Both the position numbers and the translations under genes were made by a program. The notes below the pieces were generated by a model that saw only the letters and a program-made list of their open reading frames with translations, searched no databases and was not told the DNA's origin. A stretch of 44,348 bases of DNA from a virus: the IMG/VR virus record IMGVR_UViG_3300025704_000042, positions 1 through 44,348 of that record, one strand, 5' to 3'. Positions 1 to 44,348 of this stretch are shown here, one piece after another (position 1 is the first letter of the stretch; the number at the start of each line of letters is the position of its first letter).

Positions 1-1
1 A

Positions 2-442
2 GATGATTTACGATTTGCTATCTTAGATAACTCTAACCCTCTGAATGTAGACTATCATTACATTCCACTCATCTTTTTAGAGTCATTCAATGCACCCGCG
101 GTTGTATTAGAAATAGGAAACAAAACAATTAAGATGCCTGTTGATTGGCAAGTATTAATTGGGCATGAAGAACATGGTGACTTAGAGACTATTCCATTGT
201 CTAGTTTGAACGACAGAGGTTTTACAGTGTTTGCATTCAATCCACTAACATCATTCTCGCCTAGTTTTTTAGATATTGAAATTGTTGATATCTATTCAGA
301 CGTAACATGGTATGCGCCTAGACTACGTAACGGACAATTCTTATGTGTCCCTATCGAAGATGGTCCAAAGCCTAGATGTGTTTACTTTGTTAAAGAGATC
401 AGTCGTAATTGTGAAATCGTAGACTATGCACAAGCGTTTTGA
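2..442 (+). CDS. Conserved phage protein of unknown function (5' end outside window)
   Basis: The reading frame is open from base 2 and has no start before the window edge, so at least the N terminus is missing; 146 residues are visible. An internal ATG lies at 134, but coding continues convincingly upstream of it. The visible part is a soluble, beta-rich sequence without transmembrane segments, containing IGHEEHGDLETIPLSSL and a C-terminal stretch LCVPIEDGPKPRCVYFVKEI. Its pattern resembles conserved hypothetical proteins of marine T4-like phages, but I know no function. It sits just upstream of a probable clamp-loader gene, so a role in early replication metabolism is possible but unsupported. 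Its last codons overlap the next small gene by 17 bases. Confidence 0.75.
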   Translation, partial: DDLRFAILDNSNPLNVDYHYIPLIFLESFNAPAVVLEIGNKTIKMPVDWQVLIGHEEHGDLETIPLSSLNDRGFTVFAFNPLTSFSPSFLDIEIVDIYSDVTWYAPRLRNGQFLCVPIEDGPKPRCVYFVKEISRNCEIVDYAQAF

Positions 443-581
443 TCATTGGAAGAATGTATGTAGATTACATTGGAGAGAAATAGTCACACTATCTATTGCA
501 TTGCACTGGATAGTTGATTTGTTTATAATAGGTCCTATAGCAATTGCAATAGGATGGATCGCAAGAGGTTATTTTGGCTAG
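426..581 (+). CDS. Small membrane protein, 51 aa
   Basis: A short frame starts at ATG 426 inside the end of the upstream gene and stops at TAG 579-581, eight bases into the next gene. The product has a basic, aromatic N terminus (MHKRFDHWKN), then a long hydrophobic stretch from about residue 20 to 45 rich in Ile, Leu and Ala, and ends RGYFG. One transmembrane helix is likely, with the basic end in the cytoplasm by the positive-inside rule. Overlap on both sides and the absence of any gap suggest a real translationally coupled gene. Function unknown; it could be an early host-takeover or membrane-anchoring peptide. The call rests on context and hydrophobicity only. Confidence 0.55.
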   Translation: MHKRFDHWKNVCRLHWREIVTLSIALHWIVDLFIIGPIAIAIGWIARGYFG

Positions 582-1161
582 AGCAAAAACACCAACAGAT
601 GAGAAGTTTGAAAAGCAAGACTTCAACTTGTTCGAGGCAATTACTGCAATCGACAAGAAAGACTATGGCTACTATGATCGACTAACTCCTGAACAACAAC
701 GAAAGTTTGTTCCTTTTATGATGATCAATTGGATTAGTGTAGTTAAAGGCAAAAAAGAATTGGCACAGTATTATTTACAAAGTGTTGATCATCATGCAAA
801 TAAATATCTATTCAATGAGAATGTTTCTAAGCATCCTAAACTACAATGGTTGATGCTATGTGCGGCAAGCCCAGGGATAGGCAAACAGTTTCATGCTTGG
901 ATACCGCAGATCAAGCAGGGCGTGGCTAAACTAAAAGATAAAGCAAAGCCAAAAGACATAAAGGATTATTATAAAAAGATATATCCACAATTATCAGCAG
1001 GTGAACTGACTGAGATAGCAAAATTATTTTGTGAACAACATGATCGCAAAATGTATCTTGCAGAAAAATATCCTAATTTAAAATTTGATGAGGTGGAATT
1101 ACTAAGTGACATTATTACAGATTCAGAAATCGAAGAATATGAAAAAGAACTCGGCAACTAA
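574..1161 (+). CDS. 62: Probable clamp-loader small subunit (T4 gp62-like)
   Basis: 195 residues from a TTG start at 574, preceded by AGAGG at 564-568. In T4-like phages gp62 joins gp44 to load the gp45 sliding clamp, which serves replication and late transcription. The pattern fits marine gp62 proteins: VPFMMINWISVV near residue 48, a mid-protein segment PKLQWLMLCAASPGIGKQFHAWIP in which a residue pair before the Trp recalls the gp62 KRFSKW element, then IKDYYKKIYPQLSAGELTEIAKLF, resembling the gp62 YYxxxxxxAxExLxLL region. Similarity is by pattern only and the protein is longer than cyanophage gp62 (about 120-190 residues). Genes gp44 and gp45 are not in the window. Otherwise a conserved hypothetical of the replication cluster. 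Confidence 0.5.
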   Translation: MARAKTPTDEKFEKQDFNLFEAITAIDKKDYGYYDRLTPEQQRKFVPFMMINWISVVKGKKELAQYYLQSVDHHANKYLFNENVSKHPKLQWLMLCAASPGIGKQFHAWIPQIKQGVAKLKDKAKPKDIKDYYKKIYPQLSAGELTEIAKLFCEQHDRKMYLAEKYPNLKFDEVELLSDIITDSEIEEYEKELGN

Positions 1162-1837
1162 ATCAGAATTTGGTTGCGATTTTTGTGGCAGGAGTTTTAT
1201 AAGAGAAACTACAATGGCCAAGCATATCTGTGAAAACAAACGCAGATGGCAAGACAAAGATTTAAAAGGTAATCGCATTGCATTTCATGCTTGGATAAAT
1301 TTCTATGCAAAACATACTCCAACAAAGAAACAAAAAACATATTTAGACTTTATTAAAAGCAGTTATTATCTGGCCTTTGTTAAGTTTGGTCATTACTGTG
1401 TAAATGTCAATGCAATTAACATTGGTCGATATGCTGATTGGTTGTTATCAAATCAAATTAAAATTGACAAATGGATAAGTGATACTAACTACACTAAGTT
1501 TATCATTGAGTATCTTAGAGAAGAAGATCCTTTAGATGCAATTGCTCGTAGTATTGAAACTATGATTAAGATTTCTAGTGATGAAAAAATAGAAAACAAA
1601 GATGCCTTACGATATGGTCCAGTGAACAGAATTTGTTATGAGATATCTAAAGGAAAGGTTTCTCCATGGATACTGTATCAATCAGAATCTGGTCTAGGGT
1701 TTCTAGCATCAATGGATGAAACACAACAGCAAATGGTTTTAGATTACATCGATCCTGAACGTTGGGCTATCAAGTTTAAAAGAGATGCACATAGAATTGC
1801 AGAAGTCAAAGAGTTGTTGTCTCAGGCTGGATTCTAA
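1139..1837 (+). CDS. C2H2-type zinc-finger protein, hypothetical
   Basis: 232 residues if the ATG at 1139 is used; a more distal ATG at 1106 lies deeper in the upstream gene and adds eleven unlikely residues. Near the N terminus is a single zinc-finger-like motif, CDFCGRSFIRETTMAKHIC, with Cys-x2-Cys and a His/Cys pair. The rest is alpha-helical, aromatic and basic, with no other motif I recognise. A lone N-terminal finger of this type suggests nucleic acid or protein binding, but the target is unknown. The gene overlaps the upstream gene by 23 bases and shares one base with the downstream gene (TAATG), so it belongs to the same transcript as the probable gp62. Confidence 0.8.
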   Translation: MKKNSATKSEFGCDFCGRSFIRETTMAKHICENKRRWQDKDLKGNRIAFHAWINFYAKHTPTKKQKTYLDFIKSSYYLAFVKFGHYCVNVNAINIGRYADWLLSNQIKIDKWISDTNYTKFIIEYLREEDPLDAIARSIETMIKISSDEKIENKDALRYGPVNRICYEISKGKVSPWILYQSESGLGFLASMDETQQQMVLDYIDPERWAIKFKRDAHRIAEVKELLSQAGF

Positions 1838-2223
1838 TGAAAGAGTTAGATTTACAGTTTCACAAGTTAGATGGACGATTTAAAGGGAATGAGATGTTCA
1901 CATGGATGTGTACTACTATTATCAAACCACAGTATGAACGTTTCACTCCCAGGCCAATGGCACAATCAGATTTAGCAAAGATTATTAAGTTTAATCAATT
2001 ACGTGACTGGTGTTGGGATACATGGGGACCTAGTTGTGATTTAAAAGATTATGACAGAATACATGAACTCTCTCACCACGTAAGCCTAGCACAATATAAT
2101 GACAGTACACACAATCAACTCAACGAACATTGGTGTTGGTCTAATGAAGAAGACCACAGACAAAAAAGAATCTATATAGCCACAGATAAAGAACGTATGT
2201 GGTTAGAAACGAGGTGGCGATGA
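1837..2223 (+). CDS. Hypothetical Trp-rich protein, 128 aa
   Basis: Starts at ATG 1837, sharing the A of the upstream TAA, and ends four bases into the next gene (ATGA overlap), so translation is coupled on both sides. The product is soluble and notably rich in Trp, His and Cys for its size, for example WCWDTWGPSCDL and EHWCWSNEEDH. The C terminus ends WLETRWR. The His/Cys content could bind metal, but no known motif is complete. No family recognised. Its place directly before the radical SAM-oxygenase fusion makes an accessory role to that enzyme possible, but that is inference from position only. Confidence 0.75.
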   Translation: MKELDLQFHKLDGRFKGNEMFTWMCTTIIKPQYERFTPRPMAQSDLAKIIKFNQLRDWCWDTWGPSCDLKDYDRIHELSHHVSLAQYNDSTHNQLNEHWCWSNEEDHRQKRIYIATDKERMWLETRWR

Positions 2224-4133
2224 AAGATCCTATCTATTGTGCTTTGGCATTTGGCTCAGCCTCAATAGATGGTGGCGGGTATAAGTCTTGTTGTAATCTT
2301 GTAAATACAGGTGGTGTAGAAAAAAAACCATATGCAGATAATTTAAATCATAACAATCTTATTGAGATAAGAAAACAACTTAAAAAAGGCGACTGGCCTA
2401 GTGATTGTAAAAACTGTTTAGACTCTGAAAAAGTATCAGGCACGTCTATGCGTACTATATGGAATGTTGCTTTACAAGACTATGATATTCCTATGAACAT
2501 TGAGGTTGATCCTAATGATGTTCACTTCTTAGATTTAACCTTTAGTAACAAATGTAACTCAAAATGTATTACATGTAATCCTTATTCCTCTGACCAATGG
2601 GGAAAGGAATATAATACCATATGGAAGATCGAATCTGAAGAAGATAACCATTTAAAAATAAACATAACAAAAGATCAGACACTTGATATCTATACTTTAT
2701 TTCCAAATTTAAAACGTATTGCATTTGTTGGTGGCGAACCTACTATCATGGAAGAACATGAACTGTTCTGTAAGCAATTGATTGAAGGAGATAGAGCAAA
2801 GAACATAATATTATCATATGTGACTAATCTAACTTCTATCACACAAGACCTCATTGACGTTTGGTCGCACTTTAAAGGAGTGCATATCAGTTTATCAATC
2901 GATGGCTATGGCAAGGTAAACGATTACATACGTTATCCATTCAAATGGGATAAGATAGAAAAGAATACACGAAAGTTATTTGACTTACAGAAAAAGGAAC
3001 CTGAAAGATACAGTTTAAACTTAAGTCATACTGTTAGTATATTCAATATTATACAGTCACCCAAACTAATTGAATGGTGGAGCGATTTATGTGAGGAATA
3101 TGGTTGTCCACGTGATGTACGTCCTGGAATATTTTTAAACAGAGTAACAGAACCTGTTTGGTGTAAGACTAATGTTGTTTCACTTGAATATAGACAACAA
3201 GCCATCGAAGCAGTAGAACAATTAAAATCTAAGATTGCTACATTTAATGTAGATCAACTTGATATCTTACATGCATGGCTTGTCGAGCCACAATCTGTTA
3301 GTGTGTGGACAATTAGAAATCTACATCAATTAATAACAGGATCAGATGAGTACAGAAACAGAGACTTAAATAATTATATTCCGGAACTAGCGGAGGAACT
3401 AAAAAACAATATGTTTAGAAGTGTAAACAGTGAAATACAACATGAAGGTAAAGGGTTTGACATGGTACGTGATATCATTCCTACTGAAATTATAGACAAT
3501 ATCAACGACAGAAAAGATGAACTCTATCCTGTCAGAGTGTCAACACATAAAAAGCAATATGCAGAAGGCAAAGATTGTGAAAAACTAAAGTCTAAGGGTA
3601 TCGCTGTATGGTGGTCACAACTTACTGATGATTGGAAAGAAGTCAAAGCAATACATGACATCATCTACCCTGAGATAAAAGTACACTTACCAGACTGTGA
3701 ATTTTATGCAAGTGACATTGTGACTATCAATGGACCCAGTCGATGGTGCGGTCCTCATATAGATACCCCACATAGATTTCCAAAGTACAATATGAGAAGT
3801 GACAATGATGTCTATGGTGTACAAGTTATTATTCCTCTGGATGACTTAGATAAAGACACAGGAGCAACTGGAGTTATACCTTATAGTCATCAATCAGATT
3901 GGGACATACAAGCCTGTTATGAGGGTGTACATGATGAATACTTCAAGTTACATGCAGAACAATATGACATGCCTAAAGGATCGATTTTGTTTTACAATAC
4001 TCGTTTATTACATTCAACAATGCCCTTGCATTTACCCAAAAAGCGATCAATACTGTTGATTAATTACCTCAGAAGTGATATAATACAAGAAGTAAAATTA
4101 AAAGATAACGTGTGGAGTAGTAATGGCAAATGA
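2220..4133 (+). CDS. Radical SAM (twitch-type) protein fused to a PhyH-like 2-oxoglutarate/Fe(II) oxygenase
   Basis: 637 residues from ATG 2220, which has a strong GAGGTGG ribosome site directly upstream; an earlier ATG at 2199 is less likely. The N-terminal half is a radical SAM protein: a CCNL segment, a WPSDCKNC motif as in twitch-type members, the cluster-binding CNSKCITC (Cys 112, 116, 119) and GGEP at about 171-174. From about residue 405 a second domain begins: KGFDMVRDIIP, an iron ligand pair HID (His 513, Asp 515), a distal His 598 in LLHSTMP and a 2-oxoglutarate-binding Arg at 609. Radical SAM enzymes cleave S-adenosylmethionine to start radical chemistry; PhyH-type enzymes hydroxylate substrates. 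The frame is open across both, so this is a true fusion. Substrate unknown. Confidence 0.85.
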   Translation: MKDPIYCALAFGSASIDGGGYKSCCNLVNTGGVEKKPYADNLNHNNLIEIRKQLKKGDWPSDCKNCLDSEKVSGTSMRTIWNVALQDYDIPMNIEVDPNDVHFLDLTFSNKCNSKCITCNPYSSDQWGKEYNTIWKIESEEDNHLKINITKDQTLDIYTLFPNLKRIAFVGGEPTIMEEHELFCKQLIEGDRAKNIILSYVTNLTSITQDLIDVWSHFKGVHISLSIDGYGKVNDYIRYPFKWDKIEKNTRKLFDLQKKEPERYSLNLSHTVSIFNIIQSPKLIEWWSDLCEEYGCPRDVRPGIFLNRVTEPVWCKTNVVSLEYRQQAIEAVEQLKSKIATFNVDQLDILHAWLVEPQSVSVWTIRNLHQLITGSDEYRNRDLNNYIPELAEELKNNMFRSVNSEIQHEGKGFDMVRDIIPTEIIDNINDRKDELYPVRVSTHKKQYAEGKDCEKLKSKGIAVWWSQLTDDWKEVKAIHDIIYPEIKVHLPDCEFYASDIVTINGPSRWCGPHIDTPHRFPKYNMRSDNDVYGVQVIIPLDDLDKDTGATGVIPYSHQSDWDIQACYEGVHDEYFKLHAEQYDMPKGSILFYNTRLLHSTMPLHLPKKRSILLINYLRSDIIQEVKLKDNVWSSNGK

Positions 4134-4668
4134 TGTGATGATAGATATGGAGACGTTGAGTACTCAACCTAACTGTGTCATATTAACAATTGGAGCAGTA
4201 CGATTCGACCCTAAAGGCAGTGGTGTTGTAGAACGATTAGAAATCAGACCCACAATAGATGAACAAACAGAAGAGTTTGATAGACACATTGACCCTGAAA
4301 CTTTAGAGTGGTGGGGCAAACAATCAGAGGATGCAATAAATGAAGCAATGGGCGACCAGGGTAGAGTATCATTTAAAGATGCTATGGATCAACTCTACAA
4401 ATTTTGTTGGAACCGCAGAGCAATTTGGGCTAATGGTTCTATTTTTGATGTTGTTATCGCTGAAAATGCTTTCACTCAGTTAGGCATGTCTAATCCATGG
4501 CGTTTCTGGTCAGTAAGAGATTGTAGAACAATCTATGATCTAACTAATGTCTCACTTAAAGACGGAGCCGCAGTAACATCACACAAGGCTGTAGAAGATG
4601 CAGAGCATCAAGCAATCGTTGTGCAAAGAGGATATAAAAAATTAATAGAAGCAGGGATTCAAGTTTGA
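4123..4668 (+). CDS. dexA: DEDD-type 3'-5' exonuclease, T4 DexA-like
   Basis: 181 residues, start ATG 4123 overlapping the upstream gene by 11 bases. The DEDD exonuclease acidic residues are visible: Asp 8 and Glu 10 in IDMET, Asp 109 in NGSIFD, and His 154 with Asp 159 in HKAVEDAEHQA, giving the DEDDh variant. Central IDPETLEWWGKQ and WSVRDCRTIYD are typical of the T4 DexA and related phage exonuclease family. Such enzymes digest single-stranded DNA (some act on RNA) from the 3' end using two metal ions. The protein is about the family's usual size (DexA is 227 residues). It is co-transcribed with the downstream DnaE-like gene, suggesting nucleic acid processing. The specific substrate is not settled by sequence. 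Confidence 0.85.
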   Translation: MANDVMIDMETLSTQPNCVILTIGAVRFDPKGSGVVERLEIRPTIDEQTEEFDRHIDPETLEWWGKQSEDAINEAMGDQGRVSFKDAMDQLYKFCWNRRAIWANGSIFDVVIAENAFTQLGMSNPWRFWSVRDCRTIYDLTNVSLKDGAAVTSHKAVEDAEHQAIVVQRGYKKLIEAGIQV

Positions 4669-5228
4669 TAGATTCGGATATTGATATAGATTTTGGAGAC
4701 AGAGATAAAATTCTGGCTTTAATCAATCATATCCCAGCCGCAATGCGTAACGTAGAACCTATTAGAAAGCACCCTACGGGCGTTTATATCACAGAGGCAC
4801 CCTATGACCCTATCAATGACATGTGTTCACTAGATTACAAAGAAGCAGATGCAAGAGGGTACTTTAAACTTGATTTGCTTAATGTGAACATCTATAGTAG
4901 AGTACATAATGAAATGCATTTAGTACAATTAATGGGAGATCCTGATTGGAGTAAATTAAAAGACAAAGCATTTGTCGAACAGTTAATTCACTTGGGAAAA
5001 CAATTCGATACATTACAACAGATGCCTGAAGATATTAATTCTATCCCTAGACTTGCTATGTTCTTAGCAGTTATGAGACCAGGCAAGAAACATTTAATAG
5101 GAAAGACATTTAAAGAAATAAGTACTAGTGTGTGGGAAAATGTAGACGAAGGATATACATTCAAAAAATCACATGCCATAGCATACGCACAGTTAGTTGT
5201 GGTACACATGAATTTATTAGGAGCATAA
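4665..5228 (+). CDS. Miniature DnaE-like (DNA polymerase III alpha-related) protein
   Basis: 187 residues from TTG 4665, which overlaps the upstream stop (TTGA) and has AGGGA at 4652-4656. It collapses landmarks of bacterial DnaE into a very short chain: DIDIDFGDRD (Asp 7 and 9, matching the palm pair of PDFDVDF), RKHPTGVYITEAP (compare HAGGVVIAP), then GYFKLDLLNV (Asp 70, matching KFDFLGL), RPGKK near 139, and GYTFKKSHAIAYA at 163-175 (compare GYGFNKSHSAAYA). All three catalytic aspartates appear retained, but the PHP, fingers, clamp-binding and OB regions of the about 1160-residue family are absent. T4-like phages use gp43 as replicase, so this protein's job is unclear: it may be a repurposed, structural or regulatory fragment. 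Family match confident; function not. Confidence 0.75.
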   Translation: MIDSDIDIDFGDRDKILALINHIPAAMRNVEPIRKHPTGVYITEAPYDPINDMCSLDYKEADARGYFKLDLLNVNIYSRVHNEMHLVQLMGDPDWSKLKDKAFVEQLIHLGKQFDTLQQMPEDINSIPRLAMFLAVMRPGKKHLIGKTFKEISTSVWENVDEGYTFKKSHAIAYAQLVVVHMNLLGA

Positions 5229-5229
5229 T

Positions 5230-5505
5230 ATGGGACAGTATGATAACGTAGTAGAAAGGCAGAGGATAATACTAGAGGCTGAAGAATGGGCAAAAGGTGT
5301 TAAATCTGTACATGCCCATCCTTTTACATCACTGTGGTATGAAACACGTCCAGATAGATCAGGTGATGAACTACGAGTACTAGATGTTGAATTTAACGAT
5401 GGTGTTATTGAAAGAGAGTATATTCTTACTGGAGAGAAAGAAATAATAGGCGAACATCTTACAGGTACTGCATTACATAATGAATACCTGAGGCAGTCAC
5501 ATTAA
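5230..5505 (+). CDS. Hypothetical protein, 91 aa
   Basis: Begins at ATG 5230 one base after the upstream stop and shares one base with the following deformylase start (TAATG). The product is acidic and soluble with an N-terminal helix (VVERQRIILEAEEWAKG) and a beta-rich remainder including LWYETRPDRSGDELRVLDVEF. No signal peptide, transmembrane segment or motif is recognised. Tight packing in the operon and consistent codon use argue it is real. No function proposed. Confidence 0.7.
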   Translation: MGQYDNVVERQRIILEAEEWAKGVKSVHAHPFTSLWYETRPDRSGDELRVLDVEFNDGVIEREYILTGEKEIIGEHLTGTALHNEYLRQSH

Positions 5506-6059
5506 TGGAAGACCTAAAACTAATAACAGAAAGTAATCCTCTGTTAAAACAACAGTGCGAAGATTGGAACTTTAAAGCAGATGGTGATCCAACTGAATTA
5601 ATTACTGCAATGACAAAGATTATGCTCAACCCTGCTACACAGGGAATAGGCTTAGCCGCACCACAATGTGGAGTAATGAAAAACATATTCATCATGGGCA
5701 CAGATGAGAATTTGATTGCTGTTATCAATCCAAAGATTGACGAACTCATGGGTGACAAGGAAATTTACTTAGAAGGTTGCTTGAGTTTTCCTAACTTGTG
5801 GTTACATGTTAAACGTAATCCTGAAGCATTAGTATCATACCAAGTATCAACTGGAGAGTGGGTCAACAAACAAAAACTAGAAGGGCTTAAAGCAAGAGTG
5901 TTCTTACATGAATATGATCATTTGCTTGGAGTAACGTTTGATGAACGTTGTGGTGAATTAAGTTTGAGTCTTGCTAAAAAACGTAGAGCAAAGGCAGTAA
6001 GATTAAAACAGAAACTTGCTAATAAGATCGCTTCACAAGCGTTATCGTCTTCCTCTTAA
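5505..6059 (+). CDS. def: Peptide deformylase
   Basis: 184 residues. All three deformylase motifs are present: GIGLAAPQ at 47-54, EGCLSFP at 90-96 with metal-binding Cys 92, and HEYDH at 135-139 (an HExxH with catalytic Glu). The enzyme removes the N-formyl group from nascent proteins and acts in the cytoplasm at the ribosome. Phage copies, common in marine T4-like phages, are thought to support synthesis of phage or host proteins during infection. The length is usual for the family, with a basic Lys/Arg-rich, Ser-ended tail after residue 155. The last 41 bases overlap the 3' end of an oppositely oriented gene. No late promoter is nearby; it probably belongs to the early transcript from upstream. 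Confidence 0.95.
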   Translation: MEDLKLITESNPLLKQQCEDWNFKADGDPTELITAMTKIMLNPATQGIGLAAPQCGVMKNIFIMGTDENLIAVINPKIDELMGDKEIYLEGCLSFPNLWLHVKRNPEALVSYQVSTGEWVNKQKLEGLKARVFLHEYDHLLGVTFDERCGELSLSLAKKRRAKAVRLKQKLANKIASQALSSSS

Positions 6060-6408
6060 CTCTTTTCTTCTGAAAGTCAGTCATACTGACAATAGGTCCG
6101 TGTAATAACGTAAGTGACTTGTTGTTGAATGTTCTTAAGAACGGTTTGAAAAGTATCCACTCTTGCTTTAGAAACAAATGAATAGGGATTTGACGATTAC
6201 TTTCCCACCACCACACATCACCTAACTCTAAGAATTTTTCTTTTAATTGTGAATCAGCAATAGCACCATAGTCATAGATAGTTGTAACTAGATCATCACG
6301 GTTCTGAACAATGCCTACATAATCCTGTCCAGCATACTGGACAACCGTTATAAACGGGTGAGTTTCAGATAGTTTAATGAAGAATTCTGCTGGTGTTTGT
6401 GTTTTCAC
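6019..6408 (-). CDS. Conserved phage protein of unknown function (129 aa)
   Basis: A minus-strand gene converging on the deformylase gene and overlapping its end by 41 bases. Two starts are possible: ATG at 6423 (134 residues) or GTG at 6408 (129 residues). I prefer GTG 6408 because a late-promoter-like octamer GGTAAATA (6421-6414) ends exactly five bases before it, as at several other genes here, and neither start has a ribosome site. The protein contains GDVWWWESNRQIPIHLFLKQEW and ends KKRVKRKTITLVKRSY, a pattern I associate with a conserved family in T4-like cyanophages. The basic tail suggests nucleic acid contact. No catalytic motif is visible; function unknown. Confidence 0.8.
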   Translation of the reverse strand: MKTQTPAEFFIKLSETHPFITVVQYAGQDYVGIVQNRDDLVTTIYDYGAIADSQLKEKFLELGDVWWWESNRQIPIHLFLKQEWILFKPFLRTFNNKSLTLLHGPIVSMTDFQKKRVKRKTITLVKRSY

Positions 6409-6413
6409 AATAG

Positions 6414-6421
6414 TATTTACC
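6414..6421 (-). promoter_or_regulatory. Possible late promoter GGTAAATA for the 6408 gene
   Basis: Read on the minus strand the sequence is GGTAAATA followed by CTATT and GTG. CTATT matches the extension of the T4 late consensus TATAAATACTATT, but the first two bases deviate, so this is a weak match. The predicted start of transcription is the G of GTG. Confidence 0.4.
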
Positions 6422-6465
6422 ATATAAAAAAATGGGTAGATATTTTCCTAGTTAAAAGCCGTAGA

Positions 6466-6473
6466 GATAAATA
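6466..6473 (+). promoter_or_regulatory. Late promoter GATAAATA
   Basis: GATAAATA upstream of the structural gene at 6496. By T4 geometry the transcript would start at 6479, just before AGGAGAG (6481-6487), leaving a 17-base leader carrying a good ribosome site. Confidence 0.75.
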
Positions 6474-6495
6474 TAAGAACAGGAGAGAAGAATTT

Positions 6496-7296
6496 GTGTC
6501 GTACACTACATCAGTTTATACATATACAGTCAGACAAATCGTTGTGGTTTTATCAGGCACAAGCCCGAGGAAATATATGCCAATTTATGCAAAACCACTA
6601 ACGTTAAACAAAGGCGTTGACAACCAACTACAATTTCAGTTTCTGAATCAGGAACAGAAGCCGGTTGATCTGTCTGCTATTGCTACAGCAAATGAGCAAA
6701 TATCCTTTAGAGCCATTAATTCAGATGGAACCGAAATCCTTTTCAGAAAGGCATTAGATCCGGTACTTGATATCAATGGTATTTTTGTGTTAAACACGTC
6801 TGCCGCAGATATTGAAGCAATAGACTCTCAAAAATGTTATTACTCTTTAGAATATCCTAGTGCTAATCTAAACTTACCTGTTTTTGTAGATTCTAAGGCA
6901 GGAGCAAGAGGTGATTTAAATATCGTTGACTCTGTGTTACCTTCTTTTGTTCCTTCTCAACTTGTTACAATACCAAATGATCAGACACTTCCAAATGCAA
7001 ACGCAAATGCAAACTCTGAAGCAGTTACATTTTTCTCAAGTGTGATCAACACACAAAATAGTGGTGTCTTAACAGCATCAATTGATTATGAAAATTATGT
7101 TGGTAACGTAACATTGCAAGGATCAACACTAGTTGATTCAGACTACTATGATATCAATTCATATCGATATGGCAATGCCGCAAACGGCAACAGCGAATCA
7201 TCAACTATTGGTTATACAATGACAGGCTATCATCCATTTATTAGAATTAAGTTCGAAGCAAATGTGGGTAATATAGTCACTCTTTTGGCAAGATAA
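6496..7296 (+). CDS. Virion structural protein with BppU-like N-terminal domain
   Basis: 266 residues from GTG 6496. This start has AGGAGAG eight bases upstream and lies just behind a late promoter; ATG 6577 with GAGG six bases upstream is the alternative and would give 239 residues. I prefer GTG because the first 27 residues (SYTTSVYTYTVRQIVVVLSG) recall N termini of cyanophage homologues. LTLNKGVDNQLQFQFLNQEQ followed by ISFRAINSDGTEILFRKAL resembles the Ig-like N-terminal domain of baseplate proteins of the BppU type. The C-terminal third is a beta-rich domain ending FIRIKFEANVGNIVTLLAR. Probably a late baseplate or tail component; the exact position in the virion is unknown. Confidence 0.75.
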   Translation: MSYTTSVYTYTVRQIVVVLSGTSPRKYMPIYAKPLTLNKGVDNQLQFQFLNQEQKPVDLSAIATANEQISFRAINSDGTEILFRKALDPVLDINGIFVLNTSAADIEAIDSQKCYYSLEYPSANLNLPVFVDSKAGARGDLNIVDSVLPSFVPSQLVTIPNDQTLPNANANANSEAVTFFSSVINTQNSGVLTASIDYENYVGNVTLQGSTLVDSDYYDINSYRYGNAANGNSESSTIGYTMTGYHPFIRIKFEANVGNIVTLLAR

Positions 7297-7310
7297 GTTA
7301 CCCTGATTAC

Positions 7311-7339
7311 TTGTTTTAACACTCTCTTTCGTATATAAT
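7311..7339 (+). promoter_or_regulatory. Sigma70-like promoter for primase-helicase
   Basis: TTGTTT at 7311-7316, a 17-base spacer, and TATAAT at 7334-7339. The primase ATG lies at 7347, seven bases after the -10 box, so the transcript may start on or one base before the start codon; no Shine-Dalgarno sequence fits in between. Confidence 0.85.
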
Positions 7340-7346
7340 ATCAGAT

Positions 7347-8321
7347 ATGTTTGATATACTTACAGTTGTCCCTGGCAAAAAGAAACAGACGCAGAGTGGT
7401 TGGACTTCGTTCAATGCTCCGTGCTGTATTCATAATGGGCATAGTGTAGACAAACGTGGACGAGGCGGTATCAAACAAGATGGCGACAATTGGCAGTATC
7501 ATTGTTTTAACTGTAACTTTAAATGTGGATTTAAATTAGGCAGAAACATCAGCAGAAATTGTCGTAGATTCTTAGGCTGGTGTGGCATGGATGACTCAGA
7601 CATTAACAAATGGTCTTTGCATTCATTACAACACAAAGACTTGCTTGATTCTATTTTAACTAAAAAGAAACAACATACAGTGCCTACGTTTAAAGAACAA
7701 GAAATGCCTATAGGTGAATTGATTTATACTGCTAACCCAGCACATAAAGTTTACATTGACTATCTTGCAACACGAGGCATGACACACAATGATTATCCTT
7801 TTTTAGTCACACCCAATGAAGAAGGTAGAAACTCTCAACGATTGATTATACCTTACACATATGAAAACAAAGTTGTAGGTAGTACAAGCAGATACTTAGA
7901 CAATAGAGTACCTAAGTTTATTAATGATCAACAGCCAGGGTATGTGTTTGGTATCGACTTGCAAAAGCCTGATTGGGAAGTGTGTTTAGTATTCGAGGGA
8001 ATCTTTGACGCCATCTCAATGAATGGTTGTGCATTGACTCACAATACAATCAACGATAATCAAGTTGGTGTGTTGAAGAAGTTGGGTAAAAGAATTATTG
8101 TTGTTCCAGATCAGGACAAGACAGGATTAGAGATATGCGATAGAGCATTAGAACTAGGGTTTGACGTATCATTGCCTAACTGGGCAGATGATATAAAAGA
8201 TGCAAATGATGCATTGATAAAATATGGAAGGCTGGCTACACTACTAAGTATACTTGAGTGTGCAACCTCCAGTAAAATTAAAATAGAAATGATGAGGACT
8301 AAAATTGCTAAAAGAATTTAA
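7347..8321 (+). CDS. 61: DNA primase, T4 gp61-like
   Basis: 324 residues, close to T4 gp61 (342). The N terminus carries a zinc-binding module with CCIH at 26-29 and CFNC at 53-56. The C-terminal half has a TOPRIM-like region: LVFEGIFDAIS, then KRIIVVPDQDKTG and a closing DIKDANDALIKYG. Primase makes short RNA primers for lagging-strand synthesis and works with the gp41 helicase, which is encoded directly downstream with a 17-base overlap. A consensus sigma70 promoter lies directly upstream, so it is likely transcribed early by unmodified host RNA polymerase. No ribosome site precedes the ATG and the promoter spacing predicts a leaderless mRNA. Confidence 0.93.
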   Translation: MFDILTVVPGKKKQTQSGWTSFNAPCCIHNGHSVDKRGRGGIKQDGDNWQYHCFNCNFKCGFKLGRNISRNCRRFLGWCGMDDSDINKWSLHSLQHKDLLDSILTKKKQHTVPTFKEQEMPIGELIYTANPAHKVYIDYLATRGMTHNDYPFLVTPNEEGRNSQRLIIPYTYENKVVGSTSRYLDNRVPKFINDQQPGYVFGIDLQKPDWEVCLVFEGIFDAISMNGCALTHNTINDNQVGVLKKLGKRIIVVPDQDKTGLEICDRALELGFDVSLPNWADDIKDANDALIKYGRLATLLSILECATSSKIKIEMMRTKIAKRI

Positions 8322-9735
8322 TGCAGAAGTGCAAGAACTTTTCTTGCGAATGATAGTGACAAACGCAGAGTTATATGTGCGTGTCACTAATATATTCAAC
8401 CCAGAAAACTTTGATCGTAAACTAAGGCCTGTGGCTGAGTTCATGGTTGAGCATACTATACAGTATGGCATCTTGCCTAACACAACACAAATAAAAGCAA
8501 CGACAGGTGAATTAATCGAAGCAGTTGAAGACTTAGATGAATTACATTCAGACTGGTTTCTTAATGAGTTTGAATCGTTTACTCGTAGACAAGAACTTGA
8601 AAGAGCAATTATGTCTTCAGCAGACTTGTTAGAGAAGGGTGATTTTGGTCCTGTTGAAAAACTTATTAAAGATGCAGTACAAATCTCTCTGCAACGAGAT
8701 ATGGGAACAGATTACTTTGAAGACCCAGCGGCTCGTCTGAACAAATACTATAATCAAGGTGGTCAAGTCAGTACTGGCTGGGGTCAAATGGATAGACTAT
8801 TATATGGTGGTATGTCCAGACAAGAATTGAATATCTTTGCTGGTGGCTCAGGTTCAGGTAAATCATTGTTGATGATGAATCTTGCTCTTAACTGGTTGTC
8901 ACAAGGTCTTAGTGGAGTCTATATCACATTAGAATTGTCAGAAGAATTGACATCATTGAGGACTGATGCAATGCAGACTTCCATGAGTACAAAAGATATT
9001 CGTAAAGACATTGACAACACTGCTCTTAAAGTCAGAATGGCTTCTAAGAAGATGGGACAGTATCGTGTCAAAGCATTAGCGGCACAAAGCAATGTCAATG
9101 ACATTCGTTCTTACTTAAAAGAAGTACAGATTCAAACAGGAATCAAAGTTGACTTTGTTATGGTTGACTACTTGGATCTTGTGATGCCTGTATCAGTTAA
9201 AGTAAGCCCTAACGATCAATTTATTAAAGACAAGTATGTATCAGAAGAACTACGTAACTTAGCACAGGAATTAAACATTGTTCTAGTAACAGCATCACAG
9301 TTAAACAGAAGTGCTGTAGAAGAAATTGAGTTTGATCACAGTCATATTGCAGGTGGTATCAGTAAAATCAATACAGCAGATAATGTATTTGGTATCTTTA
9401 CATCACGTAGTATGAGAGAACGTGGGAAGTATCAACTTCAGTGTATGAAGTCACGTTCATCTACAGGCGTAGGTCAAAAGATTGACTTAGAATATGATAT
9501 CAATACAATGCGTATCAGTGATCCTGATGTAGACGATACATTGTCAATCGCAAGTCAAGCACAGCCTTCAGCACAAGCACTTATGGATAAATTTAAGACA
9601 ACATCACAAGTTGGACAAGTAGATAGAGCAGTGCAAGAGCAACTAGAACCGCCCACTAAAGCAGTAAAAGGTGTAGAAACGAATACTAAACTGAAATCAC
9701 TGTTAAATTCATTGCAAGTTAACAATAAAGACTAA
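8305..9735 (+). CDS. 41: Replicative DNA helicase, T4 gp41-like (DnaB family)
   Basis: 476 residues, matching T4 gp41 (475). The start is TTG 8305, inside the primase gene, with GAGG at 8295-8298. An N-terminal helical domain (about 1-130) is followed by a RecA-like ATPase core: Walker A GGSGSGKS at 180-187, a Walker B-like VDFVMVDYLDLV near 280, a glutamine-containing VTASQLNRS segment and a C-terminal arginine region MKSRSSTGVGQKI. The hexamer unwinds duplex DNA at the fork 5' to 3' and stimulates the gp61 primase. Coupled translation with primase fits their joint function in the primosome. The tail beyond about 410 is a low-complexity Gln/Ala linker. Confidence 0.95.
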   Translation: MLKEFNAEVQELFLRMIVTNAELYVRVTNIFNPENFDRKLRPVAEFMVEHTIQYGILPNTTQIKATTGELIEAVEDLDELHSDWFLNEFESFTRRQELERAIMSSADLLEKGDFGPVEKLIKDAVQISLQRDMGTDYFEDPAARLNKYYNQGGQVSTGWGQMDRLLYGGMSRQELNIFAGGSGSGKSLLMMNLALNWLSQGLSGVYITLELSEELTSLRTDAMQTSMSTKDIRKDIDNTALKVRMASKKMGQYRVKALAAQSNVNDIRSYLKEVQIQTGIKVDFVMVDYLDLVMPVSVKVSPNDQFIKDKYVSEELRNLAQELNIVLVTASQLNRSAVEEIEFDHSHIAGGISKINTADNVFGIFTSRSMRERGKYQLQCMKSRSSTGVGQKIDLEYDINTMRISDPDVDDTLSIASQAQPSAQALMDKFKTTSQVGQVDRAVQEQLEPPTKAVKGVETNTKLKSLLNSLQVNNKD

Positions 9736-9738
9736 ATA
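9731..9738 (+). promoter_or_regulatory. Late promoter ACTAAATA
   Basis: ACTAAATA overlaps the helicase stop codon and precedes GAGG (9744-9747) and the ATG at 9759. The predicted start is 9744. The second base is C instead of A, as at two other late promoters here. Confidence 0.55.
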
Positions 9739-9758
9739 CATACGAGGTAGGTAATAAT

Positions 9759-9998
9759 ATGCAAAAGAAAACACGAAGCCTGTTAGAAGAACTTGAAACT
9801 ATTGGAGCGAATAGAAATATTCCAGATATGGTAGAGTCTCGTGCATCTAATGTTATTACTAGTGCCATCAATCTTATAGAGTATATCAGCCGACACTATG
9901 ATAGTGACCAAGCAGAATTACTTGAGAAAAAATTATTAAGTTCTATTAGAGGCAGAGACGTATCTCGCTTTTCTAAGACAATGAAAAAGGTAAAGTAA
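9759..9998 (+). CDS. Conserved small phage protein, 79 aa
   Basis: Starts at ATG 9759, 24 bases after helicase, with GAGGTAGG upstream. The protein is basic and helical: KKTRSLLEELETIG, then SRASNVITSAINLIEYISRHYD and a Lys-rich C terminus ending TMKKVK. The pattern resembles a small family found beside the gp41 helicase gene in T4-like cyanophages. No function is known to me. The adjacent late promoter suggests it is expressed with the following virion-type genes rather than with helicase. The stop abuts the next start codon (TAAATG), so translation is probably coupled. Confidence 0.75.
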   Translation: MQKKTRSLLEELETIGANRNIPDMVESRASNVITSAINLIEYISRHYDSDQAELLEKKLLSSIRGRDVSRFSKTMKKVK

Positions 9999-11495
9999 AT
10001 GAAATTCGATGATGTAAAGAAAGTAGAAGAAGGCGTAATGTCAAACCTATTCGGTCGAGGAGCGGCCGCTGGAGTTAAATCAAGTGTTGGTAAACAATCA
10101 GGCCAAACACAAGAACACATTCTAGCACAAGATATTTTCTTACAAGATTTTACAAGTGATGCACTCGGTGCTATTCAAACTGCGGTTGATGCAGGCCTAA
10201 TTGTAAAAGATGGAGAAGTCGTTGACCCAACAGAAGTACCAGAACCTGCACCAGCACAAGCACCAGCACCAGCGGCACCTGCAAAAGCAAAGGCTGCCAG
10301 ACCACAAGGTGACGGCGGTAAAGCGGCACAAGCGGCAGTTCAAGCAACAAACAATTACATCAAAGGCATCTCTCAGCAAATGTCTAAGATACAAGATCCA
10401 AAGCAAAAAATGGAGTTATCTAAAGAACTAGTCAACTACATGAAAGATCGTCAAGGTCGTGCTGAATGGGAAAACGGTGTTAAGACAGCAGAGATGGTAC
10501 TAAAGAAAAATTTAGATCCTAAGTTTGCAATGGGTCTGATCGGACAATTAAAACGTCCACTGAAACAAGCACAACAAACACAGTCACAAAACCCTAGTGC
10601 GGCTCCTAAAGGAAACGTACAAGAAGCATATGATATCTATATGTTGAATAAACTTGCAGAAGCATGTGGCTTTACATTAAAGCAATTAGGTTACACAGTA
10701 TTAACTGAAGGTAGACCAAACAAATATCGACTAGTACCAAACAACTATTTAAAACTTAACAACATTTTTGAAAGTATCTTAGGCGAAGCGGCTGGTACAA
10801 AGACAATGAAGCAGTTTCTTAATGACTGGTTAGCAAACTATATGCAAGGTGTCCCAGAAGCAGAATATGGACCGGCGTTAAAAGGAATCGTTGATGAATT
10901 TTCTAATGCATGGAACACTACTGGAAAATTAGATCAAACAATTTTAACGAAGTTAGGAAAAGGAAGTTATGCCGCAACCAAAACAGCAGGTGTGACTCCA
11001 GAAGGTGCTAAAGATGCACAGGGTGCAGGCCAAGCACAACCTGCGGCAGCCGGTGGACAAGCCGCTCCCGTACAAAATGCACAGCAACAAGCACAGCAAC
11101 AAGCACAACCTGCTCAAGCACAAGCACAACCTGCTCAAGCACAAGCACAGCCTGCTCAAGCACAAGCACAACAGGCTCAAGCACCTGCACAAGCACAACC
11201 TGCACAGGCCGCTCCTGCTCAAGCACAAAATGGATATCAACAAGCACAAGCAATTAAGTCTCAGTTAAACAAATTGTACAATGTTGATCAAGTTGTGTAT
11301 AATGATTTAGTTAAAAGTCTACAACAAAAACCAGTTAAAACTGATGAGCCACCAGCAGTTGCAATGACAGGTAATGAAAAACCTAATCAAGTAGGCGGAC
11401 CTAGTTTTACAGACGTAGCAACTAATCAAGCAAAACCTGCTGTAACTGAGTCAGCAAAAAGAGCAGAACGCATTGCTAAATTAAGTCTGAGATAA
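9999..11495 (+). CDS. Large conserved phage protein with Ala/Gln/Pro-rich repeat linker
   Basis: 498 residues starting directly after the upstream stop. An N-terminal domain (about 1-75) has KKVEEGVMSNLFGRG and FLQDFTSDALGAIQTAVDAG. A Pro/Ala-rich linker (about 78-105) follows, then a helical region (about 110-200), a third domain (about 208-320) with YMLNKLAEACGF, and a long PAQ-repeat linker (about 345-415). A last helical segment ends ESAKRAERIAKLSLR. Alternating folded domains and flexible linkers suggest a structural or scaffold-type protein, and a similar architecture exists in cyanophage hypothetical proteins. I cannot assign a function. The next gene starts four bases after its stop, implying a shared role or shared expression. 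Confidence 0.8.
   Translation: MKFDDVKKVEEGVMSNLFGRGAAAGVKSSVGKQSGQTQEHILAQDIFLQDFTSDALGAIQTAVDAGLIVKDGEVVDPTEVPEPAPAQAPAPAAPAKAKAARPQGDGGKAAQAAVQATNNYIKGISQQMSKIQDPKQKMELSKELVNYMKDRQGRAEWENGVKTAEMVLKKNLDPKFAMGLIGQLKRPLKQAQQTQSQNPSAAPKGNVQEAYDIYMLNKLAEACGFTLKQLGYTVLTEGRPNKYRLVPNNYLKLNNIFESILGEAAGTKTMKQFLNDWLANYMQGVPEAEYGPALKGIVDEFSNAWNTTGKLDQTILTKLGKGSYAATKTAGVTPEGAKDAQGAGQAQPAAAGGQAAPVQNAQQQAQQQAQPAQAQAQPAQAQAQPAQAQAQQAQAPAQAQPAQAAPAQAQNGYQQAQAIKSQLNKLYNVDQVVYNDLVKSLQQKPVKTDEPPAVAMTGNEKPNQVGGPSFTDVATNQAKPAVTESAKRAERIAKLSLR
11085..11235 (+). repeat. In-frame tandem repeat encoding PAQAQAQ
   Basis: A 21-base unit coding for Pro-Ala-Gln-Ala-Gln-Ala-Gln is repeated about three times perfectly or nearly so between 11108 and 11170, flanked by degenerate Gln/Ala/Pro repeats. 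It encodes a flexible linker and is prone to length change by slippage. Confidence 0.85.
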
Positions 11496-11498
11496 CAC

Positions 11499-12650
11499 AT
11501 GAATCTCGGTGAATCTCTTGCCCATCTACGAGAAAGACTAGATAAAATCACTTTAGTTGAAGGCTCGGGTCATTTAGAACACCCTGAGGATTTAGTGTTC
11601 TTACAAGATGAAGAAGGCGCAAGAAATGCTATCAAGCAGATAGAAAATACTATAAAATCTCCTGGTAACATTACAATCAAGTGGGACGGTTATCCTGCTC
11701 TTATCTTTGGTCGTGGTGCAGATGGCAAATTCTCTATCATGGACAAGCACATGTTCAACAAAAAAGACGGCACTGGCAGACAAGTGTTTTCTCCTAAACA
11801 ATTCCAAGAATATGATATTGCACGAGGCGTAAACAGAGGTGACTTGTATAATATTATAAACTCAGTATGGCCTGGACTAGAAAAATCAGACAGAGGTGGT
11901 ACTGGATTCTATTGGGGAGATTTGTTATTCAGTGAGCCATTAAAAGAAAACGATGGTAAGTTCACTTTCAAAGCCAATCCTGGTGGTATCACATATACTG
12001 TTGTGGCTGATAGTGAAGTAGGACATTTACTAAGTGGCAAACAAGCCGCAATCGCAGTTCATCAATTTATTCCACCTGATGCTGTAACAACTGACCAAGC
12101 AGAGTCACTTAACGGATCGATTGGTAATCTAAAAAATGATTCGTCAGTTGCTGTTGTCCCTAGTAAAATGCCAATAACACCAAAGTTAAAACTTGATCCT
12201 AAATTAAAACAGACAGCAGAAGCAGAAATTACAAAGCATGGTAATGCAGTTAAAGCATTGTTCCAAACAGCACCACAAGCACGTAATGGATTCAATATGT
12301 TGTTTACTGTCTATGTAAATAAGAAGATTGTATCAGGTGATTTATCAAACTTATACAATGGTTTTGTAGAATTCATCAAAAATAGAAAGATGACTGACTC
12401 TATGAGAAACAAACTTATGATGCATTTTGAAGCACACAAAGACGGTATAGTGGGTGCATTTAAGATATGGATCGCTCTATATAATCTCAAACAAAACGTT
12501 GTTGATCAACTCGACAATGCCGCTAAATCAAGTCCTGTCAAAGGATTCTTAGACGATGGCACTGAAACACATGAAGGTTTCGTTGCTAATGGTCTCAAGT
12601 TTGTCAATCGAATGGGATTTGCCCGTCAAAACTTGGCCGCCAGAGGCTAA
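11499..12650 (+). CDS. Conserved phage protein with ligase-like nucleotidyltransferase motifs
   Basis: 383 residues. The family looks like one often annotated as a domain of unknown function in marine T4-like phages. Three elements recall the covalent nucleotidyltransferases (DNA/RNA ligases, capping enzymes): KWDG at 61-64 in ITIKWDGYPALIFG (motif I KxDG, Lys as AMP acceptor), FYWGDLLF near 140 (motif III-like), and EGFV at 359-362 followed by Lys 367 (motifs IV and V). The order and hydrophobic context match, but the gap between motifs III and IV is longer than usual and motif V is incomplete. It could be an active RNA or DNA end-modifying enzyme or a degenerate structural relative. It sits among virion-type genes. 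Confidence 0.7.
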   Translation: MNLGESLAHLRERLDKITLVEGSGHLEHPEDLVFLQDEEGARNAIKQIENTIKSPGNITIKWDGYPALIFGRGADGKFSIMDKHMFNKKDGTGRQVFSPKQFQEYDIARGVNRGDLYNIINSVWPGLEKSDRGGTGFYWGDLLFSEPLKENDGKFTFKANPGGITYTVVADSEVGHLLSGKQAAIAVHQFIPPDAVTTDQAESLNGSIGNLKNDSSVAVVPSKMPITPKLKLDPKLKQTAEAEITKHGNAVKALFQTAPQARNGFNMLFTVYVNKKIVSGDLSNLYNGFVEFIKNRKMTDSMRNKLMMHFEAHKDGIVGAFKIWIALYNLKQNVVDQLDNAAKSSPVKGFLDDGTETHEGFVANGLKFVNRMGFARQNLAARG

Positions 12651-12678
12651 AGCCAAAACCTTCTTTTTTTGCCACAGG

Positions 12679-12686
12679 CATAAATA
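12679..12686 (+). promoter_or_regulatory. Late promoter CATAAATA
   Basis: CATAAATA upstream of the structural gene at 12769. Five bases later is an ATG that opens a four-codon frame (Met-Arg-Gly-Ile-stop, 12692-12706) exactly at the predicted transcript start, leaving a 77-base leader before the real gene. Confidence 0.65.
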
Positions 12687-12768
12687 TATGTATGAGAGGA
12701 ATATAGGATTCCGATCAAAATAATATAAAGATACGCATAGTATCTTTGAACATAAAAGGAAAATAACC

Positions 12769-13173
12769 ATGGCACAATTTACAAAAGCAAATAGTGACTT
12801 TCAACCAGTATTTCATCAGGATGCAGATTCTTACACTAACGGTGGATTAAATGCATACACTTCAGGTGAAGCAGTCAACCTTCAAGGTCCTAAACTTCAG
12901 TTCGGTATCGTAACATTTACTGGTGAAGCATCAGCGGCTCTTCCAGGCGCAGACTTACTTAAAGCAATTCTAACAATTCAAACTAAATCAACAATAGCGA
13001 TTTATGAAATGGATTCTTCAGGCGGAGCAAACTCTAACGTATTGAATCTAGCGTTGTTCCCAACAGCGGCTTGGGATTTCACTAATGGTGGAGACTTAGA
13101 CGTTGCTTTAACAGCGGCTCTAGGATATGCAGTTACTACTTCTGCTACAGGCGTAACATTCAACGCTTCTTAA
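12769..13173 (+). CDS. Probable virion structural protein, 134 aa
   Basis: Starts at ATG 12769 with AAAGGAAAA upstream. The product is acidic, Ala/Gly/Thr-rich and beta-like, with no charged helices: LQFGIVTFTGEAS, ILTIQTKSTIAIYEMD, and a C-terminal YAVTTSATGVTFNAS. Composition and length match small structural proteins of T4-like cyanophages. It stands alone between a late promoter and a strong terminator, so it is a single-gene late transcript, an arrangement expected for a highly expressed capsid or tail protein. The exact role is unknown. Confidence 0.75.
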   Translation: MAQFTKANSDFQPVFHQDADSYTNGGLNAYTSGEAVNLQGPKLQFGIVTFTGEASAALPGADLLKAILTIQTKSTIAIYEMDSSGGANSNVLNLALFPTAAWDFTNGGDLDVALTAALGYAVTTSATGVTFNAS

Positions 13174-13190
13174 GTTTTAACTAACTTATT

Positions 13191-13221
13191 AAAAAGCCTC
13201 TTTTATTAGAGGCTTTTTTTT
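13191..13221 (+). terminator. Rho-independent terminator
   Basis: Stem AAAAGCCTCT / AGAGGCTTTT with loop TTTATT, ending in a run of eight or more T. It closes the single-gene late unit and directly precedes the next late promoter. Confidence 0.95.
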
Positions 13222-13225
13222 GGCT

Positions 13226-13233
13226 ACTAAATA
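13226..13233 (+). promoter_or_regulatory. Late promoter ACTAAATA giving a leaderless mRNA
   Basis: ACTAAATA, then CTAAC, then ATG at 13239. The five-base spacing puts the predicted transcript start on the A of ATG. No Shine-Dalgarno sequence lies between the preceding terminator and the gene. Confidence 0.7.
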
Positions 13234-13238
13234 CTAAC

Positions 13239-13679
13239 ATGAATCAACGAATTGCATGTTACACATTATTCGATATCACACATACGAATGTGTTGAATCG
13301 TTCTAAGCCTAATGTGGATGATCCTGAAGAGTGGATCAGACAGCGTAACAGCCAAGCAAACCTTGATACTATATTACAATGTTTAGGGCTTAGATCGCAA
13401 CCAGAACTTGTAATATACCCCCATATTATAGACCATTCAGACGAACCTGCTGAATTTGGCTTTCTTTACGATGACGTTAATTATTGGTATTGGAAATTTG
13501 AATTTACTACACAACATGCAGATGTGTATAACACGGACAATAATCTTTTAGGACACTTGATTAATGATTGCCATGAAGTACCTATGTTACTTTGCGACAC
13601 AGAATCTATAAAGAAATTACCATTATTTTTAGATACCACACCAGAACTTAAAAATATATATTTTGAGATTGTAACATGA
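13239..13679 (+). CDS. Conserved phage protein, 146 aa, on a predicted leaderless transcript
   Basis: Starts at ATG 13239 immediately behind a late promoter with no ribosome site. The protein is soluble and acidic. It opens MNQRIACYTLFDITHTNV, contains EEWIRQRNSQANLDTILQCL, and later DDVNYWYWKFEFTTQH, then a Leu-rich C terminus with a helix-strand pattern. I associate this type with a conserved family in marine T4-like phages but know no function. Its stop overlaps the next possible start (ATGA), so the two genes probably form a late two-gene unit. Confidence 0.8.
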   Translation: MNQRIACYTLFDITHTNVLNRSKPNVDDPEEWIRQRNSQANLDTILQCLGLRSQPELVIYPHIIDHSDEPAEFGFLYDDVNYWYWKFEFTTQHADVYNTDNNLLGHLINDCHEVPMLLCDTESIKKLPLFLDTTPELKNIYFEIVT

Positions 13680-13690
13680 AGGGGAAACAA

Positions 13691-14203
13691 ATGAACAGGG
13701 AAACAGCAAAGAAAAGACTTGGGGAAATTCTCAAACGAGAAATGATAAAAGAACTTCAACATTTATATATTAAACAAGACAAGTATGGTGTGTATACTTT
13801 GTTTAATGAATACAAAGTGAAGAAAAATACAGATGGTTATTTTTCGATATCTTACAAGCATTTTGACGAGCCAAAGACTTTTAGTTCTATAAGACATGCT
13901 GTATCGTTTACAGTGTTACACAAGCACAACAACACCACACAGGCTAAAGCATTAGAACAATTAGATAGTAAATTGTCTAGTGTTGCTATTGAATTACGCC
14001 AACACAAAAGATTAATGCAACATTCAAAAGACTTAGATTCGTTTTTTATATTTGAGACTAAAATACAATCTGACACCGACAAGAAACAATTTATATTAAA
14101 AGAATTGCGTCAACACATAAATAGTTCTAAGAGGTTTCAGGATTCATTGTTTGACCAAAAATTAGAACGAGACAAAGCCTTGAAATTTAGAAAGAGAAGA
14201 TAA
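13691..14203 (+). CDS. Hypothetical basic helical protein, 170 aa
   Basis: Two ATGs are close together: 13676, overlapping the upstream stop, and 13691, preceded by AAGGGGA at 13679-13685. I prefer 13691 because of the ribosome site. The product is strongly basic and mostly helical: NRETAKKRLGEILKREMIKE, SIRHAVSFTVLHKHNN, a coiled-coil-like central part (LEQLDSKLSSVAIELRQHKRL) and an Arg/Lys-rich end KALKFRKRR. Possibly binds nucleic acid or acts in assembly; nothing is diagnostic. The following late promoter overlaps its stop codon. Confidence 0.75.
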   Translation: MNRETAKKRLGEILKREMIKELQHLYIKQDKYGVYTLFNEYKVKKNTDGYFSISYKHFDEPKTFSSIRHAVSFTVLHKHNNTTQAKALEQLDSKLSSVAIELRQHKRLMQHSKDLDSFFIFETKIQSDTDKKQFILKELRQHINSSKRFQDSLFDQKLERDKALKFRKRR

Positions 14204-14206
14204 ATA
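14199..14206 (+). promoter_or_regulatory. Late promoter GATAAATA
   Basis: GATAAATA overlaps the stop codon of the upstream gene. The predicted start is 14212, with TAGGAACG before the ATG at 14243. Confidence 0.75.
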
Positions 14207-14242
14207 CAATATATCCAGAGAGATTATCACTAGGAACGAATT

Positions 14243-14983
14243 ATGAAACTAAACGATTTAGACACAAAACAGCCAGCAATAGTGGCATTAAAAGAAAACT
14301 TTGAAGTTAACTTCAATGTCAATGCTTTGAATAAAAATCAAGCACAAGGAATGTTAAACAAGGTTAAGCAACTAATGACAGAAGCACAGGCTTCTAAAAA
14401 GTTTGGTACTGAGTATCCTTCATACCTGAAACTAGTATTCATGGAGCAAGCCTTAACACAACATTATAAGTCTCTTCCTGATATGCCAAAATCTAAAGTC
14501 ATTACAGAAAACGAAGAAGTTAATCGTTCACAAGTTATTCTAGCCGCACAAGACATGGTAGATTCTGTACAAAAGATGTTAGAAGAAGTATCTGACATGT
14601 TAGTTAAAGAAATGCCTGCTCTTATTGACAGCATTCAAAGTGAAATCGGTGTTAACGAAGCACAAGCATTTGACCAAACAGCAGGTCAAGGTCTAGCAGA
14701 ATTAAATCAGTGTCTAGTATCAGTTAAAGGTCAACTCGACCAAGCATTAGCTGGAGTGACTGGTGGACAAGTAGTAGATGCATTTGATGGAGACATTGAT
14801 GCAGGTCTAGGTGGCGGTGAAGTTGCAGTAGACAGTATGGATGTTGCAGACCCAGCAGTTGATATCGAAGGTGGTATGGGAACTGACGTAATTGACGCAG
14901 GAGCACCCGCGGCGCCAGTAGCAGACATCGAAGATGTTAGTGTAGACGTATCAACAGGACCAGTTGGCAGAGCAAAAAGGTAA
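14243..14983 (+). CDS. Conserved helical phage protein, probable virion component
   Basis: 246 residues. The N-terminal 170 residues are helical and well ordered: PAIVALKENFEVNFNVNALN, NKVKQLMTEAQASKKF, then ILAAQDMVDSVQKMLEEVSD and LPALIDSIQSEIGVNEAQAF-like segments (here MPALIDSIQSEIGVNEAQAF). The C-terminal third is a low-complexity acidic Asp/Gly/Ala/Val tail. This two-part architecture recalls a conserved protein of T4-like cyanophages thought to be virion-associated, though I cannot name its role. The late promoter upstream supports late expression. Confidence 0.75.
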   Translation: MKLNDLDTKQPAIVALKENFEVNFNVNALNKNQAQGMLNKVKQLMTEAQASKKFGTEYPSYLKLVFMEQALTQHYKSLPDMPKSKVITENEEVNRSQVILAAQDMVDSVQKMLEEVSDMLVKEMPALIDSIQSEIGVNEAQAFDQTAGQGLAELNQCLVSVKGQLDQALAGVTGGQVVDAFDGDIDAGLGGGEVAVDSMDVADPAVDIEGGMGTDVIDAGAPAAPVADIEDVSVDVSTGPVGRAKR

Positions 14984-14988
14984 AGCAC

Positions 14989-15339
14989 ATGAGGCTTTAC
15001 GAATTCGTCAGTCCTGACGAGGATAATGCTAGAGCAGTAGAAATTATTGCAGTATCCAATGAGTTGAAACAAGATGTGGAAAGCCGAAAGGTTGATCCAG
15101 CAAACTATACCACAGATGAATTAATCGATTACTATGATCAACGTGGTATTATACTCGACCCTCAAAATTTATACGATATGATTCAAAAACCTTTACTCAA
15201 AGGTATCATATCAAACATTCAAGGAGACAAGGTAGTCTTTAAAGGCGAAGAGCCAATAGACACAACCGATACTCCAGATCAAAATCAATCGACTGTAGCA
15301 GACATGGCTCAGTCAGCAATGGCGAACAATCCACTGTAA
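14989..15339 (+). CDS. Conserved phage protein, 116 aa
   Basis: Starts five bases after the upstream stop, with AAAAGG close by. The sequence opens MRLYEFVSPDEDN and contains YTTDELIDYYDQRGIILDP, then IQKPLLKGIISNIQGDKVVF, and ends in a Gln/Ala/Met-rich acidic tail. Its pattern resembles a conserved small protein of marine T4-like phages found beside the upstream gene family. No function known. Part of the late unit starting at 14199. Confidence 0.75.
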   Translation: MRLYEFVSPDEDNARAVEIIAVSNELKQDVESRKVDPANYTTDELIDYYDQRGIILDPQNLYDMIQKPLLKGIISNIQGDKVVFKGEEPIDTTDTPDQNQSTVADMAQSAMANNPL

Positions 15340-15345
15340 TAATAC

Positions 15346-16482
15346 ATGACGATAAAATTCGTTCCTATTGATTTAGACACATTTGACATTTATCCATATC
15401 ATGTTCCCACAGCCCATGTAGTTAGAAATGCATTAAGTCTTCTTCCGGAAGTTGAAATAGTATTTGAACCACCTGTTGATGAGTTTTATTTTTTATTGAG
15501 CAATGGCCATCCATCGCAATGGACTACTGATTTCTCAGACACTTCGAATGTTTTCTATTCTGATTTGTTAAACAAGAAATGCGGTCTTATTGTTTCATTG
15601 AATGAGGTAGAAACAATTAATGTTAGTCGTATCATTTCTAGTATGAAAATTTTAGCAAAAACGTTAAAGGTAAATTCTGATTTACTTTACTATATAGATT
15701 CCAATGTAAATAATAAAAAAACATTGAATCGATTTAAACTTAACGGGGGATTCTTCAACTACTACGATTCATTATTCGTAAACAATAGTTATGCTCATGT
15801 TGTAAAAGATATTGAAGACTTGAAAGAAAGACCTAAAAAAATGTTGTTTTTAGGTGGCAAAGCACGTGAACACAGATTGAAATTTATAAACACTGTCTTG
15901 CAATTGCCAAACTTTGAAGAAGATAATTTTATAAGCATACAAAAATCTGCAAAAATGCTAGAAAGAAAATTAGACGGATTTATTACTGACATAAAAGTAT
16001 TAGATAAATTTGCGGAACCCAATCAGTTGGGCCCAACTCATTTATTCTATAACGAATCATATCTTCATACTGATTCATATTTTCAAATTGTTACTAGCAC
16101 ATGGTTCGAACTACATTTAGAAAGAATAGAAATAAATGAGAAACACGCAAGACCAATGTACTCTTTGCAACCTTTTATTGTGTATGGTGAACCTAATACT
16201 CTACAAGCAATTAAAGACATGGGTTACAAAACATACAGTGATTGGATTGATGAATCCTATGACAGTATAAACGATGATCGGTTAAGATTTGAAAAAGTGG
16301 TTGCCCTCACAGCAAGTATTAATGCTATGTCTCGCACTGATTTAAGTGCTATGATGAAAGACATGTTACCCATATTGTTACACAATCTCAGGCATCACAA
16401 TAAACGTGTCACTGAATTAGAAATTGAACATAATCTATTCAACGATATAACCGACACATATAGTGAGCAGTTGAACCAATAA
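15346..16482 (+). CDS. Glycosyltransferase-like protein (degenerate relative of the 28728 gene product)
   Basis: 378 residues, ATG 15346 six bases after the upstream stop, with no good ribosome site. The C-terminal half matches a family often seen near sugar-transfer genes: MLFLGGKAREHRLKFINTVL (like the R-x-HR motif), TDSYFQIVTSTWFELH, then INEKHARPMYSLQPFIVYGEPNTLQAIKDMGYKTYSDWIDESYD. Where relatives have FxEKTWKPI, this copy reads INEKHARPM, so the putative donor-binding segment is altered. The family is not biochemically defined as far as I know; it may glycosylate DNA, virion or cell-surface groups, or be inactive. It has a paralogue at 28728-29993. Confidence 0.6.
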   Translation: MTIKFVPIDLDTFDIYPYHVPTAHVVRNALSLLPEVEIVFEPPVDEFYFLLSNGHPSQWTTDFSDTSNVFYSDLLNKKCGLIVSLNEVETINVSRIISSMKILAKTLKVNSDLLYYIDSNVNNKKTLNRFKLNGGFFNYYDSLFVNNSYAHVVKDIEDLKERPKKMLFLGGKAREHRLKFINTVLQLPNFEEDNFISIQKSAKMLERKLDGFITDIKVLDKFAEPNQLGPTHLFYNESYLHTDSYFQIVTSTWFELHLERIEINEKHARPMYSLQPFIVYGEPNTLQAIKDMGYKTYSDWIDESYDSINDDRLRFEKVVALTASINAMSRTDLSAMMKDMLPILLHNLRHHNKRVTELEIEHNLFNDITDTYSEQLNQ

Positions 16483-16484
16483 TG

Positions 16485-16513
16485 TTGCATTTATGCAATA
16501 TATTCTTTATAAT
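16485..16513 (+). promoter_or_regulatory. Sigma70-like promoter for the IscA-like gene
   Basis: TTGCAT at 16485-16490, 17-base spacer, TATAAT at 16508-16513. The predicted start near 16520 gives an early mRNA with TTGAGGAA about a dozen bases before the ATG, and that leader contains a late promoter. Confidence 0.85.
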
Positions 16514-16526
16514 ATACTCTTGAGGA

Positions 16527-16534
16527 AATAAATA
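16527..16534 (+). promoter_or_regulatory. Late promoter AATAAATA within the early leader
   Basis: AATAAATA, then CAGTT, then ATG 16540. The five-base spacing predicts a late transcript that begins on the start codon and lacks the leader made from the sigma70 promoter upstream. Confidence 0.55.
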
Positions 16535-16539
16535 CAGTT

Positions 16540-16857
16540 ATGGAAGTTACACAAATAGCAAAAGACAAAATTAAACAACACCTCAACAATAGGGGCAAAG
16601 GCGTGGGCATACGTATAGGCGTAGAAACTACTGGTTGCAGTGGTTACGCATACAAACTTGAGTTTGCCGACACCATTAATCCTGAAGATATCAGAACAGA
16701 TTACGAAGAGTTCTCTGTATTGGTAGACCCTAAGGCTCAACCTATGCTTGAAGAAATAACTGTAGATTATCAAAAACACGGACTTAACGAAGGATTTGAA
16801 TTCATCAACCCAATCGAAAAAGCACGTTGTGGATGCGGAGAGAGTTTTACAGTTTGA
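16540..16857 (+). CDS. iscA: A-type iron-sulfur cluster carrier (IscA/HesB-like)
   Basis: 105 residues, the usual length for the family. The three ligand cysteines are present: Cys 33 in TTGCSGY and Cys 97 and 99 in RCGCGESF. The protein would hold a 2Fe-2S or 4Fe-4S cluster and pass it to target enzymes in the cytoplasm. Phage copies occur in marine phages and may help maintain Fe-S enzymes during infection; in this genome the radical SAM protein is an obvious Fe-S client, though this link is inference. The gene has both a consensus early promoter and a late promoter placed exactly five bases before the ATG. Its stop overlaps the TTG start of the next gene. Confidence 0.95.
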   Translation: MEVTQIAKDKIKQHLNNRGKGVGIRIGVETTGCSGYAYKLEFADTINPEDIRTDYEEFSVLVDPKAQPMLEEITVDYQKHGLNEGFEFINPIEKARCGCGESFTV

Positions 16858-17774
16858 ACAAAACATTAGAGATATCTCATTTAGTCGTTAATGGCTGTAG
16901 TTACACATACGGACAAGGAATTGAAAATCCTTTGCGAGATGCCTGGGCTTCTATCGTAGCAAGGGAATTAGGTGTTCCGTTAATTAATCTATCGTTGCCT
17001 GGACAAGGTAATGTTCCAATACAACGCAGAACACTTGAATACTTTTTCAAAGATTTATACAATAATAACAATCCATTTTATATACACGCATATTCTCAGT
17101 CAGCAAGACAAGAGATATATGTATGTGAAGATGGACTAAACAACATAGTACAAGACTACATATTACTAGATTCATCAGATGAATCAGATAAAGTAACAAA
17201 CCAAGAAAAAGAAGTTCTTATTCATTCTGACGATTACAAGTATAGACTATTAGAAAAACAAAAATGGGAAATCTGGGCATCGATTAATGGAGTGTTAGAC
17301 TCATATAATGTAAATCATCTGTCTACCGATTACATGCCACAAACAGATGGACTTATCAGAGATTGGTTTGAAAAAAATGGATTTATATTAAAAACAGAAG
17401 TTGACACACATCCAAATAGATTGCGTGATTTTAATATGATTACAATGGATGAACCAAAAACTCCATGTCTACATGAAACAGAAATAGGTCATCAAATTAT
17501 AGCAGATTATACTTTATCTGAAATTTACAGACGATACGAAAAGATAGAAGTTGTAGACCTTCCTCATGCTAAGTTAGGTGACATATTAATACACAGTCCA
17601 AACTCACAGAAACTTAAAGATGGGCATATAGAAAACAATGCTAAGTTAGAAACTCAAGTTGTAGATTATCCTGCCCCCTGGTCAAGGAACGTATACTTCT
17701 TAGAGGAAATGGGATTGGATCCTATAAACAATCCTTTTTTTAAACTGAAAACACACACAGGAAACAAACCATGA
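16854..17774 (+). CDS. SGNH/GDSL-type hydrolase-like protein
   Basis: 306 residues from TTG 16854, overlapping the upstream stop as TTGA with GGAGAGAG upstream; a TTG at 16827 is an alternative. Block I with the nucleophile is clear: LVVNGCSYTYGQGI, Ser 16. A block II/III-like LPGQGN follows near residue 50, and a C-terminal LHETEIGHQIIADY could supply the catalytic His. SGNH enzymes are esterases or acyl hydrolases acting on lipids, acetylated sugars or cell-wall groups. No signal peptide is seen, so it is cytoplasmic or carried in the virion. The substrate is unknown. The region from about 85 to 200 is not typical and may be a family-specific insertion. Confidence 0.75.
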   Translation: MNKTLEISHLVVNGCSYTYGQGIENPLRDAWASIVARELGVPLINLSLPGQGNVPIQRRTLEYFFKDLYNNNNPFYIHAYSQSARQEIYVCEDGLNNIVQDYILLDSSDESDKVTNQEKEVLIHSDDYKYRLLEKQKWEIWASINGVLDSYNVNHLSTDYMPQTDGLIRDWFEKNGFILKTEVDTHPNRLRDFNMITMDEPKTPCLHETEIGHQIIADYTLSEIYRRYEKIEVVDLPHAKLGDILIHSPNSQKLKDGHIENNAKLETQVVDYPAPWSRNVYFLEEMGLDPINNPFFKLKTHTGNKP

Positions 17775-18454
17775 TAACAGAGAAATATCCCTACCAAGAA
17801 CTTAAGAAAGGTAATTACAACGGTTCTCGCAAATACATTACTCCTACAGGAGAAAAACTTCCTAGTGTAACAACTATACTAAGTGCAACTGCATCTGAGG
17901 AAAAGAAAGCAAGTTTAGCGAACTGGCGTAAGAGAGTTGGTCATGCTAAAGCACAAGAGATCACTACCGAAGCCGCAGGGCGTGGAACACGTATGCATAA
18001 ATGGCTTGAGGACTACATCTTAACAGATGATAAAGGCACACCAGGCTCCAATCCATACAGTCAACAGAGTCATATTATGGCTCAGACAATCATCAATGAA
18101 GGTCTAGTAAACTGTGATGAATATTGGGGTACTGAAGTCTCGTTATGGTTCCCAGGAATCTATGCAGGTACAACTGACTTGGTTGGTGTGCATTCAGGCG
18201 ATGAAGCAATTATGGATCACAAACAAACAAATAAGCCTAAGAAACGTGAATGGATTGACGATTACTTTATCCAAATGACTGCTTATGCTGATGCTCATAA
18301 TGAAGTTTATGGCACAAAGATACGTAAAGGTGTTATCTTTATGTGTAGTAAAGACAACGAGTACCAAGAATTTGTTATTGAAGGGAATGAATTCGACAAG
18401 TATCATCAACAATGGCTTAAAAAATTAGAACAATACTACACTCTCTTTCTATAG
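17771..18454 (+). CDS. PD-(D/E)XK nuclease (RecB/Cas4-like fold)
   Basis: 227 residues, ATG overlapping the upstream stop by four bases. The catalytic core is visible: Glu 122 in GTEVSLW, Asp 136 in YAGTTDLVG, IMDHKQ with Asp 149 and Lys 151, then YFIQMTAYADA with Gln 168 and Tyr 172, the QxxxY motif of RecB-type nucleases. An upstream helix AAGRGTRMHKWLE (GxxxH) also fits the family. Similar single-domain nucleases are frequent in marine phages and probably process DNA ends in replication, recombination or host DNA breakdown. No Cys cluster of Cas4 is present. It ends just before a late promoter. Confidence 0.88.
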   Translation: MITEKYPYQELKKGNYNGSRKYITPTGEKLPSVTTILSATASEEKKASLANWRKRVGHAKAQEITTEAAGRGTRMHKWLEDYILTDDKGTPGSNPYSQQSHIMAQTIINEGLVNCDEYWGTEVSLWFPGIYAGTTDLVGVHSGDEAIMDHKQTNKPKKREWIDDYFIQMTAYADAHNEVYGTKIRKGVIFMCSKDNEYQEFVIEGNEFDKYHQQWLKKLEQYYTLFL

Positions 18455-18470
18455 TCTTCTAGTTTTCTAA

Positions 18471-18478
18471 GATAAATA
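18471..18478 (+). promoter_or_regulatory. Late promoter GATAAATA
   Basis: GATAAATA in the 52-base gap before the tail-fibre gene. The predicted start is 18484, with CAGGAAAAG before ATG 18507. Confidence 0.8.
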
Positions 18479-18506
18479 AGTATAATCACAGGAAAAGATT
18501 AGACTT

Positions 18507-20975
18507 ATGGCTATTGTACAAATCTCTAAAATTCAACAACGATCCGGTAACCTGGTTGATCTTCCACAACTAGACGAAGCAGAATTTGGCTGGGCATCAG
18601 ATAACAAACAACTTTTTATTGGTAAAACAACACCAATAGAAAACGTTGAGGTTCTAACTTCTTACTCAAATATCAGTTTTAGTCAACTTGATGGCGCAGT
18701 TGGTAACTTAAACATTTCAAATGCAACAATAGGTACTGGACAAGTACTTGCATATGATGGTAACAATTGGGTTAATACAGGCGGCGATGCTGGCGGTGTT
18801 GTTGATTTAGGTGCAGTAGGCAACGTAACAATCACAGGCGGCTCAACTGGTTATGTTTTAGAAACAGACGGACTCGGTAATCTATCTTGGTCATCAAAAG
18901 GTACTGAGACTGCATTCATCGAATCTATCTCTCAAGCCAATCCTGGTCTAGTTACTACGGCTGACGATAACTCATTAACATCAGGAGCCGCAGTTACTAT
19001 TACTAACTGTCCTGGAATGACAGAAGTCAACGGTGCAACATATTACGCAGATGTTCAAACATCAAACACCTTTACACTATATTCTGATCTTGCCTTAACA
19101 ACTACAGTAGACACATCTGCATTTACAGAATTCTCAAATACTTCTGTTAGTGCTACTACACTTGCAACCAATGTTATAACTGTTGGCGATGCAGATATAT
19201 TTGCACTTAATATCCCAGTTAGATTTGTTGGTACTGTAACTGGAACAAACTTAGATAATGCTAATACATTTTATATTAAGACAGCATCAGGAACTTCCGT
19301 CACTGTTTCAGACGAACTATTAGCAAATGGTGTAGCAGGAAATGTATTCTCAGTATTAACAACGACTGGACTATCTGCAAGTATGTATGGTACAGGCGGA
19401 CGATTAGTATCTCCATTAGGTGGTGCTTCCAGTGGTGCTAGTGCAGGTACATCAGCAGATACACAAGTGTTATATAATGACACAAACTTAATTAAAGGTG
19501 ATGCGGACTTTACATATGATGCTTCTGGAGCATCTGGTCAAGGACTACTGACAGTCACTGGTAATGCAAACGTAGGTAACTTAAATGCTACTGGGTCAGT
19601 CACATCTTCTGTATTGAATTCAAACATAGCAACAGGCTCACAACCAATAACAGTAGACTCTACTACACGTGTAGCAAATCTAAACGTTTCAAACTCAGCA
19701 GTAGCAGGTACAGTGTACACTGCGGCTCAACCAAACATCACATCAGTAGGCACACTAACTACTCTTGCAGTAACTGGAAATGTTACAACAGGTAATGTAT
19801 CTGGTGCAACAGCAGATTTCAGTATACTGACAGGCTCATTAACAACAGCCGCACAACCAAACATTACAAGTCTTGGCAACTTAACATTGCTAAGAGTATC
19901 AGGTAGCATTACACCAACAGCAAATGTTACTTATGATTTAGGTAATAACACAAACAGATTTAACGATTTATATTTGTCTGGTTCAACTATTGAATTAGGC
20001 CCACAAAGCATTACAGCAAATGCATCTCACACAGCATTTACTAATAGTATTTCTGCAACAACTTTCTTGGGTAATGTAAGTGGTAATATTTCAGGTGTCT
20101 TATCAGGCGATGCAGGAAATGTCTCTAATGTACAAGGTGCTAATGTCAGTGGAGCAGTATCATTCGCAACAACTGCTAACGCAGTAGCAGGTGCTAATGT
20201 ATCAGGTGCTGTAAGTTTTGCAACTACAGCAAACGCAGTGGCTGGAGCAAATGTCTCAGGTGCTGTAAGTTTTGCAACTACAGCAAACGCAGTCGCTGGC
20301 GCCAATGTCAGTGGAGCAGTCGCATTCGCAACAACAGCAAATGCAGTAGCAGGTGCTAATGTATCAGGTACTGTAGCAAGTGCTACAACAGCAACTACTG
20401 CAGGTACTGTAACAACAGCCGCACAGCCAAACATTACAAGCACAGGCACTCTTACAGCATTAGATGTATCAGGAACCGCAGATATAGGCACAGTTGAAAC
20501 TGCTGTCTTAACAACAGGTGCATCAGGTACAACAGGTGAAATTACAGGTAATTGGTCACTCTCAGCAGGCTCACGTCTTACAGCAACATATGCTGATTTG
20601 GCTGAGTACTATAAAGGCGAAGAAGCCTATGAACCAGGTACTGTAGTATGCTTCGGTGGCAGAGAAGAAGTTCACATCTCTGTTGAGAAATGTAGTAAAC
20701 GAGTTGCTGGTGTTGTATCTACTAATCCAGCATACTTAATGAATTCAACATGTTCTGGCATTCCAGTTGCAGTAGCACTACAAGGTCGAGTACCATGTAA
20801 AGTAACAGGCACTTGTCAAAAAGGAGATGTCATGGTAAGTGCCGGAGACGGTACTGCAACTGCTTGGTATCATGTTGCCACTATCATGCAACCTGGTGTT
20901 GTTATCGGTAAATCTATCGAAGACAAAAACGATGCAGAAGAATCTGTAATCGAAGTAGCAATCGGCAGATTGTAA
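18507..20975 (+). CDS. Tail fibre protein with internal 18-residue repeats
   Basis: 822 residues. The N terminus (AIVQISKIQQRSGNLVDLPQ, AEFGWASDNKQLFIG) is the conserved attachment-type domain of many phage fibres. The middle is Thr/Ala/Asn/Val-rich beta repeat sequence with TTAAQPNITSxGTL blocks and, at about 545-620, tandem 18-residue units GANVSGAVSFATTANAVA. A NVITV...TFYIKTASGTSVTV module (about 220-255) is shared with the 21117 protein. The C-terminal 150 residues, starting TYADLAEYYKGEEAYEPGTV and including RVAGVVSTNPAYLMNS, resemble the peptidase G2-like or head domain that ends many marine phage fibres. It probably contacts the host surface. Repeats here are nearly identical to some in the fibre gene at 41322. 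Confidence 0.88.
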   Translation: MAIVQISKIQQRSGNLVDLPQLDEAEFGWASDNKQLFIGKTTPIENVEVLTSYSNISFSQLDGAVGNLNISNATIGTGQVLAYDGNNWVNTGGDAGGVVDLGAVGNVTITGGSTGYVLETDGLGNLSWSSKGTETAFIESISQANPGLVTTADDNSLTSGAAVTITNCPGMTEVNGATYYADVQTSNTFTLYSDLALTTTVDTSAFTEFSNTSVSATTLATNVITVGDADIFALNIPVRFVGTVTGTNLDNANTFYIKTASGTSVTVSDELLANGVAGNVFSVLTTTGLSASMYGTGGRLVSPLGGASSGASAGTSADTQVLYNDTNLIKGDADFTYDASGASGQGLLTVTGNANVGNLNATGSVTSSVLNSNIATGSQPITVDSTTRVANLNVSNSAVAGTVYTAAQPNITSVGTLTTLAVTGNVTTGNVSGATADFSILTGSLTTAAQPNITSLGNLTLLRVSGSITPTANVTYDLGNNTNRFNDLYLSGSTIELGPQSITANASHTAFTNSISATTFLGNVSGNISGVLSGDAGNVSNVQGANVSGAVSFATTANAVAGANVSGAVSFATTANAVAGANVSGAVSFATTANAVAGANVSGAVAFATTANAVAGANVSGTVASATTATTAGTVTTAAQPNITSTGTLTALDVSGTADIGTVETAVLTTGASGTTGEITGNWSLSAGSRLTATYADLAEYYKGEEAYEPGTVVCFGGREEVHISVEKCSKRVAGVVSTNPAYLMNSTCSGIPVAVALQGRVPCKVTGTCQKGDVMVSAGDGTATAWYHVATIMQPGVVIGKSIEDKNDAEESVIEVAIGRL
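20136..20372 (+). repeat. In-frame 54-base tandem repeats in tail fibre gene
   Basis: Four and a half units of 54 bases, each coding for GANVSGAVSFATTANAVA or a close variant. Adjacent units are largely identical in DNA sequence, for example around 20190-20250 and 20244-20304. They match units in the fibre gene starting at 41322. Confidence 0.9.
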
Positions 20976-20996
20976 AGCCCTAAATCTATACAATAA

Positions 20997-21004
20997 GATA
21001 AATA
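20997..21004 (+). promoter_or_regulatory. Late promoter GATAAATA with long leader
   Basis: GATAAATA gives a predicted start at 21010 and a 107-base leader before ATG 21117, the longest leader of a late promoter in the window. Confidence 0.8.
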
Positions 21005-21009
21005 CATTT

Positions 21010-21045
21010 GATTGTTCTCGTTTATCGAAAACTCAATAAACAATC
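21010..21045 (+). other. Predicted 5'-terminal stem-loop of late mRNA
   Basis: GATTGTT (21010-21016) can pair with AACAATC (21039-21045), seven base pairs, with possible extra TAT/ATA pairing inside. The stem begins exactly at the transcript start predicted from the late promoter. Stem-loops at the extreme 5' end can protect an mRNA from decay. Confidence 0.45.
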
Positions 21046-21116
21046 TCATGCGGTGCTTATTCCCACCGAACGTGTGACCTAGAACGTCTTAACTAATTCT
21101 TTAGGAGAAAAATAAA

Positions 21117-22478
21117 ATGGCGAATAAATTAAAAATAGCAAAGGTTTCAGCCTTACCGGTATTATCCGATACGACTGCAACTACAAACGTAATCACAGTA
21201 GATTCTACTACTGGATTAACAATCGGTGACAGATTTGTCCCTGCTTCAACAGTAGGTGGATTAACTGGCGGAACTACATACTTTGTAAACGAAGTAATTA
21301 ATGCAACTACTTTTACTGCATTGAATTCTGATCCTTCAGTACAACCTCAAGTCTCACCAACACTAACAACTACAACCGGCGGAAGTGTTAACTTAAGTGT
21401 TAACCAAGTTGGTGAAGGATATCCATCTGACACACCACAAGATATGGGCGTAGTCGGTGGAGACACTGCACAAACAGGTAAACAGTTGACTGCATTTGGT
21501 GCAATTGCTGTAACACAACCTGGAAAGTTTTGGTTCAACACAGCAACAACTGATGTATACGGAGACAAAGATGCAGACTTTACTACTTACGTATCAGTAG
21601 GTGAGCAACTTTCATTTGTAGGTGACAATACACCTTTCACAGTAGGTGCATTAGTTACTGGCGTTACTTATGTAATCAACAACACAGTTGGTACAACTGA
21701 AGCACAATGGATCGCAATGGGTGCAACAGGTGCTAACTTAGGTGAAGTATTCGTAGCAACTGGCGCAGGCGCTGGAACAGGTACAGTATCATATGCATCA
21801 AACGGCGCTAACGTACCATTAGGTACAGTCTCTGCATTAGCAGTAGTATCAACAGCAACAGCAAGTTCAGATGCAACAACTGATTTAATCACAGTAACTT
21901 CAACAGCAGACTTTGATGTAGATGCTCCAATTTGGTTTGCGGCAACGATCGGTGGATTATCAGCAAACACTACATACTTTGTTAAAACAATTGACAGTGG
22001 AACAACTTTCAGTGTTTCAGCAACAAGAGGTGGAACAGCATTAGCATTAACAACAACAACTGTTGTATCAACTGCAAACATTGAAAAATTAGACTTAATT
22101 GCAGTAGCAACATTCACAAAAAGTGAAGTCTCAGTACTTGGTTCTAATGATGAAGCAGTTTACATCAAACGTCAAAAAGGCAAAAGAAAGTACTTAGTAA
22201 GCAATGCGGCAGGAACAAGATCAGGCATTTGTACTTTAGTTAAAAAAGGACAAGCAAATTTACTTGCAGGTGAAATGAGCATTGAAGGTACATATGATAA
22301 TGCGGCAACTACTTACATTGAGTCTATCTCTGATGTTAATGGTTTACCATTCGATAACGATAGTGGTTCACCTCTTACTCAGGCTGATCAGACTGGAATG
22401 CAGGCAACGTTTGAAACAATCGCTGGTACTCCACTAGCTGGTTCAGTCAAACCAGTTATCAAACTTCCTTCAGCATAA
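21117..22478 (+). CDS. Repeat-containing virion structural protein
   Basis: 453 residues, ATG 21117 with TAGGAGAAA upstream. The protein is built from beta modules. One about 40-residue module appears twice: NVITVDSTTGLTIGDRF...TTYFVNEV near 24-65 and DLITVTSTADFDVDAPI...TTYFVKTI near 262-300. A module GATGANLGEVFVATGAGAGT near 200 recurs in the minus-strand structural protein at 23313. The C-terminal part YIKRQKGKRKYLVSNAAGTRS followed by ICTLVKKGQANLLAGEMSI resembles a conserved domain of cyanophage structural proteins. Late promoter, long structured leader and strong ribosome site suggest high late expression. Possibly a capsid decoration or tail protein; not assignable further. Confidence 0.8.
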   Translation: MANKLKIAKVSALPVLSDTTATTNVITVDSTTGLTIGDRFVPASTVGGLTGGTTYFVNEVINATTFTALNSDPSVQPQVSPTLTTTTGGSVNLSVNQVGEGYPSDTPQDMGVVGGDTAQTGKQLTAFGAIAVTQPGKFWFNTATTDVYGDKDADFTTYVSVGEQLSFVGDNTPFTVGALVTGVTYVINNTVGTTEAQWIAMGATGANLGEVFVATGAGAGTGTVSYASNGANVPLGTVSALAVVSTATASSDATTDLITVTSTADFDVDAPIWFAATIGGLSANTTYFVKTIDSGTTFSVSATRGGTALALTTTTVVSTANIEKLDLIAVATFTKSEVSVLGSNDEAVYIKRQKGKRKYLVSNAAGTRSGICTLVKKGQANLLAGEMSIEGTYDNAATTYIESISDVNGLPFDNDSGSPLTQADQTGMQATFETIAGTPLAGSVKPVIKLPSA

Positions 22479-22495
22479 GGGAGCAGGTAACTTAA

Positions 22496-22825
22496 ATGGC
22501 ACAATCTCAAGCACAGAAACAACTACAGAAGTACGATGCTGATATAGCCGTACTTCAAGTAGAGTTTAAGAACTTAGATTCTAAGTTTGATACATCTTTG
22601 GCCGACGTTAAGGCTGACGTTAAAGAAGTATCAGAAAAATTAGACAAGCACAATGAAGGTACGCATAGTTTATTGAGAGAATTTCAAGCAACTAATGTGA
22701 GTCAACACTACGAGATGGCTGCCAAAATAGCAGGATTAGAAAAGTGGAGATGGATGCTGATTGGTGCAGGTTGTGTTCTTGGTGGCTTAGGCTACTCAGG
22801 CATAGAGTCTTTAATGACACACTAA
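22496..22825 (+). CDS. Coiled-coil protein with C-terminal membrane segment
   Basis: 109 residues, start ATG 22496 shortly after the upstream gene, with GGGAGCAGG before it. Residues about 1-75 are helical with a coiled-coil pattern (KYDADIAVLQVEFKNLDSKF, LADVKADVKEVSEKLDKHNE). Residues about 87-106 form one hydrophobic segment (MLIGAGCVLGGLGYSGI). The layout resembles small phage proteins of the XhlA type linked to lysis, and also membrane-bound assembly proteins. No lysis gene is seen next to it, so the role remains open. A strong terminator follows. Confidence 0.7.
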   Translation: MAQSQAQKQLQKYDADIAVLQVEFKNLDSKFDTSLADVKADVKEVSEKLDKHNEGTHSLLREFQATNVSQHYEMAAKIAGLEKWRWMLIGAGCVLGGLGYSGIESLMTH

Positions 22826-22842
22826 CAAACAGTAAAATGTTG

Positions 22843-22870
22843 AAAAGGGGACTTCGGTCCTCTTTTTTTT
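22843..22870. terminator. Bidirectional rho-independent terminator with TTCG loop
   Basis: GGGGAC TTCG GTCCTC followed by nine T on the plus strand and preceded by AAAA. Read on the minus strand it is GAGGAC CGAA GTCCCC followed by TTTT. It lies between convergent genes and overlaps the Nudix stop codon, so it can end transcripts from both sides. Confidence 0.93.
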
Positions 22871-23282
22871 ACAAACCTTTTAGTATTTGCATTTTTGCTA
22901 CTACAACATCAATGTTTACAGTAGTGAATAATCCTGGATGTAACGGTTTAGGATATTTGTCATTGCCTACCCAAGCATAACCACAATGCTCTGAGTTTAA
23001 GTTAGGAATAAACTCGTCTTCTACTCTACAAAAGAATGTGTGATAAGCAAATGTATTGTTAACGAATTTTTGTATGGGTACAAGTTTTAATTTACTGATA
23101 TCAAACTCGATTTCTTCCGAACACTCTCTGGTCAAACCTTCAAGTAGAGTTTCTTTCTTACCGATTTTCCCACCAGGAATCGACCAACTAGTATTCTTTG
23201 AATCTGTTCTTAAGAGATATAATGAACGCTGAGTAGCCTTGCTATAAAAGAAGATACCAGCAGATTGGTTAACAATTATCAT
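22869..23282 (-). CDS. Nudix hydrolase
   Basis: 137 residues. The Nudix box is clear at 38-57: G-x5-E-x7-RE-x2-EE, with Gly 38, Glu 44, Arg 52, Glu 53, Glu 56 and Glu 57; the usual following Gly is Glu here. Nudix enzymes hydrolyse nucleoside diphosphates linked to another group, such as oxidised dNTPs, ADP-ribose or mRNA caps. T4-like phages carry several (for example NudE), but the substrate cannot be told from the motif. The ATG at 23282 lacks a ribosome site and stands exactly five bases behind a late promoter octamer, so it should be a late gene on a leaderless mRNA. Confidence 0.92.
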   Translation of the reverse strand: MIIVNQSAGIFFYSKATQRSLYLLRTDSKNTSWSIPGGKIGKKETLLEGLTRECSEEIEFDISKLKLVPIQKFVNNTFAYHTFFCRVEDEFIPNLNSEHCGYAWVGNDKYPKPLHPGLFTTVNIDVVVAKMQILKGL

Positions 23283-23287
23283 ACAGT

Positions 23288-23295
23288 TATTTATG
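23288..23295 (-). promoter_or_regulatory. Late promoter CATAAATA giving a leaderless mRNA
   Basis: On the minus strand CATAAATA, then ACTGT, then ATG of the Nudix gene. The octamer lies in the 30-base gap after the upstream structural gene. Confidence 0.65.
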
Positions 23296-23312
23296 AGGTC
23301 AACTAGTACCCC

Positions 23313-24887
23313 TTAAATAACTATACTGTAATCTCCCTCACCATAATAACCTTCATATGACTTCATCCAAGCCGCCGGTATCTCTGGGTGATCGCTGTTT
23401 GCAGGAGTTGATGCAAATCTATATTGAACTTGTGTTGTTATATTCAACACATATTCTGTAGTTGTTGATTCACTTGAATCAAAGGCGATATACCATTTGT
23501 CTAATACTGAATCAAACTGAAGAATATCATTTGCTTGTCCAATAACAATAGGCAAAACTGTACCAGTGCCTGATGGCTGAACAGTATTGTAAGTGAACTC
23601 TGTTCCAATTGTATTTGATGTAGCACCTAATTGAATAAAGTTAGTGGTACCGACAGAAGCAATCATATACTTCTGACCTGTAATCATTGTCTCTATTGCT
23701 TGTGGAGTTGTAGTACTAAGTATCGTACCCCAAGCAACACTATCGTCTCCTACTTCATCAACGATCAAATATCTTTTGTTTGCAATCGGTCCTGGAAGCC
23801 CTGCATTGGGTCCATTCATTATAGGGTTAATCACACTGTCAACTGGTTCTAATGTGTTCTGAGGCAATGTGTCAGGATCAACACTAAAGATTAAGTATCT
23901 ATCATCTAGTGGGTCAACAACGATTGTACCTACAATCTCATTTTCCATATATGGATTCTCTAACCACACCTGAGAAATACCAGGTCTATATGCACCGTAT
24001 ACATTTAACAAACTTGTCCAATAGATATCAGTATCTGGACTGACAGGTACATCTAGTGAAGAGTTCGGAGTGTCTTGGAATGTTGATGCTTCTGGTAATA
24101 GTTGCAATGAGTTCCCAATGTATAATAACTTGTATCCATATGGAGAAATCTTTTGACGAGTACCCAGTAACAAATCATCATCTTGCATATCTTGTTGTGT
24201 TTTACCCTCAAAAATAGAAGCAATAATTTTATTAATGACACCGTACTTTTTAAGTTTAGAAGATGTTGTCAACCATATAGGGATATAAAACTTCCAACTC
24301 ATTACATCAATTGGATTACCTGTGCCTTGTGGAATAGTACGAGATGAGAATGTTAACCCATCTTGGTATACAACAGTCAATGATGTCCAATCGATATAGT
24401 TATCTGTACTTTGAATTTCTAAACTTGGATTAAACAATGTACCCAATTGTTCAATGATTTCTAATTTCTGTTGATAGTTAGTTGTCCAAAAATCAACATT
24501 AAGTCTCAATGTATAAGGAACGGGCATCAACTTCTCAACAGTGAATGCCTGCCCTTGTACAGTCTTGTAAGACTTTGTATCACTATCGTAGGCTCTTTGA
24601 CGTACTTGTTGCTTTTCTACGAAGAAGGGCTCCTGTGTGCGCCTCTGGTCGTATTCTAGCCCATTGATGTAGTATGTGATCAACGGAGCAGAGGGTAGGT
24701 TGGATGCTGAGTTGTTCGCAATAATAGTAGATGCTTGTCTACTTGAATCTCCATACTGGATCGGAACTCTAACCAAAATGTCATTTCCATTGGGATCCTT
24801 ACCTTTTGTAACTTCCCAGTTACTGAAGATTTTTGCAAATTGAATTAAAAATCTGCGAATTTGGTTATCGTAAAAATATTGTGCCAT
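23313..24887 (-). CDS. Virion structural protein (conserved in T4-like marine phages)
   Basis: 524 residues. The N-terminal 220 residues match a family conserved in T4-like cyanophages: YFYDNQIRRFLIQFAKIFS, VPIQYGDSSRQASTIIANNS, MPVPYTLRLNVDFWTTN, LFNPSLEIQSTDNYIDWTSL and MSWKFYIPIWLTTSSKLKK. The family is virion-associated, though I cannot assign a T4 number. The C-terminal part carries beta modules, including LGATSNTIGTEFTYNT near 415 that resembles one in the protein at 21117. It is the second gene of a minus-strand late pair, starting eight bases after the preceding stop, so it depends on the promoter at 26653. Confidence 0.82.
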   Translation of the reverse strand: MAQYFYDNQIRRFLIQFAKIFSNWEVTKGKDPNGNDILVRVPIQYGDSSRQASTIIANNSASNLPSAPLITYYINGLEYDQRRTQEPFFVEKQQVRQRAYDSDTKSYKTVQGQAFTVEKLMPVPYTLRLNVDFWTTNYQQKLEIIEQLGTLFNPSLEIQSTDNYIDWTSLTVVYQDGLTFSSRTIPQGTGNPIDVMSWKFYIPIWLTTSSKLKKYGVINKIIASIFEGKTQQDMQDDDLLLGTRQKISPYGYKLLYIGNSLQLLPEASTFQDTPNSSLDVPVSPDTDIYWTSLLNVYGAYRPGISQVWLENPYMENEIVGTIVVDPLDDRYLIFSVDPDTLPQNTLEPVDSVINPIMNGPNAGLPGPIANKRYLIVDEVGDDSVAWGTILSTTTPQAIETMITGQKYMIASVGTTNFIQLGATSNTIGTEFTYNTVQPSGTGTVLPIVIGQANDILQFDSVLDKWYIAFDSSESTTTEYVLNITTQVQYRFASTPANSDHPEIPAAWMKSYEGYYGEGDYSIVI

Positions 24888-24895
24888 AGTAAGTG

Positions 24896-26647
24896 TTAAG
24901 TCCCGTCACTTGGTGGTAAATCATCTGGTGCTAATTTTAAAATTTGTGATAATGGTTGTGCTGATGCAATGTTACTACCTTCATTCTCACTATAAATTAG
25001 TGTTGTGTTATTAATGAACTCAGATAATTGAGATTTATCAGTCGCTCCAAATCCAGTTGTTGTTCTAACATTTTCTGAAATTCTGACCCAAATTGTTCCG
25101 TCCCATCTATACAATAAATTAGGAGAGTAATCAATGCGTAAGAAGTAATTTCCTACTTGCGGGTTTGCTGGGAAAGATATACCAGCGCCAGTAGGTAATC
25201 CGTCTGGAGCAATGTCTGTTCCTGTCATGTACCCTGCTGTGTATCCATATGTTCTTGGAGTTGAACGAGCAATGAATTGGAATCGAGGATCACAGTCAGC
25301 ACGATAGTCCATTGTATCTGGACCATAAGGTTCTGTGCCAGTAAAGCCTGATGCTGTTGGATCTTGGTCTGCTGTTGCGTAAGTATTGTCAGCAGTACCG
25401 TATGGGCCTGTTACTGGACCAGTAATTTGTACTGATAAAACTTTTGTTCCTTCTAGTGCGCCTGAACCTGATCCTGTAGGAGACATCTCGGGTGTCATCT
25501 CTACAACTTGCAACGATGCTTGTACAAATTTATCAATGACTGTTTGCATATCAATCTTGTCTTTGAGTTGTCCTTGCATATGCTCTAATAATTCTTTAGA
25601 TATTTTTATACCAGTAGAATCATTTTTGTATTGGTTGTTACGCATAGTGATAACTTGTCCGTTGCCACTGAGTGCATTGTTGCCTGGTTGCCATGATCGA
25701 ACATCTGTTGGTGGTGCTGGTTGATTGTACTTTTTAGACAACTCGCCATTTGCTTCATATTCACCGTAACCAGGAACTACGTAAAGTTCACTTGCATCAT
25801 AACCTGATTTAGGAACAAGTCGTTCTGCTTCTTTTAAGTTAGCATCATTAATTCTGATGTTTTCATTGTAACGACCCAAGATACCTTTTAGTGTATCACC
25901 TGTATCAAGTTGCCAATATGGATCAGGGTCAGTGTCGCCTGGCTTCACGCCTGCAGGAACTTCTTGTAATGCAATATAGTTTTTATCACCAAATGTCATT
26001 GAATATCCTGGCGGATATACTTTTGTCTTTTCCCAGTCTCCTAAATAATTATCAAGGTTAACTGGTTGATCTAATATATTTGAGAACTCTTGGCTATCAA
26101 CCAATGGCTCACACTTAATACGCCACAGATGAGGATACCATGTGCTTGAGAAACCTTCACTTGCATAGTTTGCATCAGTGATTTGCATAAACCTTTTTAA
26201 TGCTACTGGTAATTTTGTATCTAAAGGATTGTAATCTATTAAGTGAGGTAATTCAAGTACATCACCGACCATAAGTTTTCTACCTATGATATCGATCATG
26301 TCATTATAATGAACTGTAACAAAAATAATGTCATTACTTAAGAATAAACCAAACTGACTGAGATCAAAGTCTAAGTTTTGTACAGAGTAATGACCACGTA
26401 ATCGATAGATATCTTTATCATACTTGCGATCTCTGTTTTCTAAGAATAGCAAGTCTTGTATGTTTGTTGGGTCAAGTTTATCATATTGAGGCTGAGTGTA
26501 ATCAGCAGATGGTCCCTGATCTACTGGTCCCAAATACTTGTGTATATACAAATCGGTCCCACCAGTAGTCAACTGTTCGGAGATATTTCTATCCATAAAA
26601 CGGTAATCGTTTTGTTTCTCAGGACGGTATAATGATAATCTTGGCAT
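24896..26647 (-). CDS. Virion structural protein, leader of a minus-strand late operon
   Basis: 583 residues with start ATG 26647; upstream in-frame ATGs up to 26746 would extend it by 33 hydrophobic residues but read through the promoter, so I reject them. MPRLSLYRPEKQNDYRFMDR and GGTDLYIHKYLGP are hallmarks of a virion protein family of T4-like cyanophages. Further segments include YDKDIYRLRGHYSVQ, LSNDIIFVTVHYNDMIDIIGR, DWEKTKVYPPGYSM and a carbohydrate-binding-like WQLDTGDTLKG region. The rest is Gly/Thr/Pro-rich. Probably part of the neck or tail. The late promoter GATAAATA sits exactly five bases before the ATG. Confidence 0.83.
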   Translation of the reverse strand: MPRLSLYRPEKQNDYRFMDRNISEQLTTGGTDLYIHKYLGPVDQGPSADYTQPQYDKLDPTNIQDLLFLENRDRKYDKDIYRLRGHYSVQNLDFDLSQFGLFLSNDIIFVTVHYNDMIDIIGRKLMVGDVLELPHLIDYNPLDTKLPVALKRFMQITDANYASEGFSSTWYPHLWRIKCEPLVDSQEFSNILDQPVNLDNYLGDWEKTKVYPPGYSMTFGDKNYIALQEVPAGVKPGDTDPDPYWQLDTGDTLKGILGRYNENIRINDANLKEAERLVPKSGYDASELYVVPGYGEYEANGELSKKYNQPAPPTDVRSWQPGNNALSGNGQVITMRNNQYKNDSTGIKISKELLEHMQGQLKDKIDMQTVIDKFVQASLQVVEMTPEMSPTGSGSGALEGTKVLSVQITGPVTGPYGTADNTYATADQDPTASGFTGTEPYGPDTMDYRADCDPRFQFIARSTPRTYGYTAGYMTGTDIAPDGLPTGAGISFPANPQVGNYFLRIDYSPNLLYRWDGTIWVRISENVRTTTGFGATDKSQLSEFINNTTLIYSENEGSNIASAQPLSQILKLAPDDLPPSDGT

Positions 26648-26652
26648 ATATA

Positions 26653-26660
26653 TATTTATC
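26653..26660 (-). promoter_or_regulatory. Late promoter GATAAATA giving a leaderless mRNA
   Basis: On the minus strand GATAAATA, then TATAT, then ATG 26647. It fixes the start of the structural gene and lies about 30 bases from a divergent sigma70-type promoter. Confidence 0.8.
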
Positions 26661-26688
26661 GTAAGAAAATTATTGGGTAAATAATAGG

Positions 26689-26717
26689 TTGCGTTTAAAA
26701 AATATTTGATGTATAAT
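26689..26717 (+). promoter_or_regulatory. Sigma70-like promoter
   Basis: TTGCGT at 26689-26694, 17-base spacer, TATAAT at 26712-26717. It drives the gene at 26758 through a short leader with a CGGAG ribosome site. Confidence 0.8.
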
Positions 26718-26757
26718 CGCATCACTAAGTACAAACTATAAATCAATCGGAGTGCAA

Positions 26758-27900
26758 ATGGCTAGAAGAAAGCAAAAAACAGTTTACTTAACACCCGAAC
26801 CTAAATGGGAAATGTTTAAGGATATTACTGATGCTACGGAACAAGAGAAAGCGTTCCAAGATTGCCAATATTTTATTCGTACTGAGATCGGCGATAAGAA
26901 AAGAATGCAACGAGCAAAAACTTGGATCAAAAAAGACTCACCATGGAATGATGAAGACAGAGAAATTATCTTACGAAATCCAGATTGGAACTTTAACTCT
27001 CTTGCAAATTCAGTTTGGTTTAGTGATAAAGTTGGGTATATGCCACAGGCTCATATTAACCACATTGCAAAACTCAAAGATGAATGGCTAGAAAAGGGTA
27101 AATTGATTGCTCAAGTCAAAGAAGAAAAAGCAAAAGACAAACCTAATCGTCCTTCTATACAAGATATAATGAAAGAGAAATTACTAGAGGCTGGAGGAGA
27201 AATCGATGGTCTTATGGATGAATTCTTTGAAGATAAGATAAAGGTTGACGATAAGTTTAAAAGCAAAGTCTTACAAATTTTACACAAGTACAATCCATTA
27301 GCGAATCATATTCCTCTATTGACCTCAACCTATGAAAGAGAACAAAAAGAATTTAAAGAAGTAATTCAAGGTAAAGATGAACAGTTAGTTGAAGCATATA
27401 GTCACTTTAGTAAAAAGAAACTTAAAGCAACTATTGGTCTTTATGACACAGTAAATGGCGTGTTGAACTCTTATGCTACACTTAAGATTAAATCTAGGGC
27501 TAAACGTAAGACTAAGCCGATCACTCCTGAGAAAGCAACAATGAAGTTAAAGTATCAAAAACGTTTTGAGTGCAACGCAACAAAACTAAAACTAGAAAGC
27601 ATTCGTCCAGCAGAACTGCACTTGTCTAAAGAAGCATGGGTATATGATACTACAAAACGTAAACTGCATCATTATATTGCAGATGAAATGACTGGAGAAA
27701 TGTTTGTCAAAGGCAACACGTTGTTAGGCTTCGACAAATCAAAAAGTCAAATTAAAACATTACGTAAGCCATTGGAACAAATTAAAGAAGTTATGGGAAG
27801 CAAACCAGCGGCAAGAACTTACTTTGACAAGATAAAAGCAGTGGGTATTAAACCAACTGGTCGTTTCAATGACTCTCTTATTATCCTAAAGGCTTTCTAA
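26758..27900 (+). CDS. Conserved phage protein of unknown function, 380 aa
   Basis: Start ATG 26758 with GGAG five bases upstream; an in-frame GTG at 26752 is less likely. The protein is very Lys-rich and helical in its first two thirds, opening ARRKQKTVYLTPEPKWEMF and containing KAKDKPNRPSIQDIMKEKL. The C-terminal third is a more ordered domain: KLKYQKRFECNATKLKLESI, then KEAWVYDTTKRKLHHYIADE, GNTLLGFDKSKSQIKTLRKP and VGIKPTGRFND. This domain resembles a conserved protein of marine phages, with no function I know. A sigma70 promoter implies early or middle expression; high Lys content suggests nucleic acid contact, which is inference only. Confidence 0.8.
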   Translation: MARRKQKTVYLTPEPKWEMFKDITDATEQEKAFQDCQYFIRTEIGDKKRMQRAKTWIKKDSPWNDEDREIILRNPDWNFNSLANSVWFSDKVGYMPQAHINHIAKLKDEWLEKGKLIAQVKEEKAKDKPNRPSIQDIMKEKLLEAGGEIDGLMDEFFEDKIKVDDKFKSKVLQILHKYNPLANHIPLLTSTYEREQKEFKEVIQGKDEQLVEAYSHFSKKKLKATIGLYDTVNGVLNSYATLKIKSRAKRKTKPITPEKATMKLKYQKRFECNATKLKLESIRPAELHLSKEAWVYDTTKRKLHHYIADEMTGEMFVKGNTLLGFDKSKSQIKTLRKPLEQIKEVMGSKPAARTYFDKIKAVGIKPTGRFNDSLIILKAF

Positions 27901-27904
27901 AGAA

Positions 27905-27912
27905 GATAAATA
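27905..27912 (+). promoter_or_regulatory. Late promoter GATAAATA
   Basis: GATAAATA four bases after the upstream stop. The predicted start is 27918, just before AACAGGAA and ATG 27934. Confidence 0.8.
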
Positions 27913-27933
27913 CTCGTAACAGGAATTTATCTT

Positions 27934-28719
27934 ATGGCCGCAGACGAACTAGCAGTACCGAATAATCAGAACCTTGAGCAACTTAAGGAATCGATGTTTG
28001 ATAACATCCGTTTCAGGTTGGGTGACGGCATTGTAGATTTAGAATTGGATCCAGAGCATTACGAAGCCGCATACAACTTTGCTATCAAAGTATATAGACA
28101 ACGTGCTGAAAATTCTGTACAAGAAACTTATACCTTATTAACGGTTCAAAAGGACCAAGACACTTATACACTACCAGCAGAGTTCATTAACGTCAGACAA
28201 TGTTTCAGACGTACCATTGGACTTGAGACAGGCCCTGGAGCATCATCATTTGATCCATTCTCATCTGCTATCTTAAACACTTACTTGTTAAACTATAACT
28301 ATGCAGGTGGTCTAGCAACATATGACTTCTATGCAGGGTATGTAGAACTAGCCGCTAGAATGTTTGGTGGGTTTGTTATCTATACATTTGATCCAGTATC
28401 TAAAACAATTAGATTTGTAAGAGACTTCAAAGGATCAGGTGAACAGATTCTTATTTGGGCTGACATCATGCGTCCAGAAACAACTCTCTTACAAGATCCA
28501 GGCATTGCTCCATGGTTAGAAAACTATGTCTTAGCAACATGCATGATCACTATTGGTCAAGCACGTGAGAAATTCTCAACTATCCAGGGACCAGGTGGCG
28601 GTACTGCTCTTAATGGTGCGGCTATGAAAGCAGAAGGACTTGCGGCACAAGAACAATGTCATAAAGATTTACGTGATTACGTTGACTACTCACAACCTCT
28701 TACTTGGATTCAAGGCTAA
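27934..28719 (+). CDS. Neck or head-tail connector-like virion protein
   Basis: 261 residues. Segments IRFRLGDGIVDLELDPEHYE, FAIKVYRQRAENSVQE, TLLTVQKDQDTYTLPAEF, INVRQCFRR, WLENYVLATCMITIGQAREK and IQGPGGGTALNGAAMKAEG match a structural protein family conserved in T4-like cyanophages. The helical start, beta middle and helical end recall head-tail connector and neck proteins, but I cannot decide whether it corresponds to gp13, gp14 or another part. It follows a late promoter and overlaps or nearly abuts the start of the next gene, depending on the start chosen there. Confidence 0.75.
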   Translation: MAADELAVPNNQNLEQLKESMFDNIRFRLGDGIVDLELDPEHYEAAYNFAIKVYRQRAENSVQETYTLLTVQKDQDTYTLPAEFINVRQCFRRTIGLETGPGASSFDPFSSAILNTYLLNYNYAGGLATYDFYAGYVELAARMFGGFVIYTFDPVSKTIRFVRDFKGSGEQILIWADIMRPETTLLQDPGIAPWLENYVLATCMITIGQAREKFSTIQGPGGGTALNGAAMKAEGLAAQEQCHKDLRDYVDYSQPLTWIQG

Positions 28720-28727
28720 CATCTAAA

Positions 28728-29993
28728 TTGATTGACAGTATTCAGTTCACAGACAATATTTGGTATATCGGAGTTGAATGTGGAGAGATTCCATCTAAAA
28801 GACCTCCATTTCGAGGTCATATCAACACTGCTGATATTACGACCACTGATTTAGAAAATGTAGACCATTTGATTATGGGGTTTATGTTGTATGAACCACA
28901 AATATATGATGATTTTACAGATTGGGTGAAAGATACAGTAAACTATCTTCATCAAAGCAATATGTTCCCCAATCTAAAAAACATATATATATTGTATTCA
29001 AGTGTTACAGTTAATGTTGCAAAATTACCTGACCATTATATGATTTATGGTCATCAACCTCGATACTTTCTTTTACGATCTGATGGCACTGAAGAAAAGG
29101 CTGTCGGTTTAGATCCTAATAGGAACTGGATAGATACCCTTGCTAATCCTAAAGCCATATGGTTAGTAGGAGATGTGTCAAACAGAGTTCATAAATTACC
29201 TTTATTATATAAATTTGTAACTACCAATTCGTTAGACTCATTAGATTACGCTTTGACATCTGTATTAAATGATTCACATATGGGAAATCCTTTAGATAAA
29301 ACTGATCCTCAGAGAACCGAGTCTATAATTCACACTTTTAAACAAGTGCATAATATGGATATAGATTATGACCAGTTAGTTGGAATATATAACTCACTTG
29401 TAAAGACACTGCCTGGTGATGAATTCAGTAACTTAGTACGTAAAGGTAAACATACGTTTGATCTTGCTAACTATGCTTTTCCAAAAGAATGGAACGATGC
29501 GTGTCTAGTTGTTATGCCAGAGACTTGGTTCGATCATCCACATACAAATAATAGACATTTTTGGGAAAATAATACTTATCCAACAACAGAAAAAACATGG
29601 AAACCTATTGCCACCAAAAAACCTTTGTTAGGCATTAGTAAATTTGATCAACAAGAGAAAACATTAGAAAGTTTAGGATACCGAACTTTTAGAAAATACA
29701 CTACACGCCCAGAGTTACTAGATAACGAACATGATATGAAAGTATATATTGATGTAGCCCACGAAAGAATAATGTCATTTCTTTCACAGTGTGAAAGTTA
29801 CAAAGAAGGTATACAAGCAGACATAGAATATAACTATGAACACCATCAACGAGTGTTAAAGGATGAATGGGAATTGTTATATAAAAGTTGCCCACCTCTT
29901 AAACATGTTAATAAAATAAAATTCTTAAGGCTATTCACTGTCCCAAGAGAGTCAAATATAAATACATTCCCTATATCTGATTGGGTATTGTAA
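28728..29993 (+). CDS. Glycosyltransferase-like protein
   Basis: About 421 residues from TTG 28728; TTG 28704 inside the upstream gene is an alternative, and neither has an ideal ribosome site (AAGG at 28712-28715). The C-terminal half shows the family pattern: IWLVGDVSNRVHKLPLLYKF, CLVVMPETWFDH, then YPTTEKTWKPIATKKPLLGI and LESLGYRTFRKY. The TEKTWKPI segment is typical of sugar-transfer-like proteins encoded near polysaccharide genes and in marine phages, and may bind a nucleotide sugar. It is paralogous to the protein at 15346 but keeps the motif intact. Target unknown: DNA, virion or host glycan are all possible. Confidence 0.6.
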   Translation: MIDSIQFTDNIWYIGVECGEIPSKRPPFRGHINTADITTTDLENVDHLIMGFMLYEPQIYDDFTDWVKDTVNYLHQSNMFPNLKNIYILYSSVTVNVAKLPDHYMIYGHQPRYFLLRSDGTEEKAVGLDPNRNWIDTLANPKAIWLVGDVSNRVHKLPLLYKFVTTNSLDSLDYALTSVLNDSHMGNPLDKTDPQRTESIIHTFKQVHNMDIDYDQLVGIYNSLVKTLPGDEFSNLVRKGKHTFDLANYAFPKEWNDACLVVMPETWFDHPHTNNRHFWENNTYPTTEKTWKPIATKKPLLGISKFDQQEKTLESLGYRTFRKYTTRPELLDNEHDMKVYIDVAHERIMSFLSQCESYKEGIQADIEYNYEHHQRVLKDEWELLYKSCPPLKHVNKIKFLRLFTVPRESNINTFPISDWVL

Positions 29994-30006
29994 GACCCAA
30001 AAACAC

Positions 30007-30035
30007 TTGACTTTCGTTCTCAAATCCTTTATAAT
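30007..30035 (+). promoter_or_regulatory. Sigma70-like promoter for dNMP kinase
   Basis: TTGACT at 30007-30012, 17-base spacer, TATAAT at 30030-30035, the best match to consensus in the window. The leader carries AGAGG before ATG 30062. Confidence 0.9.
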
Positions 30036-30061
30036 GTATTATCTAACTAGAGGATTATCAG

Positions 30062-30682
30062 ATGATTATAGGTATTACAGGACTTATCAGCAGTGGCAAA
30101 GACACAGCCGCCGATTATCTTATTCGATTTCATGGCTTTAAAAAACTCAGTTATGCAGGTACGTTAAAAGATTGTGTATCTGCTATCTTTGGCTGGGACA
30201 GAGAAATGCTAGAAGGTACAACTCAATCTAGTAGAGAGTGGCGAGAAGAAGTTGACGAGTGGTGGGCAAAACGATTGAACATGCCTCATCTAACTCCTCG
30301 TTGGGTCTTACAGTATTGGGGAACTGAAGTAGGTAGACGTTCATTTCATAATGACATCTGGGTAGCATCAATCGAAAATCAAATACGACAAGTAAAAGAT
30401 AATGTTGTTATAACTGATTGTCGATTTAAGAATGAAGTTGATGCAATCAAAAATGCAGGTGGAACAACAGTACGAGTAGAAAGAGGCGAAAGACCTACCT
30501 GGTTAACTGATGCAGTCGATTACAACTACTATAAAAACCCACAAGCACTTGCACGATTAACTGATTTAAATATACATGCCAGTGAATATAGTAGTGTAGG
30601 TTTAGACTACGATCATACAATTTACAATAATGATACTATCGATGCACTACACAAACAAATGGAGTTAATAGTCAACGGTTAA
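30062..30682 (+). CDS. 1: Deoxynucleoside monophosphate kinase, T4 gp1-like
   Basis: 206 residues. The N terminus has a P-loop, GLISSGKDT at 7-15, followed by family segments LKDCVSAIFGWDREMLEG, SREWREEVDEWW, LTPRWVLQYWGTEVGR and NVVITDCRFKNEVDAI, which match T4 gp1 and its relatives. The enzyme phosphorylates dNMPs to dNDPs to feed DNA synthesis. T4 gp1 is 241 residues, so this is somewhat shorter. Single gene behind a near-consensus early promoter. Its last 18 bases overlap the 3' end of the HNH-like gene on the other strand. Confidence 0.92.
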   Translation: MIIGITGLISSGKDTAADYLIRFHGFKKLSYAGTLKDCVSAIFGWDREMLEGTTQSSREWREEVDEWWAKRLNMPHLTPRWVLQYWGTEVGRRSFHNDIWVASIENQIRQVKDNVVITDCRFKNEVDAIKNAGGTTVRVERGERPTWLTDAVDYNYYKNPQALARLTDLNIHASEYSSVGLDYDHTIYNNDTIDALHKQMELIVNG

Positions 30683-31015
30683 GTCTCCTCTTGTCCAAAC
30701 AATTTCTTTTTTCTTTACCACTTCAACACAGTTTAAACAGACTGTACGCAGATTAACAAAAGCCACATTGGTAGAATTTCCATCAATGTGGTATACTGTC
30801 ATTTGTGTAGGGTATAAACTTCTGAATCCACATAAAAAACAATTACTATCTTTCTGATATCCTGCTCTCTGCCACAAGTAAACATGTTGTCTCTTAGGAT
30901 TTTTCTTATTACATGCTTGGCACTTGCTTCGATAATGATGTTTGCCTTTCTTAATATAGTTCACAGCACACATGTTTTTATTGCATTTTTTGCATATTGG
31001 TCTAGGTAAACTCAT
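30665..31015 (-). CDS. HNH-like zinc-binding protein
   Basis: 116 residues. It contains two zinc-ribbon-like pairs, CKKC and CQAC near the N terminus, then CFLCG, and a degenerate HNH core: VYHIDGNSTNVAFVNLRTVCLNC, with His-Ile-Asp-Gly-Asn, Asn-Leu and a Cys-x2-Cys. The pattern matches a small family conserved in T4-like cyanophages, often annotated HNH endonuclease. The second HNH histidine is not evident, so nuclease activity is uncertain and it may be a DNA-binding protein. ATG 31015 has no ribosome site and lies five bases behind a perfect TATAAATA, predicting a leaderless late mRNA. It converges on and overlaps the dNMP kinase gene. Confidence 0.85.
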   Translation of the reverse strand: MSLPRPICKKCNKNMCAVNYIKKGKHHYRSKCQACNKKNPKRQHVYLWQRAGYQKDSNCFLCGFRSLYPTQMTVYHIDGNSTNVAFVNLRTVCLNCVEVVKKKEIVWTRGDLTVDY

Positions 31016-31020
31016 ATTAG

Positions 31021-31028
31021 TATTTATA
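31021..31028 (-). promoter_or_regulatory. Late promoter TATAAATA (perfect T4 consensus) giving a leaderless mRNA
   Basis: On the minus strand TATAAATA, then CTAAT, then ATG 31015. This is the only exact T4 consensus octamer noted, and it shows the same five-base spacing as the others. Confidence 0.85.
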
Positions 31029-31073
31029 AAAAACCTTCGAAGGCACGTTAAACCGGTGTTTTTTTAAATACAA

Positions 31074-31081
31074 GATAAATA
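31074..31081 (+). promoter_or_regulatory. Late promoter GATAAATA for tail sheath
   Basis: GATAAATA 58 bases before the sheath ATG. The predicted transcript start, 31087, is the A of an ATG that opens a 20-codon frame. Confidence 0.82.
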
Positions 31082-31086
31082 ATAAT

Positions 31087-31149
31087 ATGAAAAAACAATC
31101 AGGGTGTAACCCTCAAAATCATACAAAAGGAAAATTATCATGGCACTAA
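31087..31149 (+). CDS. Possible leaderless 20-codon upstream ORF
   Basis: ATG at 31087 is five bases after the late promoter octamer. The frame codes for a 20-residue basic peptide (MKKQSGCNPQ, then NHTKGKLSWH) and stops at TAA 31147-31149, nine bases inside the sheath gene in another frame. It reads across the sheath ribosome site AAAGGAAAA. The product may be meaningless; the interest is in translation coupling. It could also be chance, since the leader is AT-rich. Confidence 0.3.
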   Translation: MKKQSGCNPQNHTKGKLSWH

Positions 31150-34100
31150 CATCACCAGGCGTAGAAGTAAGCATCGTAGACGAAAGTCAATATTTACCAG
31201 CCGCACCGGCATCAATCCCATTAGTTGTATTAGCAACTGCATCGAACAAAGCAGACCCAACTTCAACTGGAATTGCACAAGCAACAACACCAGCAAATGC
31301 TGGCAAAATGTACAGAATCACTTCTCAACGTGATCTAGTTACTTTATACGGTAACCCATTCTTTTATACTTCAGCGGCAGGTACTGCTCTGCAAGGATAC
31401 GAGTTAAATGAATATGGATTACTAGCGGCATACTCTGCACTTGGTATCTCAAATCAAGTATTTGTATTAAGAGCAGACATCGATCTAGCAAGTTTAGTAG
31501 GATCAACAGGTCGTCCAACTGGAGCACCAACAAACGGCGCTTACTGGGCAGACACAACAAGTTCAACTTGGGGTATCAACGAATTTAATTCAGTAACTGG
31601 CGCATTTACTGCTAAATCACCAATTGTTATCTCTGACGCAACTTCATTAGTTGGCGGCGTAGCAGGCGGAGCACCATTAGCATCAATCGGAACTATCGGT
31701 GATTATGCTGTAGTTGCAATATTTAATTATGATGAACCTACAGCGGCAACTGCTCCACAATACTACTACAAGGATGTTAACAATGCTTGGAGAGTAGTCG
31801 GATCAGCAGATTGGCAGAATGCATGGCCTACATTACAAGGTAGCGTTGCTAACCCAACATTAACTGGTGGAGATTCATTCCAAATCGTTTTAAGTGGTAC
31901 TAACTCAGCAACTATTACTGTTGCGGCGGCACCAAACAATACAGTAGCACAAGTTGCTTCTGATATTAATGCATTAGGATTTGAATATCTTACAGCATCT
32001 ACATCAGACAGCAAATTAACACTTTACTCTGCACAAACAGGTGGTACTGACGCTCCGTATTTTATCAGACTTAACAACGCAGTTGGTACTGTTCTTACTG
32101 ATTTAGGTTTCCCTAATGCAACTACAACTGGACTTCAACCTGAATTAACATACGGCACATCTGCTCAACAGCCATTATGGCAAGAAGGTCAAGCGGCTCC
32201 AAGACCAACTGGATCTGTTTGGATCAAAGTAGCAGGAACAGGATTACAACCAGTTATATCTACATACAACAGTACTACAGCAAATTGGGTACCTAAAACA
32301 CCAAGTTTTGCTACTAGTGACTGGGCTCAAATTTATGCGGCAGACTCAACAGGTGGCGGAGCAATCCCAGCTGGTTCAGTTTATGCACAATATAACTTTA
32401 ATGACAATCCTTTCTCAGCAGGCCCTGTATACATATACTATCGTTCTGCTACAGGCGCAACGGTAATTAATGGTAATAACACAGCACCAGACTTTACAAA
32501 TGGTCCTTATAGTGCTAAAGTACAAGTTACTACACCAGGCGTTTCATCTTTATCAGGTGGTTATACTTTAAACTTAGCAGATGGAACAGACGCAACTGAC
32601 TTTGTAACTGCATGGTCAGGAGCAGGTATTCCAAATACAACTGCTGTAGTTAATGACGATGGTTCAATCACTATAACACACACTAAAGGTGGTGTTATTG
32701 TATTAGATGACTATGATGCAACAACAGGTGTTTCTCAAGGTTTATTCTCAGAAGCAGGATTTGTTTCAGGAACAACAAAAGGTTGTAAAGATGGTCCTTT
32801 CAAAAATGACGTATCATTTACACCAAGTACAACAGCAAGTGCTTCAGGTACTGGCTTTGTTCCAATCATTACTAATGACTATCAATACTACGACTTCAGC
32901 CCAGACTCATTCAGTGTTGCTGGATCAGGTTATGTAGTAGGCGAAACTGTTACTGTCTTAGGTTCTGACTTAGGTGGTGCTTCACCAGCTAATGACTTAG
33001 TATTAAGAATATCTAATGTCGCAGGTGGCGTTCCAACTGGAGTTACTTGGGTATCAGGTACAGGTGCATCAGCATATAAAGTACAGTTATCTAACTGGCA
33101 GTCACTATCATTAACAACTACAGGTGCTAATTCATTAACATCTAACGAAGGTGCTCCAACAGCAATCCCAACTAACTTAACTAATTGGTTCTATTCATCA
33201 ACTGATCAATCTGATATCATGGTTAATTACAACGGTGCTTGGAGAGGTTACAAGAATCAAGGTTATGATTCAAATGGTCTACCGACTCCTTCAGTAGTAA
33301 ACGCAACTGATCCTAAAGGGCCACTCATTAGTGCAAGTGCTCCAACACTTCAAAGTGACGGAACTGCTCTAGTATATGGTGATCTTTGGATCGATACTAC
33401 AGATTTAGAAAACTATCCTAACATTTATAGATGGCAAAACGTGTCTTCTGTTGATCGTTGGGTATTAATCGACAACACAGATCAGATTACTCCACAAGGT
33501 ATTACATTCGCTGACGCACGTTGGGCAACTAACGGAACAACTAATCCAGCAAATGATCCTATTCCAAGCATCGTATCATTACTAACAAGTGACTACTTAG
33601 ACGTTGATGCTCCGTTATCTTCAACATCACCAGCTGGTATGTTGTTGTTTAACAGCAGACGTTCAGGTTACAATATTAAGCAATACAGAGTTAACTACTT
33701 TAATGCTGATAGTTTCCCTTCACCAGCAGTGCTTCCAGCACAGAAAGATGCATGGGTAACTTCTTCAGGTTTACAAGCAGACGGTTCTCCTTACATGGGT
33801 CGTAAGGCTCAGAGAGCAGTAGTTGTACAAGGACTGAAATCAGCAATCGATAGCAACACTGCTATTAGAGATGACGATAACTTCTTTAACTTACAAGCAA
33901 CACCTAACTATCCAGAACTACAACCTAACATGATTACGTTGAACTCTGATAGAGGTGAAACATCTTACATCATTGGTGACACACCAATGAGATTGAAAGA
34001 TAGTGCAACTGACATTCAAGCATGGGCAACTAATGCGGCAGGCGCAATCAGCACAGGCGAAGATGGGCTTGTAACTAGAAACACTTACATGGGTCTATTC

Positions 34101-34739
34101 TATCCATCAGGTGTCACTAATGACTTAGCAGGCGTTACTGTTGCAGTTCCTTCATCTCACATGATGCTTAGAACTATATTACGTAATGACAATATTGCTT
34201 ATCCTTGGTTAGCACCAGCAGGAACTAGACGTGGTATCATCGACAATGCTTCAAGCATTGGTTACTTAGATGCCCAGACTGGTGAGTTTGAGTCTATCAG
34301 AACTCGTATTGGTATTAGAGATGTTTTATATAGCAACTTTATTAACCCAATGGTATTCTTCACAGGTCAAGGCTTACTGAACTATGGTAATAAAACATCA
34401 TTTGATTCAGCATCTGCTTTAGACAGAGTTAACGTAGCACGATTAATTGCTTACATACGTAGACAATTAGTTATTGGTACTAGACCGTTTGTCTTTGAAC
34501 CAAATGATCCACAAACAAGAAAATCAATTGCGGCAGTAGTAGAAACACTATTCCAAGACTTGATTTCAAAACGTGGACTATATGACTACTCAGTAGTTTG
34601 TGATTCATCTAACAATACTCCAGCGAGAATTGATAGAAACGAACTTTGGATTGATATAGCAGTTGAGCCAGTGAAAGCGGCTGAATTCATATACATTCCA
34701 GTTAGAATATTTAACACTGGTGAGTTATCAGGAGCATAA
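31140..34739 (+). CDS. 18: Tail sheath protein, T4 gp18-like, enlarged
   Basis: 1199 residues against 659 in T4. The N terminus ALTSPGVEVSIVDESQYLPA and SALGISNQVFVLRADIDLAS and the C-terminal third are sheath-like: LIAYIRRQLVIGTRPFVFEP, DPQTRKSIAAVVETLFQDLI and IAVEPVKAAEFIYIPVRI. Sheath subunits form the contractile outer tail tube and slide past each other during contraction. The extra length is a large beta-rich, Thr/Ser/Gly-rich insertion between about residues 130 and 790, containing repeated types such as SVAGSGYVVGETVTVLGSDLG, which would decorate the outside of the tail. AAAGGAAAA precedes the ATG. Followed by a hairpin and the tube gene with its own promoter. Confidence 0.93.
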   Translation: MALTSPGVEVSIVDESQYLPAAPASIPLVVLATASNKADPTSTGIAQATTPANAGKMYRITSQRDLVTLYGNPFFYTSAAGTALQGYELNEYGLLAAYSALGISNQVFVLRADIDLASLVGSTGRPTGAPTNGAYWADTTSSTWGINEFNSVTGAFTAKSPIVISDATSLVGGVAGGAPLASIGTIGDYAVVAIFNYDEPTAATAPQYYYKDVNNAWRVVGSADWQNAWPTLQGSVANPTLTGGDSFQIVLSGTNSATITVAAAPNNTVAQVASDINALGFEYLTASTSDSKLTLYSAQTGGTDAPYFIRLNNAVGTVLTDLGFPNATTTGLQPELTYGTSAQQPLWQEGQAAPRPTGSVWIKVAGTGLQPVISTYNSTTANWVPKTPSFATSDWAQIYAADSTGGGAIPAGSVYAQYNFNDNPFSAGPVYIYYRSATGATVINGNNTAPDFTNGPYSAKVQVTTPGVSSLSGGYTLNLADGTDATDFVTAWSGAGIPNTTAVVNDDGSITITHTKGGVIVLDDYDATTGVSQGLFSEAGFVSGTTKGCKDGPFKNDVSFTPSTTASASGTGFVPIITNDYQYYDFSPDSFSVAGSGYVVGETVTVLGSDLGGASPANDLVLRISNVAGGVPTGVTWVSGTGASAYKVQLSNWQSLSLTTTGANSLTSNEGAPTAIPTNLTNWFYSSTDQSDIMVNYNGAWRGYKNQGYDSNGLPTPSVVNATDPKGPLISASAPTLQSDGTALVYGDLWIDTTDLENYPNIYRWQNVSSVDRWVLIDNTDQITPQGITFADARWATNGTTNPANDPIPSIVSLLTSDYLDVDAPLSSTSPAGMLLFNSRRSGYNIKQYRVNYFNADSFPSPAVLPAQKDAWVTSSGLQADGSPYMGRKAQRAVVVQGLKSAIDSNTAIRDDDNFFNLQATPNYPELQPNMITLNSDRGETSYIIGDTPMRLKDSATDIQAWATNAAGAISTGEDGLVTRNTYMGLFYPSGVTNDLAGVTVAVPSSHMMLRTILRNDNIAYPWLAPAGTRRGIIDNASSIGYLDAQTGEFESIRTRIGIRDVLYSNFINPMVFFTGQGLLNYGNKTSFDSASALDRVNVARLIAYIRRQLVIGTRPFVFEPNDPQTRKSIAAVVETLFQDLISKRGLYDYSVVCDSSNNTPARIDRNELWIDIAVEPVKAAEFIYIPVRIFNTGELSGA

Positions 34740-34751
34740 GAAATAAAAAAT

Positions 34752-34775
34752 ATTGGGCGGCGAAAGTCGCTCAAT
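34752..34775. other. Intergenic hairpin with GAAA tetraloop
   Basis: ATTGGGCGGC GAAA GTCGCTCAAT: a ten-pair stem with two G-T pairs and a GNRA-type loop, between sheath and tube genes. No T run follows on the plus strand, so it is not a classical terminator in that direction. It may act as a 3' stability or processing element of the sheath mRNA. Confidence 0.7.
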
Positions 34776-34779
34776 TATT

Positions 34780-34787
34780 GATAAATA
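34780..34787 (+). promoter_or_regulatory. Late promoter GATAAATA for tail tube
   Basis: GATAAATA four bases after the hairpin. The predicted start is 34793, and TAGGAG precedes ATG 34831. Confidence 0.82.
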
Positions 34788-34830
34788 AAAGTAGACTATA
34801 AAATATAGTCAAATTTAATAGGAGATTAAC

Positions 34831-35481
34831 ATGGCAACAGCCTCAGATACATTAAGAAATCTTTCGGTACAGCCTGAAGATGGGAGCAATCAAGGCTTAT
34901 TGATGCCTAAACTTCAATATAGGTTCCGTGTGAACTTTATTGATTTCGGAGCAGTAGGTGATGATCAAGGAGCATTAACTTTAACTAGACAAGTTATCGA
35001 TGCCGCTCGTCCACAAGTACAGTTCGATGAGATTACACTGAATGCATATAATTCACGTGTCTACCTTGCTGGTAAACATACATGGCAGCCACTTTCAATA
35101 AACGTCAGAGATGATGCTTCTGGTTTAATATCAAAAGCAGTCGGCGCTCAGTTACAGAAGCAACTAGATTTCTTCGAACAACAATCAGCGGCTTCCGGAC
35201 AAGATTACAAATTCTCTACTGAGATTCAAATCTTAGATGGTGGAAACGGAATCAATGCTCCAACAGTATTAGAAAACTGGTCATTAGCAGGTTGTTTCTT
35301 ACAACAAGCAAACTATCAGACTCTAAACTATGGTACATCAGAAGCAGTTACAATCGCATTAACACTTCGTTATGACAACGCAATCCAAACAAATGGCAGT
35401 GGCGAATTAGCATCACTACCAGGCGCAGGCGTAGGACAAGGCGGATTACAAACTCAACGTAACCCAAGCGGAACTGTTTAA
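34831..35481 (+). CDS. 19: Tail tube protein, T4 gp19-like
   Basis: 216 residues (T4 gp19 is 163). Segments KLQYRFRVNFIDFGAVGDD, ARPQVQFDEITLNAYNSRVY, GKHTWQPLSINVRDD and LENWSLAGCFLQQANYQTL match the tube family. Hexameric rings stack to form the channel for DNA passage inside the sheath. It is a single-gene late unit, with its own promoter and strong terminator, between sheath and a tube-like paralogue. The C-terminal 30 residues are Gly/Gln-rich and probably flexible. Confidence 0.93.
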   Translation: MATASDTLRNLSVQPEDGSNQGLLMPKLQYRFRVNFIDFGAVGDDQGALTLTRQVIDAARPQVQFDEITLNAYNSRVYLAGKHTWQPLSINVRDDASGLISKAVGAQLQKQLDFFEQQSAASGQDYKFSTEIQILDGGNGINAPTVLENWSLAGCFLQQANYQTLNYGTSEAVTIALTLRYDNAIQTNGSGELASLPGAGVGQGGLQTQRNPSGTV

Positions 35482-35516
35482 TAGCGTTATTTTTGCTTAG
35501 GCAACACAAATTGAAG

Positions 35517-35548
35517 CCGAACTTAATTAATTTTAAGTTCGGTTTTTT
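35517..35548 (+). terminator. Rho-independent terminator after tail tube
   Basis: Perfect ten-pair stem CCGAACTTAA / TTAAGTTCGG with loop TTAATT followed by six T. Confidence 0.95.
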
Positions 35549-35554
35549 GTTTCT

Positions 35555-35562
35555 GATAAATA
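35555..35562 (+). promoter_or_regulatory. Late promoter GATAAATA
   Basis: GATAAATA seven bases after the terminator T run. The predicted start is 35568, with GAGGAAC before ATG 35582. Confidence 0.82.
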
Positions 35563-35581
35563 ATAAGATAGAGGAACAATA

Positions 35582-36640
35582 ATGACTACATATCTTAGAG
35601 ATTTCAGACATGCCGCGAGAATATTCTTACCGAATACTCAGTCCAATGCACCTAAGGTTAAATTTCTATTTCATGTATATTTTGAAATTAATGAATTAGC
35701 ATATAAACCCCCAACCGGAGACAACTTCGGTATTCTTGTAAAATCAGTTAAACTACCTAGTTATAAGTTTGATACTGAAATAATGAATCAGTACAATAGA
35801 AAAAGAATAGTTCAAACTAAAATTAAATACGATCCAATCGAAGTTACATTCCATGATGATAATCAAAGTCAAGTAGCGGCAATGTGGAACGCATACTATC
35901 AATATAACTATGCTGACTCTATTAATCAAGCAGATGTACTTGGCGTCGCCGGCGCTGGAGCAAAGTATCAGGCTAGAAACATTTATAATAATACAATTGC
36001 TGGAGATGATAACTACGGTTATAGAGGTGGCTACACAAACGATGACGGAACAAAGATCCCTTTCTTTAAAGACATCACAGTATTTGGTTTTTGGCAACAG
36101 AATTTTATCGCATATACATTAATCAATCCTATCATAACTTCTTTTGCACATGATACATATGACTATGCTGAAGGTGGTGGTACGATGGCTAACACAATGT
36201 CACTTGATTATGAAACTGTAACTTACAATACAGGCAAGATGGATGCGGCATCGCCTGAACTTTTTGTTACTGGCTTTGGTAGTGCAAATTATGATCGAAC
36301 ACCAAGTCCATTAGATGATTATTCTGCTGAAAGCGATAGCATGAGTACTTTAAATGATGAAAGTAATCCAACTGGTGGTCAAGGCCCTAACCCTCAGCCA
36401 AGACCAAGTTCAGTATCTATCATCAATCAAGGTATGGCCGCGGCAATCGCCGCTAACCAAGCATCCAGCCCGAATAAACGTACACCTTCTGCTGAGGCTT
36501 TCTTTCCTACTAATGCATCTAGTCCAACAGACATTAACCAAGGAAACCAAGGCATACCAACAGTAGCAAATAATAACACAATATCAGACGCACCTACCAC
36601 AGCAGGTAGACAAGTTAAATCAATTACGAATTATAGGTAG
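35582..36640 (+). CDS. Tail tube-like virion structural protein
   Basis: 352 residues. Segments VYFEINELAYKPPTGDNFGI, LVKSVKLPSYKFDTEIMNQY, KIKYDPIEVTFHDDNQSQ and LINPIITSFAHDTYDYAEG match a virion protein family of T4-like cyanophages whose fold is probably tube-like: strands followed by a helical hairpin. It may form an initiator or terminal ring of the tail, comparable in role to gp48, gp54 or gp15, but this is inference. After about residue 235 the sequence becomes a low-complexity Ser/Asn/Pro/Ala tail. It starts a late unit that continues with the next two genes. Confidence 0.8.
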   Translation: MTTYLRDFRHAARIFLPNTQSNAPKVKFLFHVYFEINELAYKPPTGDNFGILVKSVKLPSYKFDTEIMNQYNRKRIVQTKIKYDPIEVTFHDDNQSQVAAMWNAYYQYNYADSINQADVLGVAGAGAKYQARNIYNNTIAGDDNYGYRGGYTNDDGTKIPFFKDITVFGFWQQNFIAYTLINPIITSFAHDTYDYAEGGGTMANTMSLDYETVTYNTGKMDAASPELFVTGFGSANYDRTPSPLDDYSAESDSMSTLNDESNPTGGQGPNPQPRPSSVSIINQGMAAAIAANQASSPNKRTPSAEAFFPTNASSPTDINQGNQGIPTVANNNTISDAPTTAGRQVKSITNYR

Positions 36641-36646
36641 AATATA

Positions 36647-37012
36647 ATGGCAACATCATTTGAAGTTAACGATTACGATCAAACAGTTAAAATCTTTAAT
36701 AGTTTTTATACAGCAGATTTGGTTGTACCAGCGAATCAATGGGACGTAGTGTATTCATACTTTGTAGGAACATCAGTTAGTAGAGCCACTGCTTCATCTT
36801 TTGCATCAGTGCTGTTCAGAATTGCACAGGAATCTGGTGTTGAAGTAATGACTTTACTAGAAGATATTCAAGGTAAGTCACAAAATAACAAATTAGAACT
36901 GTCACAAACAATGGCTTTCTATTTAAATTTGATACGATCAAAAACTGCTCTGTATGGAGTAAGTACTGTACCTAGTCCCAATCAGGCAGTACAACGGAAT
37001 GTACTACAATAA
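36647..37012 (+). CDS. Conserved virion-cluster protein, 121 aa
   Basis: Starts six bases after the upstream stop. The protein is helical: FNSFYTADLVVPANQWDVVY, YFVGTSVSRATASSFASVLF and LSQTMAFYLNLIRSKTALYG, ending PSPNQAVQRNVLQ. The pattern matches a small family found beside gp4-like and tail genes in T4-like cyanophages. It may be a baseplate or neck chaperone or structural part; no function is known to me. Confidence 0.78.
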   Translation: MATSFEVNDYDQTVKIFNSFYTADLVVPANQWDVVYSYFVGTSVSRATASSFASVLFRIAQESGVEVMTLLEDIQGKSQNNKLELSQTMAFYLNLIRSKTALYGVSTVPSPNQAVQRNVLQ

Positions 37013-37021
37013 GGCGTTGCA

Positions 37022-37468
37022 ATGGCACGAAGACAAAAGTATGCTCAAGGGTTATACGAAGTAAAAAACATAAACAAGTATGTAGGGAAAGGTAAGCCTA
37101 AATATCGATCTGGCTGGGAACTTACATTTATGATTTTTTGTGACACTAATGACAAAATTATTAGTTGGGCATCTGAGTCGATGGCTATTCCATATCGTCA
37201 CCCAGTTACTGGTAAGCAACATAAGTATATACCAGACTTCTTTATCGTTTACCAAGACAAACTAGGCAAAGTTAAAGCAGAGATTATTGAAATTAAACCA
37301 AAGAAACAAAGTATTATTGAAAGCAAAGTTGCTAGTGCAAAAGATAGAATGACAGTAGCAATCAATCATGCTAAGTGGCAATCTGCTAATGCATATGCTA
37401 AATCACAAGGAGTATTGTTCAGAGTGATTACCGAAGATGATCTTTTCTATAACGGTAGGGCAAAGTAA
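37022..37468 (+). CDS. 4: Head completion protein, T4 gp4-like, with nuclease-type core
   Basis: 148 residues, equal to T4 gp4 (150). KYRSGWELTFMIFCD (Glu 33), ASESMAIPYRHP, HKYIPDFFIVY (Asp 72) and EIIEIKPKKQ (Glu 90, Lys 92) outline a PD-(D/E)XK-type core like TnsA endonucleases. In T4, gp4 (also called gp50) finishes the head after DNA packaging so tails can join, and its loss gives uninfectious particles. The stop codon overlaps the late promoter of the next gene. Position between tail and small terminase genes fits a role in head completion. Confidence 0.9.
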   Translation: MARRQKYAQGLYEVKNINKYVGKGKPKYRSGWELTFMIFCDTNDKIISWASESMAIPYRHPVTGKQHKYIPDFFIVYQDKLGKVKAEIIEIKPKKQSIIESKVASAKDRMTVAINHAKWQSANAYAKSQGVLFRVITEDDLFYNGRAK

Positions 37469-37475
37469 CTAAATA
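37468..37475 (+). promoter_or_regulatory. Late promoter ACTAAATA giving a leaderless mRNA
   Basis: ACTAAATA, then GATAT, then ATG 37481. It overlaps the gp4 stop codon by one base. There is no ribosome site near the ATG. Confidence 0.68.
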
Positions 37476-37480
37476 GATAT

Positions 37481-37966
37481 ATGACAAAGAAACTTGAAGA
37501 ATTGTTTGACATTGCGTCTCAGGAAGAAAACGAATTAAACGAACCTATTCCAGGTGTCGCTAAGGAAGTTACCCAAGAAGCACTTAGTAACCTCGAGAAA
37601 ATCGAAACAGCATTGCCTACTGTACGAGGTTTAGAAGCATCTGACCATGAGTTAGATGATTTAGCTACCAAGGCATCAACAAGTTTTCAGGACCTTATGG
37701 ACTTAGGTATGCAAGTTGATTCACGTTTCAGTGGAGATATTTTTAGTGTTGCTAGTAGCATGTTAAACCATGCTATTACTGCAAAGACAGCAAAGTTAAA
37801 CAAGAAATTAAAGATGATTGATCTTCAATTAAAGAAAGCAACACTAGATCAACGTCAAGCAAAACAAGATGAAAAAATAGATAATATTCCGCTAGGTGAG
37901 GTTGGACAATCACTTGATCGCAACGAATTACTGCGAGTATTATCTGGGAAAAACACGGAAGAATGA
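37481..37966 (+). CDS. 16: Small terminase subunit, T4 gp16-like
   Basis: 161 residues against 164 in T4. It is helical with TKKLEELFDIASQEE at the start, the central pair SFQDLMDLGMQVDSRFSGDI and FSVASSMLNHAITAKTAKLN, then a coiled-coil LNKKLKMIDLQLKKATLDQR. This matches gp16, whose central coiled coil forms rings that recognise DNA and regulate the large terminase gp17. The gp17 gene is not in the window, so unlike T4 the two are separated. A late promoter is placed exactly five bases before the ATG and there is no Shine-Dalgarno sequence. Its stop overlaps the next late promoter. Confidence 0.9.
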   Translation: MTKKLEELFDIASQEENELNEPIPGVAKEVTQEALSNLEKIETALPTVRGLEASDHELDDLATKASTSFQDLMDLGMQVDSRFSGDIFSVASSMLNHAITAKTAKLNKKLKMIDLQLKKATLDQRQAKQDEKIDNIPLGEVGQSLDRNELLRVLSGKNTEE

Positions 37967-37972
37967 TAAATA
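37965..37972 (+). promoter_or_regulatory. Late promoter GATAAATA
   Basis: GATAAATA overlaps the gp16 stop codon. The predicted start is 37978, and a weak CGGGA site precedes ATG 37995. Confidence 0.8.
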
Positions 37973-37994
37973 TATTACACGGGAACAAAACATT

Positions 37995-38615
37995 ATGAGA
38001 AGTCTTAAAAAATTTATCGCAGAAAGCGTTCATACTTATGATTACACAATCAAAGTAGCAGGAGACGTTGACAAGAACTTCCTAGAGTTGTTTAAATTCA
38101 ACCTAGATAAGTTCTCGCCTATTAAGATAGAAGGTCCAAAGTCAACTCCAATTCAAGCAGATCCATATGGATTTCCAAATTTAAGCAACGAACCCGTTCA
38201 CATATTTAAATGTAAATTTGCTTATCCTTGTACTGAACCAATGGTACAACAGATGGGTCAACTACTCGGACACAATATCAATTACATCAGAATGGTTAAT
38301 ACTTCTTATGATGATAGTATTACTAGAGAATTAGAGCAATATGAAAATCAAGCAGATCCAGCATTAGGGCAACCTGAGTTAGAAGATAATGGAAAAGAAG
38401 CAAGTGAAGCATATGGTGATAAGTATTTAGATAGTATACACAAACATGCAGAAGAAAAGAACGTAGGTAAAGTAGGTTTACCTGCTGATCAAAAGAACAC
38501 AAAAGATTCATTTGATCCTTGGAAACCATGGACTGACGATAAAGTAAAAGGCGATAAGAGTCCAATGACTGATATCAAACGCGGTCCTAAACCAGCAACA
38601 TCTGCGGGATTATAA
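37995..38615 (+). CDS. Conserved head-cluster protein, possibly prohead core related
   Basis: 206 residues from ATG 37995; in-frame ATGs further upstream would cross the promoter and gp16 end, so are rejected. The N-terminal 100 residues form a domain conserved in T4-like cyanophages: RSLKKFIAESVHTYDYTIKV, LDKFSPIKIEGPKSTPIQAD and VHIFKCKFAYPCTEPMVQQM. The remainder is acidic, Lys/Asp/Pro-rich and probably disordered. It is followed by a very acidic gene in the same unit, and this pairing occurs near capsid genes in relatives, hence a scaffold or prohead role is inferred, not shown. Confidence 0.72.
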   Translation: MRSLKKFIAESVHTYDYTIKVAGDVDKNFLELFKFNLDKFSPIKIEGPKSTPIQADPYGFPNLSNEPVHIFKCKFAYPCTEPMVQQMGQLLGHNINYIRMVNTSYDDSITRELEQYENQADPALGQPELEDNGKEASEAYGDKYLDSIHKHAEEKNVGKVGLPADQKNTKDSFDPWKPWTDDKVKGDKSPMTDIKRGPKPATSAGL

Positions 38616-38626
38616 AGGAAAATACA

Positions 38627-41218
38627 ATGGATTTCAAAAACATATTAAATCAACTAGACGGCATCAACAAAGTAGATGTTAAGTCACCTAAAAGTAGACC
38701 TGTAAGCACCTCTAACGCTACTACACAGACATTAAATGAATCTGTTACTACAGAAGTCTCTACTGAATCAACTAAACCTTCACTAAAAGACGTATTTAAT
38801 AGTCTTATGGAAGGCGATGTGACTATGGAGCCTGTCAAAGCAGGTGCAATGTCAATTAAATCAGGTGACAATGTAATTGGTACAGCACATACTCCGGCGG
38901 CCGCCAACTCAATGAAACAAGCGATTGATAAAGGTGAAATATCAATTGGCGATGATGAAATGAATGAAAGTGATGAAGATGAAAAGAAATCAGGCAAAAA
39001 AGGAATGTCAGCCAAGCAAAAGAAATTCTTTGGTAAAAAGAAAGAAGCAGTTGACGAAGCCAGATCACCAACTCAGATAATGAAAGACAAAGAAAAAGAT
39101 GACAAAGACGCAAAACGTGATGACAAAGCAGAAAAAGCAGGCAAAGAAGTAGCCAAAGACGTTAAGTATGACAAGCGTAAGCATCCAAAGAAAGACGGTA
39201 AGGAAGTTACTAAAGACATAGAATATGATGAGTGGAAAGAAAAGAAAATGCCAAGCATTTCACGCATCAAAAAAATGTGTAAAGACGGATGTACTCAAGC
39301 AAAGATTTTAAAACTGCACCCTAAGTGCGATAAACAAAAGTTGAAAGATATGATTAAAAAATGTAAAACAAATTTAAAAGAAGGTGCAGACCACATTCTT
39401 AAAGCGGCTAAGCACATGGGTAAATCTCATGGCCTATGTAAAGGCGGATATGCATGTCCACATGATGCAGGTTCTGAAGGCGCAAGAGCATACCACGAAG
39501 GTTATAAAGAAGGTTTAGATGAATGCATGGGCATTCGTAACGAACCCGTTCTTGGAATGGTAGACGAAGATGAAGGCGAAGTAGTAGACACTATGGCATC
39601 ATACGGTGCAATGGGTGAAGACGAAACTTACGAAGGTAATGCATTTTCAGGCGCACTTGCTAACACAGCAAAAGGCGAGAAGTTTGAAGTAGGTGGAAAC
39701 ACTTATACAAAGACTACTGAAGCAGACAAAAACATTGGTACTGATGACAAGTATGATTGGAACGCATCTACTGAAGGTGACAAAAAAGCAACATACGAAG
39801 ATGCATGGGCATTTGAATCATTAGAAAAAGAATTAGAATCTCTTTTAAACGAAGGGGAAGCAAAAGTCGAAGAAGGTGTTAACATTTCAGTTCAGTCTGG
39901 AATGGAAGGACAAGAAGACAGAGTTAGTGTGAATGCTACAGATGCAGAAGCAGACAAATTAATCAAGTTCGTTAAAGACGTTGGCATGGGAAACTATGGC
40001 GACCCTGAAATGGAAGTTGTAACACCAGATGTTGCAGACGTATCATTCTATGGTTCAGAATCACCATCAGAAGAGCCTCAAGGTTCACATGATGACATGC
40101 TCAAGTTAATGGGTATCGTTGATATGGAAGATGATGCAGAAGCTCCTGGAACTACTGACTACGAAGATGAAGAAGCAGTTGATTCTGTTGATGTTCAAGT
40201 AGTTGACGGTGATTCAGAAGAAGAAATGTGCGAAGCATGTGGATCAAAAATGACTAACGAAGGTTGTGGTTGTTCTAAGACTGACGAAGGCGCTCAATAT
40301 CCAGCAGATGACGGATCACACAATTCATCTAACGATGAAAAAGGTAATGCGGCAGCCAATGCGGCACTAGCATCAAACGATGCTGACACTCCTCAACTTG
40401 TAAAAGAAAAAGAATCTGATGCAGAGATGGACGATCATGCAGAACGTGCAGGTAAAGAAGTTGCACATGATGCACATTATGACGGTCGTAAGCATTCAGG
40501 CAGAGATGGAGAAGATGTCACTAAAGATTTAGAATATGATGACTACAAAGATAAGCATCACATGGAAGAAGATCAAGGCACTAATGACAAAGAAGATGAG
40601 TCATTAGCCATGAAAGACGGCAAAGAATCTGGCAAAGAACAATCTATGAAAGATCGTAGAAACGAAAGATACGGTAAGTTCGGTAAGAGAGATGAAGAAC
40701 ATAGAGAAAAATCTTTAGAAGAAACTCTTGCTCAGTTAGATGAAATTGCATTAGACGAAGGATCAGAAGCATCAGAAGAGCCTACAAAGCCTTTATCACA
40801 GCATGACGATGACAACTTAACAACAGAAGGCGCAGAAGACGCTCCAGCAGATAGCAATGATGGATCAATCGAACCTGTAACTGAAACTCAAACTGATGAT
40901 CAAAGAGAGTTTGCAGTAGCAGAAAGTGAAGAAGAAGAAGTAACAGAAAGTGAAGAAGAAGAACTCACTGAATGGGCCAACGATGCTGGTAAAGACGGCA
41001 CTGAAACTTCATTCGAACAAGACATCGACTTTATGACTAAAGTAATCTCAGGTGGACTTAACAAGCAGAAATCAACAGGTCAAACAACTATTCCAGTTAT
41101 TGCAGGTCAAAATGATCGCACTGGCTACAATGGTGCTGACTTAGTTAAAGAAGGCTCTGTAATGTCACATGATGGTCTAGCAGGTTTAATGCACAAGATT
41201 GACGAGTTAAGTAAATAA
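38627..41218 (+). CDS. Large highly charged protein with internal duplication and Cys clusters
   Basis: 863 residues, extremely rich in Asp, Glu and Lys. Regions: Thr/Ser-rich start; Lys-rich segment (about 115-210); a basic helical motif SISRIKKMCKDGCTQAKILK continuing HPKCDKQKLKDMIKKC (about 210-246) that looks like a helix-turn-helix pair; a His/Cys-rich HMGKSHGLCKGGYACPHDAG (about 263-282); and a second Cys cluster CEACGSKMTNEGCGCSK (about 536-552). A block of about 43 residues, AEKAGKEVAKDVKYDKRKHP onwards (168-207), recurs near 605-645. Acidic sequence and position in the head cluster suggest scaffold, DNA-mimic or internal head protein. No homologue of known function recognised. Confidence 0.75.
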   Translation: MDFKNILNQLDGINKVDVKSPKSRPVSTSNATTQTLNESVTTEVSTESTKPSLKDVFNSLMEGDVTMEPVKAGAMSIKSGDNVIGTAHTPAAANSMKQAIDKGEISIGDDEMNESDEDEKKSGKKGMSAKQKKFFGKKKEAVDEARSPTQIMKDKEKDDKDAKRDDKAEKAGKEVAKDVKYDKRKHPKKDGKEVTKDIEYDEWKEKKMPSISRIKKMCKDGCTQAKILKLHPKCDKQKLKDMIKKCKTNLKEGADHILKAAKHMGKSHGLCKGGYACPHDAGSEGARAYHEGYKEGLDECMGIRNEPVLGMVDEDEGEVVDTMASYGAMGEDETYEGNAFSGALANTAKGEKFEVGGNTYTKTTEADKNIGTDDKYDWNASTEGDKKATYEDAWAFESLEKELESLLNEGEAKVEEGVNISVQSGMEGQEDRVSVNATDAEADKLIKFVKDVGMGNYGDPEMEVVTPDVADVSFYGSESPSEEPQGSHDDMLKLMGIVDMEDDAEAPGTTDYEDEEAVDSVDVQVVDGDSEEEMCEACGSKMTNEGCGCSKTDEGAQYPADDGSHNSSNDEKGNAAANAALASNDADTPQLVKEKESDAEMDDHAERAGKEVAHDAHYDGRKHSGRDGEDVTKDLEYDDYKDKHHMEEDQGTNDKEDESLAMKDGKESGKEQSMKDRRNERYGKFGKRDEEHREKSLEETLAQLDEIALDEGSEASEEPTKPLSQHDDDNLTTEGAEDAPADSNDGSIEPVTETQTDDQREFAVAESEEEEVTESEEEELTEWANDAGKDGTETSFEQDIDFMTKVISGGLNKQKSTGQTTIPVIAGQNDRTGYNGADLVKEGSVMSHDGLAGLMHKIDELSK
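39119..39247 (+). repeat. Copy A of an internal duplicated block
   Basis: Codes for AEKAGKEVAKDVKYDKRKHP and the following KKDGKEVTKDIEYDEWK. Copy B lies at about 40430-40558 with about 60% residue identity. Confidence 0.75.
40430..40558 (+). repeat. Copy B of the internal duplicated block
   Basis: Codes for AERAGKEVAHDAHYDGRKHS and the following GRDGEDVTKDLEYDDYK, the partner of the block at 39119-39247. Confidence 0.75.
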
Positions 41219-41238
41219 CTAGCATCAATAATAACAAT

Positions 41239-41267
41239 AAATACCCGGCTTAGTCGGGTATTTTTTT
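41239..41267 (+). terminator. Rho-independent terminator
   Basis: AAATACCCG / CGGGTATTT, nine pairs, loop GCTTAGT, then a T run. It closes the head-cluster transcript. Confidence 0.93.
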
Positions 41268-41291
41268 GGCTATCGACTTCTAATTGCAAAC

Positions 41292-41299
41292 GATAAATA
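41292..41299 (+). promoter_or_regulatory. Late promoter GATAAATA for giant fibre gene
   Basis: GATAAATA; predicted start 41305, with TAGGATAG before ATG 41322. Confidence 0.82.
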
Positions 41300-41321
41300 C
41301 TACTATTAGGATAGAATTACT

Positions 41322-44300
41322 ATGGCACAAAGAAATATTGACTTCGGATCATTTCCAGACGATCCTAATGCAGATGCGATACGCTCGGCATTTGAGAAAG
41401 TACAGTTAAACTTTACAGAGGTATTTGCTGGTCTAGGTGATCAAGCAGTAGTCTCTGTCAATAAAACTGCCGGTGCTGGAATATCGGTTAATCAGCCAAC
41501 TGGCAACGTTGTTATCACAAACAAGTTAGCATGTGTAACAGTACAATCCTCATCACTAGATTTAGGTCTGAATACAGCAGATACATTATCAGCAGTATCA
41601 TTAACGAGTGCTTCACAATCAGTATTCGTTGATCTACCATCAAACATCACTACAGGGTTAGTGAATTTATCGTTAACTGGTAATTTAATTGCAGAAAACA
41701 TAGTATCAAATGCAAACTTAACTACTACAAATCTAGTAGTATCAAGTAGTGCTGATTTTTCAACTGTTCCTCTTAGTGTACTATCATTAACTTCTACTGG
41801 TAACATCTCCGGTGGTAATTTATCTGTAGGTGGTACAGGGCAGATTACAGCAGGCCCTATTCTAGCAGGAAATGTTTACGCAAATGCAGGTACAATTAAA
41901 GGCTCAGTATTATCTGGAAGTCTTTCAACTGCGGCTCAGCCAAACATCACATCGGTAGGAACATTAACATCATTAGCAGTAACTGCAAACGCAGATTCTG
42001 GAAACGTTAACGCAACAGGTGGTGTATTTACATATGTATCTGGAGACGGTGCTAATTTAACATCAGTTCCTGGAGCACAAATTACAGGAACAGTAGCGTT
42101 CGCAACAACAGCAAACGCAGTAGCAGGTGCAAATGTAAGTGGAGAAGTTGGCTTTTCAGCAGTCTCAAATTCAGTTTCTGGAGCAAATGTCTCTGGCGAA
42201 GTAAACTTTGCAGATACAGCAAATAGTGTTGCAGGTGGCAACGTATCAGGTGAAGTATTAAATGCCTCAATTGCTAACTCAGTAGCAGGAGCCAATGTCT
42301 CTGGTGAAGTTGCTTTTGCTACAACTGCTAACGCAGTAGCCGGGGCAAATGTCTCAGGTACTGTAGACTTTGCAAATGTAGCAAATAATGTAGCAGGAGC
42401 AAATGTCTCTGGTGAAGTAGCATTCGCAACAACAGCAAATAGTGTTGCAGGTGCCAATGTTTCTGGAGAAGTCGGATTCTCAGCAGTCGCTAATTCTGTC
42501 TCAGGCTCAAATGTAGTAGGAGAAGTTAACTTTGCAGATACAGCAAATAATGTAGCAGGTGCTAATGTATCGGGTGAAGTTGCTTTCGCAGACACAGCAA
42601 ACGCAGTAGCGGGAGCCAATGTTAGTGGGACTGTATCAAGTGCTTCAACATCAGGTACGGTAACAACAGCCGCACAACCAAACATCACATCAACAGGCAC
42701 TCTAACATCATTAAATGTTACAGGAAATGTTGACTCTGGTAATGTTAATGCATCAGGTGGAGTATTTACATATGTCTCAGGCGATGGAGCAAATTTAACA
42801 GCAATAGATGGACAACAAGTTACTGGTGAAGTAGACTTTGCACAAGTAGCAAACTCAGTTGCTGGTGCAAATGTATCAGGTGAAGTAACTAATGCGGCAA
42901 CTGCAAACGCAGTAGCAGGTAGTAACGTAAGTGGTGCAGTAAGTTTTGCAACTACAGCAAATGCAGTAGCAGGTGCTAATGTCTCCGGTACTGTATCTAG
43001 TGCAACAAGTGCAACTACAGCAGGTACAGTAACAACTGCAAGTCAACCAAACATAACATCAACAGGTACTCTAACATCATTAAATGTTACAGGAAATATC
43101 GATGCTGGTAACGTAACAACAACTGGTCTTATTACTGGTGATGGTGGTGGTATATCTAACATCTCTGTATCAGCAGGTGCTTTTATTGAAAACGGTACAA
43201 GTAATGTACAAGTAGATCCAAGTGGTCCGATCAGAGTATCATCTGCTGGAACAGCAAACATATTATCAGTTAAAAGCACAGGCACAGAAGTAGTAGTAAC
43301 AGGTTCAATGTCTGTGTCAGGTGGATTCGATAACAACATCGACTTCAATAGTACTGCTAACTTAGGACCTGAAAGTAACGTAACAATTACAGGTGGTTCT
43401 GCAGGTGCATTCTTAGCAACAGACGGTGCAGGTGTTTTATCATGGGACACAGCAACTTTAGTACCAGCACAAGGTGCAAACACACAAGTCATATTCAATG
43501 ATGGTGGCTCACTATACGCAGGTAACGCAGGATTTACATACAATAAGACAACAGGTAACTTAAATGTACCTGGTTCTGTTGATGTTGTTGGCAGTATATC
43601 TGCTGGAATAATAGGCGGAAGTCTAACAACACCAGCACAACCAAATATTTCATCTGTTGGAACATTAACAGGATTAATACTAAGTGGAAACTTAAACACT
43701 AACAGTGACCTAATTACAAACGCTGGTAACATTACAATATCAGGTGGCAGTGGAACATTTATAGGTGATGCCGGTGGATTAACTAATATCCCAGGAGCAA
43801 ATGTTAGTGAAGTTCCTTTAGCAACTTTAGCAACAACTGCAACAACTGCAAACGCAGTAGCAGGTGCAAATGTCTCTGGCGAAGTTGGCTTTGCGGCAGT
43901 CGCTAATTCAGTAGCCGGAGCGAATGTCAGTGGAGCAGTTGCATTAGCAACAAGTGCTACAACAGCAAACGCAGTAGCAGGTGCTAATGTATCAGGTGCT
44001 GTAAGTTTTGCAACAACTGCTAACGCAGTGGCTGGAGCAAATGTCTCAGGTGCAGTTGCACTAGCAACTACAGCAACTACAGCAACATCAGCCACTTCAG
44101 CAACAACAGCAGGTACTGTAACATCAAACGCACAACCAAACATCACTAGCACTGGTACGTTGTCATCATTAACAGTTACTGCTAATGTGTCTGCAGGGAA
44201 TGTATCAGGCGCAGGTGGTGTGTTTACATATGTAACTGGAGACGGAGCAAACTTATCATCAATCGCAGGTGCGAATGTTGGAGGTCAAGTATCATTTGCG

Positions 44301-44348
44301 GCAACTGCTAACTCAGTAGCAGGTGGAAATGTCTCAGGTACGGTAGCA
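41322..44348 (+). CDS. Giant repetitive tail fibre protein (3' end outside window)
   Basis: Open from ATG 41322 to the last base, 1009 codons without a stop; the end is missing. The N terminus AQRNIDFGSFPDDPNADAIR and SAFEKVQLNFTEVFAGL is typical of large virion fibre proteins of T4-like marine phages. The rest is Ala/Val/Thr/Asn/Gly-rich repeat sequence: runs of 18-residue units VAGANVSGEVAFATTANS, joined by QPNITSTGTLTSLNVTGN and GGVFTYVSGDGANLT blocks that recur about five times. A non-repeat island at about 620-750 contains FDNNIDFNSTANLGPESNVT. It should form a long fibrous trimer reaching towards the host. Several repeats share DNA sequence with the fibre at 18507. Confidence 0.88.
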   Translation, partial: MAQRNIDFGSFPDDPNADAIRSAFEKVQLNFTEVFAGLGDQAVVSVNKTAGAGISVNQPTGNVVITNKLACVTVQSSSLDLGLNTADTLSAVSLTSASQSVFVDLPSNITTGLVNLSLTGNLIAENIVSNANLTTTNLVVSSSADFSTVPLSVLSLTSTGNISGGNLSVGGTGQITAGPILAGNVYANAGTIKGSVLSGSLSTAAQPNITSVGTLTSLAVTANADSGNVNATGGVFTYVSGDGANLTSVPGAQITGTVAFATTANAVAGANVSGEVGFSAVSNSVSGANVSGEVNFADTANSVAGGNVSGEVLNASIANSVAGANVSGEVAFATTANAVAGANVSGTVDFANVANNVAGANVSGEVAFATTANSVAGANVSGEVGFSAVANSVSGSNVVGEVNFADTANNVAGANVSGEVAFADTANAVAGANVSGTVSSASTSGTVTTAAQPNITSTGTLTSLNVTGNVDSGNVNASGGVFTYVSGDGANLTAIDGQQVTGEVDFAQVANSVAGANVSGEVTNAATANAVAGSNVSGAVSFATTANAVAGANVSGTVSSATSATTAGTVTTASQPNITSTGTLTSLNVTGNIDAGNVTTTGLITGDGGGISNISVSAGAFIENGTSNVQVDPSGPIRVSSAGTANILSVKSTGTEVVVTGSMSVSGGFDNNIDFNSTANLGPESNVTITGGSAGAFLATDGAGVLSWDTATLVPAQGANTQVIFNDGGSLYAGNAGFTYNKTTGNLNVPGSVDVVGSISAGIIGGSLTTPAQPNISSVGTLTGLILSGNLNTNSDLITNAGNITISGGSGTFIGDAGGLTNIPGANVSEVPLATLATTATTANAVAGANVSGEVGFAAVANSVAGANVSGAVALATSATTANAVAGANVSGAVSFATTANAVAGANVSGAVALATTATTATSATSATTAGTVTSNAQPNITSTGTLSSLTVTANVSAGNVSGAGGVFTYVTGDGANLSSIAGANVGGQVSFAATANSVAGGNVSGTVA
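42118..42650 (+). repeat. In-frame 54-base repeats, about nine and a half units
   Basis: Consecutive 18-residue units of the form VAGANVSGEVxFAxxANS. There is a higher-order pattern: the unit types GFSAV then NFADT appear twice in the same order, which suggests block duplication. Confidence 0.9.
42840..43025 (+). repeat. Second array of 54-base repeats
   Basis: About three units of VAGANVSGxV type after the second GGVFTYVSGDGANLT block, then an AQPNITSTGTLTSLNVTGN-like joint that repeats the one near 42667. Confidence 0.85.
43855..44095 (+). repeat. Third array of 54-base repeats
   Basis: Four or more VAGANVSG units. Bases 43968-44053 are nearly identical to 20178-20263 in the other fibre gene. 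Confidence 0.88.

Follow-up and report, generated by a model that had tools for sequence, protein, structure and literature searches.

Tail sheath leaders of an uncultured aquatic phage group share a compact RNA element and a recurrent AUG at the predicted transcript start

Why should the mRNA of a phage tail sheath gene begin, by prediction, with an AUG that is not the sheath start codon? This question is raised by a 44-kb virus sequence with T4-like tail genes (IMGVR_UViG_3300025704_000042; the whole stretch of 44,348 nucleotides is called the window below), in which a late promoter is followed after five bases by an ATG that opens a short frame ahead of the sheath gene. Reading of positions 31074-31089 bears out this arrangement as the initial annotation gave it, and likewise the 20-codon frame at 31087-31149, which crosses the sheath Shine-Dalgarno (SD) sequence and passes the sheath ATG at 31140; its stop codon ends 10 bases inside the sheath gene, the A of the sheath ATG being counted as 1. 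The region is laid out as follows.

31034..31065, plus strand: palindrome CCTTCGAAGG, a gap, then a T-run; terminator-like, between the divergent upstream gene and the sheath promoter (read directly)
31074..31081, plus strand: gp55-type late promoter GATAAATA of the sheath gene (by motif, with T4 spacing from PMC1524935)
31082-31086, plus strand: spacer ATAAT between the promoter and the upstream ATG (read directly)
31087..31089, plus strand: predicted +1 of the sheath mRNA, an AUG (by T4 late-promoter spacing)
31087..31149, plus strand: upstream frame MKKQSGCNPQNHTKGKLSWH and stop, 20 codons; length, phase and stop not conserved (open reading frame; relatives' leaders)
31101..31113, plus strand: hairpin AGGG-U-GUA-ACCCU, stem S1 (covariation at pair 4; folding of the window leader)
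31106..31124, plus strand: conserved core GTAACCCTCAAAATCATAC; its loop GUA (31106-31108) and UAC (31122-31124) form a possible pseudoknot stem S2 (core conservation)
31125..31131, plus strand: SD sequence AAAAGGA of the sheath gene (read directly)
31140..34739, plus strand: tail sheath gene, 1199 aa (phrog_10581, E 6e-204; PF17482, E 3e-15)

The two profile matches agree with the earlier call of the downstream open reading frame (ORF) as tail sheath. Over 60% of its length, the window's sheath protein is 46% identical to that of Sinorhizobium phage Phosso, its closest match among named phages; the best such matches are sheaths, mostly from genomes of about 280-490 kb. Another ORF of the window, 9999-11495, had no match among named phages.

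The T4 late motif TATAAATA is described as lying at -13 to -6 of the start site, with a variable first base (PMC1524935); at the same spacing, +1 would be the sixth base past the octamer, which is the A of ATG 31087. Transcription is thus predicted, by analogy with T4, to start on this A. The octamer GATAAATA at 31074-31081 is TATAAATA-like, as in gp55-dependent late promoters, and a gp55-like sigma factor was found in five of six large relatives (E 1e-11 to 4e-10), the 44-kb window being a fragment. Octamers with at most one mismatch occur 71 times in the window against 72.3 expected, which is chance level, so that the evidence for the promoter is its spacing and not the motif. Late-promoter prediction is reported to have failed in pelagimyophages (PMC7029224). 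Upstream of the promoter, the palindrome and T-run would act as a terminator; a similar pair lies 5' of the promoter in many of the relatives' leaders that were printed out.

An ATG five bases past a late motif leaves no room in the RNA for an SD sequence. The initial annotation had likened the sheath leader to leaderless genes by this spacing, and the likeness holds: six other [ACGT][AC]TAAATA motifs in the window have an ATG exactly 5 nt downstream, opening frames of 105-583 codons.

13239, 16540 and 37481, plus strand: genes of leaderless geometry, ATG 5 nt past a late motif
30665-31015, 24896-26647 and 22869-23282, minus strand: genes of leaderless geometry, ATG 5 nt past a late motif

The gene at 16540-16857, leaderless by this geometry, encodes an Fe-S_biosyn domain (PF01521, E 2e-17). 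At 12679-12706 a late motif is followed by ATG 12692 at the predicted +1, and the frame it opens is just 4 codons long; this may be another throw-away 5' AUG.

The same geometry recurs beyond the window. Among 631 distinct pairs of late promoter and gene, taken from the window and 160 related loci, the start codon lies at offset 4 or 5 in 172 (69 and 103, respectively), at offset 16 to 25 in 239, and beyond 25 in 203, including the sheath leaders; offsets below 4 (2 pairs) and from 6 to 15 (15 pairs) are rare. At offset 4 or 5 the RNA again has no room for an SD sequence. Offset tracks gene identity: an HNH-like gene (weak match) has offset 4 or 5 at 94 of its 97 distinct promoters, as does a 161-aa gene at 36 of 41; for the tube and head-tail-adaptor genes an offset of 18 to 22 is usual. 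In the whole genome of Pelagibacter phage HTVC008M, 11 of 46 late motifs have an ATG at offset 5 (8 of 18 in the first 50 kb). Within 99.9 kb of T4 stretches, none of 17 exact motifs and none of 29 relaxed ones has a start within offset 9. By these spacings, late genes without a leader are widespread both in this phage group and in the cultured pelagiphage HTVC008M; besides those of the window, examples lie in NC_020484 (L210-L212). Phage transcripts are described as often leaderless (PMC5312081), so that phage mRNA without a leader is nothing new in itself. In the open-licence literature, we recognised no paper that deals with an RNA of the sheath leader, or with leaderless late genes in T4-like phages.

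To compare sheath leaders, we assembled overlapping sets, in which counts refer to distinct leader sequences, some contigs having been fetched more than once. A protein search gave 80 sheath loci, 74 of them with a start (L007, L019, L044, L047, L063 and L069, with no sheath start, were left out), and 41 distinct leaders; 39 of these were aligned, L052 and L067 being left out. Further leaders came from pattern scans with the RNA element described below. The first set comprises 78 distinct leaders from 150 of 155 loci (five dropped, with no motif or cut off) and the enlarged set 162, after removal of 23 non-sheath hits and 13 loci without a promoter motif; the tree of the latter has 161 rows, L186 being dropped for its short protein. 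L028 and L386, from one contig, lack a promoter motif, and L040 and L257, also from one contig, have no leader directly before the sheath gene because an endonuclease ORF intervenes. The enlarged set was gathered with element patterns, so that conservation of the element in it is partly by construction; the 41-leader set is less biased, although there too the element was recognised by a pattern holding GTAA and CCT.

An AUG occupies the predicted +1 in 110 of the 162 leaders and is absent from 52. The proportion is similar in the first set (60 of 78, next to 14 different 5-base spacers) and among the protein-found leaders (28 of 41). Across the window and the 160 related loci, 68 of 88 sheath leaders have an ATG at offset 5; among the remaining late leaders of SD-served genes, defined by a start at least 15 nt past the motif, 1 of 239 has one (this 239 equals the number of pairs at offset 16-25 by coincidence). 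The +1 AUG is therefore a recurrent trait of sheath leaders and not a chance one, and its place at the first bases of the mRNA, as at a leaderless site, follows from the predicted start site only.

The frame that this AUG opens is not such a trait. Among the 110 AUG leaders the upstream frame runs from 1 to 52 codons, some having only 1-3, and uses all three phases (58/37/15); it has 20 codons in 10, ends at +10 as in the window in 24, and closes upstream of the sheath start in 82. The first set gave the same picture, with frames of 2 to 52 codons, stops anywhere between 42 bases ahead of the sheath start and 110 bases past it, and the window's stop position in 9 of 60; on the tree of its 78 leaders the stop position changes at least 31 times and the phase 19 times. 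The three nearest relatives (L001-L003, 97-99% sheath identity) have a leader identical to that of the window, and beyond them the frame is soon lost: four leaders of the window's own 13-row clade stop after 2 codons. The initial annotation had proposed to compare the ATG, the frame and its overlap with the sheath gene across relatives, and to count its reading as refuted if close relatives did not conserve the frame. The ATG recurs, but past the closest relatives the frame is not kept, and we reject both a regulatory upstream ORF of conserved peptide or length and a conserved overlap with the sheath start. The peptide does not matter.

What the leaders do share, and what the first reading of the sequence had missed, is an RNA element between the 5' AUG and the SD sequence. 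It has the form AGGN-N-GUAA-NCCUCANAAUNNUAC, lies 14-18 bases 5' of the sheath start, and is the strongest feature of the leader. Among the 41 distinct leaders found by sheath protein similarity, without use of the element, 40 carry it (L067 does not), and in all 40 its terminal UAC lies 14-18 bases from the sheath start and 2-6 bases from the AGG of the SD sequence. The core in this set is fixed except at its variable positions and the loop is invariant; the corresponding tree has 9 to 16 changes at the bases just 5' of the core, and 3 to 7 in the SD region. In AUG leaders 4 to 11 bases separate the AUG from the hairpin. By this comparison of sequences, the element and not the tiny protein frame is the best-kept part of the sheath leader.

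Stem S1 is supported by covariation at one of its four pairs, in a fixed-register count made without a covariance model. Pair 4 is T-A in 100, G-C in 23, C-G in 9 and T-G in 4 of the 162 leaders, with 26 unpaired in the fixed register (first set, 77 leaders: 48, 14, 7 and 3, with 5 unpaired); some of those scored as unpaired have longer loops and pair in another register. The 5' base of this pair changes at least 12 times on the 78-row tree. The GUA and UAC of S2 are invariant in the 41-leader set, and a fourth S2 pair would be A-U in 134 of 162 leaders. Since the other S1 pairs and S2 hardly vary, they are silent for or against pairing, and S2 has no support from covariation; that the loop GUA(A) may pair with (U)UAC as an H-type pseudoknot is our proposal. 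Computed folds of four leaders were weak, with energies no better than those of shuffled sequences (z 0.87 to 1.42), and by eye the CCU of the element makes only three pairs with the sheath SD. In the folds the 5' AUGC could also pair with a GCAU in sheath codons 2-3; the raw association looked strong (76/16 vs 25/45, p 1e-9), nothing was left of it on independent pairs, and we do not claim this pairing.

The element is specific to the sheath gene. A first pattern scan by the element alone gave at least 80 loci, and the 80 kept all lie directly ahead of a sheath ORF. Of 438 pattern hits in loci fetched by element or by sheath, 415 lie before a sheath ORF and 6 before the ORF of a homing endonuclease with the sheath gene next in line; 3 are cut by a contig end and 14 lie elsewhere; none of these 14 has the AGG stem, and all come from the shortest pattern. 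Leaving aside the hits cut by a contig end, those with the stem thus all stand ahead of a sheath gene, or of a homing endonuclease that is itself followed by one. The intervening ORF, of GIY-YIG type (L369 9162-9866, L040 3194-3898, L257, L383, L397 and L408), would be expressed from the sheath promoter and behind the sheath RNA element; in each of the six loci its stop and the sheath start share the sequence ATGA.

Outside the group the element was not seen: the sheath leaders of eight named phages, T4 and HTVC008M among them, have neither the element nor an ATG at offset 5, and that of Vibrio phage 2.275.O has an ATG at offset 6. Searching named phages with the leader as nucleotide query gave weak matches in 102 records, all below 80% query coverage; the best 20 are short pieces, two of them at sheath genes. 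No Rfam 15 family reached its gathering threshold anywhere in the window.

We propose, with a probability of roughly 0.58, that the sheath mRNA starts with a compact leader that acts in cis as a control region, made of an element beside the SD sequence and an accessory 5' AUG that is indifferent to frame. More specifically, transcription from the late promoter would start, by the T4 rule, on the A of the AUG; the hairpin AGGN-N-GUAA-NCCU would follow, its loop and the downstream UAC might form an H-type pseudoknot, and the sheath SD would lie within a few bases. The element would most likely set the rate of sheath translation, either as the binding site of a phage protein, in autogenous or cross-control as for T4 gene 32, or through a fold that holds the ribosome site open. 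The AUG may load ribosomes in leaderless mode on short throw-away frames, the peptide being irrelevant.

Alternatively, the +1 AUG may be passive, part of a conserved initially transcribed sequence (TATGCA-like, -1 to +5) that serves promoter escape, 5'-end chemistry or RNA stability, or that is a relic of a leaderless ancestor. We regard this as a tentative reading, though one to be taken seriously. On the 161-row tree the block from -1 to +5 changes little (-1, 9 times; +1, 11; +2, 19; +3, 22; +4, 18; +5, 15) against 55 changes at -2 and 35 at +6, and the frame is free; this pattern points to conservation of the whole block and not of the codon. It is not clear that the AUG is kept better than its neighbours, the G at +3 varying about as often as +4 and +5. 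Against this reading, the bases at these positions differ, and vary more, in the two largest other SD-led clusters, tube and head-tail adaptor; a third cluster, of a 206-aa gene, keeps -1 and +2 well without ever having AUG, and AUG stands at +1 in 1 of 239 other SD-led late leaders.

Next comes the reading closest to the original one, that ribosomes starting in leaderless mode at the 5' AUG translate the upstream frame across the sheath SD and feed the sheath start by reinitiation or block it, the act of translation and not the peptide being selected. We hold this possible but doubtful. The enrichment of the AUG in sheath leaders and the routine use of leaderless starts in the group (172 of 631 pairs) speak for it, and together they imply that ribosomes could start there; a conserved frame or overlap was not found. 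Some properties of the frames point the same way. Frames running past +10 occur in 4 of 110 leaders with AUG vs 12 of 52 without, that is, 106 of 110 vs 40 of 52 are closed (Fisher p 0.0003, 161 tree rows), and open in-frame fusions to the sheath in 0 of 110 vs 7 of 52. In the first 78 leaders the phase without a stop in the element was also rarer than in neutral simulation (P 0.001-0.004), but this signal faded when the data were doubled to 161 leaders (P 0.07-0.15). Selection on the frame, strong in 78 leaders, was thus not upheld in the larger set, and we retain it as weak support. On phylogenetically independent pairs (7 on supported branches, 12 on all) the link between AUG and closed frame mostly ran in the right direction, with a median p of 0.5 that is nowhere near significance. 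A single base change would give AUG in just 3 of the 7 in-frame fusions, all of one clade with AUA at +1; about a third of all leaders (52 of 162) do without AUG, its presence switching 9 times on the 78-leader tree, and the frames' stops are scattered on both sides of the sheath start. A ribosome start at the +1 AUG may occur, the frame tests being equivocal.

A role of the hairpin or pseudoknot in mRNA stability or processing, as 5' protection or an RNase site and not in translation, appears unlikely. It would fit an element near the mRNA 5' end, and by eye one AUG-less clade (L035, L042, L043, L048 and L061) has an extra stem-loop between promoter and element that replaces the AUG; other, unrelated hairpins are seen by eye in the sheath leaders of the distant phages Phosso, Atu_ph07 and HTVC008M. 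Against it, plain protection would need neither the narrow distance from element to SD nor the invariant loop. A more elaborate reading joins both parts of the leader in a two-site switch, in which a leaderless 70S ribosome starts at the +1 AUG and its passage or stalling sets the state of a conserved H-type pseudoknot that gates the sheath SD. We judge it improbable; if true, the amount of sheath made late in infection would depend on how many leaderless-competent ribosomes are at hand. A compact hairpin with a short tail just 5' of the SD is also the layout of the preQ1-I riboswitch, and yet a small-molecule riboswitch of mini-pseudoknot type is very improbable here, given a very short 5-base loop, a virion protein as the served gene, and no known riboswitch family in low-threshold Rfam scans of three leaders or at threshold in the window.

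For the preferred reading, an RNA control region beside the sheath SD, the nearest studied parallel in its working would be the operator of T4 gene 32; we draw it as an analogy and claim no membership. It too is a small pseudoknot-capable element 5' of the ribosome site in the mRNA of a T4-like phage, described as lying about 67 nt 5' of the start and as working with a downstream A+U-rich tract with UUAA(A) repeats (PMC3014915). The sheath element differs in gene and sequence, in a putative S2 of only 3-4 pairs, and in the +1 AUG. The same source (PMC3014915) describes further small leader structures that affect translation, as proposed here: the operator hairpin of T4 gene 43, the conserved stem of gene 25, and gene e. 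Since the product of gene 25 belongs to the baseplate, a conserved stem at the start of a virion gene has a precedent. In the leaderless genes of the group and of HTVC008M, the ATG past the late promoter opens a real gene, whereas in the sheath leader it opens a throw-away frame before an SD-served gene. The sheath leader thus offers a sheath-specific compact RNA element in more than 150 distinct leaders of an uncultured aquatic phage group, small enough for probing and reporters; with a predicted +1 AUG, in a group where leaderless starts are routine, it would be a natural system for SD-led versus leaderless initiation on one mRNA.

A second RNA was found in the same phage group. The freshwater-2 RNA (RF02980) is, like the sheath element, a cis-regulatory RNA behind a late promoter, but it belongs to another gene and has another structure; of the sheath leaders scanned at low threshold, two matched its model at all, at 14.6 and 15.4 bits against a cut-off of 49.9. 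Each of six large relatives (L467-L472) has it once above threshold (61.9-70.3 bits), in all six behind GATAAATA and before a gene whose product starts MGRPLKI; the one such protein tested, from L468, had no Pfam or PHROGs match. The freshwater-2 family thereby gains a phage home, the window itself being without a hit. In a separate observation, a ribosomal protein S21 homologue was found in L461, a 364-kb relative and one of six large relatives tested (E 3e-14), and HTVC008M is annotated with one as well.
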